Assembly (NCBI RefSeq): GCF_038003525.1
Contig: NZ_JBBOPI010000001.1
Location: 1,851,001 to 1,915,000, forward strand
Direction of reading: 5' to 3'
Length of the DNA: 64,000 nt
Source of the DNA: Solibacillus sp. FSL H8-0538
Lineage (GTDB): Bacteria; Bacillota; Bacilli; Bacillales_A; Planococcaceae
Within the stretch, counting starts at the first letter, position 1. Every line of letters starts with the position of its first letter. The notes beneath the pieces were generated by a model, which saw only the letters and a list, made by a program, of their open reading frames with translations, made no database searches and had not been told where the DNA came from. Made by a program: the position numbers and the translations under genes. Below, one piece after another: positions 1 through 64,000 of the stretch.

Positions 1-1574
1 AACAAGCGGTGCTGCAACAATTAACAAACGAGCAGATGACGATACAGCAGCGAATCCAGGAAGCACAAGCCTTTATACAAACCTTGAATATTACTACGGC
101 ACGTCCAGTAGAACAGTTACAAGCATTACGTTTACAGCTTGATACAGACTTAAAACAGCTAGAACATAATCAAGTATCACGCGAACAAGTCCAGCAGCAG
201 TACGATTCGAAATTAACTGAGCTCACTTTATTACAAGAGCAAATAATAAATGGTGAGTTGTTACTAGAAGAGAAAAACGACGAATTCAAGCAAGTAAATG
301 CGACCGGATTAGCCTTAGAAAAAAAACGTGAACAGCTAGAGCTTCTCACAAAGCAAAATCCAGAACTCGCACTAGAAAAAACGCACGAGCAAATACAGCA
401 AACAACTGCAGAAATTGCTCAGTTTACACAACAAATTACAATGTTACCAGTAACACAAGCCCTTCAACTGGAATGGCAAGGCCTACTTCAAAACGCAAAT
501 GATCACGATCTAAATGAAATTCGCAAATTATACGTAAAGCATGCAAATGTCATTGGGACAACATGTGTCGCTTCTGCCAATAAAGAGTTTATGGATAATT
601 ATCCAACATTTGACGTTGTTATTATTGATGAAGTATCGAAGGCGACACCACCAGAACTACTATTACCCATGCTAAAGGGCGCAAAAATTATCCTGGTTGG
701 GGATCATCATCAGCTGCCACCACTCGTTGGCGATGAAACATTTGAAGAAACGCTTGAGCAGGTCATTAAAGATAGTGATACATTTGAGGAAAAACGCGAA
801 TTAGAAAAACTCTTAGAAGAATCACTCTTCGAACGTTTATATAAAAATTTACCGCATACAAATAAAAAGATGCTAGCAATCCAATATCGCATGCATGAAA
901 ACATAATGGCGACGATTGCGCCGTTTTATAAAAATGAAAACGAAGAACTCCAATGCGGGTTAACAGATTCCGATGAGCAGCGTGACCATAAGCTTGAAAG
1001 CAAGTTCATCTCGCGTAAGAATCATTTATTATGGCTTGATATGCCAAGTAAACAAGGCTATTTCGAGGAGCGTATGAAGGAAGGCTCTAGTTTATTTAAT
1101 GCGGCAGAGCTTGATACGATTAAATCAATGCTGCTTGACCTAAACGCAGCAACGGGAAAAGCGAAAGAAGACGGCTTGATCTCACAAGAGGCATTAAAAT
1201 CAGTTGGTGTCATATCGTTCTACGCAGAGCAAGTGAAACGTATTAACCGTCTCATTGAACAAGAAATCGAAGTTCCGCATCTCCACATCCGTACAGGTTC
1301 TGTCGATAAGTTCCAAGGGATGGAGATGGACGTCATTTTAGTCAGTATGGTGCGTAATAATGACAATAAACACGGCGATATCGGCTTTGCAAAGGATTAC
1401 CGCCGTCTGAACGTAGCCTTGTCTCGTGCGCGTGAGCTACTCATTTTAATCGGCAGTACGGACATGTTCACGAAGCGTCCGAAACAGGAGCAAACACGCC
1501 ATATGTACAAGCAGCTACTCGAAGTCGTGAAGGCGCAAAACGGCTATCGTGATGCGCCTCAAGCTATTGTTTAA
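1..1574 (+). CDS. SF1 DNA/RNA helicase, Upf1/DNA2-like, 3' part (5' end outside window)
   Basis: The reading frame is open from the first base of the window, so the N-terminus, including Walker A, is missing. The visible ~520 residues begin with ~165 residues of Gln/Glu/Lys-rich heptad-like sequence, probably a coiled-coil insert. Superfamily 1 motifs follow (counted from the GTG at position 9): motif II VVIIDEVS near 203-210, motif III GDHHQLPP at 231-238, motif IV-like QYRMHE at 292-297, motif V VDKFQGMEMD at 432-441 and motif VI RRLNVALSRAR at 465-475. This arrangement is typical of Upf1/DNA2-like ATP-dependent helicases with a long coiled-coil insertion between motifs I and II. The next gene starts 12 bases after the stop, so the two are probably co-transcribed. 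The substrate cannot be told from the sequence. Confidence 0.88.
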   Translation, partial: QAVLQQLTNEQMTIQQRIQEAQAFIQTLNITTARPVEQLQALRLQLDTDLKQLEHNQVSREQVQQQYDSKLTELTLLQEQIINGELLLEEKNDEFKQVNATGLALEKKREQLELLTKQNPELALEKTHEQIQQTTAEIAQFTQQITMLPVTQALQLEWQGLLQNANDHDLNEIRKLYVKHANVIGTTCVASANKEFMDNYPTFDVVIIDEVSKATPPELLLPMLKGAKIILVGDHHQLPPLVGDETFEETLEQVIKDSDTFEEKRELEKLLEESLFERLYKNLPHTNKKMLAIQYRMHENIMATIAPFYKNENEELQCGLTDSDEQRDHKLESKFISRKNHLLWLDMPSKQGYFEERMKEGSSLFNAAELDTIKSMLLDLNAATGKAKEDGLISQEALKSVGVISFYAEQVKRINRLIEQEIEVPHLHIRTGSVDKFQGMEMDVILVSMVRNNDNKHGDIGFAKDYRRLNVALSRARELLILIGSTDMFTKRPKQEQTRHMYKQLLEVVKAQNGYRDAPQAIV

Positions 1575-1585
1575 AGGAGAACGCC

Positions 1586-2344
1586 ATGGAATTACAAGCA
1601 TTACAGAAAAAACTAGCGAAGCAATTAACTCAAAATCTCAAGGTACGTATCGTGCAGGAAGACAGTTTTTGTATTCCTGTGCATACGTTACAAGTTTCAT
1701 ACCATCCCGTTCAACGCACAGCAATGGATATTTTAATGAAAATGATGCTTATTTCATTTAGCAAAGCAGAAATTGAGCATGTGGAAACGCTCGCACATAT
1801 ATTACTAGTAGAGCCTTTATTTATTAATGATTTAACGAATAAGATGGTAAAAACCGGAATCATTACGAAGGAAACGGGCACATACCAGTTAACATCCAAG
1901 GGTGAACAGCAACTCGTGAATGGGATTTTTGAAGAAGAATTAGAGCTCACATCACGCATCCTTCAATACAGCACTGTACACAAAGCCATTTTACATGGGG
2001 ATATAGAAGAAGTGCTTGAGTTTGGTGAATTCCCCGAATTATTTGCTTATTTAGAACAAGAAGAGCTTGGTGACGTGGATAACTCACTTTTAATTAGTGA
2101 ACTTGTAGCCATGCAAGATAATACAGATGACGATGACACACCGCAAACGTATATTACTTCGATTGCTTCTACAGAGGAATTACAAATTAATGATGTGCCG
2201 TATGTTCAATTTGTTTTATATGAAGCAGCGGAAGATCGTTACTTTGCGCGAATTTATAATACGTTAACAAACAGCTGGGATGAAGTTGTCGAACAACTCG
2301 TCAATGAAAAGGAACGAACTAGCTGGCGCGAAAAATTCGCCTAA
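1586..2344 (+). CDS. hypothetical protein in operon with the helicase
   Basis: A 252-residue soluble protein with no family I can name. It starts at ATG behind a good AAAGGAG site, 12 bases after the helicase stop, and is followed directly by an intrinsic terminator, so it is the last gene of that operon. Residues ~50-110 are mostly helical and include a stretch (VKTGIITKETGTYQLTSKGE) that resembles the recognition part and wing of a winged-helix domain. Residues ~165-180 are strongly acidic. The C-terminal third is a mix of strands and ends with a charged helix. A role as partner of the helicase is inference from gene order only. Confidence 0.75.
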   Translation: MELQALQKKLAKQLTQNLKVRIVQEDSFCIPVHTLQVSYHPVQRTAMDILMKMMLISFSKAEIEHVETLAHILLVEPLFINDLTNKMVKTGIITKETGTYQLTSKGEQQLVNGIFEEELELTSRILQYSTVHKAILHGDIEEVLEFGEFPELFAYLEQEELGDVDNSLLISELVAMQDNTDDDDTPQTYITSIASTEELQINDVPYVQFVLYEAAEDRYFARIYNTLTNSWDEVVEQLVNEKERTSWREKFA

Positions 2345-2350
2345 AGCTAG

Positions 2351-2386
2351 AAGGTTGTCTCAAAATGTATGAGGCAACCTTTTCTT
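2351..2386 (+). terminator. intrinsic terminator after the helicase operon
   Basis: An 11-bp stem (AAGGTTGTCTC pairing with GAGGCAACCTT, one G-T pair) with a 9-base loop is followed by a T-rich run, a few bases after the stop of the hypothetical gene. Confidence 0.8.
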
Positions 2387-2417
2387 AACTTATAAGAAAG
2401 TATAACTTTTTGATAAT

Positions 2418-2470
2418 GTCTAGGCATTCGCGCCGCACGCTCGAGGTCGCTTCGATCCCTCGGGCGAAAG
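2418..2470 (+). repeat. R1 dispersed repeat, left part (split by the insertion sequence)
   Basis: It matches the first half of the R1 copies at 13.3 and 41.6 kb from GTCTAGG through CGAGGTCGCTTCGATCCCTC. The copy breaks off at 2470, and its remaining half resumes at 4343 after the insertion sequence. The outermost arm here reads GCATTCGCGCC, and the matching arm GGCGCGAATGC lies at the far end of the second half, so the undisturbed element was a large palindrome. Confidence 0.8.
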
Positions 2471-2525
2471 GAGGGCACTGAAAAACTTACGTTTTTTATG
2501 ATGGTTTCGTTTTTCAAATAAGAAT

Positions 2526-2570
2526 AAGGCACTTTCTGTTCGAATCGAACGGAAAGTGCCTTATTTCTTT
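2526..2570. terminator. bidirectional terminator inside the insertion sequence, 3' of the transposase gene
   Basis: The near-perfect stem AAGGCACTTTC...GAAAGTGCCTT (2526-2562) has an inner GTTCG/CGAAC extension and T-rich sequence on both sides. It lies 18 bases past the transposase stop and would also block transcription entering from the helicase operon. Confidence 0.75.
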
Positions 2571-2579
2571 GTCTATTAC

Positions 2580-4040
2580 TTACACTTTTTCATTTAGCAG
2601 TTTCAATATTCGTTTGAGATTCACCGCAAATATCGTTGTGGCACCTTGGATTTGCATGCCAAATAAACCCGCTGATATGGCTGTTTTATAGCCATGCGGA
2701 TTTTTTAATTCACTATTTTTCGCCTCTATTTTATAACGGTTTTTCGCAAGCTGTTTAAATGCATCAGTTTCTTGGAAAGCAGCTTGTTCTTCATGTTCAA
2801 TTGATTTAATGGTCACATTATAGGTTTTACTTTTTGCCTCATCCTTATAACAGCCCTCACGCATCTGGCAGACTTTACATTTTTCAATATCAAAATAAAA
2901 TGCCATTTTCGGATTTTTATTCTTATTTTTATTCTTAGAAAGTGCCTTTCGAATAGCTAGATGCCCAGCTGGACAGACAAACATACCAGCATCTTTATTG
3001 TAATCAAATTCGATTTTTCGTTGTCCGCTACCGTTTGTAATGACTGAATTTAACTTTGAAATTAATTGGAGCTCTTTTGATTTAGCATATTGTAAGTTAT
3101 CTTTCGCAGAATAAGCGGCGTCACCAATCACCGTTTCAATTTCCATACCTGCCTCTTTACTTTTTTCAACTAGTTCTTGAAGATAATGACCATCACTTTT
3201 TTCACCTGTTGTCACAACCGCAGCCGTAATAATTCGTTCATCACTCATCGCAATATGCGTTTTGAAACCAAAGAAAGCCGAGTCAGCCGACTTATGTCCA
3301 ACCCGCGCATCGGGATCATTTGAATAGCTTAACTGATTCTCATAATCATCAATCACTTCTTTTAAAACATTTAATTTTTCTTTCACAGCCGGGATTTGTG
3401 CAACCTTTGATTGCGTTTCCACCACTTCAACTACTTGACGACAGTAATCTAATTCTTCTGTGACTTCATTTGACGTAGGCTTCTCAGGGAATTTTCCAAC
3501 CATGTTTTCGTCGAGTTGATACACGGCTTTACGTACATTTTTAGATTTTTCCTGTAAAAATTCTTTTGGCGATTTTTGATTATAACGAGCCTTTGTATGG
3601 GTAGCGTCAACGATGACCATTTTACTTAGTAGTAGCCCTTTTTCTAAGGCAATTTCAACTGTTTTCTGAATCAGTAAATCTATTAAATTCACATCTTGGA
3701 GACGAAGTCGACGGAATTTTGTCAGTGAACTTGAATCGATTACATCATCTTCTGGTGCCATCTCTAAAAAATATTTAAAGGACATATCGTATTTTGAACG
3801 CTCGACAAGGTCGGCATCCGATAGATCATGAATCACTTTTAATAGTAAATATTTAAACATACGAATCGGTGGAATCGCGTTACGGCCATTATCTAAACAG
3901 TATTTCGATTTTAGTTCGTCTAGAATAAATGAGAAATCCACAAGTTCATTAATTTGGCGAAGCATATTGTCCTTTGGGATAATTAAATCGTACAACGCCA
4001 TGTACGGGCTCAAATTGAATGTTTCCTGTTTAGAAATCAT
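2580..4040 (-). CDS. IS1182-family transposase
   Basis: A 486-residue transposase catalysing movement of the surrounding element. The start is the ATG at 4040, preceded by AAAGGTGGTG at correct spacing; the open frame runs 74 codons further upstream but through R3 repeat sequence without a ribosome-binding site. The N-terminal part (about residues 1-125) is the conserved InsH-type domain found in IS1182/IS5-like proteins. It is followed by a DDE region with VIVDATHTKAR near 150-160 and a second acidic site around VIGDAAYSAKDN. A Cys-rich segment (CKVCQMREGC) precedes the C-terminal KNRYKIEAKNSELKN block with the catalytic Glu. Length and domain order are complete, with no stop or frameshift, so it is probably functional. 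A truncated relative lies at 37.8 kb. Confidence 0.93.
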   Translation of the reverse strand: MISKQETFNLSPYMALYDLIIPKDNMLRQINELVDFSFILDELKSKYCLDNGRNAIPPIRMFKYLLLKVIHDLSDADLVERSKYDMSFKYFLEMAPEDDVIDSSSLTKFRRLRLQDVNLIDLLIQKTVEIALEKGLLLSKMVIVDATHTKARYNQKSPKEFLQEKSKNVRKAVYQLDENMVGKFPEKPTSNEVTEELDYCRQVVEVVETQSKVAQIPAVKEKLNVLKEVIDDYENQLSYSNDPDARVGHKSADSAFFGFKTHIAMSDERIITAAVVTTGEKSDGHYLQELVEKSKEAGMEIETVIGDAAYSAKDNLQYAKSKELQLISKLNSVITNGSGQRKIEFDYNKDAGMFVCPAGHLAIRKALSKNKNKNKNPKMAFYFDIEKCKVCQMREGCYKDEAKSKTYNVTIKSIEHEEQAAFQETDAFKQLAKNRYKIEAKNSELKNPHGYKTAISAGLFGMQIQGATTIFAVNLKRILKLLNEKV

Positions 4041-4132
4041 GGTCGCACCACCTTTTATTAGTACTTTAATTATACAAGAAATGTGTGCGATTATACGAGG
4101 GAAGAGCCCTTCTTGTGATGAAAGTAGTTCCA

Positions 4133-4257
4133 GTTGATTGGAATGGAGGCGGCGACTTCTGCGGGAACAGCACGAGCGGAAGCACCCGGACTGAGCGAAG
4201 CGAGGGAGAAGGCTGGAGCCGTGCCCGCGAAAAGCGTCCGCCGGAATGGAAATCAAC
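4133..4257 (+). repeat. R3 palindromic element (inside the insertion sequence)
   Basis: A 125-bp GC-rich segment that begins GTTGATTGGAATGGAGGCGG and ends with AATCAAC. The ends are inverted, and much of the inside pairs (GGCGG/CCGCC type arms). It shares its ends and several inner blocks with the copies at 22.74 and 38.26 kb. It sits between the transposase start and the right inverted repeat of the IS. Its base composition is clearly higher in GC than the neighbouring genes. Confidence 0.75.
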
Positions 4258-4342
4258 GGCATCGAAGAAAAAAAGCGTCCAGTAACGAATTTCCGTTCTT
4301 GGACGCTCTTACTTATAGCTGAAGGACTTTTTCAGTGCCCTC

Positions 4343-4423
4343 GGCGAAAGTGGTGGAGCGTTTACTTTCGCTTCGGGCTCGCAAGCAGCTTGTCGCGTGC
4401 AAACAGGCGCGAATGCACTTTTC
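4343..4423 (+). repeat. R1 dispersed repeat, right part (split by the insertion sequence)
   Basis: Starts with the duplicated target GGCGAAAG and continues as in the other R1 copies (GTGGTGGAGCGTTTACTTTC, then TTCGGGCTCGCAAGCAGC). It ends with the arm GGCGCGAATGC, complementary to the arm of the left half at about 2424-2434. Confidence 0.8.
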
Positions 4424-4453
4424 TAATATACGCTGTGAAACGAGGGATGAACA

Positions 4454-5344
4454 ATGAACGCTGAATTTTTTTGGCATCCAAAAGAGCACATCAAGTTACC
4501 TAAATGGGCGAGCTACACAACCCCATTTGAACTATATGCCTTTAGTGCAACAGTTGAAGATGAAGTTCTATTACTCTATAACATAACAACACCAGATACT
4601 GAAGAGGATACATTATTTGAATATAAGCTCGTACATTTAAAGGTACATGGTGCAGTCATCTTACACATTAAGTTACCGTTATTTGTCGATCGCATGGATC
4701 AGTTTTCAGATGGCTGTTATTTGTTTGTGAGTTCTCGCATTGCTATTGATGAAGGACCAAACGCGATAATTGCTAATAATCAAGGGAAGATTGTTAGTCA
4801 ATTATTACTCGGTGATGGTATTAATTATATGCAAATTGATGACAGTGACCGCATTTGGGTTGGCTATACCGATGAAGGTGTCTATGGGAATTTCGGGTGG
4901 GACCCTAGTAATACAATCGGCCGTGAAGGTGTCGTCGTTTTTAATCGGTCAGGGAAGCGGCTATGGGATGCGCGTATGTTTGACATGGTGGAATGCTCTG
5001 CCATGAACATTAATAAGGAAGAACAACTTTTCTTTATTTACGATGATTTTAAGCTCGTGAAGGCCTATGATGATTTAGAAGGAAGCTTGAATTGCGGTTT
5101 TTGGTCCATTAGGGAACAATATTTTCAACATTTTGTACGCGATGAGGATGATACATTTATAGTGTCTGATTGGCAGGGGCAAGTAAGGCGTCTTTTCCCG
5201 CATAGTACAGACTATTTACCAGGACCCGTAATCAATTTCATGGACGATGCTAACAGTTTACTAGATGGTGAGATTTTGATGCGCGGTAATTATGTATATA
5301 TGCTGCAGGACGATACGATTTATCGGAAGGAGTTCGGGAGGTAA
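4454..5344 (+). CDS. hypothetical protein, beta-propeller-like
   Basis: A 296-residue soluble protein without signal peptide or membrane segment. ATG is preceded at moderate distance by GAGGG, a weak site. The sequence is almost all short strands. Recurring segments of the kind 'D(x)DRIWVGYTDEGVYGN', 'GKRLWDARMF', 'VRDEDDTFIVSDWQGQVRRL' look like blades of a WD/NHL/lactonase-type propeller. I do not recognise a specific family. The gene stands alone between the R1 remnant and the metA leader; its promoter was probably affected by the R1/IS insertion just upstream. Confidence 0.75.
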   Translation: MNAEFFWHPKEHIKLPKWASYTTPFELYAFSATVEDEVLLLYNITTPDTEEDTLFEYKLVHLKVHGAVILHIKLPLFVDRMDQFSDGCYLFVSSRIAIDEGPNAIIANNQGKIVSQLLLGDGINYMQIDDSDRIWVGYTDEGVYGNFGWDPSNTIGREGVVVFNRSGKRLWDARMFDMVECSAMNINKEEQLFFIYDDFKLVKAYDDLEGSLNCGFWSIREQYFQHFVRDEDDTFIVSDWQGQVRRLFPHSTDYLPGPVINFMDDANSLLDGEILMRGNYVYMLQDDTIYRKEFGR

Positions 5345-5361
5345 AAATACATTTATAATTA

Positions 5362-5390
5362 TTGCATAATTCCAAATTGCATGATATTAT
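5362..5390 (+). promoter_or_regulatory. probable sigma-A promoter of the metA riboswitch transcript
   Basis: TTGCAT (5362-5367), a 17-base spacer and TATTAT (5385-5390) lie just upstream of the S-box aptamer, placing the RNA start about 10 bases before its P1 helix. Confidence 0.6.
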
Positions 5391-5406
5391 TAATCCAATT
5401 TAATAG

Positions 5407-5557
5407 TCTTATCAAGAGAAGCAGAGGGATATGGCCCGTTGAAGCTTCAGCAACCTCTAACATGGTTAGAAAGGTGCTACTTCCAGCAAGGGACTCCCTT
5501 GAGAGATAAGAACGAGCGATCAACCTCTCATTCTTTTTGCTGGAATGAGAGGTTTTA
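5407..5557 (+). ncRNA. SAM-I (S-box) riboswitch with expression platform, controls metA
   Basis: The aptamer has the P1 strand TCTTATCAAGAG and the S-box core GCAGAGGGATATGGCCCG, then TGAAGCTTCAGCAACC, the AAAGGTGCTA segment and the closing GAGAGATAAGA, as in the Bacillota S-box family. It is followed by an intrinsic terminator (AACCTCTCATTC...GAATGAGAGGTTTTA, 5522-5557). With S-adenosylmethionine bound the terminator should form and metA stay off. It ends 60 bases before the metA start. Confidence 0.95.
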
Positions 5558-5617
5558 TAATTTCACGGTGCCATATAGACTTCGCCCTTGTTAAAAACTA
5601 AAATGGGGGGAATACGA

Positions 5618-6556
5618 ATGCCAATTAATATACCGAAACATTTACCCGCTGGAGAGCGATTGAAAGAAGAAAAAATTTTCGTAATGGAAGAAGACCGTGC
5701 GAAAACACAGCAAATCCGTCCTTTAAACATTTTAGTGTTTAATTTAATGCCGGAAAAAGAGAAAACCGAATTACAATTACTACGCTTATTAGGGAATACA
5801 CCACTTCAAGTAAACGTGACATTTCTAAATACCGCTACATACGAATCAAAAAACGTCTCAAAATCTCACTTAGATACGTTTTATCAAACATTCGATGAAA
5901 TCAAACACCGCCGCTATGACGGACTAATTATTACCGGGGCACCCGTTGAAAAAATGGACTTTGAAGCAGTTGGTTATTGGGAAGAAATTAAAACCATAAT
6001 GGATTGGGCAAATGCCAATGTGACGTCAATCATGTATATATGTTGGGGCGCACAGGCAGCACTCTATCATCACTTTGGCATCGGAAAATTTGAGCTACCG
6101 AAAAAATGCTCTGGTATTTACTCACATGTCATTACCGATTTAACGGTAGACCTTGTACGCGGCTTTAGTGATGAATATGTCGCACCACACTCAAGACATA
6201 CATCGGTTTCGATTGATGAGGTACGCGCACACCCTAATTTACGTTTACTAAGTTATTCAGATAACGCAGGGGTCTTTATTGTACAGTCGAAAAACAATAA
6301 GCATATTATGATTACCGGCCATCTAGAATACGATGCATCTACGCTCTCGGATGAATATTACCGTGATTTAGAGAAGGGCGACGAAATTGAGATGCCTGTG
6401 AACTACTTCCCGTACGACGATTCAACAAAGGCACCTAAAAATACTTGGCGCGCGCATTCCCACTTGCTGTTTTACAACTGGTTAAACTACTACGTATACC
6501 AAGAAACACCTTATAATTGGCATTTTGTTGAAGATGCGATTGAATTTCATATTTAG
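5618..6556 (+). CDS. metA: homoserine O-acyltransferase MetA, predicted acetyl-CoA type
   Basis: A 312-residue cytoplasmic enzyme catalysing the first dedicated step of methionine synthesis, acylation of homoserine. The chosen ATG at 5618 follows GGGGGG; an ATG 30 bases upstream has no such site. The MetA-type alpha/beta fold is clear. The nucleophile is Cys142 in YICWGAQAA, and the catalytic His/Glu pair probably falls in GHLEYD and the preceding HSRHTSV segment. Residue 111 (in TGAPVEK) is glutamate; published work on Bacillus cereus MetA links Glu111 to acetyl-CoA use and Gly to succinyl-CoA use. The product is therefore more likely O-acetylhomoserine. Regulation is by the SAM riboswitch directly upstream. 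The gene is monocistronic, with its own terminator. Confidence 0.95.
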
Positions 6557-6560
6557 CCCT

Positions 6561-6602
6561 AAATACGATTTCTCGAAGATCCAAGAGAAATCGTATTTTA
6601 TT
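6561..6602 (+). terminator. metA terminator
   Basis: AAATACGATTTCTC pairs perfectly with GAGAAATCGTATTT over a 10-base loop, followed by a T-rich run, immediately after the metA stop. Confidence 0.85.
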
Positions 6603-6659
6603 TACATTAAAAAAGCGTAACGACAACGCTAGATGCGGGTCATTACACTTCTATTACTA

Positions 6660-7289
6660 TTATCCAAGAATGGCACTGTCAACGCCAGATACTCGTTGAA
6701 ATAAATTTATATTTATTGTTAGCGCCCATTGTACAACTGGGCCTAAACCGAATGCCATAATAAGCGTACCGACACCAATTGGGCCACCTAATACAAAGCC
6801 AACGACCGCAACGACTACTTCCAACGTCGTACGCGCACGGTTTACGCTCCAACCTAAACGCTGCACAAGAAGGATCATAAGTGTATCACGTGGACCCACA
6901 CCGATATTTGCAACCATATACATCCCGCATCCGAAACCCAATAACACTATACCTGCAATAAAGGCTAAGAATTGCATAAATAGACCGTCCACTTCTGGTA
7001 GTAAATAGATGAAAATATCAAGGAAAACCCCGGATATGATCATATCTAAATAGGTTCCTAATTGCGGCCAACTTTTCGTGATGAAGCCGTTCACTGCAAG
7101 TATTATAAAGCCTAAAATTATAGACCATGAACCAATTGTTAGGCCTACTGTTTGCGCAAGTCCGATATGTAATACATCCCAAGAGCCTACACCAATTGCC
7201 TGTCCCTTTATAACAAGCGCTAAACCAAAAGATAGCACAAGAATACCTGCTAAAAAGAACAGGCAGCGCCAATAAAATTCTTTTTTCAC
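6660..7289 (-). CDS. YczE/YitT-like integral membrane protein
   Basis: A 209-residue protein of the YczE/YyaS/YitT-type family, function not firmly known. It starts at GTG behind GAAGGG. About five to six hydrophobic helices are visible, with the small-residue motifs typical of the family: GQAIGVGSWDVLHIGL near 29-44 and its internal repeat ANIGVGPRDTLMILL near 127-141. That repeat shows a duplicated architecture. It stands alone, convergent with metA. Confidence 0.85.
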   Translation of the reverse strand: MKKEFYWRCLFFLAGILVLSFGLALVIKGQAIGVGSWDVLHIGLAQTVGLTIGSWSIILGFIILAVNGFITKSWPQLGTYLDMIISGVFLDIFIYLLPEVDGLFMQFLAFIAGIVLLGFGCGMYMVANIGVGPRDTLMILLVQRLGWSVNRARTTLEVVVAVVGFVLGGPIGVGTLIMAFGLGPVVQWALTININLFQRVSGVDSAILG

Positions 7290-7410
7290 TTTTTCAAACC
7301 CTTCAATCCTGTATATTCTATGTTGTACATTTTATTATAGCTATTTTTCGTAATAAAAACAGATTACTATTTATTCTTATAATTTAGATAAAAAACTGTC
7401 TTATCCGGGT

Positions 7411-7494
7411 GTTAGAAAGACACAACTCGCCCAAAATAGAGCGAGTTGATGTCCTTACTTATGAGGATGGGAAAGTTTTTCTTTCTTATCCACC
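7411..7494 (-). repeat. R2 double-hairpin repeat (reverse orientation)
   Basis: One of six ~80-bp relatives in this window. On the minus strand it reads TGGATAAGAAAG...CTTTCCCATCC, then CATAAGTAAGGACATCAACT, then a terminator-like hairpin AACTCGC...GGGCGAGTT. It lies downstream of the HesB-like gene and upstream of the YczE-like gene. Confidence 0.8.
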
Positions 7495-7513
7495 AAGTCC
7501 ATTCACAACATAT

Positions 7514-7549
7514 AAAAACGCATGAGGACTTTAATAGTCCACATGCGTT
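7514..7549 (-). terminator. terminator of the HesB-like gene
   Basis: AACGCATG-A-GGACT pairs with AGTCC-A-CATGCGTT around a short loop, with T runs on both strands. It abuts the stop of the HesB-like gene. Confidence 0.7.
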
Positions 7550-7841
7550 AATTTTTTTTGTAATGATATGCGAGTTCATCGAGAGCCGCATCCACGGATA
7601 CGTGCAAATCATGTTCATTGAAAAACCACTCGTCACTTTTTTCAACGTAAAAGTGTACTCCATTAATTTCAGTATCCACACCTACTTCATGTGGTTGCTC
7701 ACGATTCATGCCGAGCGAAAACCCTTCGTGAAACGGGGAAGAGCCACCGTAGCGTGCATAAAAACGAATAAAATCTCCTTGCTCTACTTCCATTTCTTCT
7801 AAAAACCAAGTCATTGCTTCCTCAGTAATAATAATATCCAA
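7548..7841 (-). CDS. HesB/YneR-like protein (iron-sulfur biosynthesis domain family)
   Basis: A ~97-residue protein of the HesB/IscA-like YneR subfamily. The family is linked to iron-sulfur proteins, but members of this subfamily lack the full Cys set. This one has no cysteine, so direct cluster binding is doubtful. Recognisable core: ITEEAMTWFLEEM, RFYARYGG, GFSLGM, FYVEKSDEWFF. I place the start at TTG 7841, because GAGGTGAG is well spaced from it and the resulting N-terminus (MDIIITEEAM) aligns with the family. An upstream in-frame GTG at 7850 overlaps the ribosome-binding site. Confidence 0.8.
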   Translation of the reverse strand: MDIIITEEAMTWFLEEMEVEQGDFIRFYARYGGSSPFHEGFSLGMNREQPHEVGVDTEINGVHFYVEKSDEWFFNEHDLHVSVDAALDELAYHYKKN

Positions 7842-7910
7842 TCTACTCACCTCAATTGTACAATCTTTACTTCTATCTTATTATGAATGAATTATTACGA
7901 TAAGTATACG

Positions 7911-7937
7911 AAAAAACCCTCTCAATTATAGAGAGGG
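7911..7937 (-). terminator. plsY terminator
   Basis: On the minus strand CCCTCTC, a 7-base loop and GAGAGGG are followed by six T residues, 11 bases past the plsY stop. Confidence 0.85.
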
Positions 7938-7947
7938 CTGAAACAAT

Positions 7948-8550
7948 TTAAAGCCATTTAACTTTTGGTTCTGTGCCTTCTTTAATACGTTTAATATTCT
8001 CACGGTGACGATAAATAATGAATGTAAATAAAAACGCAATTAAAATAAATAGTGCAAAATCACCTGTCACAATCCAATACACAATGCTATAAATTAAAGC
8101 AACACATACAGAAACGATAGACGTTAAGCTCACCATTTTCGTTAGTTTTAACGTGGTAAAGAATGTGAAAAAAAGTACGATGAATAAGGGTAGCGCGTAA
8201 CCGAGTATAACACCAGCCGATGTCGCCACTGCTTTACCACCGCGGAAGCGCGCAAAGATTGGGTACATATGACCCACAACTGCAATGATACCAAGAACTA
8301 ATGGGTGAATAGTGGTATCTGAAAAATACGGTAGCAGTATTAATAATACGGCAGCAGTCCCTTTTAACACATCGATAATTGTTACAACTAAACCCGCCTT
8401 TTTGCCTAAAGTCCGAAATGTGTTTGTTGCTCCTAAATTTCCGCTTCCATGTTCTCGAATGTCCGTTTTATAAAATAATTTACCGATCCACAGTGCAGAT
8501 GGGATCGAGCCAATGACATAAGCACAAATGAGAAGTAATGCATTAACCAT
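7948..8550 (-). CDS. plsY: acyl-phosphate:glycerol-3-phosphate acyltransferase PlsY
   Basis: A 200-residue integral membrane enzyme that transfers the acyl group of acyl-phosphate to glycerol-3-phosphate, the first step of phospholipid synthesis. Family marks: [11 protein letters not shown] near 14-24, the phosphate-binding segment [22 protein letters not shown] near 32-53, [12 protein letters not shown] near 103-114 and the C-terminal RHRENIKRI. Five hydrophobic helices are visible, and the length is usual for the family. ATG follows AAAGGAG. Divergent from parE, as in several Bacillota where plsY sits beside the topoisomerase IV genes. Confidence 0.95.
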
Positions 8551-8762
8551 TGATGTGCTCCTTTCAACTTGCAGAATTACTAGTTGGTACTAATAGTTTG
8601 TATTGAATATTCTACACCGTTTTCACTTTTTGCGAAAGAGGGAATATTTTTCGTATGAATTCTATTGTTTTGCAGGAGAACGACTCTTAAATCGTGAATT
8701 GAGATAGAGCGCTAACTTTTAAACAAATCCGTTAGATGGTACAATTAATGTTTAATTGAAGT

Positions 8763-8811
8763 ATACACTTACTTTTTTTAGTGTATCGTATTTGACATGG
8801 AATGCTATAAT
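8763..8811 (+). promoter_or_regulatory. probable parE-parC promoter with upstream inverted repeat
   Basis: An extended -10 element TGCTATAAT (8803-8811) lies ~55 bases before the parE start; a clear -35 is missing at the right spacing. Upstream, ATACACT (8763-8769) and AGTGTAT (8780-8786) form an inverted repeat that could be an operator. The remaining plsY-parE intergenic stretch (8551-8760) holds nothing I can name. Confidence 0.4.
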
Positions 8812-8866
8812 CAGTACGATTAGTAGAGCATCCGAACGTTTGTTTGTTTTTTGGAGGGGAATTTAA

Positions 8867-10837
8867 TTGGCAAAAAATCAGCCAGGGCTCGTCTATAATG
8901 ATGATGCCATTCAAGTATTAGAAGGACTAGAGGCAGTACGAAAACGACCAGGCATGTATATAGGTTCAACTGACGGCAGAGGCCTTCATCACTTAGTTTA
9001 CGAGATTGTCGACAATGCGGTCGATGAAGCACTTGCTGGATTTGGTTCACATATCATTGTAAAAATTCATGCAGATAATAGTATTAGCGTTCGAGACTTT
9101 GGACGCGGTATGCCAACAGGTATGCATAAAATGGGGAAGCCAACACCCGAAGTCATTTTTACCGTTCTTCACGCAGGGGGTAAATTTGGTCAAGGTGGCT
9201 ACAAAACTAGTGGCGGTCTGCACGGTGTTGGTTCTTCCGTTGTCAACGCTTTATCGACATTTTTAGAAGTCACGATTTACCGAGACGGACAAATTCACCG
9301 TCAGCGCTTTGAAAATGGTGGTAAACCCGTAACGTCCCTTGATATCATCGGTAACACGAAGGAAGCGGGTACATTAGTTCATTTCCTTCCTGATGATTCA
9401 ATTTTTTCAGTCACTAAATATAATTATGACACACTTGCTGAGCGCTTACGAGAATCAGCGTTTTTACTGAAAGACTTAAAAATTGAGCTAATTGACGAAC
9501 GTGGTGAAGGTCAACATGATGTATTCCATTATGAAAGCGGTATTGAAGCATTCGTTGCCTATTTAAACGAGGAGAAAGACGTTTTACATCCCGTTAAATA
9601 TGTAGAAGGAACGCAGCAAGAGATTGAAGTTGAGTTTGCCTTCCAGTTTAATGATGGCTACTCCGAAACAATTTTATCATTCGTTAATAATGTCCGTACG
9701 CGTGACGGTGGTACACATGAAACCGGTGCCAAATCAGCAATGACTCGTGTATTTAATGAATATGCGCGTAAAATTGGTTTATTAAAAGAAAAAGACAAAA
9801 ATTTAGAAGGTACAGATATTCGTGAAGGATTAGCTGCGATTGTATCTGTTCGTATTCCGGAAAATATTTTACAGTTTGAAGGCCAGACAAAAGGCAAATT
9901 AGGTACTAGTGAAGCCCGTTCAGCAGTTGATTTAGTTGTGGCTGAAAAACTTTTTTATGTACTTGAAGAGAACGCCGAACTATCTGCTTCATTAGTCCGA
10001 AAAGCCATTCGAGCACAGCAAGTTCGTGAAGCTGCACGTAAAGCACGTGATGATGCACGTAACGGCAAAAAGAAGAAGTCTAGTACGCTACTTTCAGGGA
10101 AGTTAACCCCTGCTCAGTCTCGTAATGCGGCAAGAAATGAATTGTACCTTGTAGAGGGTGACTCTGCAGGTGGTTCTGCAAAACAAGGCCGTGATCGTAG
10201 TTTCCAAGCAATTCTTCCACTGCGCGGTAAGGTTATTAATACCGAAAAAGCAAAGTTGCAAGATATTATGAAAAACGAAGAGATTTCTACAATTATTCAT
10301 ACAATCGGTGCTGGTGTTGGTTCAGACTTCACAGTAGAAGATGCAGCTTATGATAAAGTTGTCATTATGACCGATGCTGATACGGATGGTGCGCACATCC
10401 AAGTGTTGCTGTTAACATTCTTCTACCGCTATATGCGCCCACTTATCGAGGCTGGCAAAGTTTATATTGCACTGCCGCCATTATATAAAGTGTCTAAAGG
10501 CTCTGGGAAGAAGCAAGTCATGGAATATGCGTGGACAGAAAATGAATTACAAGTAGCCATTAAAAATATCGGAAAAGGCTATATCATTCAACGCTATAAA
10601 GGGCTTGGTGAGATGAATGCCGATCAATTATGGGATACAACGATGAATCCTGAAACGCGTACCTTAATACGCGTGAAAATTGATGACGGTGCACGTGCAG
10701 AACGTCGTGTAACAACGTTAATGGGCGATAAAGTAGAGCCTCGCCGTAAATGGATTGAGGCCAACGTAAACTTCGGAATGGAAGATGAAACGAATATTTT
10801 AGAAAATGAATTCATCCAACATGAGGAGGACAAGTAA
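8867..10837 (+). CDS. parE: DNA topoisomerase IV subunit B ParE
   Basis: The 656-residue ATPase subunit of topoisomerase IV, which decatenates daughter chromosomes. It starts with TTG 7 bases after GGAGGGG. GHKL ATPase domain: [13 protein letters not shown] near 46-58, the glycine-rich lid ([14 protein letters not shown]) near 116-129, and the transducer lysine in the QTKGKLG loop. The Toprim domain carries [20 protein letters not shown] near 424-443 and the metal-binding TDADTDGAH near 500-508. The TKGKLGT signature and the immediate downstream parC favour ParE over GyrB, and gyrB is normally at oriC. Stop and parC start are 2 bases apart. Confidence 0.95.
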
Positions 10838-10839
10838 GC

Positions 10840-13266
10840 ATGACATTTATTGAGAAATTTCAAGATTTGCCACTAGAAGAAGTTATGGGTGACCGATTTG
10901 GTCGCTATTCTAAATATATTATTCAAGACCGTGCACTGCCAGACACACGTGACGGATTGAAGCCAGTACAACGTCGTATTTTGTATGCCATGTTTAATGA
11001 AGGCAATATTAACGAAAAACCGTTCCGTAAATCGGCCAAAACTGTCGGTAACGTAATTGGTAACTTCCATCCACATGGTGATTCATCTGTGTATGAAGCA
11101 ATGGTCCGTATGAGTCAAGACTGGAAATCTCGCCATATGCTGATCGAAATGCATGGGAATAACGGTTCCGTCGATGGTGACCCTCCTGCAGCGATGCGTT
11201 ATACTGAGGCACGTTTATCTGCCATTGCAGGGGAAATGTTGCGTGACATTAATAAGGGAACAGTAGATTTTGTTCCGAACTTTGATGACCAAGACATGGA
11301 GCCGATTGTATTACCATCTCGTTTCCCGAACCTTCTAGTAAATGGTTCTACAGGGATCTCAGCTGGCTATGCAACCGACATCCCACCCCATAACTTAACA
11401 GAGGCACTTGACGCAGTATTGATGCGTTTAGATAACAAAGAATGTACTGTGGATGAGCTAATGACCGTTATTAAAGGACCGGATTTCCCAACTGGCGGCA
11501 TTATTCAAGGCGTTGACGGTATTAAGAAGGCTTATGAAACAGGCAAAGGTAAAATTATTATCCGTTCAAGAGCAGCCATAGAAACAATTAAAGGTAATAA
11601 GGAACAAATTGTTATTACGGAAATCCCGTATGATGTAAACAAAGCGAACTTAATTCGAAAAATCGACGAGCAGCGTGTAAATGACCGACGATTAGACGGT
11701 ATTTCTGAATTACGTGATGAATCAGACCGTACTGGACTGCGCATCGTCGTTGAGTTGAAAAAAGATATTCCTGCACAGGGTATATTAAATTACTTATTCA
11801 AAATTTCAGATTTACAGGTGGCCTATAACTTTAATATGATTGCGATTCATAATCGTCGCCCAACGATGATGACACTTCCTCTGATGCTAGATGCTTATAT
11901 CGATCATCAAAAGGAAATTGTAACGAAACGATCGCAATTTGACTTAAAACGCGCGAAAGACCGTCTTCATATTGTAGAAGGATTAATGAAAGCGTTATCG
12001 ATTTTAGATGAAGTAATTGCAACGATTCGCGGCTCTAAAGATAAACGTGATGCAAAAATAAATATTCAAACGAAATATGATTTTACAGAAGTGCAAGCAG
12101 AGGCAATTGTTAGCTTGCAACTGTATCGTTTAACAAATACGGATATTACAGAATTAGTCGCAGAGCAAGATGAGCTAAATGCATTAGTTGCGAAACTAAC
12201 GGATATTTTAAATAGCGAAACGAAGCTTATAAAAGTGATTAAAACCGAGTTATTAGATATTCGTAAGCGTTTCTCATTACCTCGAGCATCCGACATTCAA
12301 GCGGAAATTGAAGAAATTAAAATTACGCTAGATGTGTTAGTTCCGAGTGAAGAAGTTATCGTAACCGTAACGAAGGATGGCTATGTCAAACGGACAAGTA
12401 TTCGTTCTCACAATGCTTCGAATGGTAAGGACTTTGCGATGAAAGAGTCGGACTACTTACTGTATGAGGAACATTCAAATACCCAACATCATTTATTGTT
12501 GTTCACGAACCGCGGGAATTACATTTATCAGCCTGTTCACGAACTTCCTGATATTCGTTGGAAAGATCTTGGTCAGCATATTTCAAGTATTGTGCCACTT
12601 GAGACAAATGAAGAAATAATTAATGTCATTGGTGTTGATAAGTTTGAACAAGACAATGTATTTGTTTTCACAGCAACGAAAGACGGACAAATTAAACGTT
12701 CGCCACTTACTGATTATGCTGTAACGCGTTATTCAAAACCAATTAAAACGATGAACGTGAAAATAGAAGATGCCATGATTTATACGGCACTGGTAACGCC
12801 TGAGCAAGAGTTATTGCTTACAACAAACACAAGCTATAGCATTCGTTTCCCACTGGAAGAACTACCAGTGACAGGCGTAAAAACAGGCGGCGTGAAAGGG
12901 ATTATTCTAAAAGAGGATGAAACACTCGCCGCAGTCAATGTATTACAGCCAGGCGGGGAACAAGACATCATCATTGTGACGCAGCGTGGAGCAGTAAAAC
13001 GCATGAACGTATCTGAAATTGATCTGACAACCCGTGCAAAACGCGGCGTAGTCACATTAAAAGAATTAAAATCAAACCCACATCGTATTTTTGCGATTGT
13101 TGTGGTGCATGTATCGAATACAGTTCTATTAGAAACAGAAAAGGGTGTGCAAGAAACATTGCAAGTGATGAACTTATCACGAGCGGATCGCTACTCAAAT
13201 GGTTCATTACGAATCGATACTGCAAATGACGGGGCATTAGTTCGTGTAACTGTCGTGAAAAATTAA
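10840..13266 (+). CDS. parC: DNA topoisomerase IV subunit A ParC
   Basis: The 808-residue breakage-reunion subunit. ATG follows GAGGAGGACAAG that overlaps the end of parE, so the two are translationally close. Catalytic Tyr is in the [11 protein letters not shown] segment near 118-128. The quinolone-determining region contains [11 protein letters not shown] near 76-86, with Ser and Glu at the usual positions (drug-sensitive-type residues). The C-terminal ~300 residues carry repeated strand motifs ([34 protein letters not shown]) of the GyrA/ParC beta-pinwheel. A canonical GyrA box (QRRGGKG) is absent, as expected for ParC. A terminator follows directly. Confidence 0.96.
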
Positions 13267-13268
13267 TT

Positions 13269-13306
13269 TAAACGTCTCAGAGAAAAAACTCTGGGACGTT
13301 TTTTTA
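13269..13306 (+). terminator. parE-parC terminator
   Basis: AAACGTCTCAGAG pairs with CTCTGGGACGTTT over six A residues, followed by seven T residues. Confidence 0.9.
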
Positions 13307-13308
13307 TC

Positions 13309-13490
13309 GTTAAGGAAATTATAAAATTTCGCCATGTAGATAACATATAAAGAAAGTAAATGAAACGTCTAGGCTAAAGCGCCAGCCCCTCGAGGTCGCT
13401 TCGATCCCTCGGGCGAAAGTGGTGGAGCGTTTACTTTCGCTTCGGGCTCGCAAGCAGCTGTCGGGGCTAAGCAGGTGTTTTAGCGCTTTT
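13309..13490 (+). repeat. R1 dispersed repeat, full copy
   Basis: The ~180-bp element has a 70-base AT-rich head (GTTAAGGAAATTATAAAATT..., TGTAGATAA) shared with the 41.6 and 52.1 kb copies. A GC-rich palindromic body follows: AAAGCGCCAGCCCCTCGAGG ... GTCGGGGCTAAGCAGG ... TTTTAGCGC. This copy still has the GGCGAAAG octamer that is duplicated around the IS at 2.5-4.3 kb. It lies between parC and the SWIM gene. Confidence 0.85.
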
Positions 13491-13582
13491 GTTTTGTTCA
13501 ATATATGACAGATAGGCAATGCTTTTGTACAATGGGGGAATATAAACATACAAAAAATAATTTCCAAAGTGAAGGTGAATTC

Positions 13583-15196
13583 ATGGATTTACATAATTTC
13601 GAACAATATATTTCCAAAACGTTTATTAGCCGTGGGAAGAACTATTTCAAACAGGGGAATGTAAGGCAGTTACACCAAATTGCATCGAATGCTTGGCGAG
13701 CGGTTGTTGCAGGTAGTGATGATTATCAAGTGTTTGTCGAACTAAAAGGAACTGAAATTAATGAATTCTTTTGTACATGCCCGTTTGATGGACCTACTTG
13801 TAAACATGAGGTGGCTGTATTCATCGCTATACGCAATCAGCTCGACACTGTTATCCTACCTAATTTTTCGGTGTCTTTGCTTCAAGGGCTATCAAATGAA
13901 CAATTATTACAAGTCATTGAAAAACTAGTCGAACAAAACCCATTTCTACACAATCAGGTTCAACAAATGCTGACTCCAAAGAACAAAAAGGCCGTCATTT
14001 CTACTGTGCAGCAGGCAAACAAAATGATTTTAAGTTATTTACAACCGTATCTTGACCTTGAAAATATTTTTGAAGAAGAATTTGATGAAGCATTTCACGG
14101 TGTTAGTATCGTCATTGATTGGGCGAGAGATTCTTTAATAACAAATCAACAAGGGCAGGCGCTGTCATTATTTTTAAATTGCTATTATTTTGCCGCTCTT
14201 ACAACAGAGCTATGTAATGATTGGCAAATCGATGAGCTAATGAGCGATATTTACCTAATGATGGTTGAAGTTGTCGAGGAAGTAGAAGACGAGCAAATGG
14301 CAATGAACTTTTTAAAGTTTTTCGAGGAAACTATTTTCAAAGATAACATCGACAAATCAAAAATCCTTAAGAGTGATTTATTCGATGTGGCACTACCACT
14401 CACAGTTTATGAAAAATGCGCAGCTTATTATAAGTTAATGCTGACACGCCTAGCCACATATCCGAATACAGAGGATTTAGTTGAGACGTTAAGCCTTACG
14501 TTAACATTAGAGATTGGATCACCAGAAGAGCAACAGGTCTATTATGAACGAACAGATTTAAACGATTCTATGCGTTCGCTCCTAATTACACATGCAATGG
14601 ATAAACAACAGTATGAGCAGGCACTAGCGCTTTGTGCAGACGGTATCGAACGTACATCATCAAACACCTATAAAAAGCAAACATGGATGGAAAATGCATA
14701 TAAAATCCACGATAATCTTAATAACCCGATTGCCAAACGTGCAATTGCGTTTGAATTAGCGGTGAAAGGTAATGAATCCTATTATCGTGAACTAAAAGGA
14801 TTATATGATACAGAAGAGTGGGCAGTTATTTTAGAACAATTACTGCATTCATATGAGGAAATGAATCACTATCCTTATTTCTATTCTTCAATTCTTGTGG
14901 AAGAGCATCTTTGGAGTCAGCTGCTCTCTTATTGTCATCAACAGCCTGAACGCATAGTAAAGTTTGGACAGTTTTTGCAGCCGTTCTATGTGCAGGAGGT
15001 AGAAGGACTGTTTATGGCGCATATATTCGACCTAGCAGAGACTTCATCAAACCGAAGTCATTACAAAACAATTCGCGCGGCGTTATCAAGCTTGAAGGCG
15101 CTCGGTTATGAGGAAAGCACCTCGCAGTTAATACAGACGTTTACTACACGCTATCCACGTCGTACCGCACTACATGACGAATTAGCACATATTTAA
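13583..15196 (+). CDS. SWIM zinc-finger domain protein
   Basis: 537 residues. The ATG at 13583 has AAGGTG at good spacing and gives the N-terminus typical of the family (MDLHNFEQYISKTFISRGKNYF); the frame is open 26 codons further up without a ribosome site. A SWIM motif C-x-C-x6-C-x-H is seen at Cys64, Cys66, Cys73 and His75, so a zinc site for nucleic acid or protein contact is likely. The remaining ~450 residues are helical and resemble TPR-like arrays; their role is unknown. A helicase partner often follows such genes in Bacillota, but none is adjacent here. It ends at its own terminator. Confidence 0.85.
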   Translation: MDLHNFEQYISKTFISRGKNYFKQGNVRQLHQIASNAWRAVVAGSDDYQVFVELKGTEINEFFCTCPFDGPTCKHEVAVFIAIRNQLDTVILPNFSVSLLQGLSNEQLLQVIEKLVEQNPFLHNQVQQMLTPKNKKAVISTVQQANKMILSYLQPYLDLENIFEEEFDEAFHGVSIVIDWARDSLITNQQGQALSLFLNCYYFAALTTELCNDWQIDELMSDIYLMMVEVVEEVEDEQMAMNFLKFFEETIFKDNIDKSKILKSDLFDVALPLTVYEKCAAYYKLMLTRLATYPNTEDLVETLSLTLTLEIGSPEEQQVYYERTDLNDSMRSLLITHAMDKQQYEQALALCADGIERTSSNTYKKQTWMENAYKIHDNLNNPIAKRAIAFELAVKGNESYYRELKGLYDTEEWAVILEQLLHSYEEMNHYPYFYSSILVEEHLWSQLLSYCHQQPERIVKFGQFLQPFYVQEVEGLFMAHIFDLAETSSNRSHYKTIRAALSSLKALGYEESTSQLIQTFTTRYPRRTALHDELAHI

Positions 15197-15206
15197 ACCA
15201 CCTATT

Positions 15207-15250
15207 ACCACCACAACTAGGCATACGCATTCGTTATGGTGGTTTTTTCA
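15207..15250 (+). terminator. terminator of the SWIM-domain gene
   Basis: ACCACCACAA pairs with TTATGGTGGT (one mismatch) over a 16-base loop, followed by six T residues. Confidence 0.75.
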
Positions 15251-15270
15251 ATTTAACTTCGTACCCTCAG

Positions 15271-15705
15271 TTAATAGGGCAAATGCTTGACTACTTGTCT
15301 GTTTCTCCAATCGGCATAAACCGCTTCAACGAGTTGCCATTTCTCGTCTTTGTCCTGAACGATCCCATTAAACTTTAATGCACCAACACGAAACTCAGTT
15401 GCATCTTCATTCAGAATAAATTGTAAATACGTTTCTCCTTGCACCCCTTTATAAATGGCTTCGCCTGATAGTTCAACGACATGTTCACCCGACCTTGCCT
15501 CATAGTAGCACCAATATGGACTTGTAAAATATTGATTAAATGCTTCTTCGACTCTTACTTCCTCATAGTTTGTAAGCATTCCATCCTTCACCGCATGAAT
15601 GTATACATTATCGGTTACTTCATCCTCAGCATTTAAAACAAAACCAACTAAAACACCCATAATCACAACACAAATAAATACCCGAACATGCTGTCCAAAT
15701 GACAT
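15271..15705 (-). CDS. hypothetical membrane-anchored protein
   Basis: About 144 residues. The ATG at 15705 lies 8 bases after GAGGGG; a GTG three codons upstream is adjacent to that site and less likely. One N-terminal hydrophobic helix (VFICVVIMGVLVGFVL, near 9-24) probably anchors the protein, with the rest outside. The body has the alternating helix/strand pattern and the VEEAFNQYF...W..V.A.Y ending seen in NTF2-like stress proteins, but I cannot name a family. Convergent with the SWIM gene. Confidence 0.65.
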   Translation of the reverse strand: MSFGQHVRVFICVVIMGVLVGFVLNAEDEVTDNVYIHAVKDGMLTNYEEVRVEEAFNQYFTSPYWCYYEARSGEHVVELSGEAIYKGVQGETYLQFILNEDATEFRVGALKFNGIVQDKDEKWQLVEAVYADWRNRQVVKHLPY

Positions 15706-15896
15706 GTACCTCACCCCTCAAGAAATACAGTTTTACCTATCATATCATCTAAATTATTGAATTAACTAGCATTTTTGTAACATTAAATAGAAAATATTAA
15801 TCCACTCGAATTAACACGATGAAACAACTATAAAAAATTCGCAAGAGCAACATAAAGCTGGAAACACGTCTTTTTAACGTAAAGGGGGGAGGGTTA

Positions 15897-16141
15897 GTGT
15901 CCTCTGTATTAACAACTGCCGAAATCAGCGTTTCCACAATCGTTGTGACCGTTATAACTAGAGATGGGTATAAGTGGATGGTTATCCTTAAAAATGCAGG
16001 GAGAAGCTTTGTAGGGCGCTTTTACAAGAAGGGCGTTCATTATGCTTATTTTACGATAATCCTCAGGCTGGTGCGATCTATAAAAGGCTAGTTTTTGAGG
16101 ATATCGGCTTTTGGAATATGAGACGCTATAAAAAACTACAA
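15897..16141 (+). pseudogene. remnant of a GNAT acetyltransferase
   Basis: The frame ending at the TAA of 16139-16141 reads CRALLQEGRSLCLFYDN followed by PQAGAIYKRLVFEDIGFW and NMRRYKK. This is the C-terminal acetyl-CoA-binding half of a GNAT enzyme (the N-x2-A-x2-IYKRLGF pattern). It is blocked by a TAA about 12 codons before that segment. Before that, another frame carries TTAEISVSTIVV, which fits the preceding beta-4 strand, so at least one frameshift separates the pieces. The N-terminal half is absent. A terminator follows, as for a former gene. Confidence 0.55.
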
Positions 16142-16148
16142 TAAAAAC

Positions 16149-16193
16149 AAGCATGCTAGATGGCTACTATTTGCGCCGTCAGCATGCTTTTTC
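16149..16193 (+). terminator. terminator after the GNAT remnant
   Basis: AAGCATGCT at 16149-16157 pairs with AGCATGCTT at 16181-16189, with a partly paired inner loop and a T run. Confidence 0.75.
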
Positions 16194-16206
16194 GTCATCT
16201 GGCAAA

Positions 16207-16286
16207 TTAGAAAGACACAACTGCTCAAAATAGGGTGAGTAGATGTCCTTATTTATATGGATGGGAAAGTTAAACTTCTTATCCAT
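16207..16286 (-). repeat. R2 double-hairpin repeat (reverse orientation)
   Basis: On the minus strand it reads TGGATAAGAAG...CTTTCCCATCC, ATAAATAAGGACATCTACTC and a second, weaker hairpin ending in TTGTGTCTTTCTAA. It matches the copy at 7.4 kb over its length with scattered changes. Confidence 0.75.
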
Positions 16287-16316
16287 TAAAAAAGCCCCTA
16301 ACCGAAGTTAGGAGCT
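16287..16316 (-). terminator. terminator of the first ActP operon
   Basis: On the minus strand AGCTCCTAAC, loop TTCG, GTTAGGGGCT, then six T residues. It is ~115 bases past the symporter stop, beyond a diverged R1 element. Confidence 0.8.
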
Positions 16317-16323
16317 AGTTTTT

Positions 16324-16427
16324 GTCTAGACACCCTCTAGGTCGCTCGATGTCCTCCTACGTGTGTAAGCACACTTGTCGGTAGTCTCCAGCGCTTGTCG
16401 GGTATGATTAAGCGTGATTGCTTTTTT
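16324..16427. repeat. diverged R1-type repeat
   Basis: Shares GTCTAG, CTAGGTCGCTCGAT, GCGCTTGTCGGG and a closing AAGCG-type arm with the R1 copies, but the centre (TCCTACGTGTGTAAGCACAC...GTCGGTAG) differs. It sits just after the stop of the first ActP-like gene. Confidence 0.5.
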
Positions 16428-16432
16428 AGATA

Positions 16433-17977
16433 TTAGTGTGAAGCGTCTTGAACAGAAATACCTGTTTGAGCTTTAACTTCAACTTCACGGTATTTCGCAG
16501 CGTCAGTTTCTTTCGAAAGTAGAGAACCGATGAATCCACCAAGGAAACCAAGTGGTACAGAAATTAACGCTGGGTTTGTTAACATAATTAACGGATCACC
16601 TACGAAAATTGCTTTCCCTTCAACTGGGTTCCACACGTTTGGTGAAACTGCTACTAAGATTAAAGCTGAAATTAAACCTGTTAACATTGCTGTTACAGCA
16701 CCATTTGAGTTGAAACGTTTCCAGTAAATTGTGTAAATGAGTACTGGTAAGTTTGCAGATGCAGCGATACAGAATGCTAATGATACTAAGAATGCAACGT
16801 TAAGCGTTTGTGCACCTAATGCTAAAAGGATCGATACTACAGAGATTATGATAGATCCAATTCGAGCAGCCAGAACTTGCTCTTTCTCTGTAATTTTACC
16901 TTTTTTAACAATTTGTCCGTAAATATCATGTGAAAGGGCAGATGCACCAGAAAGAACTAAACCTGCTACTACTGCTAAAATTGTTGCGAATGCCACGGCA
17001 CAAACGAATGACATTAAGATGTCGCCACCTAAAGCTTCAGCTAAAAGTGGTGCAGCCATGTTACCGGCTGGGTTCGCTGCCACAATGGCTTCTTTACCTA
17101 CGAATGCTGCAGCACCGAATCCAAGGAAGATTGTTAGTACATAGAAACTACCTACAATCCAAGTAGCCCAAATTACAGATGAACGTGCTGTTTGCGCATC
17201 TTTTACAGTGAAGAAACGCATTAAAATATGTGGAAGACCAGCTGTACCAAGTACTAAAGCGATTAACACAGAAATCGTGTTAATACCATTTGTGTAAAGT
17301 AAGCCTGGTTGTAAATACGCTGCACCAGCATCAGTAGCTGTTGTCATGTGCGAGAACATTTTTAAAATACTAAAATCGAATTTTGATAATACTAAGAATG
17401 AGATAATAATAGTACCAATCATTAATAGACATGCTTTAACGATTTGTACCCAAGAAGTAGCTGTCATACCACCGAATAATACATAAATCGTCATCATGAC
17501 ACCTACTAATAATACCGCTACCCAATAATCAATGCCTAAAAGTAATTGAATAAGTGCACCTGCACCTACTAGCTGTGCAATCATGTAGAAAAGAACAATT
17601 GTAATTGTACTAAGTGCTGCTGTACCACGAACCTTTGATTTATTAAAGCGGGCTGTGATCATATCAGCTAATGTAAATTTACCAAGATTACGTAGTGGCT
17701 CAGCAATGATGTATAACACCACTAAGTATGCTACTAAATAACCGATTGAGAAGAAGAATCCGTCGAATCCGAATAGAGCGACAGAACCCGCGATACCTAA
17801 GAATGAAGCGGCTGATAAATAGTCACCAGCAATCGCTAACCCATTTTGCCAACCTGTTAAGCCACCGCCAGCAGTGTAGAAGTCACTAGCAGATGAAGTT
17901 TTTTTAGATGCCCACCAAGTAATAACTAGTGTAAGCCCTACGATAGTAACGAAGAAGAATATTGCTGCAATACTCAT
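16433..17977 (-). CDS. actP: ActP-like sodium:solute (acetate) symporter, copy 1
   Basis: A 514-residue SSS-family transporter with about 13 membrane helices, closest to cation/acetate symporters ActP and MctC. Visible family segments: SASDFYTAGGGLTGWQNGLAIAGDY near 30-54, the Na+-site region AATSFLG-like ASFLGIAGSVALFGFDGF, and GGMTATSWVQIVKA near 168-181. The C-terminal EVKAQTGISVQDASH is shared nearly word for word with copy 2 at 18.8 kb. Its start overlaps the end of the upstream DUF485 gene by 4 bases (ATGA), the usual YjcH-ActP arrangement. The two copies are about 70% identical by eye, which suggests tandem duplication. Confidence 0.9.
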   Translation of the reverse strand: MSIAAIFFFVTIVGLTLVITWWASKKTSSASDFYTAGGGLTGWQNGLAIAGDYLSAASFLGIAGSVALFGFDGFFFSIGYLVAYLVVLYIIAEPLRNLGKFTLADMITARFNKSKVRGTAALSTITIVLFYMIAQLVGAGALIQLLLGIDYWVAVLLVGVMMTIYVLFGGMTATSWVQIVKACLLMIGTIIISFLVLSKFDFSILKMFSHMTTATDAGAAYLQPGLLYTNGINTISVLIALVLGTAGLPHILMRFFTVKDAQTARSSVIWATWIVGSFYVLTIFLGFGAAAFVGKEAIVAANPAGNMAAPLLAEALGGDILMSFVCAVAFATILAVVAGLVLSGASALSHDIYGQIVKKGKITEKEQVLAARIGSIIISVVSILLALGAQTLNVAFLVSLAFCIAASANLPVLIYTIYWKRFNSNGAVTAMLTGLISALILVAVSPNVWNPVEGKAIFVGDPLIMLTNPALISVPLGFLGGFIGSLLSKETDAAKYREVEVKAQTGISVQDASH

Positions 17978-18300
17978 TTTGAGGCACCCCCTTCGTATTC
18001 AGCGATAATCGCTTTTGCATCACGGTCGAAGCTGTTCGCTTTCGCAACATATAAATGCGCTAAACTCCAAGTCATAATGAACAGCCCAGCTGCGTAAAAC
18101 CATACCCAAGTAATTTCACCGTACGCTTTTTCATGCAGTATTGTTGTGAAAGACGTTAGAACTGGTAATAGCATATACGCTGATAAGAATACTACCGTTA
18201 ACGACCACAAAAATACATTCTTACGTTTTGCTAGTGTTTTGAATGATTCTTGACTTGCGATTTTGTCATAATCAATTTTTGGTTTTTGATTATTCCCCAT
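17974..18300 (-). CDS. DUF485 membrane protein (YjcH-like), copy 1
   Basis: A 108-residue partner of ActP-type symporters. I prefer the ATG at 18300, 6-7 bases after GGGGGT, over the in-frame ATG at 18306 that touches the site. Two membrane helices (about 28-50 and 65-88) with the DUF485 pattern FKTLAKRKNVFLWSLTVVFL and TWVWFYAAGLFIMTW. Function is unproven, but it is always coupled to ActP-like genes. The stop overlaps the symporter start. Confidence 0.88.
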   Translation of the reverse strand: MGNNQKPKIDYDKIASQESFKTLAKRKNVFLWSLTVVFLSAYMLLPVLTSFTTILHEKAYGEITWVWFYAAGLFIMTWSLAHLYVAKANSFDRDAKAIIAEYEGGASK

Positions 18301-18375
18301 AAACATACCCCCATTTGTGATAAGATTTACTGCTTAGTGTGTGTAAAATTCTGTTTCAAGGATTTTACAATTTTC

Positions 18376-18404
18376 ATTCTATTAGAGCGTTCACAAAATT
18401 GCAA
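18376..18404 (-). promoter_or_regulatory. probable promoter of the first DUF485-actP operon
   Basis: On the minus strand TTGCAA (18404-18399), a 17-base spacer and TAGAAT (18381-18376). Two copies of GGTATACCTG lie upstream (18525-18534 and 18651-18660), the first within the dyad ATACCTG...CAGGTAT; these may be regulator sites. Confidence 0.6.
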
Positions 18405-18700
18405 TAGTTTTTGGATAAATTATGCAAAAAAAGTTTCTAGTAAAACAAGTTTTAGCGAGAAAAAATGACACATTTACTAGAATAATAATGCGTTCGATTA
18501 AATGAGAAACTCTTGTAAAGTGTTGGTATACCTGCATTTATACAGGTATTGACAAACGAGAAAGAAGCAATTTCGAGAAAGAAAATACAGTTCTGACAAT
18601 TCTAAATAATTTGTAAAATATTTCACAAAAAAATCGTTTTAATAGAAAAAGGTATACCTGAAAAAGTAATCTTAGTAACGAGAAATAGTAATTTGTAACA

Positions 18701-18752
18701 AAAAAGAGTGCTTAAAAAGTCTTTTTACTGACTTTTTAGGCACTCTTTTTCT
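18701..18752 (-). terminator. terminator of the second ActP operon
   Basis: AAAAAGAGTGC-TTAAAAAGTC pairs with GACTTTTTAGGCACTCTTTTT; T runs on both sides. It directly follows the symporter stop at 18755. Confidence 0.85.
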
Positions 18753-18754
18753 AA

Positions 18755-20305
18755 TTAATGAGAAGCGTCTTGTACAGAAATTCCCGTATTTGCTTTTACA
18801 CGAATTTCTTTATAAACACGTTCTGCTTCTTCAGCAGATACTTTATTCGTTGTTAAGACCGAACCTAAGTAACCTGCTATGAAACCAAGTGGAATCGTAA
18901 TAATTGCAGGTACGGCTAATTTCACTAATGGTTCTCCAACAAAGATTGCATTACCTGTTGTTGACCAAACGTTTGGACCCATTGCACCTAATACTAAGCA
19001 TGACACTAAGCCTGTCACCATTGCAGCTACGGCACCTGTCGAATTAAACTTCTTCCAGTAAATTGTGTATAGAATTACCGGTAAATTTGCGGAAGCTCCA
19101 ATACAGAACGCAAATGATACTAAGAATGATACGTTTAAACTTTGCGCGAATAACGCAAGGATAATAGAAACAATAGCGATAGAGATCGAACCTGTACGCG
19201 CAGCTAACACTTGTTGCTTTTCTGTTAACTTGCCGTCCTTCATAATTTCACCGTAAATATCATGCGAAATTGCAGATGCACCTGTTAATACAAGTCCAGA
19301 TACTACCGCTAAAATCGTTGCAAAGGCTACTGCACAAATAAATGAAAGTAAAATGTTTCCACCAAGGAATTCTGCAAGCAGTGGGGCAGCTGTATTACCT
19401 GCAGCATTTTCCGCAATAATTGCATCAATCCCAACAAAATGCATTGCACCAAAGCCTAGGAAAATTGTTAATGAGAAGAAAATTGCAGTAATCCACGTTG
19501 TCCAAGAAATTGATGCACGTGCTGTTTTTGCATCTTTAACTGTAAAGAAGCGCATTAAAATATGTGGTAAACCTGATGTACCAAGTACCAATGCCATCAT
19601 CATAGACACTGAATCAATTGTTGACGTATATTTCACGCCAGGCACTAAATATTTTTCGCCGTGATCTGCAGAAATCGTATTAAACATTGTTACTAAATTA
19701 AAGTCGAACTTTTGGAACACTAAAAACGCAAGTAGGGTAGTACCAAATAATAATAAACCTGCTTTAATAATTTGTACCCAACTCGTTGCAGTCATCCCAC
19801 CAAATAATACATATGTCGTCATCATTACGCCGACAATTAATACAGCGATCCAGTAATCAATACCAAATAGAAGCTTAATTAATGCACCTGCACCTACTAG
19901 CTGTGCAATCATATATAAAATAACAATAATAATCGTTCCTGTTGCGGCAACCCCGCGGATACGTTTTTCATTGAAACGCGAAGTCAGCATATCTGCTAAA
20001 GTATAGCGGCCAAGATTTCGCATAGGTTCTGCAATTATATATAGAAGAACTAAATTCGCTACTACATAACCAACCGAAAAGAAGAACCCGTCAAAGCCCG
20101 TTAAAGCGATCGCCCCGGATACGCCTAGGAATGCAGCTGCAGATAAGTAATCTCCCGCAATCGCAAAGCCATTTTGCCAGCCCTTAAGACCGCCACCAGC
20201 TGTATAGAAATCACTCGCAGAAGAAGTTTGCTTCGCTGCGATGTATGTAACGATTAATGTTAAACCAACTATCCCTAAAAAGAATCCTGCTGATACTAAA
20301 TTCAT
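18755..20305 (-). CDS. actP: ActP-like sodium:solute (acetate) symporter, copy 2
   Basis: A 516-residue paralogue of the preceding symporter with the same ~13-helix SSS fold and the same marker segments (SASDFYTAGGGLKGWQNGFAIAGDY, GGMTATSWVQIIKA, RVKANTGISVQDASH). It overlaps the upstream DUF485 stop by 4 bases. Differences from copy 1 cluster in loops and in the extracellular part near 205-235, so substrate affinity or regulation may differ. Monocarboxylate uptake is inferred from family and partner gene. Confidence 0.9.
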   Translation of the reverse strand: MNLVSAGFFLGIVGLTLIVTYIAAKQTSSASDFYTAGGGLKGWQNGFAIAGDYLSAAAFLGVSGAIALTGFDGFFFSVGYVVANLVLLYIIAEPMRNLGRYTLADMLTSRFNEKRIRGVAATGTIIIVILYMIAQLVGAGALIKLLFGIDYWIAVLIVGVMMTTYVLFGGMTATSWVQIIKAGLLLFGTTLLAFLVFQKFDFNLVTMFNTISADHGEKYLVPGVKYTSTIDSVSMMMALVLGTSGLPHILMRFFTVKDAKTARASISWTTWITAIFFSLTIFLGFGAMHFVGIDAIIAENAAGNTAAPLLAEFLGGNILLSFICAVAFATILAVVSGLVLTGASAISHDIYGEIMKDGKLTEKQQVLAARTGSISIAIVSIILALFAQSLNVSFLVSFAFCIGASANLPVILYTIYWKKFNSTGAVAAMVTGLVSCLVLGAMGPNVWSTTGNAIFVGEPLVKLAVPAIITIPLGFIAGYLGSVLTTNKVSAEEAERVYKEIRVKANTGISVQDASH

Positions 20306-20646
20306 CCACGTGCACCTGCTTTCTCATATTCGGCAATTACTGCAGCCGCTTCCTTATCAAATTTCGCTGCCATTTTCGTATAAAGCGTACAAAGCGCAAT
20401 CGTCATAATGAAAAGGGCCAATGCATAAACCCAAACCCACGTAATGCTGCCAACTGCTTTCTGTTGTAATACAGAAGTAAACGCTAAAATCGGTAAAAAG
20501 ATGTAAAATGTTAAAAATGAAGCGGCTACACTAAATAAAAACGTATTTTTCTTTTTAACAAACTTGTTAAATGAATCCATACGATCAATCGCAGCATAAT
20601 CAATTGGTTGTACAATTTGCTTTTCTGTTAAACCTACATTCGTCAT
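20302..20646 (-). CDS. DUF485 membrane protein (YjcH-like), copy 2
   Basis: 114 residues with two membrane helices and the segments FNKFVKKKNTFLFSVAASFLTF and ITWVWVYALALFIMT, as in copy 1. ATG follows AGGGGGAATTGAA. It is the first gene of a two-gene operon with the ActP paralogue. Confidence 0.88.
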   Translation of the reverse strand: MTNVGLTEKQIVQPIDYAAIDRMDSFNKFVKKKNTFLFSVAASFLTFYIFLPILAFTSVLQQKAVGSITWVWVYALALFIMTIALCTLYTKMAAKFDKEAAAVIAEYEKAGARG

Positions 20647-20718
20647 TTCAATTCCCCCTAATGAATTATTATTCTTTTTTAAACGGATTATTTCTCTTTC
20701 GCCCCGCTACAAGAACTT

Positions 20719-20747
20719 ATTGTAAGAGGGAAATCCTTATTATGCAA
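20719..20747 (-). promoter_or_regulatory. probable promoter of the second DUF485-actP operon
   Basis: On the minus strand TTGCAT (20747-20742), a 17-base spacer and TACAAT (20724-20719), ~73 bases before the DUF485 start. The -35/-10 arrangement resembles that of copy 1. Confidence 0.6.
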
Positions 20748-20886
20748 TACTAAATTATTCAGAAAAGTACGTAAAATTCCGAATTGTATTAATACTCTAA
20801 ACTTAGAATTACCAAGCTTTAAATAGAAAAAAATCCACCAAAATAGGATAGGGTTTATTGAGAAATAGTATTTCAATAACATGGAA

Positions 20887-21450
20887 AACAAATAATATGT
20901 ATGGGTAAGTATTTTCGTTACATTTCATACAAAATAATGTTTCGCTAGTCTAAAATAGTATTTTAGCACCTAAAAGCCGAAATTAGATACATTGTTATAT
21001 AACATGTAATAAAATGATATTTTTTTGCTATATTTTATTTTTTTAGAAAAGTTGCATTTTTTTTCGTCTGGAGCAAAATATTTATTAATTTACAGGTAAG
21101 AGTGGGGAATAGGGATCATTAGAGTCCATTTAGGAAGGTCCGAGCGGGTATGATCTTCGAAATAAATAAAGATCGCCAATTTTCAAAAGAGTTAAAACTT
21201 AGTTATCTGATATTAGGAATAAAACCACATATTTTTCAACGCTATCGTAGTACTTGATCTACCTTTAGTAAACCGAACAAACCTTGACTAGTATCTTCTT
21301 TTAATAGAAGATACTAAAAAGAGGGTACATGGGAAAATGGTTTTTTATCATTTATCTGCTATGCTTCAAATAAAAACCCGAGTTTTTACTCAACCTCTAT
21401 CAAATTTTTACTATTTTTATCATTCTGAGACTTTTTAACATAATTCGCGG
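20887..21450. other. gene-free AT-rich stretch
   Basis: About 560 bases without a credible gene. The only structures seen are a perfect hairpin AGTATCTTCT/AGAAGATACT (21292-21317) lacking a T run, and a small AAAAACCCGAGTTTTT motif near 21374. A short open stretch around 21180-21250 (FSKELKLSYLILGIKPHIF) has no start site and no recognised relative; it may be decayed coding DNA. Confidence 0.5.
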
Positions 21451-21466
21451 CAAAGGAGCCAATAGC

Positions 21467-21985
21467 ATGTTACCATTACAAACAAAACGATTACAATTTC
21501 AACGTTATTCAAAAGAAGATTTACCATTTATCGAGAGACTAGTGACAGATCCACAGGTGATGCGCTATATCGGTTCAGGAACAGCGCAGGACGCCACATA
21601 TGCAAAAGCCTTACTAGAACGAATGCTCGAGCAATATGAAAACTTTGACGTGTTTGGACTACATAAGCTAGTTCATAGGCAAACTGGCAAACTAATTGGC
21701 CATGCAGGGCTTGTCGCTCAAGTTATTGATGATGCTTTTGAAATTGAGCTTGGCTACTGGATCACACCAGATTGCTGGCAACAAGGTTTGGGAACAGAAA
21801 CTGCGCAGGCACTTAAAGAATATGCCATTGAGGAGCTGGAGCTTGAGAGATTTATTTCAGTCATTCAAATTAATAACGCAGCTTCCATTAAAATCGCAGA
21901 AAACAATGGGATGCAGCTAGAGAAAACAATTGAACATGATGGTCAGCAAGTTCATGTATTTGTGCATTTAATAGAAACAAATTAA
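21467..21985 (+). CDS. GNAT acetyltransferase, RimJ/RimL type
   Basis: A 172-residue acetyltransferase, ATG after AAAGGAG. Family pattern: N-terminal TKRLQFQRYSKEDLPFIERL, then LIGHAGL, the strand-plus-loop ELGYWITPDCWQQGLGTETAQAL near 91-113 (the acetyl-CoA pyrophosphate loop Q-x-G-L-G-T-E) and IKIAENNGMQLEK near 144-156. Members acetylate protein N-termini, polyamines or small molecules; the substrate here is unknown. Single gene. Confidence 0.88.
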   Translation: MLPLQTKRLQFQRYSKEDLPFIERLVTDPQVMRYIGSGTAQDATYAKALLERMLEQYENFDVFGLHKLVHRQTGKLIGHAGLVAQVIDDAFEIELGYWITPDCWQQGLGTETAQALKEYAIEELELERFISVIQINNAASIKIAENNGMQLEKTIEHDGQQVHVFVHLIETN

Positions 21986-22237
21986 GAAAAGTCATAATCG
22001 TTTAAATCTGATGCATTGAAATTGAACGGTTTTATCTCATTTTTCGTTTCTGTCTCACTATTTAAAGTATACTTTTCGAGCGAGACCTAACTTCCTATAA
22101 TATATATTATGACCGTGTCCCTATTTGGAAAATAAGAGAAGCGCCTTCTCTTTTATACTTCGACGCTGGAACTGTACGTACATAGACAACACATCCTTGT
22201 CTTTTCAATAAGCTTTTCTTATTTAAAAAATTTCATG

Positions 22238-22615
22238 TTAATCTAACTTTTCAATACGATATCGGTGTTTTTTACTTTTAATACTCTCCATATCAATATG
22301 GTTAATTGCCGCTTCAATCATTTGATTCATCGGTATGCTTAATTCTTTTGATCGGTTAGATAGGCGCTGGAATAAATCAGCATCCATCGTTGTTCGAAAC
22401 TCTTGCTTGGCGCAGCGAGGTTGCTTAATACCTGTGAATGTATGATCTTGCAATAAATTTTCTATGCCATTTTCAATTACATAACCTATTTCGGTATCAT
22501 TGTCTTTGGCGAATTCTTTTAAATGCTCTAACACTTCTGGTTTTAAACGTGTTTTATATCGATGTCTCTGTTGATCTTTTGAATGAATAAGCTTGCCATT
22601 ATGTAAAACCCACAT
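22238..22615 (-). CDS. putative ribbon-helix-helix-type protein with two repeats
   Basis: A 125-residue basic protein starting at ATG behind GAAGGGGG. Two similar ~40-residue segments can be seen: RYKTRLKPEVLEHLKEFAKD followed by NDTEIGYVIENGIENLL (about 19-55), and EFRTTMDADLFQRLSNRSKE followed by LSIPMNQMIEAAINHI (about 72-107). Each fits a strand followed by two helices, like Arc/MetJ or ParD/CopG domains. A DNA-binding role is inference. No toxin-type gene is adjacent. Confidence 0.6.
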   Translation of the reverse strand: MWVLHNGKLIHSKDQQRHRYKTRLKPEVLEHLKEFAKDNDTEIGYVIENGIENLLQDHTFTGIKQPRCAKQEFRTTMDADLFQRLSNRSKELSIPMNQMIEAAINHIDMESIKSKKHRYRIEKLD

Positions 22616-22739
22616 GTATATGCCCCCTTCACTTCCTTATACAATATCTGAAATTGGGACATGGTGCAAATTCCTATTATTACTTAACGTCTGATTAGTT
22701 CAAAACCTTATTGTATTTGGTTCAACACCATAACTTGGG

Positions 22740-22868
22740 GTTGATTTCCGTTCTGGCTGGACGCTTTCCAGGGGGCGTTCGATGAGCCGCTTCCCTCGCT
22801 ATGCTCAGTCCAGGGTCTCATCTAGAACGCTAATCCCCTAGGAGTCGCCAGCCGCCACTCCAATCAAC
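22740..22868 (-). repeat. R3 palindromic element (solo copy)
   Basis: The 129-bp GC-rich segment begins GTTGATTTCCGTTCTGG and ends CCGCCACTCCAATCAAC, the reverse of the R3 layout inside the IS at 4.1 kb. No transposase or IS end is next to it. The surrounding stretches 22616-22739 and 22869-23045 hold nothing else I can name. Confidence 0.7.
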
Positions 22869-23045
22869 AATCATCCTGCTCTAGTTGTTATCCCAGTATT
22901 TTGGTGATGAGCCTTTTATTTTTCTTTTCATTTATAAATGTAATAGCTTCTATAATTCTTTTATACTTTGGATTAAAAGCACTCAATAAACTTTTGCTTT
23001 GATTGGCATGCTTAGTTAATAATCAGCTCCTCTTCAGAATAGCAT

Positions 23046-23085
23046 AAAAACTCATTTGCAATTGATTATTGCAAATGAGTTTTTA
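23046..23085. terminator. terminator of the UvrA-like gene
   Basis: Perfect hairpin AAAAACTCATTTGCAAT, 5-base loop, ATTGCAAATGAGTTTTT, ~60 bases past the stop; works in either direction. Confidence 0.8.
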
Positions 23086-23143
23086 ATTACTAGCCGCCAT
23101 CTAGCTTGGTTATAAAAAAAAGGCTTACTTTAAGTATTCTAAT

Positions 23144-26100
23144 TTAATTATTTTGCTCAAGGCATTGGTAAACCGCCATCATATCTCGTTTATTTAACTC
23201 CCGAATACGAATAAAAATTGGAATATCTGCAACAGCCTCAATAGTTACGCTTTCAGCAACTACATCACTTACTTTGCCAGTTAGCCATGTTTTTACTGGT
23301 ATCCCTTCAACAAGCTCCCGAAGGCCATGCTCATTGATGCCACTTGCATAACAACTTACACAAGGAATTGTTAATTTAAACACGCCATCATGGAGCCCGT
23401 CTTCCGAAATTACTTTCTTTCCTTTACAGAATGGACATGGCTCGCTTTTTTTAATTTTATTAATTTGGGTAACTAATTTTTTGTAACCAAATACTTCATA
23501 AACATACGTCAGTTTTTTGTATTTCCCATTGGTGAAATACTTATCAATGATGGTTTCTCTCGTTTCGGTGATATTATCAAAATCACAGATTGTGACCCGA
23601 TTATTAAGGCTGATGGATTCGATATTGCCGCTAATACTGTCCCAAAATGGCAGAACATTTTGTAACACCACTTCATAGTGGGCAAAGCTTGCCTGCTCCA
23701 GCTCAAGCATTTTCAGCGCGACTTGTGTTTCCCGAGGCAAAAGGGAGACATCTTCCGTCAAAGCCATAGCGCCTCCGACAATGGCCTTCATTTTTTCTAG
23801 TAGCTGTAAATTCCCAACGGTTTGCATCACTTGATCAAGAGGCTGTTGAATAATGTCCCGTATATCCGTGTCACCAAATTTCAGCTTTTTATGATGATTC
23901 AGTACGGTTCCTTGACAGATTGGACAAGTAATCATTTCTTTGGATTCTTTGATTTGCTCTTTAATAATCGATTTCGAAACAAATATATAGCGCCCAATGA
24001 GGAGATTAAAGCCTTCCCAAGTCCTCGACGCCTTGCCTGCTTTATCATAGAATGACTTTTCCCAATACCCATATAAAAAGGTATGTTTTTCTGCTTCCGT
24101 CATGTCATTGTAACTTTTACTTATATCCTGCCCGAGCTCATTTTTAATCTCATCAAAGAGGAATTGCAATTTTGGATATTGATAGAATTTTAAAACCTCC
24201 ATCACGTCTGGATGAAGTAAGCCATCCCAAAATGGCACGGTTTTGTCCTGAATTACAATATCTATATCAAATTTCTCAATCACTTGGCGGCCCGAGCAGG
24301 ATGGACAATGGTTTTGCTGATTATAGAAATCGAAGCTATACGTATCTTTATTGGTTGGATGCGCCGCGACTATATGGTTGATCAAGCCGCCCATTTCATA
24401 GAGAAAACTATATTGACTATACAAGTGACGTTCCAGATCAATGGCGATGACGGGTGCAATTGTATCCGATTCGTATTCACCATAAATTAAACGAGCCATT
24501 GATGATAAGCTTTTTAAGATGCCGCCCTTATAGATGTTTTCTGCATTATTAAAATAGGCAATTTGATTTTCTTTTAAATAGTTAATTCCATTTTGTGACT
24601 TTAGTGTTGAAGAAATTTGCAATGGAGCAACTGTAGCTGCACTGTTTTGCCTGCGATAATAATCATTATGACTGACAACATCAAGGTGCTCCACAGGTAC
24701 AGGCTGTCTTTTACCAAAATCAACGATAAAATCAGAGTTTTCTAGCATATAAGCATTATGTTCAATCAATATCATGGAGACAGATTCATCCGTCAGAATG
24801 TCCCTGATGCTATCAATGAATTGATTTAAAATATTTTGTGATAAACCTTTTGAAGGCTCGTCAAAAATAAAAAGCGTATGTGGGTTTCTTGAGTTGGCAA
24901 ACAGCTCTGAAACTAAATGGACACATTGAAATTCACCCGTCGATAAGGACTGTGTTTTTCTTTCCAACGTCAAATACCCAAGTCCAAGTTTAATCAATAA
25001 GCTCAAACGTTTATGCGCGATGTCTTCGTTTGGCAGTTCATCAATAATATCTTCAATCGAGCGCTGAAAAATATCTTCAATATCTTCACTATATTTTGTG
25101 AGTTTCTTTTTAATATCAAGAAAAGTCGCAACAGTTGACCGACTAGTAATCGATTGGTTCCGATCTTGCCCAACCATGACCAGTTTATCTTTTGGATAGC
25201 GCTTCAGAAAATCTTTGGCCATACACTCATTGACAAGTGTCGATTTTCCACATCCAGACTCCCCCGTAAAAGTGACAATTCTATTTTGGGGAATCTGTAT
25301 CTCAGCCATTTGAATATTACGACAGTAAAGATCCTGAAATTGATAGTATTCTGTGGGTATAGCCCGATTTCGTTCCCAAGTAATTGGTTTTGGACGTGGT
25401 GATTCTTCAACAATTTTCCCGCCGTATTTACCACTACCAGGCCCAAAGAACAATTGCTCATTCGTTGTGTCGAGCACCGTGTCAGAATGGTCAATAAGCC
25501 AAATTTGATTTTTATAGCCCAATTGTTGAATCTGTTCTAAAATTCCTAATAACGTTTGGTGATCTAGCCCCACGGAGATTTCATCAATTATAATGACCGT
25601 ATTTTCACTTGTTGCCATGAATTCTGCCAAATAAAGTCGTGTTAATTCTCCACCTGACAATGTTCCCATAATGCGATTTAAAGTTAAGTAACCAATATTC
25701 ATATTGATGATATTTTTAAGAATATGTTGTTTAGCTTCACTAATATTTAAAACGTCTGCTAGTGAAAAAATGGTCTCAATGCATAAGTCGTTAATATCGG
25801 AAATATTCTGTGGTTTATCAAATAATTCAATCATATATTGCCCGGCTTCTTGATTATAGCGCTTCCCCTTACACTTAGGACATTCGATATTTTTAGTAGT
25901 TCCGCGACCTTTACAAGCTGGACACCAACCTAATTCATTATTAAACGAAAAAACTTCCGGAGAAAGATTATATTTTTCTGCAAGAGTTACACGTATCTCA
26001 GTAAACACGCCCGTATGTGTACCCATTGTTGAACGTGGATTGGAAGAAATTGATGACCTTCCTAGAAAAAGTACAAGAGGCATTTCTTCCATCTTGATGG

Positions 26101-26314
26101 CACTAAAATTGGTTTCCATAATAGTAGGAAATAAATACTGATATTCAGCTTTTGGCAATAAGGAAACGAGACGCTTCTTAGATTCTTCCCCAATAGTTAG
26201 ACAAAAAGTTGTTTTACCAGATCCAGACAAACCAGCAATTCCTAACGATTCCTCTCCTGGTAGTACTGCATCTAATTTGTTAATATTGTTCGCAATTAAT
26301 TGATTTATTTTCAT
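23144..26314 (-). CDS. UvrA-like ABC ATPase with two intact and one decayed ATPase-like section
   Basis: 1056 residues. ATG at 26314 follows GAGAGGAG; the GTG seven codons upstream overlaps that site. Half 1: Walker A GLSGSGKTT (28-36), zinc module CPAC...CPKC (131-148), signature LSGGE (219-223), Walker B IIIDE (241-245). Half 2: Walker A GESGCGKST (351-359), altered signature LSTGE (457-461), Walker B FIFDE (482-486). The last ~550 residues contain more Cys pairs (CPSC 670, CPIC 797, CPFC 960, CVSC 985) and a stretch LLPRETQVALKMLEL where a signature would be, but no Walker A. Housekeeping UvrA is ~950 residues with a different order, so this is a paralogue, of the type seen in resistance or self-protection roles. 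The actual role is unknown; no uvrB or biosynthetic gene is nearby. Confidence 0.8.
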   Translation of the reverse strand: MKINQLIANNINKLDAVLPGEESLGIAGLSGSGKTTFCLTIGEESKKRLVSLLPKAEYQYLFPTIMETNFSAIKMEEMPLVLFLGRSSISSNPRSTMGTHTGVFTEIRVTLAEKYNLSPEVFSFNNELGWCPACKGRGTTKNIECPKCKGKRYNQEAGQYMIELFDKPQNISDINDLCIETIFSLADVLNISEAKQHILKNIINMNIGYLTLNRIMGTLSGGELTRLYLAEFMATSENTVIIIDEISVGLDHQTLLGILEQIQQLGYKNQIWLIDHSDTVLDTTNEQLFFGPGSGKYGGKIVEESPRPKPITWERNRAIPTEYYQFQDLYCRNIQMAEIQIPQNRIVTFTGESGCGKSTLVNECMAKDFLKRYPKDKLVMVGQDRNQSITSRSTVATFLDIKKKLTKYSEDIEDIFQRSIEDIIDELPNEDIAHKRLSLLIKLGLGYLTLERKTQSLSTGEFQCVHLVSELFANSRNPHTLFIFDEPSKGLSQNILNQFIDSIRDILTDESVSMILIEHNAYMLENSDFIVDFGKRQPVPVEHLDVVSHNDYYRRQNSAATVAPLQISSTLKSQNGINYLKENQIAYFNNAENIYKGGILKSLSSMARLIYGEYESDTIAPVIAIDLERHLYSQYSFLYEMGGLINHIVAAHPTNKDTYSFDFYNQQNHCPSCSGRQVIEKFDIDIVIQDKTVPFWDGLLHPDVMEVLKFYQYPKLQFLFDEIKNELGQDISKSYNDMTEAEKHTFLYGYWEKSFYDKAGKASRTWEGFNLLIGRYIFVSKSIIKEQIKESKEMITCPICQGTVLNHHKKLKFGDTDIRDIIQQPLDQVMQTVGNLQLLEKMKAIVGGAMALTEDVSLLPRETQVALKMLELEQASFAHYEVVLQNVLPFWDSISGNIESISLNNRVTICDFDNITETRETIIDKYFTNGKYKKLTYVYEVFGYKKLVTQINKIKKSEPCPFCKGKKVISEDGLHDGVFKLTIPCVSCYASGINEHGLRELVEGIPVKTWLTGKVSDVVAESVTIEAVADIPIFIRIRELNKRDMMAVYQCLEQNN

Positions 26315-26603
26315 AGCGATCTCCTCTCCACTCACTAATTATAGTATTGCCATGTTAGTGAATCTACAAATGAATTTGTTGTGTTACTTGTTTCAGGTGT
26401 ACTTGTTTAGTTTATTGCTATGAACTGCCGCGATGCACAGGTGCAGAAAAAACGTCCCTTACGTTAAATGAAGTAAATACGTAAAGTTAAGGTCAAATTG
26501 CCTAGTCAGTTGTCAATTCGCAGCGTAAAATTTTTGAAAATGCTGACGCTTTCCCCTACTTCATTGCGTCTAACAGTATATAATAGACCTATGGAGGTAG
26601 ATT

Positions 26604-27983
26604 ATGCTAAAAATAAAAAAAATCGAATTTATAAAAGTTGTTTATGATGAATCGTTATCACATAATATCTTTTCCATTGCCAATATTACTTTTTCTAATT
26701 ACGAGCCGATTCATGGTGCGCTCTTATATTGGCGAAAAAATACATCGCAAGCGGAATATACACCTGATGGCGATTATAAGTTCTTTTATGATATGGCAAA
26801 TGTGATGTATTTTGCATCCGTGAAATTTCCGACGCATACCCGCTTAACACGTGACCAACGCCAGGAACTTGCCTTTATTCTACTCGAGCAGCGTGGTTCG
26901 GTTGGCTCTTATAGCTTCCCTACGTCAATACGTCAAAAGAAAACGTTCAATCCGAAAAAGCAGCTGGAAACACTCGCTTTTCCTGAGCATTTTAACGCAA
27001 AGGATTTTGGCAACCATGCTTACTTTGAAAAAACTGACGACATTAGCGATTCTGTAGTAAGCCGCTATAGTGCTTACGACCGCGCGTTTGTTGAGAATTA
27101 TTTAAAATGGCGCTTTCATGCAGCAAAATTGCATCCCAATGACTTAGAACCGTATCTTCCATACATTGACTTCTCATTTATTTGCTTTATTAATTCGAAT
27201 TTATCGGAAAAGTATTTGATTGAGCATCTAGATAAAGTTGATTTTATGGCCTTACAATTTAATCGTCCGGTGCTAGCGCGTCTTTCAGCATCTTTTAAAC
27301 GTTATATGATAGAACAACTCCAGTTGCATAAAAAACCGATTCACGACGATTTTAAAGGGAAATTAGAAGACTTCATTGAAGATGACTTATTTTACGATCA
27401 ATATGAGTTCGTCTACTTGCCTGAAAGTGATGAGGAAGAGGATATTGACTTTCTATTTTTCGAATATGAGCGGGGGGCCAATAAATGGTATGGGAGCGAA
27501 CATTTGATTAAAGGCATCCCTTCAATGGCATGTAAGTTGTTTGATCGTGATGGGTTTAAAAATCCGACGAATAAAGAGATGGATAGTAAATTTGAGGCGT
27601 TCACAGCCATTCAAAGGAAGTTATTTGGGGCGATTGCTGAACCTCACTGGCTGCACCGTTATCGGAAAAATTTAAATTGGCATTTGATTTGTCAATATAA
27701 TCCGTATTTAACGGAGGATTTTTTAACAGCTCATATGAAATGGATTGATTTTAAAGCACTCGGTTTTAACACTCGCTGTGTATTATCTGAAGATTTTCTC
27801 ATGGAGCATATGCATCAATTTAATCATCAGCAACCCGTTCCATTAATTTTATGTCATTTAACGGAACATTTGTATTTAACGTATAAAGATCAGCTCGTAG
27901 TAGATCTTACCCTATTGTATAAATATATGGACTGTATTGATGAAGCGGAGTTTGAAATCCTTCAGCATTTGTTAGAAGAATAA
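26604..27983 (+). CDS. hypothetical protein
   Basis: 459 residues, soluble, ATG after GGAGGTAGATT, own terminator. I do not recognise the family. The N-terminal ~100 residues look like a mixed alpha/beta domain. The rest shows loosely repeated ~40-residue helical units of the type 'ENYLKWRFHAAKLHP...YLPYIDFSFICFINSNLSEKYLIEHLDKVDF...LQFN' and later 'HWLHRYRKNLNWHLICQYNPYLTEDFLTAHMKWIDFKALGFN', suggesting an alpha-solenoid repeat with W/F-D-F at unit ends. An acidic patch SDEEEDIDF lies near 270-280. Divergent from the UvrA-like gene with ~290 bases between starts. Confidence 0.7.
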   Translation: MLKIKKIEFIKVVYDESLSHNIFSIANITFSNYEPIHGALLYWRKNTSQAEYTPDGDYKFFYDMANVMYFASVKFPTHTRLTRDQRQELAFILLEQRGSVGSYSFPTSIRQKKTFNPKKQLETLAFPEHFNAKDFGNHAYFEKTDDISDSVVSRYSAYDRAFVENYLKWRFHAAKLHPNDLEPYLPYIDFSFICFINSNLSEKYLIEHLDKVDFMALQFNRPVLARLSASFKRYMIEQLQLHKKPIHDDFKGKLEDFIEDDLFYDQYEFVYLPESDEEEDIDFLFFEYERGANKWYGSEHLIKGIPSMACKLFDRDGFKNPTNKEMDSKFEAFTAIQRKLFGAIAEPHWLHRYRKNLNWHLICQYNPYLTEDFLTAHMKWIDFKALGFNTRCVLSEDFLMEHMHQFNHQQPVPLILCHLTEHLYLTYKDQLVVDLTLLYKYMDCIDEAEFEILQHLLEE

Positions 27984-27988
27984 GTAAA

Positions 27989-28022
27989 AGCGCCTCTCAC
28001 GGATGAGAAGCGCTCTTTTTTA
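27989..28022. terminator. bidirectional terminator between convergent genes
   Basis: AAAAGCGCCTCTC pairs with GAGAAGCGCTC (one mismatch), A run before and T run after, between the hypothetical gene and the GGDEF-EAL gene. Confidence 0.8.
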
Positions 28023-29732
28023 TTTGTTATTAAGTTGCTCTTCAATTTTTTTTGTAAGATCTGCAACGTTTAACGGCTTACTAAAATAATAGCCCTGTAC
28101 GTACTCGCAATTATGTTCTTTCAGTATAGCCAATTCTTCCTCTTGTTCGACCCCTTCAGCTATAACAACCAAGTTCAGTGCGTGTGCAAGCGAAATAATT
28201 GCCGCTACCATAGCAACGCCTGATTCGTCTTTATTGATATTTTTGATAAATGTACGATCGATTTTTAACGCATCCACCGGGAACTCTCTTAAATAGCTTA
28301 ACGATGAATACCCTGTACCAAAATCGTCAAGAGCAATCGTAATGCCCATCTTCTTAATCTCTTTAATTTTGAAAATCAGTTCTTCATTATAATCGAGCAT
28401 GCTCATTTCAGTAATTTCGATTTCTAATTGATGTGGATTAACATTAGTTTCGTCAATGATGGCTTGTAGTTGTTGTACAAAGTCAGACTCCGCGATATGA
28501 ATAGGCGAAATGTTCACCGCAACACGAAAATCAACGCCGTATGTGTCATGCCATTCTTTTATTTGCAATGAGGCATTGCGTAATACCCACACACCAATTT
28601 CAGAAATAAGTCCACACTTTTCAGCAAACGGAATGAATTGATCTGGAGGCATTTGGCCAAGCTCTTCGTCATACCAACGAAGAAGTGCTTCTATCCCTTC
28701 CATACGACCTGTTTTAATATCAATTTTTGGCTGATAATGAATTTCAAAGGTATCATTGCGTAACGCTTTGTGTAATTTTGTTTCAAGGAGTAACCAACGA
28801 TCGTTCGTACCGCGCATATTTTCCTTGTAAACATAGTAGTAATTGCCTTTTTTATTTTTGGCTGCATACATCGCAATATCTGCAGTCCTCAGCATTTTGG
28901 ATAATGTCTGTCCATGATCTGGATATATGCTAATCCCTAAGCTAATGCTTGCATAAAACTCGTAATCATAAAACGTAAAGCTATTTTTGAACACATTAAT
29001 AATACGTTCCGCCATTTCTTCTACAAGCGAAATGTCCTCTAGCACATACACGAATTCGTCACCGTTTAAACGGTAAAATGATTCGACTTTAACGTCGATT
29101 TCATTTAGACGTCGGGCAATTTCTTTTAGGAAAAGATCCCCTACTTTATGACCAAGACCATCGTTAATATTTTTAAACCGGTTTACATCAAAGAAAAATA
29201 ACGCAAATTTACTGCCTGTCCGCGCACAGTTCGTAATTTCATTTTCAATGCGCTTCGTTAAATTACGACGGTTCGGTAAGCCGGTTAAATCATCATGGTA
29301 TGCGATATGAGCAATCTTTTTAATATTTTTTTGAGCTGTAATATCGGTACGAATAGAAATATATTGGTACGGCTGTCCTAACTCATCTAAGAAAGGTACA
29401 ATTGTTGTTTTAACCCAATATAATGACCCATCTTTCGCTCGATTACAAATTTCTCCATGCCATGTTTGACCGTTTCCAATCGTTCTCCACATTTCTCTGA
29501 AAAAAGATTTCGGATGGAAACCCGAATTTAATATGCGGTGATCTTGTCCAACGAGTTCAGTTCTAGTATACTTGGAAATTTCACAAAACTGATCATTCAC
29601 AAGTGTAATAGTGCCTTTACGATCCGTTACGGCAACAATCGAAGTTTGGTCCAGAGCAGCTTTAATATCTTGTAGCTGGACAACTGAGAAATCCATAGAT
29701 TCAAGTACTTTTGTATTACTTCCTTGCTGCAT
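28020..29732 (-). CDS. PAS-GGDEF-EAL cyclic-di-GMP protein, GGDEF motif degenerate
   Basis: 570 residues, soluble. One PAS domain (about 25-140; [39 protein letters not shown]) is followed by a PAC segment. The GGDEF domain (about 155-310) has LTGLPNRR and [16 protein letters not shown], but the active-site loop reads RLNGDEF, so the first Gly is replaced by Asn. The EAL domain (about 325-565) has intact [37 protein letters not shown] and QGYYFSKPL. The protein is therefore probably a c-di-GMP phosphodiesterase whose GGDEF part may act as a regulatory GTP-binding domain. ATG start; the site upstream is GAAGGGAAGAGG. It faces the hypothetical gene convergently. Confidence 0.9.
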
Positions 29733-29917
29733 TTAACCTCTTCCCTTCAACGAATTTTTATTGTTAAACCTTAATTGACAATGCAATAAAAGGTATCGTT
29801 AGTAAATTATACTTATTTGTCTAATTATAATGCTTCACAATGATACAATTCAATGATAAATAAAATAAAACATTGCTACTATTTAGAAAATACATTATTT
29901 TTAGCCACAAATTAAAA

Positions 29918-29954
29918 ACAACCTTACATACAGTGACTGTATGCAAGGTTGTTA
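29918..29954 (-). terminator. terminator of the small-protein operon
   Basis: On the minus strand AACAACCTTGCATACAG, 3-base loop, CTGTATGTAAGGTTGTT, then a T run. A very strong hairpin with one bulge, 14 bases past the last small gene. Confidence 0.85.
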
Positions 29955-29967
29955 CCGGACATCGCTA

Positions 29968-30135
29968 TTAGCTGGCGAATTCATTTCTTCCTCTTTTCTG
30001 CTGTGCACGCTCATTGTACGTATCAAGCTGTTCGTGTGATAAGTTCAAGATGAAATAGTGGAAATTGATTGGTTCAAGACCATGTTCCTCACAAGCTTTT
30101 CTATAGTATTCATAGCCACTTCGATAATCAGACAT
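29968..30135 (-). CDS. small protein, 55 aa, paralogue of the gene upstream
   Basis: Starts MSDYRSGYEYYRKACEEHGL and continues EPINFHYFILNLSHEQLDTY, ending with a basic tail (QQKRGRNEFAS). ATG lies 7-8 bases after GGGAGGT, which is inside the last codons of the upstream paralogue; one base separates the upstream stop from this start. The two proteins align without gaps over ~45 residues, with YR-GYE-Y---C---GLEPINF-Y----LS-EQL--YNE-A identical. No signal or membrane segment. The family is unknown to me. Preserved reading frame after duplication, ribosome site and terminator argue that it is real. Confidence 0.75.
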   Translation of the reverse strand: MSDYRSGYEYYRKACEEHGLEPINFHYFILNLSHEQLDTYNERAQQKRGRNEFAS

Positions 30136-30136
30136 A

Positions 30137-30292
30137 TTAGTTACCTCCCTTCATTGTATATGCTTGCTCATTATAAGCATTTAACTGTTCTTGTGAGAGT
30201 TGGATTACATAATAGCGGAAATTGATCGGCTCTAACCCAAACTGCTCGCATTTTGATAAATATACTTCATAACCTTCACGATACATTGTCAA
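30137..30292 (-). CDS. small protein, 51 aa, first of a tandem pair
   Basis: Starts at TTG (MTMYREGYEVYLSKCEQFGL, then EPINFRYYVIQLSQEQLNAY) because GAGGT is 7 bases upstream of that codon and the N-terminus then matches its paralogue. The ATG two codons later is spaced too far. The C-terminal codons double as the ribosome-binding site of the second gene, so the two are translationally linked. Predicted as two helices around a GLEPINF turn. Function unknown. Confidence 0.72.
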   Translation of the reverse strand: MTMYREGYEVYLSKCEQFGLEPINFRYYVIQLSQEQLNAYNEQAYTMKGGN

Positions 30293-30400
30293 ATGAATTA
30301 CCTCATTTCTTTTTTTGTACTATAACAGAATATGTTTCTTGTATTTAATATAGTACAGAATGGTTGAAGTGTCAATAAATTATCTGAAAAATTTATAAAT

Positions 30401-30441
30401 TTAAAAGAGTGGACTCATCAGGAAATTGAGTCCACTCTTTT
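30401..30441 (-). terminator. terminator of the tyrosine recombinase gene
   Basis: AAAAGAGTGGACTCA pairs perfectly with TGAGTCCACTCTTTT over ~9 bases. Confidence 0.85.
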
Positions 30442-30452
30442 AGTTTACATAA

Positions 30453-31406
30453 TCATATTATATTATTAAACGGGTTATTTTTCAGTACTTCTTGAATCTG
30501 CTCATCTTCTATATGAGTATAAATTTGCGTCGTAGCAACACTGGAGTGCCCTAAAATATGCTGCAAACTACGAATATCCGCACCCGCCTTATACATCATT
30601 GTTGCAGATGTATGGCGTAGCTTATGTGGGGTAAGTTTATCCTTTTTATGCTCGGACTGTGCATTGATTTGCTTGACGATTTTTGCAACCGTTTGGCGGG
30701 CAAAACGTGCCCCTTTTTGAGAGACAAAGAGTGGCTCCGGACCGCTTCCTTTAAAAGCATGACGCTCAGTTAAATAGCGTTCTAGCGCGGCTAAACAGGC
30801 GTCATTTAAATACACAGTGCGCTCCTTATTCCCCTTCCCTATAACCGTCAAATTACGCCCCTGAACCGAGTTATTGTTTAGTGAACATAGCTCTGATACC
30901 CGGATGCCGAGGTTCAAAAAAAACACCATCATACAGTAGTCCCGCGTTGAGTAATGCTGCTCCTGAATCGCCGTAAGAAATGCCTTCGCTTCGTCCATAT
31001 TCAAGTAAATCGGTGTACGTTTCCCGATTTTTGGCGATTCTAACTCCTCTGCTGGGTTTTCTTCTATTAAACGACGCTTCCCCTTTAAATATTTAAAAAA
31101 AGCCTTCAATGTAGCTACTTTACGAGCACGTGCTGCCGCCGAGTTATTTCGCTGTACCTCGCAGTATTCCATAAATAAGTATAAATCCTCAAGTGAGAGC
31201 TCGCGAACCCAATCAATTGTTATGTCCGAAATATCAACCATATGTATTTGTGCTGGTAGTACGTCTTCTTGTACGCCTTTTATAAAACGCAGGAATAGTA
31301 CAAGGTCATATTCGTATTCTTTACGGGTACGCTGTGATTTCCCGGTAATCGTCGTTAAATAGATCAAAAAGTCCTTCAAAATTTTTGGTAATGCCGTTTG
31401 CTTCAT
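30453..31406 (-). CDS. tyrosine recombinase, XerC/XerD-like
   Basis: 317 residues. ATG at 31406 follows GAGGTGAGGG; the frame extends 17 codons upstream into a palindromic operator-like region. SAM-like N-terminal domain about 1-115. All catalytic residues are visible: Arg in LGIRVSEL (~174), Lys in GKGNKERTV (~198), HKLRHT (His/Arg, ~264), HILGHSS (~287) and Tyr in YTHIE (~299). No prophage or attachment site is nearby, so it may be a chromosome-encoded Xer-type enzyme or remnant of a mobile element. A LexA-type box and a long inverted repeat lie upstream. Confidence 0.88.
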   Translation of the reverse strand: MKQTALPKILKDFLIYLTTITGKSQRTRKEYEYDLVLFLRFIKGVQEDVLPAQIHMVDISDITIDWVRELSLEDLYLFMEYCEVQRNNSAAARARKVATLKAFFKYLKGKRRLIEENPAEELESPKIGKRTPIYLNMDEAKAFLTAIQEQHYSTRDYCMMVFFLNLGIRVSELCSLNNNSVQGRNLTVIGKGNKERTVYLNDACLAALERYLTERHAFKGSGPEPLFVSQKGARFARQTVAKIVKQINAQSEHKKDKLTPHKLRHTSATMMYKAGADIRSLQHILGHSSVATTQIYTHIEDEQIQEVLKNNPFNNII

Positions 31407-31439
31407 TTCCCTCACCTCTAAGGGTAATAATACCATAAA

Positions 31440-31471
31440 TAACGTTCCCAAATTCATATTTGGGAACGTTT
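31440..31471. promoter_or_regulatory. long inverted repeat before the recombinase gene (putative operator)
   Basis: AACGTTCCCAAAT, 4-base centre, ATTTGGGAACGTT: a perfect 13-bp inverted repeat starting ~34 bases upstream of the recombinase start. There is no T run in the direction of transcription, so an operator is more likely than a terminator. Confidence 0.5.
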
Positions 31472-31514
31472 ATAAATTTTTTCGTAAAAAACAGGCTTTT
31501 TTCGGCCATTTAAA

Positions 31515-31526
31515 GAACAAATGTTC
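31515..31526. promoter_or_regulatory. candidate LexA (SOS) box
   Basis: GAACAAATGTTC matches the Gram-positive LexA consensus GAAC-N4-GTTC with purine/pyrimidine preferences respected. It lies 109 bases upstream of the recombinase start and 170 bases past the SMR operon. Confidence 0.45.
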
Positions 31527-31697
31527 CCTAAACATAAAATCGCATTTAAACGCATCGAAATTCCGTTTTGCATACCTACACCCATCTCACTTCGTCTAAG
31601 AGCGTTTTATTAAACGTGAAAAATAAGGAAAAAAACTTCCATTTTTTTAAAGTTCAAATAAAAAAAGCCACTCCTCTAATAAGAAGTGACTAGTTAA

Positions 31698-32012
31698 TTA
31701 AGAAATAAGTTTTAATCCGATAACCGAAACAATGATGAGGAAGATAAAGAATATCCGCTTCCAGTCCTTTGACTCTTTGTAAATGAGCATGCCAATAATC
31801 GCTCCACCTGATGCGCCAATGCCTGTCCAAATTGCATAGGCCGTTCCCATCGGTAAAGTTTTCATCGCCACTGTTAATAATGCGAAACTCGCGGTGAAAA
31901 ATACAATAAGCAGGACAACTGGCTTCCAGCTTCGTTTCGCGTACATTTCATTCATCATGACAACGCCTAACATTTCACAAAGCCCTGCAGCAATTAATGC
32001 AATCCACGCCAT
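31698..32012 (-). CDS. ykkD: SMR-family guanidinium exporter subunit, YkkD-like
   Basis: A 104-residue four-helix membrane protein. ATG at 32012 follows GAGGAGGAC; a GTG 15 bases upstream is within that site. Helix 1 carries the conserved Glu in LCEMLGVVMMN, and the PMGTAYAIWTGIGASGG segment is typical. It pairs with the preceding gene as a heteromeric SMR transporter; stop and start are separated by one base. Control by the guanidine-I RNA points to guanidinium export rather than general multidrug export. Confidence 0.92.
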   Translation of the reverse strand: MAWIALIAAGLCEMLGVVMMNEMYAKRSWKPVVLLIVFFTASFALLTVAMKTLPMGTAYAIWTGIGASGGAIIGMLIYKESKDWKRIFFIFLIIVSVIGLKLIS

Positions 32013-32013
32013 T

Positions 32014-32349
32014 CTAGTCCTCCTCACTTTCTGTTGAATTTGATATGAGCTTCAGCCCTAATACACCACTTAGTAAGACTATAATAAGTGCGACTTTTAC
32101 GATATCAAACGGTTCGCGGAAGAACACCATTTCCGTAATGACCGTGCCAGCTGTACCAAGCCCTACAAATACCGCATAAACCGTTCCCACAGGTAACCTA
32201 CCACTAGCATAAATCATACCGCAGAAGCTAATAATGATGCCAATGACCGTTGAACCCCATGTTAAAACTGAGTCTGCATGCTTTAACCCAATTACCCAAC
32301 CTACTTCAAATACTGCTGCTATGACTACTATAAGCCAAATACGATTCAT
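32014..32349 (-). CDS. ykkC: SMR-family guanidinium exporter subunit, YkkC-like
   Basis: 111 residues, four membrane helices. The essential Glu is in [16 protein letters not shown] and the family segment is [19 protein letters not shown]. Close to Bacillus YkkC in length and sequence. ATG after GAAGGAGG. First gene of the operon, directly behind the guanidine-I riboswitch. Confidence 0.93.
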
Positions 32350-32370
32350 TTTATTTCCTCCTTCACAACA

Positions 32371-32496
32371 AATAAAAGCCTAAGAGACCCTGTATGAACA
32401 GTTATCTCCCAGGCTTTTATCCTTCCGTGTTACATGCACGTAGCATGCGTTTTCTCTCGGTCCAGGCTAGCAGAAGCTACGGAACCCTAGAAAACT
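32371..32496 (-). ncRNA. guanidine-I (ykkC-type) riboswitch with terminator
   Basis: On the minus strand the leader contains TCTAGGGTTCCG, CTGGACCGAGAGAAAACGC, ACACGGAAGGATAAAAGCC and TGGGAGA, the hallmark blocks of the ykkC aptamer in order. The last part, AAAGCCTGGGAGA, also pairs with TCTCTTAGGCTTTTATTT to make the terminator (32371-32422). Guanidinium binding should prevent that pairing and allow expression of the two SMR genes. Confidence 0.93.
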
Positions 32497-32557
32497 TCAA
32501 CTATTTAATTTCTTTCTACTGTATCACAAAGTGCTATCAAAATATAGTTACACTGCT

Positions 32558-32689
32558 TCAACCAATAAAGTTCGAGTAAATATAAACAATAATTATGGCA
32601 ATTAACAAGAACTTAAGGAACTTGCGTAATAGTTTGAATACAAATGTCACGATAAGTAATACAAGCAAAAACATTAATAAAATTTCCAT
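32558..32689 (-). CDS. small membrane protein, 43 aa
   Basis: MEILLMFLLVLLIVTFVFKL, then LRKFLKFLLIAIIIVYIYSN and a short end. Two hydrophobic stretches are separated by a basic turn (KLLRKFLK), so it is probably a two-helix hairpin. ATG follows AGGAGAGG with good spacing, and that site overlaps the end of the frameshifted gene upstream. No family recognised. Confidence 0.6.
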   Translation of the reverse strand: MEILLMFLLVLLIVTFVFKLLRKFLKFLLIAIIIVYIYSNFIG

Positions 32690-32698
32690 GAGCCTCTC

Positions 32699-32897
32699 CT
32701 ATCTTAAAATAGAAATTTGTGCTCCGTTACGTGTAATTGTCCAGTTCGATGATTGCACATATCGAATCGTTTCTATAATAGTCCATATTAAAGGCTGCCG
32801 TATTGCGGGCTTTTTATAGTGTGGCTACTTCATCATATGTATACGGATGCGCTTTTAACGTTTCAATAATATACGCTTCCATAAGTGTAATTGTCAT
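32699..32897 (-). pseudogene. small gene with a +1 frameshift (or programmed shift)
   Basis: ATG at 32897 behind GGGAGG reads MTITLMEAYIIETLKAHPYT and YDEVATL, then meets TAA within CTATAAAAAGCC. The +1 frame continues smoothly as KKPAIRQPLIWTIIETIRYV, then QSSNWTITRNGAQISILR, up to TAG at 32699. Together this is a ~65-residue protein with helices followed by strands. The total length is one base too long for a single frame. Either an extra base has inactivated the gene, or there is a frameshift at the stop codon, or a base-call error in the A tract. The next gene's ribosome site overlaps its end, so both belonged to one operon. Family unknown. Confidence 0.5.
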
Positions 32898-32955
32898 AAA
32901 TTTAATCCTCCCTTTATTCATATAAATACCCTAGTATTCATTGGATCCAAAGGAA

Positions 32956-33837
32956 CTAACTTCTTCCATGCATGCGATCTTGGCGCTCTTTTAAGACGCC
33001 TTTTCGTGCGTAGCCTAATCGTTTGTACAACTCGAAATCTTCGTCAGATTCAGCGACATTTTCACGGTCAATTAAAGTATAACGCACATTTGTACATGTT
33101 ACTTTAACGCCGAGCTGCTCTGAAATATATTTAAATACACGTTCAATCGTTTTTACAGATATCGGCTCACCTTGTTTGTTACCAACACCTAGCCACATAA
33201 AATCTGTAAATTCGGCTGCTGGTAGAAAAGCCATTGTTTCTTTCTTATATTGATGTAGTAAATCCTTTAACATAGATGGCAGGGGTAGTAAGCGGTGCGA
33301 ACGTGATGATTTAATACGAATTTGCGTATGCTCAATATGTTTCCATTTCATTCGCACGACCTCTGCTGGCTTTAACCCTAATTGGCTTACTGTTTGCACA
33401 ATTGCAGAATTACGCAGCGCGATCCATCGTATTTCTTCTTCTTGTGCATGTTCATATATCCGATTCCAAACTTGGAGCGCTTCTTTTAACTGCTGCTCGG
33501 TTAGTAATTGTAGCTGACTTTTATCGGTTTTTACTGGCAGTAATAATGTTTCTGGGATACTTACATGATGACCACGAAGTTGAAGAAATTGAAGAAAACT
33601 GCGCAATGAAGCAATTTTTCGGTTGACACTCGTTTTAGCATTAAACGTCGCCATTAAATGTGCTCGGTATGCAGTTACAGTCTCTACGGGTGTTTGGAAT
33701 AGATCGTAGGTTTGCTGTTCTGTATATTTAACAAATTGCTGGCAGTCAATTGTGTATTGCTTAATTGTATGTGAGGATTTATTAATATTCATTAAATGAA
33801 CGCGGAAATGCTCTACTAATTCAGCAAAATCGGTCAT
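32956..33837 (-). CDS. tyrosine-recombinase-fold protein lacking catalytic residues
   Basis: 293 residues with the Xer-like layout: SAM-like N-terminal domain (EHFRVHLMNINKSSHTIKQY, then TIDCQQFVKYTE, ~1-90) and a C-terminal domain with the expected strands. The catalytic positions are altered. The first Arg is Lys (LGLKPAEVVRM), the HxLRHT box reads CTNVRYTLI, so both His are lost, the LGH box reads LGYARKG, and no Tyr follows. It cannot act as a normal recombinase; a DNA-binding or regulatory use is possible. ATG at 33837 after GGAGAG. Intact length and frame argue against a recent pseudogene. Confidence 0.75.
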   Translation of the reverse strand: MTDFAELVEHFRVHLMNINKSSHTIKQYTIDCQQFVKYTEQQTYDLFQTPVETVTAYRAHLMATFNAKTSVNRKIASLRSFLQFLQLRGHHVSIPETLLLPVKTDKSQLQLLTEQQLKEALQVWNRIYEHAQEEEIRWIALRNSAIVQTVSQLGLKPAEVVRMKWKHIEHTQIRIKSSRSHRLLPLPSMLKDLLHQYKKETMAFLPAAEFTDFMWLGVGNKQGEPISVKTIERVFKYISEQLGVKVTCTNVRYTLIDRENVAESDEDFELYKRLGYARKGVLKERQDRMHGRS

Positions 33838-34130
33838 AGGACACTCTCCTTATAGCTATACGTGACAGACACTGCTACGATTATTATTTTCGTGCGAGTG
33901 CTGTTTGAATTAGCATAACATAAGTGTCGGATAATGCGCAATTGAATACTCTAACATAAATTGGAGAATACTCGATTTATTGTATTTGAGCATCTATACA
34001 GTAAGGGATTTTATCTTAATTAGGGACGCGAAACTAGTATTCTGGCATAACTAACGACTAGCCGCGCAAAATCGTTGTTATTCTTGTTTTTTCTGTACGC
34101 CGACTCTTTTTACTTGAATATTCACATAAT
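33838..34130. other. intergenic stretch without recognised content
   Basis: About 290 bases between the divergent degenerate recombinase and crotonase genes. A direct repeat GAATACTC occurs at ~33952 and ~33967. No gene, RNA or terminator was recognised. Confidence 0.4.
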
Positions 34131-34133
34131 AGT

Positions 34134-34161
34134 GTGACACTTAGTTATAGTAGGATATAAT
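34134..34161 (+). promoter_or_regulatory. probable promoter of the crotonase gene
   Basis: GTGACA (34134-34139), 16-base spacer, TATAAT (34156-34161), ~34 bases before the start codon. Confidence 0.6.
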
Positions 34162-34194
34162 GAGCGAAATACAGATTTAGGGGGAATTTTGACG

Positions 34195-34992
34195 ATGCAA
34201 GTGCGTACGACGAGGCTCGAAGCCGAGGAAGCGAAAATTATTTATCAGGAAACAGCAGGACTTGCGATCATTACAATCCACCGCCCGCAATTGAAAAATG
34301 CGTTAACCGCAAATATGTGGGATCAGCTCGCAAAGATTGCGCTCCAAACACTTGAAAATCCGAAAAACAAAGTGCTACTGCTACGAGGGTCTGGAGAGAA
34401 CTTTACTGCAGGCTCGGATATTAAGGAATTTAATTCTATTTCATTAGATAAAGCGGAGGAAGCGTTTCTCCATATGGAAAAAACGATTTCGACGATTGAA
34501 AATTTACCCATTCCAACAATTGGAATCATTAATGGTCCTGCGATGGGGGCTGGATTAGAGCTTGCGCTAGCTTGTGATATCCGCATTGGGTCAGAAAAAA
34601 CGAAAATGGGCATTCCTGTTGGAAAATTAGGGATTACATTAAATAACAAGTTTGCAAAGCGCCTAGTTGATTTAGTCGGCCCTTCTGCGACAAAGGATTT
34701 CGTTTTCACTGGTCGGATGTACAAAGCGGAGGAAGCATATAAAGCAGGGATGCTCAATTATTTAGTTGCTGAGAAAGATTTAAATAAATTTGCAATCCGT
34801 ATAGGAAAATTAGTTGCTGGGATGTCTCCAGATTCGTTGCTCGCCGTCAAACGTTCTGTGAAAGAGTGCGTGAACTCAACTCCAGAATCATGGACAGGTT
34901 CAACGCCGTTCGTCTCACAAACGGACTTTACTGAAGGGGTACGCGCATTTGTTGAAAAGCGTCAGCCACAGTTTACACGTAATACAAAATAA
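34195..34992 (+). CDS. crotonase-family protein (enoyl-CoA hydratase/isomerase-like)
   Basis: 265 residues. ATG at 34195 is ~10 bases after AGGGGG; the TTG six bases earlier is also possible. The crotonase fold is clear: HRPQLKNALTANMW near 26-39, the oxyanion-hole segment GENFTAGSDIKEF near 68-80 and GPAMGAGLELALACDIRIG near 115-133. The first catalytic Glu position is present (GLELALACD). In the second (usually PE-x3-G) the residue after Pro is Val (MGIPVGKLGIT), so ordinary hydratase activity is doubtful; isomerase, hydrolase or another crotonase reaction is possible. Single gene. Confidence 0.82.
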   Translation: MQVRTTRLEAEEAKIIYQETAGLAIITIHRPQLKNALTANMWDQLAKIALQTLENPKNKVLLLRGSGENFTAGSDIKEFNSISLDKAEEAFLHMEKTISTIENLPIPTIGIINGPAMGAGLELALACDIRIGSEKTKMGIPVGKLGITLNNKFAKRLVDLVGPSATKDFVFTGRMYKAEEAYKAGMLNYLVAEKDLNKFAIRIGKLVAGMSPDSLLAVKRSVKECVNSTPESWTGSTPFVSQTDFTEGVRAFVEKRQPQFTRNTK

Positions 34993-34998
34993 GTTAAC

Positions 34999-35035
34999 AA
35001 AAATCGCCTGTGGAGCTTACAGGCGATTTTTCTTT
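34999..35035. terminator. bidirectional terminator overlapping a convergent gene end
   Basis: AAAAATCGCCTGT pairs perfectly with ACAGGCGATTTTT over 7 bases. The right arm includes the last codons of the P-loop/Asp23-like gene on the other strand. Confidence 0.85.
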
Positions 35036-35832
35036 TCAGTACCTTTGACCGTTATATTGATCGTGTCAGGCTCAATATTAAAATGCAGGAAGAACTGCTG
35101 TGATATTTGGGCTTGTAAACCTTTCAATTGTGTTCCCACATCATAGTTTACTGGAGCTGCAATATGTAGTGTTAAGCTAATACGCGGTAATGTCACCATT
35201 GTAAATTGCAGATTATCAAGCTTAGTCACATAGGGATGTTGCTCCACTGTATAGGTAATGACATCCACATATACAGAGCGCACAATATTAATCGTTTCTT
35301 GATGGAAATCAGGACGAACAATAGTTGTTTCACCAAGTTTTTCCCGATTATTCGAGAAAATATCCACGCCCTTTTGAATGAGCCGGTTAAAAAAGTTCTG
35401 CTCTACCTGTCTATGAGGTATTGGCATGAGATGCTTGCCTTGTGTTTCTCGGATAAAGCGCGCCATTTGAATTTCACGGTTCGTACGCACATCGTTTATA
35501 TAATGGAAATGATCTATATCTCCAAGTTCTAAACGTTTCGCGATTTTCTTCGTCATTTTATCGGATGTGCCAATAATAAGTAATGCAGCCACATTAGCCT
35601 CCGCTAGCGCTTTTTTGACATCCTCCTTATGCCAGTCCTCCTGAAAGATCGCCCGACGCACTGCTGTTACTGTATTTTTCTCAAATTTCGCCGACGTTCC
35701 CCCTCGCTTCTCACCACCCACAATAAGCAGTCCGTCATCGATAATCGCGTCAATATTATACGTATGAGCAAACTGCAAGGCACTCGTACTTTTGCCTGTT
35801 CCACTTGGACCACTTAATGAATAGATCAACAT
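35017..35832 (-). CDS. P-loop NTPase fused to an Asp23/Gls24-like domain
   Basis: 271 residues. Walker A GPSGTGKST lies at 8-16, right at the N-terminus, followed by IIDDGLLIVGGEKRGG and a mixed alpha/beta NTPase core with IIGTSDKMTKKIAKRL near 87-102. After ~175 residues comes an Asp23-like segment (VYVDVITYTVEQHPYVTKLDN, then LHIAAPVNYDVGTQLKGLQA and NIEPDTINITVKG, ~190-265). That part normally forms the envelope-stress Asp23/Gls24 fold. The pairing suggests an NTPase acting at or sensing the cell envelope, but no function is known to me. ATG follows GAGGGAGG. Confidence 0.75.
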   Translation of the reverse strand: MLIYSLSGPSGTGKSTSALQFAHTYNIDAIIDDGLLIVGGEKRGGTSAKFEKNTVTAVRRAIFQEDWHKEDVKKALAEANVAALLIIGTSDKMTKKIAKRLELGDIDHFHYINDVRTNREIQMARFIRETQGKHLMPIPHRQVEQNFFNRLIQKGVDIFSNNREKLGETTIVRPDFHQETINIVRSVYVDVITYTVEQHPYVTKLDNLQFTMVTLPRISLTLHIAAPVNYDVGTQLKGLQAQISQQFFLHFNIEPDTINITVKGTEKKNRL

Positions 35833-36031
35833 AAAATTCCTCCCTCAGTGCTATTAAGTGTAATACATTGAAAGTGTTTTGACGAATAGCTACACCTGCG
35901 ATTATTCTACACTGCCGCCACCTTTCGCTATATTTTATGAATAAATTCTTTTTTCTGAATATCCATTCCTCCTCTTGCTTTATTATGATAGAATGATGCT
36001 TACATTTGAAAGTAATTAAGGAGTGTTACAG

Positions 36032-37192
36032 TTGATTATTGAACCATCGAAGAAAATGTCGCTTTTTGCGCCAGCTATTTTTAGCGACTTAAAGAACTTC
36101 GCAAAACTACAGCAGCAAAAAGGCATGGAGCTAATTGATTTAAGCTTAGGAAGCCCAGACATTCCCCCTGCTGAACGTTTACGTCAACGTATGTCAGAGT
36201 TGACGAGTCTCTCTTCTTCTTACGGCTATACGTTAACAGGAATACAAAAATTTAACGACTCAGTTTGTCGCTATTATAAACGAGTAAATGGTGTTGATTT
36301 AATTCCAGAAACAGAGGTTGTCCAAACGATTGGCTCACAGGAAGGTCTTGTTCACTTACCTGTTGCCTTTTGTGACCCAGGGGACATTGTGTTAACAACA
36401 AATCCAGCTTATGTTGCGTATGATGCCGGCATCCATCTAGCAGGTGCAACACCGTACTACATGCCGCTCACGAAGGAAAACGGCTATTTGCCAGATTTAA
36501 ATGCTGTGCCTGAGGACATTGCACAAAAGGCCAAGCTGCTTATTTTAAACTTACCAGGCAATCCGGTACCAGCAATGCCATCACTTGAATACTTTACTGA
36601 AGTTGTTGCATTTGCAAATAAATACAACATCATTGTGTTACATGATGCGGCATATTCTGAGTTTTACTTTACAGGCGATGCACCGATTAGCTTTCTCGCA
36701 ACACCCGGAGCAAAAGAAGTGGGCCTTGAAATTAACTCATTATCAAAAAGCTTTAGCTTAGCAGGCACTCGAATTGCGTACATAGTCGGCAATGCTGAAA
36801 TGGTATCAATTATTAAACAACTAAAATCAAACTTAGACTTTGGCATTTTCGAGCCAATTCAACAAGTAGCCGCACTTGCATTAGATCACGCAGAGGAAGT
36901 AACAGCCGAGTTACGTCTAACATTCTCTGAGCGTCATAAAACATTAATGGACGGTTTAACTAAAATCGGTTGGGAAGTTGCACCAAGTAACGGTGGCATG
37001 TTCGTGTGGGCAAAATACCCATATGACCTAGATAGTGTCACATTCGCCTATAAAGCGATTGAAGAAACAGGGGTTATTATGGTGCCAGGTACCGTTTTCG
37101 GCTCTGCAGGTGAAGGCTACGTGCGTTTAGCGCTTGTACAAAGTGTAGACAAGCTACAACAAGCCGTAGAAAAATTAAAAACAATTCAATAA
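36032..37192 (+). CDS. PLP-dependent aminotransferase, class I/II
   Basis: 386 residues. TTG at 36032 is 8 bases after AAGGAG; the in-frame GTG at 36023 overlaps that site. Fold type I aminotransferase: LSLGSPDIPPAERLRQRM near 35-52, the cofactor-binding GSQEGL near 104-109, NPAYVAYD, LNLPGNPVPAM near 170-181 (Asn of the N-P-G-N-P motif), DAAYSEFYF and Schiff-base Lys in SLSKSFSLAGTRIAY near 233-247. Close to the group annotated as LL-diaminopimelate- or PatA-like aminotransferases; the exact amino donor is not predictable. Single gene. Confidence 0.9.
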   Translation: MIIEPSKKMSLFAPAIFSDLKNFAKLQQQKGMELIDLSLGSPDIPPAERLRQRMSELTSLSSSYGYTLTGIQKFNDSVCRYYKRVNGVDLIPETEVVQTIGSQEGLVHLPVAFCDPGDIVLTTNPAYVAYDAGIHLAGATPYYMPLTKENGYLPDLNAVPEDIAQKAKLLILNLPGNPVPAMPSLEYFTEVVAFANKYNIIVLHDAAYSEFYFTGDAPISFLATPGAKEVGLEINSLSKSFSLAGTRIAYIVGNAEMVSIIKQLKSNLDFGIFEPIQQVAALALDHAEEVTAELRLTFSERHKTLMDGLTKIGWEVAPSNGGMFVWAKYPYDLDSVTFAYKAIEETGVIMVPGTVFGSAGEGYVRLALVQSVDKLQQAVEKLKTIQ

Positions 37193-37264
37193 AGAAAAAG
37201 TCGACAAAATTAATTTTGAGAACTTTAATTCAGATAACATACCGAAGATTCTTTACACTTATAA

Positions 37265-37768
<504 letters not shown>

Positions 37769-37786
37769 GTTCTAACAATAAAAGAT

Positions 37787-37817
37787 GACCAGCTCGGCTA
37801 GATTAGCCTTGCTGGTC
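37787..37817. terminator. hairpin downstream of the VOC gene
   Basis: GACCAGCTCGGCTA pairs with TAGCCTTGCTGGTC (one mismatch). T-richness downstream is moderate on both strands. Confidence 0.55.
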
Positions 37818-37846
37818 TCTGTCGTTTATTTAGCAGTTCGTCGTTG

Positions 37847-38204
37847 TTAAATCGTAATATACAACCCTACCAAACGATCCGTTGTCATTACGCCATTCTG
37901 TAAGCCCTTCAAATGCGATTCCTGAATGATACCATCCTTAACAGCTTGTTCGATGAAGTTTTCTTGTTTCTGTGCGCAGAGCTGATGATGTAGATCTTTA
38001 AATTCCTCTGTTTCTTGGAAACCAGCCTGTTCTTCGTGTTCAGTGGATTTGATAGTGATGGAATACGTTTTGCTTTTGTCGCCTTCCTTATAACAGCACT
38101 CTTTCAGTGGACACATTTTACACTTTTCGATGTCAAAATAAAACGTCAGCGATTGATTAGTATTTTGGTCTTTCTTCCTTGTACGCGCTTTTCTTATCTA
38201 CTGA
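37847..38204 (-). pseudogene. IS1182-type transposase fragment
   Basis: Reads IRKARTRKKDQNTNQSLTFY, then FDIEKCKMCPLKECCYKEGD and KSKTYSITIKSTEHEEQAGF, closely matching the Cys-rich C-terminal region of the intact transposase (AFYFDIEKCKVCQMREGC). A stop precedes the fragment. After FQETEEFKDL the sequence no longer matches the family's KNRYKIEAKNSELKN block, so the true end is lost as well. Confidence 0.8.
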
Positions 38205-38259
38205 AAAGGATGTTTCTTAAAGAGGAAAAGAAAGTTTTTTTCCTAATAAGCAGATACTA

Positions 38260-38446
38260 GTTGATTGGAGTGGAAGGCGGCGACTCCAGCCGGAATAGCA
38301 TGAGGTGAAGACCCCGCAGGAGCGATTTAGGAACAAAGGCTAAGAACGCCACGTCCTGTGGCAACGCCTTCGTGACCAACATCGTGTTGGCCCGAGGAGG
38401 CTGAGGCCATGCCGGCGGAACGCGTCCGCCTGGAACGCAAATCAAC
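38260..38446 (+). repeat. R3 palindromic element (inside the decayed insertion sequence)
   Basis: The 187-bp copy starts GTTGATTGGAGTGGAAGGCGG and ends GTCCGCCTGGAACGCAAATC-AAC. It is ~60 bp longer than the other two copies because of an internal stretch (around AAGGCTAAGAACGCCACGTC). Confidence 0.75.
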
Positions 38447-38563
38447 GGCTCCCCAATTTTAAAAAGCGAGTAATTGAACGATTTATCGTTCAATTACTCG
38501 CTTTGAAATACCTTTGAGGACTTTTTCAGTGCCCTCGCATAAGGAGGTTGCTTTTTTTATCTA

Positions 38564-39796
38564 TTATTCATTTCGTTTCTCATATACATTAGATGGATCT
38601 GTTTGGAAAAGATTATAACGCTCTTTAAATAAACGATAGCCGTGTGTAACTAATACTTTTAGTAGTGCATAGCCTGGAATCCCTAATACAACACCTGCTA
38701 CGCCAAATAATGAACCTGCTATAAGGAGAACAAAGATAATCGTAATTGGATGGATATGTAATGATTTACCCATAATTTGAGGCGAAATAAACTTCCCTTC
38801 GATTAACTGCACAACGGTCCAGACAATTGCTAACTTCAGCAGCATAAACGGTGACGTAACAACCGCAATTACAGCAGCGGGTGTAATCGCAATAACTGGT
38901 CCTAAATACGGCACAACACTTGTAATCATCGCCAGGAAACCTAGTAGTAGGGCATAATCTAGCCCAATAATTAAAAAGCCGATTGTCATCATAACACCAA
39001 TACAAAATGATACTAAAATTTGCCCTTGAATATATGAGCTAATTTGTTTATCCATATCATGTAACACTTCGCCAACGCCTTTGCGCATACGCGGTGGGAA
39101 TAGACGTAAAATGAATTTCGGCATCTTTTCGCCTTCATACAATAAGTAGAATAAAATGAACGGTACAATAACAAGGGATAATACAATGCCTGTTAATGCT
39201 GAAACGAAGCCTGTAATACCGGTAGCTACACCTGATGCAATATTCGACATTGTATCCTTTACCGTCGTTACTAAATCTTCAGTAAATTTTGTTAGCATTT
39301 CATCGTAGTTAAAATTAATTGTCTCAAAATATTCATTAAAGCGTGAGTTGTTGACGAAGGACACAAAATTTTCGACGACTGCCATAAAATAAATTGGAAA
39401 CTCTTGTACTAAATTCGTAAACTGATCTCGCAGGAACGGATACACGAGTAATACCAGCATCGTTATAATCCCAATTAGTCCTAAATAAATAAGAAGAATT
39501 GCCCAAATACGTGGAACCTTCCATTTTATGAGTAGACGTAGGGCTGGTCTTAGCAAGTAAAACAAAATTACGCCGAGCACCCCTGGTAAAATAATGACCT
39601 CAAACATTACATGAAGTGGTTCAAATATAAACGAAATTTTATCGAATATAAATATGACACAGCCAATTAGTAGTGTAACTAGCAGTAAAAATAATAAATT
39701 CTTGCCGCCAAGAAAGCGGATGAACCGTGTCGAAAAGAGATTCGAATTTTCTTGTAGTAATCGTTTCCCATCATTTGTCTCTATCTCTTTATCCAA
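38564..39796 (-). CDS. AI-2E-family (PerM/YdbI-like) permease
   Basis: A 410-residue membrane protein. TTG at 39796 is ~6 bases after GAGGTG; the GTG nine bases earlier lies in that site. About eight hydrophobic helices, arranged with a long soluble region between helices 3 and 4 (~150-200), as in the AI-2 exporter-like family. Family marks: FYLLYEGEKMPKFILRLFPP and SVVPYLGPVIAITPA near 285-299, and LIEGKFISPQIMGKSLHIHP near 331-350. Members include quorum-signal exporters and Na+/H+ antiporters, so the substrate is open. Confidence 0.88.
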   Translation of the reverse strand: MDKEIETNDGKRLLQENSNLFSTRFIRFLGGKNLLFLLLVTLLIGCVIFIFDKISFIFEPLHVMFEVIILPGVLGVILFYLLRPALRLLIKWKVPRIWAILLIYLGLIGIITMLVLLVYPFLRDQFTNLVQEFPIYFMAVVENFVSFVNNSRFNEYFETINFNYDEMLTKFTEDLVTTVKDTMSNIASGVATGITGFVSALTGIVLSLVIVPFILFYLLYEGEKMPKFILRLFPPRMRKGVGEVLHDMDKQISSYIQGQILVSFCIGVMMTIGFLIIGLDYALLLGFLAMITSVVPYLGPVIAITPAAVIAVVTSPFMLLKLAIVWTVVQLIEGKFISPQIMGKSLHIHPITIIFVLLIAGSLFGVAGVVLGIPGYALLKVLVTHGYRLFKERYNLFQTDPSNVYEKRNE

Positions 39797-39872
39797 AAAA
39801 ATCACCTCAACAAATTGCCAAATTTTCTACTATTTCTATTTTAACATGTAAAAACGGTCCGTAAACGGATTG

Positions 39873-40811
39873 TTACTCCTCTAATTGTAAAAAATCATGT
39901 AGAAGCTGTTTATTTTGCTCCACATCTAGCTCAATTACGGATCCCGCGTGACGGTAACTATTAAATGTATATGTGCCTTCAGTAGGAATAGACATTTTAT
40001 CAATTGTGACAGCTCCACCTGCAACAACTGACAATACTGTTTTTAGCTCCTGAGCACTCGTTAAGTCGCTCGTCACATAGCCTTGCGCTGCGCCAACAAA
40101 TTTGGGTAGATTTTTTACATTACCCGGTGCTAGTAGCTCATTTTTCAATGCTTCAACTACCTTTTGTTGACGTGCTACACGACCAAAATCCCCTTCTGCA
40201 TCCGCTCGGAAACGTGCATAGCCTAGTAATTCTTGACCATTTAACTTATGCACACCTTGTTTTAGCTCAACATAAATATTTTCAGACATATCTTTTTCAA
40301 CTTCTATTTCAATGCCATTTGGTGCTAAAATATCGATTAATGATTCAAAGCTTTTAAAATCAATAAGTGCATAATGATGAATGGGTATATCAAACATATT
40401 ATTTAATGTCTCTTTTAAGAGCTGTACCCCGCCTAAATAATAGGCAGTATTCAATTTATATGACTGGTAACCTGGGATTTCGGCATAAATATCACGCATA
40501 AATGACACCAGCTTCATGTCATTTGTATCGCGGTTCCAAGACAATAGCATCATCGTATCTGAACGTGATTTTTCCTCACCACGGCTATCCACACCTAAAA
40601 TTAAATAGTTCTCGATTTTGTTTACATTTTCATCTGCTGTAAAATCTTCTTTCGGTAGCTTTGTTTCACTCGCATGCTGCAGGCCGCTACGATACTGCGT
40701 AACTCCATATGCGGCTACCGCTACAATGAGTATGAGTAGTACTACTGAGATGAAACGGCGCTTACGTAACCGTTTTTTCTTATACCTTGTAGGGCGTATT
40801 TCTTCTTCCAT
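39873..40811 (-). CDS. LytR-CpsA-Psr (LCP) family wall-polymer ligase
   Basis: 312 residues. ATG at 40811 is 8 bases after AAAGGAG. A basic cytoplasmic N-terminus and one membrane helix (about 21-40) are followed by the extracellular LCP domain: ILGVDSRGEEKSRSDTMMLLS near 72-92, VSFMRDIYAEIPGY, KLNTAYYLGG and the C-terminal ARFRADAEGDFGRVARQQKVV near 200-220 with the phosphate-binding Arg residues. Such enzymes attach teichoic acid or other glycopolymers from undecaprenyl carriers to peptidoglycan. Single gene. Confidence 0.93.
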   Translation of the reverse strand: MEEEIRPTRYKKKRLRKRRFISVVLLILIVAVAAYGVTQYRSGLQHASETKLPKEDFTADENVNKIENYLILGVDSRGEEKSRSDTMMLLSWNRDTNDMKLVSFMRDIYAEIPGYQSYKLNTAYYLGGVQLLKETLNNMFDIPIHHYALIDFKSFESLIDILAPNGIEIEVEKDMSENIYVELKQGVHKLNGQELLGYARFRADAEGDFGRVARQQKVVEALKNELLAPGNVKNLPKFVGAAQGYVTSDLTSAQELKTVLSVVAGGAVTIDKMSIPTEGTYTFNSYRHAGSVIELDVEQNKQLLHDFLQLEE

Positions 40812-41002
40812 AATCAAAACTCCTTTTTAATTCGTGCTAATTAGACGTCATCTATACTTTATTAGTTCCATCACATTTGCCTTATTATACTACTAAGTCC
40901 TTTTATACGTAGCATTTCGTACCAAAATCAAGCCTAATTTCTCATTTGTGCACATAGAAAGGAAGTGATACAATACTACATATTTTATGTAGGAGTGATT
41001 TT

Positions 41003-41521
41003 ATGGAAAAAGCAACATTTGCAGGCGGTTGTTTTTGGTGTATGGTAAAACCGTTTGCAGAGTGGGATGGCATCGAGAAAGTTACGTCCGGTTATATGGG
41101 CGGTCATGTGGAAAACCCTACATATGAAGACGTAAAACACGGTGACTCTGGACACTTGGAAGTTGTTGAAATCCAGTTTGACCCAAAACGGTTCTCTTAT
41201 ATGCGTCTACTTGAAATTTATTGGATACAAATTGACCCGACAGATGACGGTGGTCAATTCCACGACCGCGGAGAATCATATAAAACCGTTATTTTCACAC
41301 ATAATGAGCAGCAACGTTTTGCTGCAGAGCGTTCAAAATCGGATTTAGCAGCAAGTGGACGTTTTAAAAAACCGATTGTCACTAAGATTTGTCCAGCAGA
41401 AAAGTTTTGGGCTGCTGAAGACTATCATCAAGATTACTACAAAAAAGAAGAGTCACATTACAAGGAAGACCGTGCCATCAGTGGCCGTGATGAGTTTATT
41501 AACGCGCACTGGGAGAAATAG
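41003..41521 (+). CDS. msrA: peptide methionine-S-sulfoxide reductase MsrA
   Basis: A 172-residue enzyme that repairs S-form methionine sulfoxide. ATG after GTAGGAGTGAT. Catalytic Cys10 in [57 protein letters not shown] and AEDYHQDY are typical. The usual second Trp/Phe positions are kept. The C-terminal resolving Cys pair of some MsrA proteins is not visible; Cys13 next to the active site and a Cys in [10 protein letters not shown] are the candidates. No msrB adjoins. Confidence 0.95.
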
Positions 41522-41525
41522 CAAA

Positions 41526-41569
41526 AATCCTGTGAAATCGATTAGTCGATCTCACAGGATTTTTTTATA
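41526..41569 (+). terminator. msrA terminator
   Basis: AAATCCTGTGA-AATCGA pairs with TCGATC-TCACAGGATTT, followed by seven T residues. Confidence 0.85.
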
Positions 41570-41709
41570 GTTAAGGAAATTATAAAATTCCGCCATGTGG
41601 ATAACATTTAAATAAGTAAATGCTACGTCTAGGCTAAAGCGCCAGCCCCTCGAGGTCGCTTCGGGCTCGCAAGCAGCTGTCGGGGCTAAGCAGGCACTTT
41701 AGCTCTTTT
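41570..41709 (+). repeat. R1 dispersed repeat with internal deletion
   Basis: Same 70-base head and palindromic arms as the 13.3 kb copy, with TGTGGATAA in the head. The ~41 bases from GATCCCTCGGG to GTTTACTTTCGC are absent, exactly between two copies of TCGCTTCG in the longer version. Its last ~10 bases form the end of the recQ coding sequence and stop codon on the other strand. Confidence 0.85.
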
Positions 41710-43474
41710 GTTTGTTAAATGTGCATATTGCCTCAATAAAGGCTGCTCCGTATTTTTCAAGCTTGCTTTCACCGACACCGCTTACATTTAAAAACTCCAT
41801 GTCATTCATTGGACGCTTTTCGCACATATCACGAAGCGTTTTATCAGAGAACACAACAAATGGTGGTACGCCTTCACGTTCTGAAATTTCTTTACGAATT
41901 TTGCGTAGCGCCTCGAATAGTGGATCATTTTCTTCAACAACGGCTTTCACAGGACGAGCGGCTTTTCGGTATACCTTTTCCTTTCCGAGCAGTATCGCCT
42001 TCCCTTCGTCCGAAATGAAAATCGTGGGGAACTGGCCGTTACTAACAAGGATTAGTCGCTCCGCAATTAAAAACTCAATGAAATTAGCAATCTCTTTTGC
42101 ATTCATAGGCTTTAAGATGCCGTATGTAGGTAACTTTTGAAAGCCGAACTCCAGTATCTTCTTGCTTCTTGAGCCAGCAAGAACTTGCGCGGTCATTTGC
42201 TTACCAAATTTTTGCCCCATCCGTACGACGCAAGATAATACTTTTTGGGCATCCTCTGTTACGTCCTGTTTCGGGCGCTCATCAACACAGTTCGCACATC
42301 GCCCACAAGTAGCAGCATTTTCCTCGCCAAAATATTTAACAATAAAGCGTTGTAAACACTGCTCAGTATGGCAATAATCAATCATCTTGTGAAGTTTTGT
42401 TAGCTCAAAAGGAATACGCGACCGGTCCTGTGCCTGATCGATTAAAAAGCGCTGTGTTTGCTCATCCGATGAAGAATACAGCAACACACATTCACTCGGT
42501 AAGCCGTCACGCCCTGCACGTCCTGCTTCCTGATAATAACTCTCCATATTGCGCGGCATTTGGTAATGCAAAACAAAACGCACATTGGTTTTATTAATGC
42601 CCATCCCAAATGCATTCGTTGCGACCATTACTTGCACCTCGTCATTTAAAAAGCGGTTTTGCTCATACGTTCGATCTTCCTCAAATAGCCCTGCATGATA
42701 TTTTGCCACGGCAACACCGGCTTTACGCAACATCTCATAGACCGCTTCCACCGATTTTCGTGTCGCCGCGTAAATAATACCAGCCTCATTTGGACTATTT
42801 TTCACGTAGTTTTTCACGAACGTATCTTTACTCTCACCTGCCATGACAGAAAACTTCAAATTTTCGCGTGCAAAGCCTGTAATAAAGGTGTTATCCGCTT
42901 CGATTTTAAGCGTCTCGCAAATATCCGCACATACATCCTCTGTCGCAGTTGCAGTCAGTGCAATAACAGTCGGCTTCTGCTCCCATAGCCCTAGCATTTT
43001 ATGAATTGCCCGGTAGCTCGGACGGAAATCATGTCCCCACTGCGAAATACAGTGCGCCTCGTCAATCGCAATGAGTGGCACACGAATTTGCGCAAGCTCC
43101 ATACAGAAATGATCATTTTCTAAACGCTCTGGTGCAATATATAGCAATTTTATGCGTCCACTGCGCACGCCGTACATAACATCTTGCACCTCATCAAACT
43201 TGAGCGAGCTATTAATAAATGCCGCGTGTACCCCACTTGTTACGAGCATATCTACTTGATCCTTCATTAAGGAAATGAGTGGTGAAATAACGATTGTTGT
43301 GCCTTCTAAACATAGCGCTGGCACTTGATAACAAAGGGATTTCCCGCCACCTGTAGGCATTACTACTAATGTGTCTTGTCCGTTTAAAACATTTTCAATG
43401 ACTTCTGACTGACCAGGGCGGAAAGAATCATAGCCGAAGTACGTTTTTAATTGTTGTTGTGCTTGTCCGATCAT
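41699..43474 (-). CDS. recQ: ATP-dependent DNA helicase RecQ
   Basis: 591 residues, the usual length of Bacillus RecQ. ATG at 43474 follows GTGAGGA; the open frame continues 37 codons further without a start site. 3'-5' helicase motifs: FRPGQ (motif 0), MPTGGGKSLCYQ (I), IDEAHCISQWGHDFRPSY (II and aromatic loop), ALTATA (III), IIYAATRKSVE (IV), VATNAFGMGINKTNVRFV (V) and YYQEAGRAGRDG (VI). The RQC zinc site is C...CGRCANC near 375-400, and an HRDC domain occupies about 510-585 (LRKIRKEISEREGVPPFVVF). The final residues (KQKS) are encoded by the R1 repeat that abuts the gene. Confidence 0.96.
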   Translation of the reverse strand: MIGQAQQQLKTYFGYDSFRPGQSEVIENVLNGQDTLVVMPTGGGKSLCYQVPALCLEGTTIVISPLISLMKDQVDMLVTSGVHAAFINSSLKFDEVQDVMYGVRSGRIKLLYIAPERLENDHFCMELAQIRVPLIAIDEAHCISQWGHDFRPSYRAIHKMLGLWEQKPTVIALTATATEDVCADICETLKIEADNTFITGFARENLKFSVMAGESKDTFVKNYVKNSPNEAGIIYAATRKSVEAVYEMLRKAGVAVAKYHAGLFEEDRTYEQNRFLNDEVQVMVATNAFGMGINKTNVRFVLHYQMPRNMESYYQEAGRAGRDGLPSECVLLYSSSDEQTQRFLIDQAQDRSRIPFELTKLHKMIDYCHTEQCLQRFIVKYFGEENAATCGRCANCVDERPKQDVTEDAQKVLSCVVRMGQKFGKQMTAQVLAGSRSKKILEFGFQKLPTYGILKPMNAKEIANFIEFLIAERLILVSNGQFPTIFISDEGKAILLGKEKVYRKAARPVKAVVEENDPLFEALRKIRKEISEREGVPPFVVFSDKTLRDMCEKRPMNDMEFLNVSGVGESKLEKYGAAFIEAICTFNKQKS

Positions 43475-43804
43475 ATTGTCCTCACTTTTAATATAGTTAA
43501 CTTCCATTATACATGATTTGTGAGTGGAACGAGTTGTAGGTTTTAGTTTACATAATATAGTTATTAATGTTGTCGAAATATTCAAATTCCCTTATTAATA
43601 TTTTAGTTTACATAATAAAATTATAATTGATTGAAATAGTTATCGATGCAAGCTGCTTTCTCAATGCCTCTGCACTATCTTCAAATCCGCGGTGAAACTA
43701 TTCAATAAGGGGTCTCGTCATAAAAATACGGATTTACAACAGTAAGTAAAAAATTTACCAAAACATCTGTTTGGTAGCGTTTTACTTATTAAGATAATTA
43801 AGCA
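43475..43804. other. intergenic region with direct repeats and a nested hairpin
   Basis: The 17-mer TTTTAGTTTACATAATA occurs at 43541-43557 and again at 43601-43617, exactly 60 bases apart, upstream of recQ. Further on, 43742-43790 can fold into a two-tier hairpin (outer TAAGTAAAA/TTTTACTTA, inner ACCAAA/TTTGGT). No gene was seen. Confidence 0.5.
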
Positions 43805-43866
43805 TTGACATTATTATACATAAAATGTAAATTTATTTTTACGTAAAGTAAAGTTAACTTTACTTT
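43805..43866 (+). promoter_or_regulatory. promoter and 22-bp palindromic operator of the XRE regulator operon
   Basis: TTGACA (43805-43810), 17-base spacer and TAAATT (43828-43833) form a probable promoter. Just downstream, 43845-43866 is a perfect palindrome with arms AAAGTAAAGTT / AACTTTACTTT, ending 15 bases before the regulator start. Autorepression is the natural inference. Confidence 0.6.
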
Positions 43867-43881
43867 CAGGTAGGTGAAACA

Positions 43882-44085
43882 ATGGAAAATAATATTAAGG
43901 ACTTACGTGCAAGGTATGATTTTTCTCAAGATGTACTGGCTAAAAAGTTAGGCGTCTCTAGGCAAACCATTATATCTTTGGAAAAAGGACGTTATAATCC
44001 TTCAATCACACTAGCATTTAAATTAGCTCGTCTATTTAATTGTCATATTGAAGATATTTTTATTTATGAGGAGGACAATCAATGA
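43882..44085 (+). CDS. XRE-family transcriptional regulator, 67 aa
   Basis: A single helix-turn-helix domain (IKDLRARYDFSQDVLAKKLG, then VSRQTIISLEKGRYNPSITL, then AFKLARLFNCHIEDIF), as in YozG/Cro-like regulators. ATG after AGGTAGGTGAA. It overlaps the next gene by 4 bases (ATGA), so the two are translationally coupled; such small regulators commonly control their membrane-protein partner. A palindromic operator lies in its leader. Confidence 0.9.
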   Translation: MENNIKDLRARYDFSQDVLAKKLGVSRQTIISLEKGRYNPSITLAFKLARLFNCHIEDIFIYEEDNQ

Positions 44086-44456
44086 AAAATAAAAGAGCAA
44101 TCTTTTTATTTTTAGGTTTCACTATGCTAGTAAATGCACTTTTAGTTAATGGCGCTTATATTTTTTCAGGCAAGTTTCCAGAATCATTAATGGCAGTTGC
44201 TTTAACGATTATGGCGTTCTGTTTAGCCTATTTAACACCCCACTTTGCTACAAAAGATGAGCGAGCACAAAAAATTCGAGAACGCGCCATATATATTAGT
44301 TATTTTTGGGGTATTGGTTTTGCAGTTATTTTAATGATGATCTTCAACCCTATCACAAGTATAAATCTTGCTGCCTTTCACGTATTATCACTATTCATGG
44401 CCTTATATACTTCTACTGTCTTTTTAAACATGGTTTATTATGCAAAAAAATATTAA
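44082..44456 (+). CDS. four-helix membrane protein, partner of the XRE regulator
   Basis: 124 residues with four hydrophobic helices (about 7-28, 34-52, 66-84, 95-118) and a charged loop (ATKDERAQKIRERA) between the second and third, a pattern typical of the DUF2178-like proteins found beside small XRE regulators. Start overlaps the regulator stop. Function unknown. Confidence 0.78.
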   Translation: MKNKRAIFLFLGFTMLVNALLVNGAYIFSGKFPESLMAVALTIMAFCLAYLTPHFATKDERAQKIRERAIYISYFWGIGFAVILMMIFNPITSINLAAFHVLSLFMALYTSTVFLNMVYYAKKY

Positions 44457-44549
44457 ACATATTGTTAAATCGGTTCCAAACGATGGTTAGGGAAGGTTTT
44501 ATTTTAACTAACGCGGCAGGTAAATTAAAACGAGATGGAGAGATTAAAT

Positions 44550-45011
44550 ATGAGAGGAATATCTTTTGAAATTCCCAACACTTATGGGAAATACTTATTT
44601 GAAATACTAGAAGGCATTAATATAAAAGAATTTACTTGGAAAATTGGTAATGGAGAATCATATTTTATCGATAATAATCAACTAGGTAATTCATTATTTC
44701 CAACTTCCTGCATATTCGATGGTAAAAAACTTTATAAGGAAATTTCAAAAGAAGATTATTATCTTATATTTGTTGATTTAAAAGGGTTTACCAAAAAGGA
44801 AGATATAAGAAAAGTTGCAACATATCAAGAGTTTATTGAAAGTGAGTGTCAGTTTGTATTACTAATAGTCGATTCCTCATATGTAACCATTTACTCAAAA
44901 GATCAGGTCACTCTCAATCATATTTTCTTTAAAGCAGTAAGTGTCGGTTACGAAAACATAGAGTATATTACAGATGAAAATGATACAAGAACAACGTTGA
45001 TAGCTTTTTAA
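44550..45011 (+). CDS. DUF2691-family protein
   Basis: 153 residues. ATG at 44550 follows GGAGAG at proper spacing; the upstream ATG at 44535 is part of that site. The sequence fits DUF2691 as I remember it: RGISFEIPNTYGKYLFEILE, WKIGNGE, YYLIFVDLKGF, CQFVLLIVDSSYVTIYSKDQ and the end YENIEYITDENDTRTTL. Function unknown; the family is found in Bacillus and relatives. A small L7/L12-like gene follows 59 bases later. Confidence 0.8.
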   Translation: MRGISFEIPNTYGKYLFEILEGINIKEFTWKIGNGESYFIDNNQLGNSLFPTSCIFDGKKLYKEISKEDYYLIFVDLKGFTKKEDIRKVATYQEFIESECQFVLLIVDSSYVTIYSKDQVTLNHIFFKAVSVGYENIEYITDENDTRTTLIAF

Positions 45012-45070
45012 AATTTTCCCAAACGCCGCTTTGGGAATGTTAAACTTTAATTACACGAGGGGGCGAAAAA

Positions 45071-45226
45071 ATGGATTATACTAAAATCTATAATGAGGAA
45101 CTGATTGCCTTAGTAAAAGAGAAAATAAAGTCAGTCGGTGAAATTAAAGCGGTGAAGTTTTTGAGAGAGCAAACAGGTATGTCCTTAATACAGGCAAAAA
45201 AATTTGTAGATTTTTGTAAAGAATAG
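45071..45226 (+). CDS. small protein resembling the ribosomal L7/L12 C-terminal domain
   Basis: 51 residues: MDYTKIYNEELIALVKEKIK, SVGEIKAVKFLREQTGMSLI, QAKKFVDFCKE. The stretch IKAVKFLREQTGMSLIQAKKFVD has the helix-turn-helix pattern of the L7/L12 C-terminal domain (IKVVREATGLGLKEAKDLV type), without the rest of the ribosomal protein. ATG after GAGGGGGC. Small proteins of this kind occur singly in Bacillus; their role is unknown. A hairpin TTCCCAAAC...TTTGGGAA lies between DUF2691 and this gene (45017-45036). Confidence 0.72.
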   Translation: MDYTKIYNEELIALVKEKIKSVGEIKAVKFLREQTGMSLIQAKKFVDFCKE

Positions 45227-45335
45227 ACATAAAAATTAGAGTCAATAAATTAACCTGTGTTTTATTGCAACAATGATTTATAAAGCATACAAAAGTTACC
45301 CCAAAAACGTTCCCAAATGAAAGTTTGGTAGTACA

Positions 45336-45385
45336 CAAAAAAGCTCGAAATACTGTTATATCAGCGTTTCGAGCTTTTTCTTGTT
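45336..45385 (+). terminator. terminator downstream of the L7/L12-like gene
   Basis: AAAAAGCTCGAAA pairs with TTTCGAGCTTTTT over a ~19-base loop. Confidence 0.75.
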
Positions 45386-45426
45386 TGCGGTTGTTATGCA
45401 TCTTTTTATACAACTACGATTGAAGC

Positions 45427-45750
45427 CCTTGTAGGATAAGGAATCTGCTATTTCTAGTGAAAAATGCACTAACGCACATTCTGCATAAAATATTGCATAA
45501 GGAGCTATTTTTCTTAACGTTTTAAATTCGCGTTTTTCTGTCGGACCCCAATAAGCAAACTAACAATGGCATTCGTTTAGGTATGAAGCGAAATAACTCA
45601 GATCTACGGCTTCTTCTAAAACTGTACTTGGATCATTTTGCAAAATAACTTAATTTGCTCATGCAGCGTATTTTAGTAAGTTAATGGCCGCTTCTTAATA
45701 AATATTGGGAGGGGTGTGACAAGAGTGATTGTCACGCCTCTTTTTAGCGA
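45427..45750. other. gene-free stretch ending in an orphan terminator
   Basis: No credible gene. The strong terminator AGGGGTGTGACAA...TTGTCACGCCTCTTTTT (45712-45749) reads rightward with no gene in front of it. A minus-strand fragment at about 45557-45640 reads LQNDPSTVLEEAVDLSYFAS and ends in a stop after YLNECHC; it has no start. Both suggest decayed genes. Confidence 0.5.
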
Positions 45751-45779
45751 ATGTGAAAGTGTACTTTTCAAATGTAATT

Positions 45780-46382
45780 TTAAAACAAACTAATGAGTAA
45801 ATAAACAGCTGTTCCCCATATAAATACAGCTGATAATTTATTAAATAACACAAACACAGCCGCGCCGATTTGCATTTTCTTTAGAAGTGCCCCTGCAATC
45901 GTAAGTCCGAAAAACCAGAGCCAAGACACGACGATACACGTCAGCATGAACAATACTTGCTGTTGCCCGCTATATTTTAAAGCGCTTGTCCCAATGACAC
46001 CAATTGTATCAAGCAAGGCATGTGGATTCAGCAAAGAAACGGACAGCGCAAACACAATTTGTTTCCTAATTGGCAATGCTTCTTTCCCTTCTAAGCTCGC
46101 AGCACCAGAGCTCCAAATGACCTTCCCCATATAAAGTAAAAAGATAATCCCGCCAACAAGTAAGATGAGACGGATCCACTCAAACTGTAAAACGATAACG
46201 GATAGGCCAAGAATCGCTAAAACAATTAAAATTGTATCGCAAATGGCGGCCGTAATTGCAGCAGGTAACGCCCTTAACAAGCTCGGTTGCGACACACCTT
46301 GTGTAAAGACAAACACGTTTTGAACGCCTAAAGGTAAAATAAGGCCAAATGCTAAAATAATACCGTGAAAAATTGGTTGCAT
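45780..46382 (-). CDS. LysE/ArgO-family amino acid exporter
   Basis: 200 residues, six hydrophobic helices. Family marks: GLILPLGVQNVFVFTQGVSQ near 13-32 (LPLGPQNAFV type), the conserved Asp in AAICDTILIVLAILGL and SLLNPHALLDTIGVIG near 115-130. Exports basic amino acids in characterised members (Lys, Arg). ATG after GAAGGGAAG. Single gene. Confidence 0.9.
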   Translation of the reverse strand: MQPIFHGIILAFGLILPLGVQNVFVFTQGVSQPSLLRALPAAITAAICDTILIVLAILGLSVIVLQFEWIRLILLVGGIIFLLYMGKVIWSSGAASLEGKEALPIRKQIVFALSVSLLNPHALLDTIGVIGTSALKYSGQQQVLFMLTCIVVSWLWFFGLTIAGALLKKMQIGAAVFVLFNKLSAVFIWGTAVYLLISLF

Positions 46383-46446
46383 GTAATTAACTTCCCTTCT
46401 AATGAAAATTGTCTCATACGTTGGGTTGTTCGACTAGATGGAAAAT

Positions 46447-46533
46447 TGGATAAGATTGTATAACTTTCCTATCCACATAAGGAAAAACACAACTCGCCCT
46501 TTTTTGGATGAGTTGTGTTTTTTTACATGATTT
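46447..46533 (+). repeat. R2 double-hairpin repeat
   Basis: TTGGATAAGATTGTATAACT then TTCCTATCCACATAAGGAAA, then the hairpin ACACAACTC...GAGTTGTGT followed by seven T residues. The second hairpin is a textbook terminator, here in the gap upstream of the LysE gene and downstream of nothing on that strand. Confidence 0.8.
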
Positions 46534-46775
46534 GTCTCAATCGGCAAGATTAAGATACAACTTATTTGAAGTTAAGCGACAATGGCACATATTTGTTTAT
46601 AAGTTGTATATTCAATTCGGCTATTTTAGATTTTCAACAAAATAAAAACATAGATTTTAATTCATCCTATTAAATCACAAGGTTGAATTACAATTTCTTG
46701 GGTTGCAAAACTTTGGATAATAAAATGTTAAAAGTGCTACAATAATGATCGCTAACCAACCGGAGTTTTTTCAAA

Positions 46776-47555
46776 TTAAACCTTCTTTTTCGCAATCCAA
46801 TAATGTGTAATGGCTAGCATGATGATCACAAATAGAAGTGTCATGACCAGACTCATCAACCACCCTGGTCCTGGACTCCCTGTAACTAGCATTGTTGTAG
46901 CGCGTAAACTACTACTAGCCGGAGTGAAATTCTCCAGAAAAGGATGTAAACTTGCTGTGAAACGACATAGTAAAAGAACGATAATACTGAGCAATGCAAT
47001 AAACGCTTGACTGTTAAAAATTGTACTTAACATCGTCACGAACGTAATGATAAACAGTAACCATATACAATAAAGTGCAAACGCCAAAATAACATGCGCA
47101 ATCGGGATTGCAGAAAATAAATATGCCGTGTATCCATATGACACCAAATACCCAATCGCCATACAAGCAGCTGCCAATGCATAATGCGTGACAATTTTAC
47201 TTCCTAAGTAGGCGATAATCGATACCGGTCTCGTCAAAATAAATGCCAGCATTCCACTCGCCTTTTCAGCTTGTATCACGCCCATCACTGCAACGACAAG
47301 TATGATAATGCCTAACTGGTCAAATTGTGAGTTCAGTGTCGATGCAAGCACCTCACGCCCATCTAGTTTGGTCATCGCTGGATCAATAGTGATACCGTCT
47401 ACACCACCAAGCGTTGTTAAAATGAGCGGTAAATAGTACATCATGATGGGTTGAGTAAGTCCTAATAGAATAAATACAATGGGAAGCCAGATAATTTTGA
47501 AATCGCGGATCATTTGTGCAAATTCTTTTTTACATAAAACAGCAAAGGTATTCAT
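46776..47555 (-). CDS. ABC-2-type membrane permease (YxlG-like)
   Basis: 259 residues, six membrane helices, with a large extracellular loop after helix 1 (~40-85) and the EKASGMLAFILTRPVSIIAYLGSK segment near 92-115 that is typical of ABC-2 permeases coupled to a single ATPase. Overlaps the ATPase stop by 4 bases. Gene order PLDc_N protein - ATPase - permease corresponds to yxlE-yxlF-yxlG of Bacillus subtilis. Substrate unknown. Confidence 0.85.
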   Translation of the reverse strand: MNTFAVLCKKEFAQMIRDFKIIWLPIVFILLGLTQPIMMYYLPLILTTLGGVDGITIDPAMTKLDGREVLASTLNSQFDQLGIIILVVAVMGVIQAEKASGMLAFILTRPVSIIAYLGSKIVTHYALAAACMAIGYLVSYGYTAYLFSAIPIAHVILAFALYCIWLLFIITFVTMLSTIFNSQAFIALLSIIVLLLCRFTASLHPFLENFTPASSSLRATTMLVTGSPGPGWLMSLVMTLLFVIIMLAITHYWIAKKKV

Positions 47556-48460
47556 ACGTCCACCACCAATGACAAGAATATTTCCTCAAGGGTTTCTTTT
47601 CTTCCAATCTCAAACTTACTAAAGCTAATATTTTGGTCAAGTCCGTATTGCAATAATCGCTGTGCATCAACTTCTAACGCCTGCACGACTATTTTAAAAA
47701 CATCCCCATCTTGTTCAACTTCTTTCACATAGGGTAACTTCTCAACCTTTTTTATCCACGGGAAATGTTCTTTTGGAATCGTAAAATAAATAGCAAATTG
47801 CTGATTCTGATTAAGCAGTTGAAGTTTCGTAGCATCTTCAATTTTTCTACCTTCTTTAATAACAACAAAACGCTCACATATTTCCTCCGCATCCGCTAAA
47901 ATATGTGTCGATAACAAAATGGTCGTTTCTTTTTTGATGTCATTTAGCAGGTTTAACACTTCTCTTCGTCCAATAGGATCTAACGCTGAAACAGGTTCAT
48001 CCATTACAATTAGTGCTGGTTTATGAAGTAGAGCTTGTGCAATGCCTAAGCGCTGTTTCATACCTCCTGAAAATGTGCCCACTTTGCTATGAACGTCTTT
48101 AGCTAACCCTACTTTTTCAAGAATACTTGGAATATCCCTTTGTAATTCGTCTTTACCAATACCTGATAGAGTACCCATAAACAGTAATGTTTCATATGCG
48201 GTCATCCAAGGAAAGAAATTTGGGTACTGGGGCAAGTAACCGATGTTCTGTTTCATCGCAGCAATCTTTTTCCCATTAAGTAAAATCTGGCCATCATCTG
48301 CAACAAGGATATCTGCAATCATTTGGATAAGTGTAGATTTCCCAGCACCATTTGGCCCGATTAGCCCGACACATTCATTCGTCTCAATTACCATTGAAAA
48401 ATGATCTACAGCTGTTTTATGTTTAAATTTTTTTGTAATATTATCGATTACTAATCGCAT
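47552..48460 (-). CDS. ABC transporter ATP-binding protein (YxlF-like)
   Basis: 302 residues. ATG at 48460 lies ~9 bases after AAGGAAG. Walker A GPNGAGKST near 35-43, Q-loop YLPQYPNFFPW, signature FSGGMKQRLG near 129-138, Walker B LIVMDEP, H-loop STHI. The C-terminal ~90 residues form the small accessory domain seen in two-component ABC-2 exporters. The first 20 bases overlap the upstream PLDc_N gene. Confidence 0.92.
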   Translation of the reverse strand: MRLVIDNITKKFKHKTAVDHFSMVIETNECVGLIGPNGAGKSTLIQMIADILVADDGQILLNGKKIAAMKQNIGYLPQYPNFFPWMTAYETLLFMGTLSGIGKDELQRDIPSILEKVGLAKDVHSKVGTFSGGMKQRLGIAQALLHKPALIVMDEPVSALDPIGRREVLNLLNDIKKETTILLSTHILADAEEICERFVVIKEGRKIEDATKLQLLNQNQQFAIYFTIPKEHFPWIKKVEKLPYVKEVEQDGDVFKIVVQALEVDAQRLLQYGLDQNISFSKFEIGRKETLEEIFLSLVVDV

Positions 48461-48695
48461 GTTCGTGTACTTCCTTTCTGCCAATAGCAAAGTATAAAAT
48501 AGGCCCGATTGTATTAAATAAAAGAATAACAATTGTCCACATGAGCACGTTTTCCCTTGTCTTTCGATGACGATATAAATCAATTAACGCAATCATAATC
48601 AATAAAAATGCTATTAGAAAAAAAGGAATAAGGATGGGTAAAATACTTCCCCAATCAATTTGCGTTAGTTCCTCAAAACCATAGTGTAATTGCAT
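48441..48695 (-). CDS. PLDc_N-type small membrane protein (YxlE-like)
   Basis: 84 residues. ATG at 48695 follows AAGGTGGTGATTTTT; the frame extends upstream through the palindromic operator. Two membrane helices and the PLDc_N end MWTIVILLFNTIGPILYFAIGRKE, also seen in YxlE and SigY-operon regulators. Probably a membrane accessory or regulator of the ABC transporter. Confidence 0.85.
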   Translation of the reverse strand: MQLHYGFEELTQIDWGSILPILIPFFLIAFLLIMIALIDLYRHRKTRENVLMWTIVILLFNTIGPILYFAIGRKEVHEHAISNR

Positions 48696-48708
48696 AAAAA
48701 TCACCACC

Positions 48709-48742
48709 TTATTGTTATCATTATCAATAATGATAACAATAA
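48709..48742. promoter_or_regulatory. 34-bp palindromic operator between divergent YxlE-like operon and regulator
   Basis: Arms TTATTGTTATCATTAT and ATAATGATAACAATAA are perfect complements around a CA centre. It ends 14 bases before the PLDc_N start and 142 bases before the divergent regulator. Likely the binding site of that regulator; it also contains GATAATGATAA, reminiscent of Fur sites. Confidence 0.65.
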
Positions 48743-48883
48743 CAACTGGCAATTGCACCACCATTTTTTCGCTGTACAAATCGGGAAATTTATAATATAT
48801 TTTTTGATAACGTTCTCATTTTTGAAAATAAAGATCAGAACTTGCTGATTTAACTACATTAAAATCGTTTGGAGGAACAATAC

Positions 48884-49426
48884 ATGCGGAGTAAAGCGGA
48901 AGTGTTAATGCATCCCGTAAGAATGAAAATTTTACAAGTGCTCATGCAAAATAAGGATATTGGCCTAAGTACATTACAAATGAGTACAATCATTCAAGAT
49001 GTCCCACAAGCAACTCTCTATCGCCATATTCAAATTTTATTGGATGAAAATATTATTAAAATCATTAAAGAACGGAAAGTACGCTCAGTTACTGAAAAAT
49101 TTTATGCTTTAAATGAGGATGCAGCGCGGCTTAACGAAGAGGATTTGAAGCGTCTATCAAAGGAAAAAAAGTTAAACTATATTTCCAACTACCAATTAGT
49201 TTTACTCTCACAATATCAAAATTATTTAGCTACACTTGAGAAAATGGAATCAGCTGAAGATACCTCAACATTTTCGCTAATAGAATTAACGTTATCAGGC
49301 GAGCAGTTTCAACAGTTTCAACAAGAGTTAAACGATTTAATGCTGAAATATTATAAAATGGACAGTTCAAATGAAAATGCCGAAACGAAAACGATAGCCG
49401 TAAACATTATTCCTAAGCCACAATGA
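48884..49426 (+). CDS. winged-helix transcriptional regulator (ArsR-like HTH_20)
   Basis: 180 residues. ATG at 48884 is 7 bases after GGAGGA; TTG at 48869 overlaps it. N-terminal winged helix about 4-75: LMHPVRMKILQVLMQ, LSTLQMSTII..VPQATLYRHIQIL, IIKERKVRSVTEKFYAL. The remaining ~100 residues are helical and may bind ligand or dimerise. Divergent from the YxlEFG-like ABC operon with the long palindrome between, so it probably represses that operon. Confidence 0.87.
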   Translation: MRSKAEVLMHPVRMKILQVLMQNKDIGLSTLQMSTIIQDVPQATLYRHIQILLDENIIKIIKERKVRSVTEKFYALNEDAARLNEEDLKRLSKEKKLNYISNYQLVLLSQYQNYLATLEKMESAEDTSTFSLIELTLSGEQFQQFQQELNDLMLKYYKMDSSNENAETKTIAVNIIPKPQ

Positions 49427-49462
49427 ATTAGTAATTTCAAGAATATACAGGAGAGCTCGGCA

Positions 49463-49502
49463 AAAAACGAGTAAAACTCATACAAAGTGTTTTACTCGCT
49501 TC
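49463..49502 (+). terminator. terminator of the winged-helix regulator gene
   Basis: AACGAGTAAAAC pairs with GTTTTACTCGCTT over ~12 bases; downstream is T-rich. Confidence 0.65.
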
Positions 49503-49525
49503 TACTTTCTCTTATGAAAGACCCA

Positions 49526-50161
49526 CTATTCTTTAATGACTAACCCCATTAACCCCGCCAGGTTAATCGCTTGATTTACTGACACTTCACAGCCGCGCAG
49601 CTTTTCCATCGTCACCTGAATTTCCCCGAACTCGGACGTACTAATATCGATACCTTTTAAAGATGTTTCCTCAAAATTAATGCCATCAATATTACACGAA
49701 AGGTACACCGTTTTAACGAGCGTACAGTTATAAAAGTCCGCATTTTTTAACATGGATTTTTCAAAAACAACCTTATTTAAACTGGCATCCCCAAATGTAC
49801 TTAAATTAAGGACGGAATTTTCAAATGACACGTTGCTTAATCGACCTTCAGTAAAATTAGCACCTAGCAGCTTGCAGTCTTTAAAGTGCACTCTGTGGAT
49901 GTTGGCCTGGCTGAAGTCCACATTCGAAAAGTCACACTTCTCAAACACGACATCCGTTAATTGTATACGCGGAAAAGCGGTATGCTGGAAAGTCGAATTC
50001 GTCACAATCATACTAGATAGGTCCACTCGTTCTATCGTTTCATAGTCAAAAGTAGCATTTGATACGTGGCAATGACTAAGTTCAGGATCCTCTTCCAAAT
50101 AAATATCTTGAAAACTCGCACTCACTAACTCCTTAGGTAATTTCGGTTGTTCTATTTTCAT
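49526..50161 (-). CDS. pentapeptide-repeat protein
   Basis: 211 residues made almost entirely of A(D/N)LXX-type pentapeptides (for example VDFSQANIHRVHFKDCKLLG, ANFTEGRLSNVSFENSVLNL), which fold into a right-handed quadrilateral beta helix. No signal peptide. The size is close to Qnr proteins (~218 residues) that mimic DNA and protect topoisomerases from quinolones. The two-domain Qnr layout with a single-Gly hinge is only suggestive here, so resistance is not established. ATG after GGAGGTG. Confidence 0.85.
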   Translation of the reverse strand: MKIEQPKLPKELVSASFQDIYLEEDPELSHCHVSNATFDYETIERVDLSSMIVTNSTFQHTAFPRIQLTDVVFEKCDFSNVDFSQANIHRVHFKDCKLLGANFTEGRLSNVSFENSVLNLSTFGDASLNKVVFEKSMLKNADFYNCTLVKTVYLSCNIDGINFEETSLKGIDISTSEFGEIQVTMEKLRGCEVSVNQAINLAGLMGLVIKE

Positions 50162-50237
50162 TTATTACACCTCCTCAATCTTTATATAACACTCGTATGT
50201 AGAGGTTACCACAACTTCGCCAATCTCCATACACAAC

Positions 50238-50280
50238 AAAAAGCAGCTGCCGAAACGATTTCATTTCTGCAGCTGCTTCT
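50238..50280 (-). terminator. terminator of the HMG-CoA lyase transcript
   Basis: On the minus strand AAGCAGCTGCAGAAATG...CGGCAGCTGCTT then five T residues. It lies ~250 bases past the lyase stop; the stretch between (50281-50531) holds no gene I can see. Confidence 0.6.
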
Positions 50281-50531
50281 GTTATCATCCAATTCATTGC
50301 AAAGAGTGATAAAGTACTTTTCTAGTATATCATCACCTTCCCCAAAAAGCGAACATTAGTTCTAAATATTTTTCTCATTTAAATTCTTAAATGTTAGGGT
50401 CGCAAGAAAAAAGCTATTCGAATGAGTAAATTCGTTTAGTTTCCATTAGCTATACTAAATACTGCACACAATACCAGTGTTGCGTTAAGAATTCTCCACT
50501 TGGACAATACCATGCAGTGCCAACACATGTT

Positions 50532-51407
50532 TCACCTCATCCTAAGCTGAAGCTGTAATAGTAAACGCTTCGTAAAAGCACTTGCTCTATACAGTGCTTT
50601 TTCATCAATTCCGGTATGGATACCCATACGGTGGAATAGCTCGACCACCTTTTCTGTTGCTACATTGCCAGTAGCGCCTAGTGAATACGGACAGCCTCCG
50701 AGACCAGCTATTGAACTATCAAACTTTGTAACTCCTGCTTGCAACGCGGCAATAATATTTGCTAACGCTAATCCGTTCGTATCATGGAAATGCGCAACAA
50801 ATGTCGTATCCGAAAATTGCTCCTTTAGCTTGGCAAAACGCTCATAGACGATTTTTGGATGCGCTTGTCCATTCGTATCACCAATAGAAATTTCATCTGC
50901 CCCATACTCCACAAAATGACGGACTACTCGTTCCACATTTGCATAAGGAATATCCCCTTCATATGGGCAACTAAAGCACATAGATACATAGGCGCGAATA
51001 AACATTCCCTGCTCTTTTGCTCGTTCAAACATTTGCGTACATTCTGTTAAAGATTCCTCAATCGACCGGCGGATATTATGTTGATTAAATGTTTCAGATG
51101 CCCCGACGAATACAGCAATTTGTGGTACCTTTTGTTCAATAGCAAGTTCTAATGCCTTACTGTTCGGTGTTAATGCTAAATACTTTATACCGCGCTGATT
51201 ACTATACGTCGACATTTCGCGTGCATCAGCCATTTGCGGAACCGCTTGTGGATGAACGAAGGAAGCCGTTTCAATTCGTTGGACACCTGTATTGGCGAGT
51301 AGATCGACTAACATTTGCTTCATATTCGTCGGTACAAACACCTTCTCATTTTGTAATCCGTCACGCGGGCCAACTTCAATAATTTCAACCTCTTTTGGGA
51401 AATACAT
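50532..51407 (-). CDS. hydroxymethylglutaryl-CoA lyase
   Basis: 291 residues. ATG at 51407 follows GGAGGTGAGG; the frame is open 30 codons upstream without a site. TIM-barrel HMGL family: EVGPRDGLQNEK near 10-21 (catalytic Arg, Asp), SFVHPQAVPQMADA, DTNGQAHP, VAHFHDTNGLALANI (metal His) and GLGGCPYSLGATGNVATE near 234-251 with the catalytic Cys loop. Cleaves HMG-CoA to acetoacetate and acetyl-CoA in leucine or mevalonate breakdown. Unusually, no leucine-degradation genes adjoin, whereas in Bacillus the gene usually sits in such a cluster. The next gene upstream is a dehydrogenase remnant. Confidence 0.92.
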   Translation of the reverse strand: MYFPKEVEIIEVGPRDGLQNEKVFVPTNMKQMLVDLLANTGVQRIETASFVHPQAVPQMADAREMSTYSNQRGIKYLALTPNSKALELAIEQKVPQIAVFVGASETFNQHNIRRSIEESLTECTQMFERAKEQGMFIRAYVSMCFSCPYEGDIPYANVERVVRHFVEYGADEISIGDTNGQAHPKIVYERFAKLKEQFSDTTFVAHFHDTNGLALANIIAALQAGVTKFDSSIAGLGGCPYSLGATGNVATEKVVELFHRMGIHTGIDEKALYRASAFTKRLLLQLQLRMR

Positions 51408-51534
51408 AGCCTCACCTCCAATAAGATTTAGGTTTTCAATAAATAAATCTGTTGCAGCGTGATTCAACTTGCCGGGTGAAATATTTCCGAAAGACAACTA
51501 TGCGCCTCCAGACTTTAATAAGTGGATCCCTTTA

Positions 51535-51831
51535 CTAAACCACAGCCGTTAATTCCATCGCGATGCTAGCCCCTTTGCCGCTCGTTATAGACCGCACTTG
51601 ATTAATATGAATATAAAGCGTCGGATAATCTGTTATAATAATCACTTCATGTGCCACGAATTTTTTAGCTTGCTCGAGTCTTGATGTCACACTGTTTATA
51701 ACAATCACCTTTTTACCAAATGATTTAGCCACTGCAGCTGCGTTTAACGCAAGCCCACCAGCCCGTTGAATGACGATGGTACCGCCGTATTTTAGGCAGG
51801 CTTGTTCACTTCCAAAATATACTGGGGACAA
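51535..51831 (-). pseudogene. remnant of a zinc-type alcohol dehydrogenase (NAD-binding domain)
   Basis: The fragment reads GGTIVIQRAGGLALNAAAVA, KSFGKKVIVINSVTSRLEQA, KKFVAHEVI and GKGASIAMELTAV. This is the Rossmann domain of a medium-chain dehydrogenase, with the dinucleotide loop changed (G-A-G-G-L-G to R-A-G-G-L-A). It lacks the catalytic zinc domain and the C-terminal end, so it is not functional. It lies just upstream of the HMG-CoA lyase gene. Confidence 0.75.
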
Positions 51832-52042
51832 CGCACAATTTGCGCTTATTGCAACCTTATTTAGTACTTTATAAAAATATTGATCCGGATGAATATTTTA
51901 ATGCGTTATAAAGGAACCGTGGAAATGTGGATACTCATGCGCCTCCTAACTAGAATATTCTATTTTTATATTATTATATCTAAAATTTACCATATGCGAA
52001 AATTCCGCTCAACATTCCCTCCTACTCCTTTTTTGGCAAGAA

Positions 52043-52221
52043 CAAAAGCGCTAAAGTGCCTGTTTAGCCCCGACAGCTGCTCGCGAGCCCGAAGCGAAAG
52101 TAAAGCTCCACCACTTTCGCCAGAGGGCAGACCGCGACCTCGAGGGGCTGGCGCTTTAGCCTAGACGTTGCATTTACTTTTTTAAAGTTATCCACATGGC
52201 GAAATTTTTAATTTCCTTAAC
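52043..52221 (-). repeat. R1 dispersed repeat (reverse orientation)
   Basis: The reverse complement of the 13.3 kb copy, with the AT-rich head at its right end (TTATCCACATGGCGAAAT...). The body is complete, with a few substitutions (AAGCTCCACCACTTTCGCCA). Between 51832 and 52042 no other feature is visible. Confidence 0.85.
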
Positions 52222-52223
52222 AA

Positions 52224-52252
52224 TAAAAAAAACCCGACAAAATGTCAGGTTT
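52224..52252 (-). terminator. terminator of the lipoprotein gene
   Basis: On the minus strand AACCTGACA, loop, TGTCGGGTT then T8, abutting the stop codon. Confidence 0.8.
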
Positions 52253-53213
52253 ACTCATAAACTGCAGAAATTAATTTCCATTCATTATTCATTTTTATAA
52301 CTTTGTATACCGCACGAATGTCCTTTTCTTCCACGTTATTTTGTAGTGTCGTTTTGCATTCCACGCTGTATAAATTATCACTAACATTTATTGACTGCAC
52401 AGAAAGCTCTCCTAGTTTGTAGGACTCGGTAATTTCTTGAAGTTGCGCAAGTAAATCATCCGAAGCAATATAGGATGAAATCTCCACATCATCTCCACTT
52501 TGTAAAAAGTCATTAAAAGTCTTTTGATAACGGTCTACAAACGCCATAAGTGCATCTGGGTTATAGTCAAATGTCGATTTCTCATAGGTTTCTATTTTGT
52601 TTAGTAATTCGGTTCCAATTACAGAATAGCTTGATAGCTGCTCATTTTTTGCATAACGCTCTTGCCATTTGAGCGGTTTTTCTTGTGCTTCGGCTAACAA
52701 GCTTTTTATCGCAGAAGGTTGCACTAGCGTTCGAGCTTCTTTTCCGTTCTGATGGTTTATTGTTGTTAGTGAAGCAAGCTCCGCGTCAGCAGTCAGTTCA
52801 ATTGCCCCAATGTCATTTACTACTTCGTTTAAACCGTCCTGCTTAGCTAATGTAAATGGTTCAATCGTTGCCGAATTTTTAAATGTTAATATGGCAATAT
52901 TTTGCGATTCATCAATTGCAACGACCTGTGCTTTTAAAATTTGACCAGCAGATGTTTCGACTAAAGCATTTGGATGCTCTGAAACGGCGCTAGCAATCGT
53001 CACAAGCCATTTTTTCCGTTCATCCACCTCAATAACAAAGCCATTTGTAACAGACGTCAAACCATATACGATGACTGCTGGTGTCACTTTCTCCTTTTGC
53101 ACAACCTGTTCTGTCGTTTCCGGAAAGTTCGAGCGTACCGAAAAATTTTCTTCATTGCTGCAAGCTGTCAACAACATGGCGACAAGGACTATCAATACAA
53201 CTTTATTATTCAT
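52251..53213 (-). CDS. lipoprotein with a degenerate trypsin-like domain
   Basis: 320 residues. ATG at 53213 after GGGGTGA. Signal peptide MNNKVVLIVLVAMLLTAC with lipobox LTAC, so lipid-anchored outside the membrane. Residues ~45-150 follow the strand order of HtrA-like proteases (NGFVIEV, WLVTIASAV, ILKAQVVAIDESQNIAILTF), but the His-Asp-Ser triad is not recognisable. The C-terminal ~150 residues resemble an NTF2-like/TcaA-type domain. Could be a non-enzymatic envelope sensor; function unknown. Immediately upstream lies an R2 repeat. Confidence 0.75.
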   Translation of the reverse strand: MNNKVVLIVLVAMLLTACSNEENFSVRSNFPETTEQVVQKEKVTPAVIVYGLTSVTNGFVIEVDERKKWLVTIASAVSEHPNALVETSAGQILKAQVVAIDESQNIAILTFKNSATIEPFTLAKQDGLNEVVNDIGAIELTADAELASLTTINHQNGKEARTLVQPSAIKSLLAEAQEKPLKWQERYAKNEQLSSYSVIGTELLNKIETYEKSTFDYNPDALMAFVDRYQKTFNDFLQSGDDVEISSYIASDDLLAQLQEITESYKLGELSVQSINVSDNLYSVECKTTLQNNVEEKDIRAVYKVIKMNNEWKLISAVYE

Positions 53214-53230
53214 ATTACTATTCACCCCAT

Positions 53231-53320
53231 TTAGAAAGACATATATTGCCCTAAAATAGGCCGATATGATGTCCTCTCTCAAGCGGATATGCTCAAATTT
53301 CTACTTTCCTATCCACTAAA
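53231..53320 (-). repeat. R2 double-hairpin repeat, diverged (reverse orientation)
   Basis: Ends TTTAGAAAGACATATATTGC on the left and CTTTCCTATCCACTAAAA on the right, with GATGTCCT in the centre as in the other copies. The first hairpin is longer and the second shortened. Located between the lipoprotein and MFS genes. Confidence 0.65.
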
Positions 53321-53321
53321 A

Positions 53322-53350
53322 AAAGCAATCCTCATGACGAGGACTGCTCC
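53322..53350 (-). terminator. terminator of the MFS gene
   Basis: On the minus strand AGCAGTCCTCGTCATGAGGA-TTGCT followed by seven T residues. Confidence 0.8.
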
Positions 53351-53352
53351 TA

Positions 53353-54534
53353 TTATACACGACGTTTTTGTTGTTGCATGACGAAAATTGATATAAACAT
53401 CAGAATAAATAACCCAACAAAAATTACTTTCGTATAGGCATGTGTGCCAGTTGCATCAAACACAACACCGATAACAAGCGGCAGAATAGCGCTCATCATG
53501 AATCCGCCTGACAATACCATGGAACTCCATTCATTTGCCTCACGATTATTGCGTGCCTCATCAAGTGGTAACATTAAGCCAATTGGGAATAACCCACTTA
53601 ATGCGGCACCTAAAATCATTGCGCCCAACCAAATTGACCAGCTTGTATCAATAAATAATACTAGTGCGCCAACCAGCCCTAATGTAATTAATCCAAATAG
53701 CCAACTAATACGGTTTGGATATTTGCCAACTAACATTGGAATCGCAATATTCCCCATCAATTGGACAATCGACATCGTTGTTAATACTGAACCAGCTGTT
53801 AATAACGTCATCCCCTGCTCCATTGCCATCGACGATAACCACGTCGTTAAGCTGAAGAATAATGATGTTTGTAAGCCAAAGTAAATTAAAATAAGCCAAG
53901 CTGATTTAGTTTTCCATGGATTACGCGCTTCATCTTCCACAACATGTTCAGCTGTTATTGGTTCTTTCTTGGCTGCAGCAATTGTCCACACAATAATCGC
54001 TACAATTGCTAAAACACCCCAAATACTTAGTGCAATCGGCCAGTTGTTATCGAAGATTTTATAAAATACGCCCGTAAGTCCTGCACTAATTGTAGCACCA
54101 GCCCCCATAGCAAACGAATAAAGTCCGATTACTGGAGCCATTTTGTCACCAAATTTTTCTTTAATAAATGCATTAATCATCGGGCTAATAATAGCAATCG
54201 AAAAACCAGCAATAAAGCTTGTCATAATTAATCCCATATAACTATCAAACAGGATACGAGCAAAAGTCGCACTCGCGATACATAAAACTAAGCCATTAAT
54301 TGCGGCGCGGTAGCCAAATTTTTTTTGGAATGGTACCGCTAGTGGCGCAAAAAGCCCCATACAAAACACCGGAATCGATGTTAATAAACTCATTTTGGTA
54401 CTTGATACGCCCAGATCCTCACCAATCGTACTAAGTAGTGGTCCGATTGACGTTACGGCTGGTCGTAAATTTAAGGAAACTAAAAAGATTGCAATGAACA
54501 CAATCCATAATTTCCAACTTTTCATCTGTTGCAT
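53353..54534 (-). CDS. MFS transporter, CynX/NimT type
   Basis: 393 residues, 12 membrane helices. The N-terminal signature SLNLRPAVTSIGPLLSTI near 20-37 is typical of the cyanate/nitroimidazole CynX-NimT branch. The central loop is short and charged (AKKEPITAEHVVEDEARNPWK). The substrate of most members is unknown. ATG start; the upstream site is AGCGAGGAGC. Confidence 0.88.
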   Translation of the reverse strand: MQQMKSWKLWIVFIAIFLVSLNLRPAVTSIGPLLSTIGEDLGVSSTKMSLLTSIPVFCMGLFAPLAVPFQKKFGYRAAINGLVLCIASATFARILFDSYMGLIMTSFIAGFSIAIISPMINAFIKEKFGDKMAPVIGLYSFAMGAGATISAGLTGVFYKIFDNNWPIALSIWGVLAIVAIIVWTIAAAKKEPITAEHVVEDEARNPWKTKSAWLILIYFGLQTSLFFSLTTWLSSMAMEQGMTLLTAGSVLTTMSIVQLMGNIAIPMLVGKYPNRISWLFGLITLGLVGALVLFIDTSWSIWLGAMILGAALSGLFPIGLMLPLDEARNNREANEWSSMVLSGGFMMSAILPLVIGVVFDATGTHAYTKVIFVGLFILMFISIFVMQQQKRRV

Positions 54535-54690
54535 AGTTGCTCCTCGCTTTTCACTAATTCATTATGATAGTTAAACATAATTTCAGACTTCTGACTACAA
54601 TATTGTTCCCTGAATAAATTGCTATAATTCAACAATTTAGATGTGTGATGGACTTGCTTGAAGATACGAGAAATGACACGTTGTCCGTAG

Positions 54691-54719
54691 TTTCAATTGT
54701 ACGGCAACCATGTTATAAT
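54691..54719 (+). promoter_or_regulatory. probable promoter of ykpA
   Basis: TTTCAA (54691-54696), 17-base spacer and TATAAT (54714-54719) with a TG one base upstream (extended -10). The ~90-base leader contains a short hairpin GCGTT-TTAAC-AACGC followed by ATCTTTTTC (54746-54768), a possible weak attenuator. Confidence 0.65.
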
Positions 54720-54816
54720 AGAAACATTGTGTACAAAAGAGAATAGCGTTTTAACAACGCATCTTTTTCAAGCAATCTACAAACAAAATACGAAACAATT
54801 AAAAGGAGGAACTTAC

Positions 54817-56421
54817 ATGATTCAAGTATCTAATGTAGGTCTTCGCTATGGCGACCGTAAATTATTTGACGATGTAAATATTAAATTCAACCCTGGTAAC
54901 TGCTACGGCCTAATCGGGGCGAACGGTGCTGGTAAATCAACATTCATTAAAATTTTAGCTGGTGATATCGAGGCGCAAGAAGGCCACGTATCTATGGGTA
55001 AAGACGAGCGCCTTTCAGTATTACGCCAAAACCACTTCGAGTACGATGAGTATAACGTTCTGGATACAGTTGTAATGGGCAATAAACGTCTTTGGGAAGT
55101 AAAAGCTGAAAAAGACGAGATCTACGCAAAAGAAGATTTTTCTGATGAAGACGGTATGCGTGCTGCTGAATTAGAAGGTGAATTTGCAGATCTAAACGGT
55201 TGGGAAGCTGAATCAGAAGCTGCTACATTACTTAACGGTTTAGGTATTGGCGATGAGCTTCACTATATGCTAATGGCTGACCTTGAAGGTTCTGACAAAG
55301 TCAAAGTGCTACTTGCACAAGCTTTATTCGGTAAACCAGATGTTCTTTTACTAGATGAGCCTACCAACCACCTTGACCTAAAAGCAATTCAGTGGTTAGA
55401 AGAATTCTTAATCAACTTCGAAAACACGGTAATCGTTGTATCCCATGACCGTCACTTCTTAAACAAAGTTTGTACCCATATCGCGGATCTGGACTTCGGG
55501 AAAATCCAACTTTACGTTGGTAACTATGATTTCTGGTATGAATCTTCTCAATTAGCTCAAAAAATGGCTCAGGATCAAAACAAGAAAAAAGAAGAGAAAA
55601 TTAAAGAGTTACAAGCATTCGTTGCACGTTTCTCTGCCAACGCTTCAAAATCGAGCCAAGCAACAAGCCGTAAAAAAATGCTGGATAAAATCGAGCTTGA
55701 AGATATTAAACCATCTAGCCGTAAATACCCATTCATCAACTTCCAAATCGGTCGTGATATCGGAAATGACGTGCTGACTGTTGATGGTTTAGCCGCATCT
55801 CAAGACGGTGAAACACTATTCAAAGACATGCGCTTCTCATTGAACAAAGAAGATAAAATTATCTTACTTGGTAGTCCAATGGCAAAATCAGCTTTAATGG
55901 ACATCCTTATGGACCGCCGTGCAGCAGATGCTGGCACGTACAAATGGGGCGTAACAACATCTCAAAGCTACTTCGAAATGGATCATGACCAATACTTCAC
56001 TGGTGGCGAAAGATCACTCGTTGATTGGTTACGCCAATACTCTCCAGACGACGAAACAGAAAGCTTCTTACGCGGTTTCCTAGGTCGTATGCTGTTCTCT
56101 GGCGAAGAAGTAAAGAAATCTCCTGGCGTTCTTTCAGGAGGCGAAAAAGTACGTTGTATGCTTTCTAAAATGATGCTTTCAAACTCGAACGTATTATTAT
56201 TAGACGAACCTACTAACCACTTAGATCTTGAGTCAATCCAAGCACTAAATGAAGGCTTAATCCGCTTTAAAGGCGCAATGATCTTCACATCTCATGACCA
56301 TCAGTTCATTCAAACAATTGCTAACCGTGTTATTGAAATCTGCGAAGATGGGTCAATCTTAGATAAACCATTAACTTACGATGATTTCTTAGACTGGAAA
56401 GAAAAAGAAGGAATAAAATAA
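54817..56421 (+). CDS. ykpA: ABC-F-type ATPase, YkpA/YbiT-like
   Basis: 534 residues, no membrane domain. ATG at 54817 follows AAAAGGAGGAAC; the frame is open 40 codons upstream through the leader. Two ATPase domains: domain 1 has GANGAGKST near 33-41, LLLDEPTNHLDLKA near 175-188 and SHDRH. Domain 2 has a shortened Walker A-like loop GSPMAKSAL, signature VLSGGEKVRCML near 442-453, LLLDEPTNHLDLES and SHDH. The linker between the domains is rich in Lys. ABC-F proteins of this group act on the ribosome. The altered second Walker A should be compared with orthologues. Confidence 0.92.
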   Translation: MIQVSNVGLRYGDRKLFDDVNIKFNPGNCYGLIGANGAGKSTFIKILAGDIEAQEGHVSMGKDERLSVLRQNHFEYDEYNVLDTVVMGNKRLWEVKAEKDEIYAKEDFSDEDGMRAAELEGEFADLNGWEAESEAATLLNGLGIGDELHYMLMADLEGSDKVKVLLAQALFGKPDVLLLDEPTNHLDLKAIQWLEEFLINFENTVIVVSHDRHFLNKVCTHIADLDFGKIQLYVGNYDFWYESSQLAQKMAQDQNKKKEEKIKELQAFVARFSANASKSSQATSRKKMLDKIELEDIKPSSRKYPFINFQIGRDIGNDVLTVDGLAASQDGETLFKDMRFSLNKEDKIILLGSPMAKSALMDILMDRRAADAGTYKWGVTTSQSYFEMDHDQYFTGGERSLVDWLRQYSPDDETESFLRGFLGRMLFSGEEVKKSPGVLSGGEKVRCMLSKMMLSNSNVLLLDEPTNHLDLESIQALNEGLIRFKGAMIFTSHDHQFIQTIANRVIEICEDGSILDKPLTYDDFLDWKEKEGIK

Positions 56422-56428
56422 GTTGAAC

Positions 56429-56460
56429 TAACCGTCCTTACATGAGGGCGGTTTTTTTTG
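56429..56460 (+). terminator. ykpA terminator
   Basis: AACCGTCCT, loop TACAT, GAGGGCGGTT then eight T residues. Confidence 0.9.
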
Positions 56461-56542
56461 TGGATATGAAAGTATAACTTTCCCATCCACATAAGTAAGG
56501 ACATCAACTCGCCCTATTTTGGGCGAGTTGTTTCTTTCTTGT
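56459..56542 (+). repeat. R2 double-hairpin repeat, clearest copy
   Basis: TGTGGATATGAAAGT-ATAACTTTCCCATCCACA forms stem one; ATAAGTAAGGACATC is the linker; AACTCGCCC-TATTTT-GGGCGAGTT forms stem two, followed by a T-rich tail. It starts at the T run of the ykpA terminator. Confidence 0.85.
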
Positions 56543-56545
56543 TAT

Positions 56546-56835
56546 GAAAATGGTCTCAAGCCTATAAAAAGTATTGTTTGAGTGAGGAAGAAAATAAACT
56601 GAATTTTAGATAAATTGAATAGAAATTATTTATTTAGAATATAATGATTTAGTTTTATTTTCTGTTATTTAATTAAATTTACAGAAAAAACAAAAAAGTC
56701 GCTATAAACCCATTAAAAAGGTTCAGTTGATAGAGGAAGAAGAGCTTTTTTGAAGAAGAACAAATAAGAATGAGAAAAAAGGATGCATAACTGACAACTA
56801 TCAACAAAATCGATAAAGGAAGGAAGATTTCTAAA
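56546..56835. other. AT-rich intergenic stretch
   Basis: About 290 bases, strongly AT-rich, without a recognised gene, RNA or hairpin of note. Possible -10-like TATAAT at 56639-56644. Confidence 0.4.
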
Positions 56836-56935
56836 GTTTTAGATGGTTGACTTTAGGTCGAGAAGTGAAAAAATATATAAGTTTTGCCCCTTTACGAGTA
56901 AAACACGGTTACCTAGGACGAGAGGAGTCACTACG

Positions 56936-57622
56936 ATACGAAAGTCCATGATTCTTGTTTTTCTTATACTTGCTGCGTGCTCTAACGAAGAGCAACAAAC
57001 TGTTGAATCGAAAAGTGCCAGCATAAAAGAAATTGCAAATAGCACAAGGTCCATTTCGCAGCTATTCGAATCTCCAGACATTGCCTCCGAGTACGACTTG
57101 GCATTCAGCATGCAAAATACAATGCAGCTTTATTTCAAAGAAGATCAATCAATTGCCTACTTTGAAGGGATAGGTAATGAATTTGCTAGCTACACAGAAA
57201 AAACGTCATGGCTCTCCAATGAGTATGTTCGAATTGAATATGATAATGGTGCCGTCCTCGTCGTACAGTACTTCCGCGTTACTGATAAAGGTATCTTCCA
57301 ACTAACGGAAAGCGTTGAGGAAACGGAGTACTCTATTGCTGAACTAGATACGCTACAACCAATTTCTACGCTGCTTGAGGCACCGCTGCAGCAAGGCGCA
57401 CAGTTTGGTAACTGGACTATTGTTAGCACAAACGAAGTTAAAGAAACACCGTACGATACATTTACGAAGGTAATCGTGCTCATGTCAGAAAAAGATGGGA
57501 TAACAGAAATGAAGTACTTTGCACCTGGCTACGGTATTATTTCTACTATCAGCTCAATGGAAACGGAAGATGACCAGCCCTATATTGTACAATCCATGCT
57601 TAGTGAAATGATATTTGAATAA
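56936..57622 (+). CDS. putative lipoprotein with doubtful start codon
   Basis: About 225 residues, signal peptide and lipobox LAAC (MILVFLILAACSNEE). The ATG at 56948 gives a signal peptide with no positive charge and lies 21 bases from GAGGAG. An ATA codon at 56936 is 9 bases from that site and would give (M)RKSMILVFLILAAC, a normal lipoprotein leader. So the original ATG may have mutated to ATA, or ATA is used. The open frame continues to 56843 without a proper signal. The mature part is strand-rich (VRIEYDNGAVLVVQYFRV, TFTKVIVLMSEKDGITEMKY) and similar to anonymous Bacillus lipoproteins. Translation level uncertain. Confidence 0.6.
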   Translation: MRKSMILVFLILAACSNEEQQTVESKSASIKEIANSTRSISQLFESPDIASEYDLAFSMQNTMQLYFKEDQSIAYFEGIGNEFASYTEKTSWLSNEYVRIEYDNGAVLVVQYFRVTDKGIFQLTESVEETEYSIAELDTLQPISTLLEAPLQQGAQFGNWTIVSTNEVKETPYDTFTKVIVLMSEKDGITEMKYFAPGYGIISTISSMETEDDQPYIVQSMLSEMIFE

Positions 57623-57659
57623 AAAAACAGCGATTTCGTTTAACACAAAATCGCTGCTA
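57623..57659. terminator. hairpin between lipoprotein and pseudogene
   Basis: CAGCGATTTTCG-type stem: CAGCGATTT (57629-57637) pairs with AAATCGCTG. A7 on the left gives T7 on the minus strand, so it best terminates leftward transcription from the pseudogene side. Confidence 0.65.
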
Positions 57660-57676
57660 ATTATTATATAATAAAT

Positions 57677-57957
57677 TCATTTACCCCTGTTTAGACGAAT
57701 ATCACCGAGAAACTCCCGATCTTTGTAATCTCCATCAATTTTTCTGCATAAAGATGTTAGTCTCTTAGTGAATTGATCTTCCAGTTTTTTTGTCCACCGT
57801 CACTACTTCGCCTGCAAAGAATTTCTCCCCTTCTTCAAACGCCTTAATTGACATGTTCTGAAAAGTGTTCAGATCCTAAATCCAACCAAATCGCTCTTTA
57901 CTATCATTCGTATTTGTTATGTAATGTTCTAAAGCCTTTATTAATACATAGTATTTT
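57677..57957 (-). pseudogene. decayed gene of unknown family
   Basis: On the minus strand the frame reads KYYVLIKALEHYITNTNDSK and ERFGWI, then TAG. In the same frame it continues DLNTFQNMSIKAFEEGEKFF and AGEVVTVDKK. After an A7 run the neighbouring frame continues LEDQFTKRLTSLCRKIDGDY and KDREFLGDIRLNRGK to a TGA. One nonsense codon and one frameshift in a homopolymer therefore interrupt a ~93-residue coding stretch. Its product is not recognised. A second reading of MSIKAFEEGEKFF... as a short gene starting at 57861 would give only 30 residues. Confidence 0.55.
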
Positions 57958-58009
57958 CAAAAAAAAATAGCACACAACAATTACTATACATATCCTGAAC
58001 AAAAATTAA

Positions 58010-58040
58010 AAAAGGCACTCTCAAAATTGAGAGTGCCTAG
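58010..58040 (-). terminator. terminator of the cold-shock gene
   Basis: On the minus strand AGGCACTCTCAA, loop, TTGAGAGTGCCT then seven T residues. Confidence 0.88.
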
Positions 58041-58075
58041 AAATTTTAACGGAATATACGTTTAATTACTGAGAA

Positions 58076-58276
58076 TTAAAGTTTAGTTACGTTAGCAGCT
58101 TGTGGTCCGCGGTTGCCATCTACAACTTCGAATTCCACTTTTTGACCTTCGTCAAGAGTTTTAAAACCTTCGCCTTGGATAGCTGAGAAGTGAACGAATA
58201 CGTCATTTCCGCCATCTACTTCGATGAATCCAAAACCTTTTTCTGAGTTAAACCATTTTACTGTACCTTGTTTCAT
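58076..58276 (-). CDS. cold-shock protein (CspA/CspB family)
   Basis: 66 residues, an RNA chaperone that binds single-stranded nucleic acid. RNP1 KGFGFIEV near 13-20 and RNP2 VFVHFSAI near 26-33 are intact, with [10 protein letters not shown] at the N-terminus and [10 protein letters not shown] at the end. ATG after GGAGGTTTTCTTAA. It has a long structured 5' leader, as is usual for cold-induced csp genes. Confidence 0.97.
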
Positions 58277-58328
58277 TTAAGAAAACCTCCAAAAAATAAA
58301 AGTGAACAATTTGGAATTGATTTACCGT

Positions 58329-58459
58329 AAAAAAATTCACATATTACAAAAAGTACCGACAGCTACACCGGTCACGCTTTGTAATATGTGAATCCATTGT
58401 ATCCGGTCAAACAATTTAATTGTTATGTTAATTATACCCATCTCTTAAACCTATGTCAA
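58329..58459 (-). promoter_or_regulatory. csp promoter and structured 5' leader with a terminator-like hairpin
   Basis: Promoter: TTGACA (58459-58454), 17-base spacer, TATAAT (58436-58431), near consensus. The leader of ~150 bases contains TTCACATATTACAAA ... TTTGTAATATGTGAA (arms 15 bp, perfect) with a partly paired inner loop (ACCGG...CGGT), followed by seven T residues. This has the form of an intrinsic terminator upstream of the coding region; attenuation or a cold-sensitive structure is inferred. Confidence 0.72.
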
Positions 58460-58501
58460 TTCAATTTCTTGCATATCAGAGGAAATTTTCTTTTATTTCA
58501 G

Positions 58502-58801
58502 TTAATTGGAAATTGACGATTTATTGGCTGACTTTTGTACAATAATGCCATGAAATATTTGGGCATCTTCATCACAAGCCTCACAATATTCACATTCATC
58601 TTCGGACCAAAATGCAAAATAATGCCCATTTTTTGATTGTTCATTGTCATAAGCTTGGCGGAAGTTTTCTAAAATTATGTGCAGTGCCTTGTCTAAACCA
58701 TCCTCAGTTTCATATTCAGTTGTTGAAATTATACATGCTTCCCAGCCGTCAAATTGCCACCAAGGTTCATAATCTGCTTTCATATAAATAATCTTATACA
58801 T
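58502..58801 (-). CDS. DUF1033-family protein
   Basis: 99 residues, fits DUF1033: MYKIIYMKADYEPWWQFDGW at the start, FAFWSEDECEYCEACDEDAQ and IFHGIIV near the end. Two conserved Cys in EYCEACDED. Acidic, soluble. Function unknown; the family is common in Bacillus and lactic acid bacteria. ATG follows AAGGGATTTGTTTAA. Confidence 0.82.
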   Translation of the reverse strand: MYKIIYMKADYEPWWQFDGWEACIISTTEYETEDGLDKALHIILENFRQAYDNEQSKNGHYFAFWSEDECEYCEACDEDAQIFHGIIVQKSANKSSISN

Positions 58802-58926
58802 TTAAACAAATCCCTTCTTCCCTTACTTGCATATTTTAATGTCCCCCCTTCTTTATGTCTATTAATGACTACTAACCTATGCTAAAATACTAAAGAATGG
58901 ATATTTTTTAGGGAGGGAGTAACACT

Positions 58927-60651
58927 GTGTTTTCATCACTTAAGCCAAAAGCAGATTTAAAAGATTTATTTGCACGCGGGACAGACCTTAAAGCATCAGG
59001 GCGCTTTTTAGAAACGCTTGTATTTAACAACTTTAGACAGCATGATCAAAACAATCTTGTAGAAATATATGACCGTATTCAACAAACCACTCCGGCAATG
59101 AATGAAATTTTTATTAAATACTTAGAAGAAATTGCTCCTAATGGTCGCAATCCTATTTCTCAAAATCAAATCGATCGTTATTTAAAACAATTTTTCTTAG
59201 CAGCACGTGACGAAAATTACATAGCTGCTACAGTCAGTTTCTTCAACTTATTACGTGAAAATCACTTTGAGCCTGGAAAAGTGATCATTATTTTTAATCA
59301 GTTCTCCTTCTATTTAACGACACATATTATGCATAATTTTGCGCTAAAGCCTTTTAAAGCGTTTGACTATATGAAGTCTGTTTCAGCAGCTGTGAATATT
59401 GACCAGGAATTATTAATTGAAGTTATGACCGAACGCATGCTTGAAAATGTCGTGGAGGAAATTTCTTCATTAATGGACGTAAATGCAAAAATAATGTATA
59501 TGAAGGATTTAGTGGTGAGCCTAGATCATCAATCTGAAGAAATTGCGACTTCAACTGCTGCTGCACAAGAATTAGCCGCATCAATAACTGAAATTGCCCG
59601 TTCATCTACCCGCATTGCTGAGAAAACGAGTGACTCCGTAAATAATGCTGTGCGAGGAAAAGAAGCGATTGAACATGCACTAACAGATATTTTTACAACG
59701 GAAGAAACGTTCACCGCCATTGTCGAGAGCTTTACACAGCTTCAAAAGCATGTGAATGATATCGAAAATGTTGTCACATTAATTAACCAAATTGCCGATC
59801 AAACAAACCTATTAGCACTAAATGCATCCATCGAAGCCGCACGTGCTGGTGAGCATGGAAAAGGTTTTGCCGTTGTTGCACAAGAAGTACGTAAATTAGC
59901 TGAAGGTACTGTATCTGCGCTTGGCGAAGTATCTACGAATGTACATTCTTTAAAAACGTACTCAAATGATATGGCAAAATCAATTACCGAAACGACAGCT
60001 ATCATTAAAGAAGCGACTACAGAAGCAAAAGAATCTTTACCATTATTAAACTCAATTGTTGATACAATCGAAAGTATTAATATTGATGTTACAACTACAG
60101 CTGCCGTATCCGAAGAGCAAGCCGCAGCCATTGATGAAGTCTCTACACGCATGGTACAAATTTCAAGCTTACAAGAGGATATTCGTGAATACGGTGCCAA
60201 TACATCTCGAGACATCCACTTACTTGGTCAGGAAATTAACCGTTTCCGTAATGATGTCATTTCTAATAATAACGTAAAGCTTTCAAGCATTTCATTATTG
60301 CAATTATCGAAAGCCGACCATATTTTATGGAAATGGCGTGTATACAATATGTTCCTAGGTCTAGAAAAACTATCACCCAGCGATGTTTCCTCACATAAGG
60401 ATTGCCGTCTAGGTAAATGGTACTTATCAGAAAAGGCACGTTCACGTTTCGGTCAGGATGCCTCTTATCGTGAGCTAGATCGCTATCACGAGCAAGTTCA
60501 TACTTCGGCAAAACAGGCTGTTCAGGCTTATAATAGTGGAAATATTGCAGTTGCCGAGGTGCACTTAAAAGAAATTGAAATTGCATCGGAGCGTGTTCTT
60601 CACTATATTAATGATTTAGTACAAATCATATACAAAGAACGGACAATGTAG
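58927..60651 (+). CDS. soluble chemoreceptor with globin-like N-domain and CZB domain
   Basis: 574 residues, no membrane helix. GTG start ~10 bases after GGAGG. The N-terminal ~170 residues resemble protoglobin/HemAT sensors in helix pattern, with a His in [17 protein letters not shown] (~110-126) where the haem ligand region is expected; haem binding is inference. Residues ~190-440 form the methyl-accepting signalling domain, with the hairpin tip [27 protein letters not shown] near 283-309. The C-terminal ~110 residues form a CZB zinc domain: His in [22 protein letters not shown] and LDRYHEQVH. It therefore should be a cytoplasmic receptor combining gas/redox and zinc or oxidant sensing. A terminator follows. 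Confidence 0.85.
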
Positions 60652-60660
60652 TAATAATGA

Positions 60661-60694
60661 GGCAAAACATTTCGGAGTTTTGTCTTTCTTTTAA
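60661..60694 (+). terminator. chemoreceptor gene terminator
   Basis: GGCAAAAC, loop ATTTCGGA, GTTTTGTC then a T-rich run. Confidence 0.75.
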
Positions 60695-60708
60695 AAGGAG
60701 GAGACAAT

Positions 60709-60990
60709 TTGGCAAAGCGTGCACATATAGTATTTTTTGGCGATGTCGACGGTACTGGCTATCGTTTTTTCCTTCAACAGAAAGCTGTTGACCTCGGCCT
60801 TAAAGGATTTATTCAAAAAACGGAAGACGGCAAAATTGAAGTCGACATTGAGGGCAAACCAAATTCTGTGGATGAGTTTATTTCATTTATTGGAAAAGGC
60901 GTTAGTTTGCAATCAGAATCAAACTCCTTTAAAGTAGAAATTTTTGAGACAATAATCGGATATACAACACTAAAGTCGGAGCTTGTATAG
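60709..60990 (+). CDS. acylphosphatase-like protein, catalytic Asn replaced
   Basis: 93 residues, TTG start 7 bases after AAAGGAGGAG. The acylphosphatase fold is visible: GDVDGTGYRFFLQQKAVDLG near 11-30 with phosphate-binding Arg19, then GFIQKTEDGKIEVDIEG near 33-49. The second catalytic residue, normally Asn in the V-x-N-x4-G motif, is Lys37. The usual Q-G-V-G-F also reads D-G-T-G-Y. Hydrolytic activity is therefore doubtful. An R2 repeat follows the gene. Confidence 0.82.
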   Translation: MAKRAHIVFFGDVDGTGYRFFLQQKAVDLGLKGFIQKTEDGKIEVDIEGKPNSVDEFISFIGKGVSLQSESNSFKVEIFETIIGYTTLKSELV

Positions 60991-61001
60991 CCGGCTTTTT
61001 T

Positions 61002-61082
61002 TAGTAGATAAGAATTCATAACTTTCTTATTTGCATAAGCAAGGACAGCATCTCCCCTATTTTGGTCGAGATGTGTTTTTCT
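61002..61082 (+). repeat. R2 double-hairpin repeat
   Basis: TAGTAGATAAGAATTCATAA then CTTTCTTATTTGCATAAGCA, AGGACAGCATCTC and a second hairpin CATCTC-CCCTATTTTGGTC-GAGATG followed by TGTTTTT. Same plan as the 56.5 kb copy with compensating changes in stem two (ACTCGCC to ATCTC / GAGAT), which keep the pairing. Confidence 0.78.
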
Positions 61083-61213
61083 AATGGGAGCAAAGAGAAA
61101 TTTTTTGATTGTCCCATAAAAACGGTGTAGGATAAGTAAGAAACTAATATACAATTTGAAACTTTTTAAGTGTTAATTCGTATAAATAGTATCGATTTAA
61201 AGGAGGTACGAAA

Positions 61214-61864
61214 ATGCTTAATACGATGAACTTTATCACTAGACATTTAATTAATTTCTTCGTTGGTTTTGCAGCGTTTATTATAGCAGGCATTAATTTG
61301 GCAGGAGCAGCGATACTACTTGCTATTCCAATTTCCATTGCTCTTTATTATGTAAGTAATAAATTAGCATTAACAATTCAAAAAGGCAAACGGAGTAAAG
61401 AGTTAGGCATTACACCTTCCGAATATAGTCATATTGAAGAGCAAATTAAACAGGCAAAACAGTTAATACAGTCGTTATCTCAACAATATATCCGTGTCCG
61501 CTCTATTCGCTCATTTAAGCTTATTCTTGAGATGAGCAAACTTTCAAAGCGGATTGTGAATATTGTACAAAAGAATCCAAGCAAATTTTATGCAGTGGAG
61601 GATTTTTTCTATGCACACCTCCCTTCTGCTGTCGAGTTAACAAATAAATATACCTTATTATCGAACGAACAGGTTACCGGAACGGAGATTCATCTTGCTC
61701 TTGAAGATACCCGTAAAACATTAAAGGATTTACACGTAACGATGGAAGATGATTTGAAGAGCGCCCTGGCTTCTGACATTGAAAATTTGAGGATCGAGTT
61801 AGATTTCGCTAAATTATCAAACGAAAAACGTAAAGAACGTCTGAAAATCGGTGGTGAGGAGTAG
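61214..61864 (+). CDS. xpaC: XpaC-like protein (5-bromo-4-chloroindolyl phosphate hydrolysis family)
   Basis: 216 residues. Two adjacent membrane helices at the N-terminus (about 12-33 and 34-50) are followed by a long helical cytoplasmic part. Family order and the coupling to telA are typical of Bacillus. The historical name comes from an indicator phenotype; the true function is unknown. ATG after AAAGGAGG. The stop overlaps the telA GTG by one base. Confidence 0.88.
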   Translation: MLNTMNFITRHLINFFVGFAAFIIAGINLAGAAILLAIPISIALYYVSNKLALTIQKGKRSKELGITPSEYSHIEEQIKQAKQLIQSLSQQYIRVRSIRSFKLILEMSKLSKRIVNIVQKNPSKFYAVEDFFYAHLPSAVELTNKYTLLSNEQVTGTEIHLALEDTRKTLKDLHVTMEDDLKSALASDIENLRIELDFAKLSNEKRKERLKIGGEE

Positions 61865-62982
61865 TGATTGAAAAAAGCGGTAACCTTTTTGAAGTCTTTA
61901 AAACAACCGGTAGTTCCTCAGTAGAGGTGGCTAGCGAACAATTTGCCATGCATGTTGAAAATAATGTAGCGACACCGCTATTTGCTGCCCTAGACGCACA
62001 TACAAAAAATCGCGCTATGGATCTTGCAAGGAACCTACAAATGACGAAATATGAGTACGTACTTTCATTTGGCTTACCCGCACAAGATGCTCTTAAGCAA
62101 TTCACATCGCAAATGCTACTCCATGTCCAGCGTAAAGAAGTATCAAAAGTTGGCGATGTACTCTTTGATTTAATGCAGCATTTAGAGAAAATTGACCCAG
62201 ATGCACTTGTCGAACAGGAAAAAGGCTTTTTCAGTATGATGTTTTCACGTCAAAAGAAATCAATTCAGGAAGTCATGTCACATTATAAAAAGCTAAGTAA
62301 CCAAATTGATCGCCTTGGTATTCAGCTGTCTCATACGCAAACTGGACTACTTTCTGATTACAAATTTTTAGACGAACTGTACGGGTTAAACGAAGACTAT
62401 TTTCATGAGATTAACGTCTATATTGCAGCAGTGGAGATAAAAAAACATCATCTATTGCAAGATGTGCTACCAAAGCTTCAGGTACAAACGCTAGAAAGCG
62501 ATGACCCTATGCAAAAGCATAAGCTCCAAGATTTACATATGCAAATTGAATGGCTCGATAAACGTATGTATGATCTTGAAATATCGCGTGAGATTTCCAT
62601 TCAGTGCGCACCGCATATACGTTTAATTCAGCAGACGAACCAAATGCTGATTGAAAAAATTCAGTCTTCTGTTATGACTACGATTCCACTATGGCAATCG
62701 CAAATTTCGATGTTATTGAGCATGAACAGTCAGCGCCGGGCTATGCAATCACAGCAGCGCCTAATGGATGTTTCGGACGAGCTCATGCGTAAAAATGGGA
62801 AAATGATGGATGTCACAGCAAGAGCTACGCGCAAGCAAAAAGGTGTAAGTCATTCCGATATTGACCGCTTCAAGCAAACTCAGCTTCAGCTATTAAAAGA
62901 AATCGAAGACACACTGCGCATACAGGCAACAAGTAATGAAAAGCGCCATCAAGTTGAAACGACCATTCTTGATATGAAATAA
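61864..62982 (+). CDS. telA: toxic-anion-resistance protein TelA-like
   Basis: 372 residues, soluble, all-helical. GTG start directly behind GAGGAG in the end of xpaC. TelA-family features: KVGDVLFDLMQHLEKIDPDAL near 98-118, FFSMMFSRQKKSIQEVMSHY and the C-terminal coiled coil with QTNQMLIEKIQSSVMTTIPLWQSQ near 259-282. The family is linked to tellurite, bacteriocin or envelope-stress tolerance. xpaC-telA is a conserved two-gene operon. Confidence 0.92.
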   Translation: MIEKSGNLFEVFKTTGSSSVEVASEQFAMHVENNVATPLFAALDAHTKNRAMDLARNLQMTKYEYVLSFGLPAQDALKQFTSQMLLHVQRKEVSKVGDVLFDLMQHLEKIDPDALVEQEKGFFSMMFSRQKKSIQEVMSHYKKLSNQIDRLGIQLSHTQTGLLSDYKFLDELYGLNEDYFHEINVYIAAVEIKKHHLLQDVLPKLQVQTLESDDPMQKHKLQDLHMQIEWLDKRMYDLEISREISIQCAPHIRLIQQTNQMLIEKIQSSVMTTIPLWQSQISMLLSMNSQRRAMQSQQRLMDVSDELMRKNGKMMDVTARATRKQKGVSHSDIDRFKQTQLQLLKEIEDTLRIQATSNEKRHQVETTILDMK

Positions 62983-63026
62983 AAAAAGCAGTTGGTTTGA
63001 ATTTCAAACCAACTGCTTTTTAACTG
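62983..63026 (+). terminator. xpaC-telA terminator
   Basis: AAAAAGCAGTTGGTTTGAA, short loop, TTCAAACCAACTGCTTTTT: perfect hairpin. Confidence 0.9.
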
Positions 63027-63089
63027 CAACTATGCGAACATTGCTGCTAGCTGTAAAACGATTTTCTCTATTTCGCTAAGAGACTCGTA

Positions 63090-63287
63090 TTACGCAAAGT
63101 ACTCTTTGTAGTAACCGCCAACTTTACCTGTGTTGTCGATAACGAAAATGAATTCTTCCGTTTCATTTTTCACTTCGTATTCTTTACCTACAGTTAGTAC
63201 GTTTGATACTAAGTACTTCGATGCATTTGTATGTACACATTTTACTGTGCGAATCGTCGGTGCATCTTTCCAATTTAAATGTAACAT
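63090..63287 (-). CDS. DUF6501-family small protein
   Basis: 65 residues. TVKCVHTNASKYLVSNVLTV followed by GKEYEVKNETEEFIFVIDNT and GKVGGYYKEYF matches the small Bacillus family I know as DUF6501; an SH3-like barrel is likely. ATG at 63287; upstream is GTGAGGGTAAATCC. Function unknown. Confidence 0.8.
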   Translation of the reverse strand: MLHLNWKDAPTIRTVKCVHTNASKYLVSNVLTVGKEYEVKNETEEFIFVIDNTGKVGGYYKEYFA

Positions 63288-63450
63288 GGATTTACCCTCA
63301 CTTTTTATCTAGCTTACTTTGTCATTTCTTATTTTAAACGATTTTTTATCGTTATGGTAGTAAATGTACAAAGGAATAGCAAATTTAATTGATTTCTCGG
63401 TTTGAACTGCCCATTTGATGATGGTACACTACTTCTAAGAGGTGGAATTT

Positions 63451-63552
63451 ATGTCATTTAGTTTCGGTAGCGTGCCCATGTGGTTTTTCGCCATTGCAAT
63501 CGCTTTTGCTATAATTTTTGTAATCTACTCCGAATGGAATTCGAGACAATAA
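63451..63552 (+). CDS. 33-aa single-helix membrane protein
   Basis: MSFSFGSVPMWFFAIAIAFA followed by IIFVIYSEWNSRQ. One hydrophobic helix (11-26) with a charged C-terminus. ATG 6 bases after AGAGGTGG; a strong terminator starts at the stop codon, so this is a complete small transcription unit. Divergent from DUF6501. Confidence 0.72.
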   Translation: MSFSFGSVPMWFFAIAIAFAIIFVIYSEWNSRQ

Positions 63553-63578
63553 AAGCTTGCCATCGCAAGCTTTTTTAC
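63550..63578 (+). terminator. terminator of the 33-aa gene
   Basis: AAAAGCTTGC, loop CATC, GCAAGCTTTTTT. Confidence 0.9.
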
Positions 63579-63650
63579 GTATAAAACATGGACAAAATAG
63601 CGATAAACTATACACTGTTTATCCATATTAGTGCCCAATAGTTGACGATC

Positions 63651-63681
63651 AAAAAATCGACAAACGTAGCTGTTTGCCGAT
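63651..63681 (-). terminator. terminator of the amino-acid ABC ATPase gene
   Basis: On the minus strand TCGGCAAAC, loop AGCTAC, GTTTGTCGA then six T residues (TTTTTTGATC). Confidence 0.85.
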
Positions 63682-63689
63682 TTGAATGA

Positions 63690-64000
63690 TTATTTTAATG
63701 TACGTTTTAGGAATGCTTGTGTACGTTCATGCTTCGGATTCGCTAGTACTTCACTAGGATGCCCTTCTTCTACGATGACCCCTTTATCCATAAAGACAAC
63801 TCGGTCTGCCACTTCCTTTGCAAACTCCATTTCATGCGTTACGATGAGCATCGTGTTGCCCTGATCCGCGAGCATTCGCATAACTTTTAATACTTCGCCT
63901 ACCATTTCAGGGTCCAGTGCTGATGTTGGTTCATCAAATAGCATTACATCCGGGTCCATTGCTAGCGCACGTGCAATTGCGACACGCTGTTTTTGCCCAC
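63690..64000 (-). CDS. polar amino-acid ABC transporter ATPase, C-terminal part (5' end outside window)
   Basis: The frame is open to the right edge of the window, so the gene is incomplete; the apparent ATG at 63959 is internal. Visible: the end of the ABC signature ([13 protein letters not shown]), Walker [20 protein letters not shown], the D-loop, the H-loop [19 protein letters not shown] and the C-terminal [20 protein letters not shown] followed by TQAFL. This is the GlnQ/ArtP-type ATPase that energises uptake of glutamine, arginine, cystine or similar. Permease and binding-protein genes should lie to the right. Confidence 0.95.

Follow-up and report, generated by a model that had tools for sequence, protein, structure and literature searches.

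The window, by which we mean the whole 64,000-nucleotide stretch of the Solibacillus sp. FSL H8-0538 genome that was analyzed, carries on its reverse strand a gene for a long UvrA-like protein (Table 1). The open reading frame extends from 23144 to 26335 and has an in-frame GTG at 26335; the ATG at 26314 was taken as the start because a likely ribosome-binding site precedes it and because the alignment of relatives begins at that methionine, which upholds the 1056-residue length given in the initial annotation. Just upstream is a block common to the window and many relatives of other genera, made up of a palindrome (ACAAATTCATTTGT, 26366-26379), a -10-like TAACAT (26352-26357), and a short leader, and this block probably serves as the promoter. 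No LexA-type box was seen upstream of the gene, and SOS control was dropped for that reason; a search for known RNA elements at the gene likewise found none.

Table 1. Features of the UvrA-like gene and its upstream region, in window positions.
Feature	Residues	Position	Strand
UvrA-like gene, whole coding sequence with stop	1056 aa	23144..26314	-
Ribosome-binding site GGAGAGGAG, before ATG 26314 (putative)		26321..26329	-
Conserved upstream block: palindrome ACAAATTCATTTGT, TAACAT, GGCAATACTA		26337..26380	-
ABC half I, assigned to ABC-I type, without UvrB-binding or insertion domain	1-310	25385..26314	-
Walker A of half I, GLSGSGKT, invariant in 81 members	28-35	26210..26233	-
Q-loop position of half I, Lys/Arg for Gln in 81/81	86	26057..26059	-
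Compact Cys4 of half I at the ABC-I insertion-domain position	C131/C134/C145/C148	25871..25924	-
Signature I, LSGGE	219-223	25646..25660	-
ABC half II, zinc module absent	319-556	24647..25360	-
Walker A of half II, GESGCGKS	351-358	25241..25264	-
Signature II, LSTGE; LS[TN]GE in 81/81	457-461	24932..24946	-
C-terminal section without ATPase	557-1056	23147..24646	-
UvrA ABC-I zinc-module-2/insertion-domain block	658-874	23693..24343	-
Insertion (predicted DNA-binding) domain, between C673 and C797	674-796	23927..24295	-
Signature-like helix LLPRETQVALKMLEL	858-872	23699..23743	-
Cys4, zinc-module-3-like, weak evidence	C960/C963/C985/C988	23351..23437	-

The first 556 residues hold two ABC halves in which Walker A, signature, Walker B (residues 241 to 245 and 482 to 486), and H-loop are all complete, as in housekeeping UvrA, and here the intact Walker motifs and the LSTGE second signature read by the initial annotation were confirmed. 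What this N-terminal pair lacks is equally informative. About 104 residues separate Walker A from the first CxxC in half I, a spacing like that of class II UvrA, whereas in the genome's own UvrA, which has a UvrB-binding domain, Walker A lies 243 residues from the CxxC of zinc module 2; no UvrB-binding domain is present between these elements in the N-terminal pair. In half I, one CxxC pair follows the other after only 10 residues, where UvrA accommodates an insertion domain of about 125, and half II has no CxxC, so zinc module 3 is missing from ABC-II. The CxxC modules had been placed in the C-terminal section, which is correct, but half I also carries such a cluster. The Q-loop position of half I was located by alignment through NPRST, and both degenerate features of the pair (Lys or Arg in this Q-loop and the LS[T/N]GE signature) map to the proximal ATP site, based on the published composition of the proximal and distal UvrA sites (PMC6486640). 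Because both oddities sit on the proximal site while the distal site is consensus, the sequence suggests that the pair works as an asymmetric ATPase.

Which half is which deserves comment. Half I contains the motifs NPRSTxGT, FSFN[NSD], GPGxGxxGG, and DE-S[IV]GL in 76 to 81 of the 81 members, motifs whose restriction to ABC-I was defined against 30 UvrAs compared. Profile scores favor ABC-II slightly for both halves, probably on account of the missing insertion domain; a swapped order, raised by these bit scores, was rejected since the diagnostic motifs give ABC-I for half I. A quick tree returned the halves as ABC-I and ABC-II, but approximately unbiased (AU) tests reject no alternative placement (p 0.17-0.34), such that trees leave the assignment unsettled. 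With moderate confidence, then, and by diagnostic motifs, we read the order as ABC-I followed by ABC-II. That is the usual order, and the claim of a novel one in the initial annotation does not hold for the N-terminal pair; new is the placement of the insertion domain, which is missing up front, together with zinc module 3, and lies instead in the ATPase-dead tail.

This tail of some 500 residues has CxxC motifs at 670, 797, 960, and 985 and no GxxGxGK[ST], that is, no Walker A, as first described. Residues 658 to 874 match positions 265 to 483 of the UvrA model TIGR00630 (E 2.4e-17), and the tail scores 90 against a UvrA profile and 79 against a class II UvrA profile, for which column-shuffled controls that kept the CxxC motifs reached at most 56; PF17755 matches part of the insertion domain weakly. 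The predicted structures are of moderate quality (mean pLDDT 64 and 68); the tail-only model, with the mean of 68, is mostly above 80 over residues 678 to 878. When this model was searched against known structures, the 37 best matches were UvrA chains, hits were solely to UvrA up to E 0.0084, and the first non-UvrA match appeared at E 0.23. Judged by profile and model together, the tail is derived from UvrA. The profile and structure comparisons proposed in the initial annotation thus bear out a UvrA relative of distinct architecture whose third section descends from an ATPase, and they rule out an unrelated tail domain, which that annotation had named as the finding that would undo it; hits to Lar, DnaJ, and anti-TRAP look driven by the CxxC motifs.

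Other parts of the tail are harder to read. The segment at the place of a signature, LLPRETQ, is plausibly signature-like: in the tail model, the helix LLPRETQVALKMLEL is followed by a strand, a helix, a strand, and a helix, the order expected after an ABC signature, with a Walker-B-like strand EVVLQ and a later strand VTIC, but the profile alignment gives no confirmation, so this point of the initial annotation is favored by predicted secondary structure only. The Cys4 at 960 to 988 falls at the expected place of zinc module 3 and scores 36.0 against it, compared with a control maximum of 35.4, making the identification marginal. Third and fourth full ABC halves in the tail are not supported, as the segments 575 to 664, 840 to 960, and 1000 to 1056 gave no significant profile match.

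The layout is conserved. A scan of 84,980 genomes recovered at least 80 full-length relatives, and those listed are all from Bacillales, at 79 to 89% identity and 1054 to 1062 residues. Length and order of parts are the same in these relatives, the tail is full-length in 80 of the 80 listed, its cysteines are invariant in 65 aligned rows, and its column identity is near that of the ATPase halves. Such constancy of size, layout, and tail cysteines shows that the architecture is not a product of chance or of decay in a single copy. With a tail nearly as conserved as the ATPase halves, the word “decayed,” applied earlier to the third section, was misleading.

Within the window's family, the gene occurs in 25 of 121 genomes and is interrupted by stops in 2 of those; about 11 of the 399 genomes from the class yielded a full-length match to the tail, and sampling of the phylum's other classes yielded none. 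Two tail remnants were also seen (L103:1501-1680 and L108:1501-1767), one with stop codons and the other an 89-residue match in a 100-residue frame in a genome that also holds a full copy; we read these as local decay or duplication. In 25 host genomes, we compared the identity of the housekeeping UvrA to that of the window genome. The UvrA-like protein is the more similar of the two in Paenibacillus selenitireducens (89% versus 74% for housekeeping UvrA), P. castaneae (87% versus 73%), and Shimazuella (82% versus 69%); in contrast, the housekeeping protein is the closer one in Lysinibacillus xylanilyticus (86% versus 82%). The phylogeny suggested at the outset places the window protein with Paenibacillus members in a supported clade. 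Since the UvrA-like identity often exceeds that of the hosts' housekeeping UvrA, and given this clade, sequence comparison indicates that the gene has moved horizontally between families. As for vehicles, IMG/VR contigs yielded no match, no phage record contains the greater part of the gene, and the only plasmid carrying it is a megaplasmid of Niallia taxi; the flanking gene occurs in too few relatives to allow an empty-site comparison.

The neighborhood offers a functional clue. An ArsR gene (HTH_5) and an SRPBCC gene (AHSA1) both lie directly upstream in 25 of the 80 listed loci, in Paenibacillus, Sporosarcina, Psychrobacillus, Lederbergia, Lysinibacillus, Neobacillus, and Listeria, and this linkage requires 10 changes on the tree. 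These are the only conserved neighbors across the relatives' loci, where neither a biosynthetic cluster nor a resistance gene is consistently linked to the UvrA-like gene. The SRPBCC gene of the pair is absent from the window genome. We sampled 40 Bacilli regions centered on other SRPBCC homologues (L158-L197), and in 11 of them a class II UvrA-type gene (one apparently truncated) comes next on the same strand, 80 to 500 bases downstream of the SRPBCC gene. This recurrence of the pair ahead of class II UvrA genes in 11 of 40 regions independently supports a functional link between ArsR-SRPBCC and UvrA proteins; a literature search on the association returned nothing relevant. Within the sampled regions, ArsR and SRPBCC are sometimes fused into one protein of about 250 residues, and DoxX-like genes follow in other regions.

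How does this protein compare with the UvrAs already described? The genome has a full housekeeping uvrA elsewhere (G000:C1:735905), which scores 1502.6 bits against TIGR00630, whereas the UvrA-like protein scores 265.9 bits, below the cut-off of 729.8; the concern that this gene might be the genome's only uvrA was thereby removed. The two share the ABC-I/ABC-II order, the Walker and signature motifs, and the zinc/insertion-domain block, but only the housekeeping protein has a UvrB-binding domain. Class II UvrAs (UvrA2 of Deinococcus, DrrC, and Ecm16) are closer in kind: they too have two ABC halves without a UvrB-binding domain, are encoded by accessory genes besides the housekeeping uvrA, and, in Bacilli, have the ArsR-SRPBCC pair upstream as well. 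However, they carry the insertion domain, flanked by zinc module 2, in ABC-I, where our protein has this block at 658 to 874 instead, and they have zinc module 3 in ABC-II, for which it offers only the weak Cys4 of the tail. Our protein is also some 500 residues longer, with its insertion domain in that added part without ATP sites; its proximal site is degenerate, and identity in the ABC cores is about 25 to 28%. A third comparison is PRK00635 (1809 positions), which we take to be the tandem UvrA of Chlamydiales origin. It likewise has more than one UvrA-like copy per chain, but our protein scores only 158.3 bits against a cut-off of 3054, has no ATP sites in its second copy, and is 1056 residues in all. 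The individual ingredients are known, but none of the models in the searched libraries combines a degenerate proximal site with a second copy that has the insertion domain and no ATPase, and we found no paper on this arrangement.

Our best reading is that the protein would be a class II UvrA (DrrC/Ecm16-like) of altered architecture, able to remove small molecules from DNA with no need for UvrB. The proposal in full, to which we give roughly even credence, is of a split-function, UvrB-independent, class II-like UvrA, spread horizontally, in which the use of ATP and the reading of DNA are divided between two fused copies. Copy A (residues 1 to 556) is read as an ABC-I/ABC-II pair of class II type from which the insertion domain and zinc module 3 are gone. 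Copy B (557 to 1056) has no P-loops but keeps a zinc-flanked insertion domain, which the active pair does not. We speculate that copy B, presumably binding both zinc and DNA, senses small molecules that are bound to or intercalated into DNA, and that copy A hydrolyzes ATP, chiefly at the distal site with its consensus motifs (Walker A-II with signature I), leading to remodeling or release of the DNA-bound drug and thereby to tolerance of some DNA-binding natural product. For the class II UvrA Ecm16, binding to DNA, discrimination among drugs, and resistance all depend on the insertion domain, and UvrB is dispensable (PMC10192343); UvrA-like genes also serve as markers of DNA-intercalator clusters (PMC10413001). 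A position downstream of the genes for an ArsR repressor and a ligand-binding SRPBCC protein, taken ancestrally or repeatedly, would fit induction by a small molecule, although several loci have a terminator-like hairpin between the SRPBCC and UvrA-like genes, which counts against this explanation. Also weighing against the proposal are the missing SRPBCC gene in the window genome, the lack of any consistently linked biosynthetic cluster or resistance gene, the unsettled trees, the marginal score of the tail Cys4, and the moderate quality of the models.

The UvrA dimer has four ATP sites and two insertion domains, and the roles of these elements are still being worked out. A more tentative idea, which we consider possible but somewhat doubtful, is that internal duplication has produced a self-contained, asymmetric single-chain UvrA with one consensus ATPase site, in which one copy is the ATP engine and lacks a DNA-reading domain and the other is the DNA reader and lacks ATP sites, so that a single chain may do the work of a dimer. 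With its ATPase pair separated from its insertion domain and only its proximal site degraded, the protein would make the roles of UvrA elements testable in one chain.

Could the protein instead be a lesion-detecting accessory repair factor that backs up the housekeeping UvrA, working together with UvrB/UvrC or alongside them? Homology to UvrA and the retained insertion domain, for which a role in binding damaged DNA has been proposed in UvrA, speak for this, but the UvrB-binding domain and zinc module 1 are absent, the upstream region has no LexA-type box, and the gene is patchy, horizontally moved, and linked to ArsR-SRPBCC and not to repair genes; we consider this role unlikely. An ABC protein acting on RNA or ribosomes, in the manner of ABC-F protection, is very improbable: the halves do match ABC-F and RLI models weakly, as any ABC ATPase of that class would, but the best ABC-F model reaches 65.5 bits against 265.9 for UvrA, and the protein has an insertion domain along with zinc modules of UvrA type. 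We give slightly less credence still to an anti-phage defense ATPase; the gene is accessory and mobile and its ABC core alone matches PADLOC mad3, a MADS defense protein, at 104 bits, but the UvrA match is far stronger, there are no conserved defense neighbors, and the IMG/VR and phage searches gave no support. Least probable of all is that the protein is an ordinary class II UvrA whose tail has decayed and lost its function, since, despite the absent Walker A and possibly no working signatures, the tail is conserved as described above and copy A is without the insertion domain on which class II UvrAs depend.

If the favored reading of a split-function, class II-like UvrA is correct, soil Bacillales would carry a mobile tolerance determinant that has apparently gone unstudied, and ArsR-SRPBCC would be a likely sensor module for UvrA-like genes, one that could aid the discovery of new DNA-binding natural products.

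Elsewhere in the window, a perfect LexA-type box (CGAACGTTTGTTTG, 8833-8846) lies just ahead of a gene at 8867 that reads like a topoisomerase IV subunit, and sequence reading identifies two successive paralogous pairs at 16433 to 20646, each a sodium:solute symporter-like gene with a small membrane protein gene. A dispersed repeat of about 136 bp (22735-22870), containing GGCGACTCCTAGGGG and GGAAATCAACCCC, matches 46 places in the genome, with one near-identical copy at G000:C1:1191178.

Follow-up and report, generated by a model that had tools for sequence, protein, structure and literature searches.

What two adjacent genes for proteins of about 50 residues contribute to Solibacillus sp. 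FSL H8-0538 is the question raised by this locus, which lies in a window of 64,000 nucleotides (the whole stretch of DNA that was analyzed). A sequence-only reading had described the two as translationally linked paralogues, and the layout of the locus agrees with it. Both open reading frames are present on the minus strand, the leading gene being called B and the following gene A here, and the proteins are 55% identical across 51 residues (E=2e-21). Each gene has a ribosome site, that of gene A being contained in the final codons of gene B (K-G-G-N-stop), and a single base separates the stop of B from the ATG of A. Gene B does begin with TTG (at 30292), the codon at which its orthologues use ATG, and the strong terminator expected downstream of the pair was recovered as a stable hairpin (Table 1). 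Tight coupling of this kind recurs: counting redundant copies, 48 fetched loci have a gap between -7 and +7 nt, and in other genomes the family copies lie 110 to 470 nt apart.

Four elements come in addition: a hairpin upstream of the unit, a promoter that fits the sigma-A consensus, an operator of two sites, and a CodY-like box. The upstream hairpin insulates the B-A unit and, given that hairpins stand on both of its sides, the pair looks like an independent transcription unit. Some gene-finding pipelines may call these proteins of 51 to 55 aa as hypothetical proteins.

Table 1. Positions of the features of the B-A unit and of the related operator at aceA
Feature	Position	Strand	Basis or remark
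Gene B, 51-aa small protein MTMYREGYEVYLSKCEQFGLEPINFRYYVIQLSQEQLNAYNEQAYTMKGGN, TTG start, TAA stop	30137..30292	-	ORF and alignment
Gene A, 55-aa paralogue of B MSDYRSGYEYYRKACEEHGLEPINFHYFILNLSHEQLDTYNERAQQKRGRNEFAS, ATG start	29968..30135	-	ORF and alignment
Ribosome site of gene A, GGGAGGTAA	30141..30149	-	Within 3' end of gene B
Ribosome site of gene B, ATGAGGT	30300..30306	-	7 nt 5' of TTG
Intrinsic terminator of the B-A pair, 17-pair hairpin	29917..29953	-	Fold prediction, -23.6 kcal/mol, z -6.7
Strong hairpin separating the tyrosine recombinase gene from the B promoter	30403..30440		Fold prediction
-35 box TTGACA	30370..30375	-	TTGAC[AG] kept in nearly all members
-10 box TATATT, spacer 17	30347..30352	-	Conserved upstream block
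Operator site 1, CTGTACTATATTA	30346..30358	-	Overlaps -10 box
Operator site 2, CTGTTATAGTACA	30316..30328	-	Just 3' of promoter; starts 30 bp after site 1
CodY-like box ATTTTTCAGATAATT, 13/15 matches to AATTTTCWGAAAATT	30378..30392	-	2 nt 5' of -35 box
Two-site operator of aceA, own genome	L273 18662-18704 = C1:118662-118704		Same architecture as in the window

A conserved family of small acidic proteins

The sequence-only reading had argued that duplicates kept in frame point to function and had proposed a tblastn search of other genomes. Of 200 genomes from the same taxonomic family, 96 gave homologues of gene A in this search, spread over 12 of 19 genera; a conserved frame, an aligned start, and a ribosome site are widespread among them. 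Our searches covered sampled genomes; among these, profile searches extended the protein family to three further families of Bacilli, and a scan of named genomes found it in Lysinibacillus, Ureibacillus, Solibacillus, Metalysinibacillus, Viridibacillus, and Kurthia. Iterative HMM searches gave 126 distinct members in the fetched loci, and a Shine-Dalgarno-like site precedes 121 of the 123 distinct full-length members. The median pairwise dN/dS of 0.26, together with pN/pS values of about 0.04-0.2 for the closest pairs, indicates that the family genes are under purifying selection. Both conserved-frame homologues and protein constraint, the two things on which the argument for function had been made to depend, were therefore found. 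The A and B types occupy separate parts of a tree that has many weak forks and rests on a short alignment, and each type spans several genera, suggesting that the duplication is old. An early alignment (A1), used in the early profile searches, contained one distant row (from L047) with a guessed two-residue start; it was replaced by an alignment of direct references only (A2) for the structure and the later searches.

The supposition that the family is unannotated also stood, given that no Pfam, NCBIfam, or PHROG model covers A or B; neither single members nor a set of 49 found a fitting family in these collections, their matches being scattered and marginal. AlphaFold2, supplied with the family alignment, produced a three-helix model (mean pLDDT 88.5, core about 95, pTM 0.70) with predicted helices at residues 5-17, 25-31, and 34-53. 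Residues Y11, C15, L32, and Q36 are invariant in the 49-member alignment, and the members are acidic (median pI 5.1), which favors protein over DNA partners. In the PDB, the family profile matched nothing below E 0.5 by sequence, single proteins matched designed TPR proteins via a simple Y/E-rich helix, and Foldseek gave no match at E<=0.001. HMG boxes share the three-helix arrangement, have a similar LS..xx..Y...A register, and gave weak structural Z scores of up to 5.0 (VIA-align, 51 residues at 2.6 A for 6l34), such as helical models can reach by chance; the family differs in a much shorter helix 2 and in its acidity, and there was no sequence or profile match. A and B are, on this evidence, members of an undescribed family of acidic proteins of about 45-55 residues with a predicted three-helix fold.

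A two-site operator shared with glyoxylate-shunt genes

Whether the pair occurs near particular genes had also been asked. Of 41 family loci, 26 have a recombinase-cluster gene and 22 a GGDEF-EAL gene, but in other genera the small genes have quite different neighbors. The question is better answered at the level of the promoter, where the motif comparison ties the pair to aceA, the isocitrate lyase gene, through a shared operator.

Leading genes of the family carry an upstream block, TTGAC[AG]-N17-TATATT, in which the -10 box lies within CTGTNNTATATTA (site 1). The second site, CTGTTATNNNACAG, begins about 30 bp past site 1 and 5' of the ribosome site, and the doublet overlaps the -10 box and the transcript start. 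All 86 inspectable distinct leading genes have at the promoter either this doublet or one that is close to it or inverted. A relaxed regular expression found it at 80 of the 86, compared to 0 of 23 tightly following genes; of the remaining six, L048, L062, L065, and L139 have a substituted doublet, and in L088 and L090 it lies farther upstream and is inverted. The most distant members have TATAACAG-N(about 17)-CTGTTATA, which is inverted, with a center spacing of about 31 bp and the half-site kept. Given that the leader RNA of gene B is predicted to be unstructured (z +0.44), the motif reads as DNA. Rfam yielded no match at gathering score. RNA pairing of sites 1 and 2 was considered and rejected, since site 1 coincides with the -10 box and no structure is predicted for the leader.

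CodY has a role in nutrient repression and recognizes the consensus AATTTTCWGAAAATT. A CodY-like box lies 1-5 nt 5' of the -35 box in about 35 of 80 loci and was absent from the main Lysinibacillus group. The promoter of the B-A pair carries such a box, the mark of the CodY regulon used here, and its 13 of 15 matches have a p of 0.01 by shuffling.

The strict form of the doublet was found in 43 of 101 genomes of the taxonomic family and in 36 of 398 genomes of the class, and the reversed pattern was found in none of either set. The fetched loci, 2.43 Mb counting both strands, contained 97 doublets at small genes and 1 elsewhere, with 0 for the reversed control. The lone doublet elsewhere, CTGTTATATAGTA...CTGTTATGGGACA, is closely upstream of the aceA gene of the Solibacillus genome that contains the window, in which the scan with a relaxed site 2 covered 400 kb and the window, and the whole-genome scans used stricter forms. 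The aceA upstream regions of relatives match the doublet by regular expression in 20 of 30 cases, and several more have close forms by eye. Class-wide, doublets that were not at a small gene stood before aceA, or before malate synthase either directly or via a Cys-rich small ORF, the case in one genome (G229) being unclear. Given that the same doublet is present at B-A and at aceA, we read the pair as part of the glyoxylate-shunt (aceA) regulon of Bacilli, a regulon that we define here by the two-site operator and whose spacing of about 30 bp the pair's promoter doublet shares.

In one genus (g18), five genomes carry the small gene and operator but lack isocitrate lyase, suggesting that the link to the shunt is one of shared regulation and is not obligate, and leading us to reject a strict dependence on isocitrate lyase. 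Many relatives have aceA and no small gene. The operator also stands at aceA or malate synthase, with no family member at profile level, in G012, G030, and the genera g34 and g66, which shows that the regulator can do without a small protein of the family. A further proposal, that the operator is private to the small gene and hence autoregulatory, was dropped given its presence at aceA, malate synthase, and yhfH-like genes. A search for a regulator gene near the ace genes of several genera found mainly the shunt genes themselves recurring, and the open literature searched contained nothing relevant on the operator sequence and named no regulator for it. In one genus only (L159 and L160), the operator separates aceA from a divergently oriented LytTR-type regulator gene, a candidate that is not conserved elsewhere. 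The operator, sharply defined and marking glyoxylate-shunt genes across Bacilli, could be used as bait for the regulator.

Small genes other than those of the family also lie behind the operator. In G056, a second doublet stands 5' of a yhfH-like small-gene array; from position 1501 of L187, the operator is followed by at least four tandem, near-identical 40-residue yhfH-like zinc-ribbon genes, with a ribBA-like gene nearby. In G393 (L088), a yhfH-like gene and a family small gene form one operon behind an inverted operator. YhfH is described as a small protein and dual-function sRNA of about 42 aa (PMC10989752). The yhfH-like genes are thus akin to the family in operator and, once, in operon, but their products are Cys-rich and zinc-ribbon-like, whereas the family has one invariant Cys and no Pfam match, and we saw no sequence similarity between the two.

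A parallel in metabolic setting is BL02643 of B. licheniformis (about 5 kDa), which is encoded 5' of aceBA and was reported to be required for the shunt to function once transferred to B. subtilis (PMC3728045). Compared by description only, BL02643 resembles A and B in that a small-protein gene is expressed with glyoxylate-shunt genes, and differs in that it sits in the aceBA operon itself. In L197-L199 (1501-1722), 3' of a serS-like gene, the operator is followed by a ~50-residue Cys-rich ORF with DnaJ-like CxxCxGxG repeats and then by malate synthase; this layout recalls BL02643-aceBA, with an unrelated ORF in the analogous place. In G229 (L200, 1501-1537), a shorter, 37-bp doublet lies 3' of a polyribonucleotide nucleotidyltransferase-like gene, and which gene it would serve is not clear.

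Possible roles of A and B

Judging from the promoter, the pair probably belongs to the programme by which the cell lives on acetate or fatty acids. The reading we favor, with a probability of roughly 0.6, is that A and B are small proteins of the glyoxylate-shunt regulon that are expressed on acetate or fatty acids and modulate a central-carbon enzyme. A putative dimeric regulator would bind both sites cooperatively (about 30 bp, or three helical turns) and repress transcription, and CodY would add repression when amino acids are plentiful, providing a starvation input. Repression would be lifted once the cell has to conserve acetyl-CoA derived from acetate or fatty acids, and the pair would be made together with AceA as the cell turns to these substrates from sugar and amino acids. 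More tentatively, A and B may bind another protein, and their own action is probably the modulation of a central-carbon enzyme. The target could be an enzyme near the isocitrate/acetyl-CoA node, such as isocitrate dehydrogenase, and would not be AceA, which is unlikely as the sole target given that it is missing from the five g18 genomes that have the small gene and operator. Under this reading, the small proteins offer a testable candidate mechanism by which these bacteria could divide isocitrate between two pathways, and an undescribed, conserved small-protein family would be added to the central metabolism of a large group of environmental Bacilli. We regard as quite unlikely a bolder version in which the family is a Gram-positive isocitrate branch-point switch, co-expressed with isocitrate lyase and restraining isocitrate dehydrogenase or a neighboring TCA enzyme by binding, comparable to the AceK kinase of E. 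coli.

Alternatively, A and B could be anti-repressors that, in the manner of SinI, bind the repressor reading the operator and feed back on the regulon. They are small, acidic, all-helical, and co-expressed with the regulon, the SinI/SlrA anti-repressors (PF08671) of Bacilli are likewise small (about 50 aa), helical, and loosely similar in residue pattern, and the 14-bp operator palindrome CTGT-N6-ACAG presumably resembles XRE-type operators. However, the SinI profile gave no match to the 49 members at E<=1 and none over cut-off in this genome, no solved SinI was among the PDB profile matches, and the operator context differs, and so we consider this possible but unlikely. It is very unlikely that A and B are themselves DNA-binding autoregulators reading the operator. 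Operator and family are inseparable at the family's own promoter, even in very distant members, and, judged by eye in the alignment, the spacing of C15, G19, L20, F25, and Y28 within residues 11-30 suits a helix-turn-helix; against this stand the operators at aceA and malate synthase in genomes lacking the family, the acidity of the proteins, and the lack of an HTH family match above chance.

We find it highly improbable that the transcript is a regulatory RNA whose ORFs matter little, as has been partly proposed for the yhfH transcript of B. thuringiensis; the dual-function sRNA described for yhfH (PMC10989752) and the operator and operon shared with yhfH-like genes fit such a role, but the low dN/dS, the conserved starts and ribosome sites, the unstructured leader, and the lack of an Rfam match at gathering score do not. 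It is hardly credible that the pair is a passenger of the adjoining tyrosine recombinase, or that it works for the GGDEF-EAL gene downstream, as their frequency as neighbors might suggest, given the hairpins that bound the unit, the different surroundings in other genera, and the lack of any family match in plasmid and phage collections.

The window also contains XerC/XerD-like tyrosine recombinase genes a few kb apart (30453-31457 and 32956-33837), the first of which often adjoins the small genes in relatives. Between them, at 31698-32349, are two adjacent, overlapping ORFs of 109 and 111 aa for small multidrug-resistance-type transporters, likely a heterodimer pair. A 1063-residue ORF with a GTG start (23144-26335) has UvrA-like ABC ATPase signatures and zinc-finger CxxC motifs.
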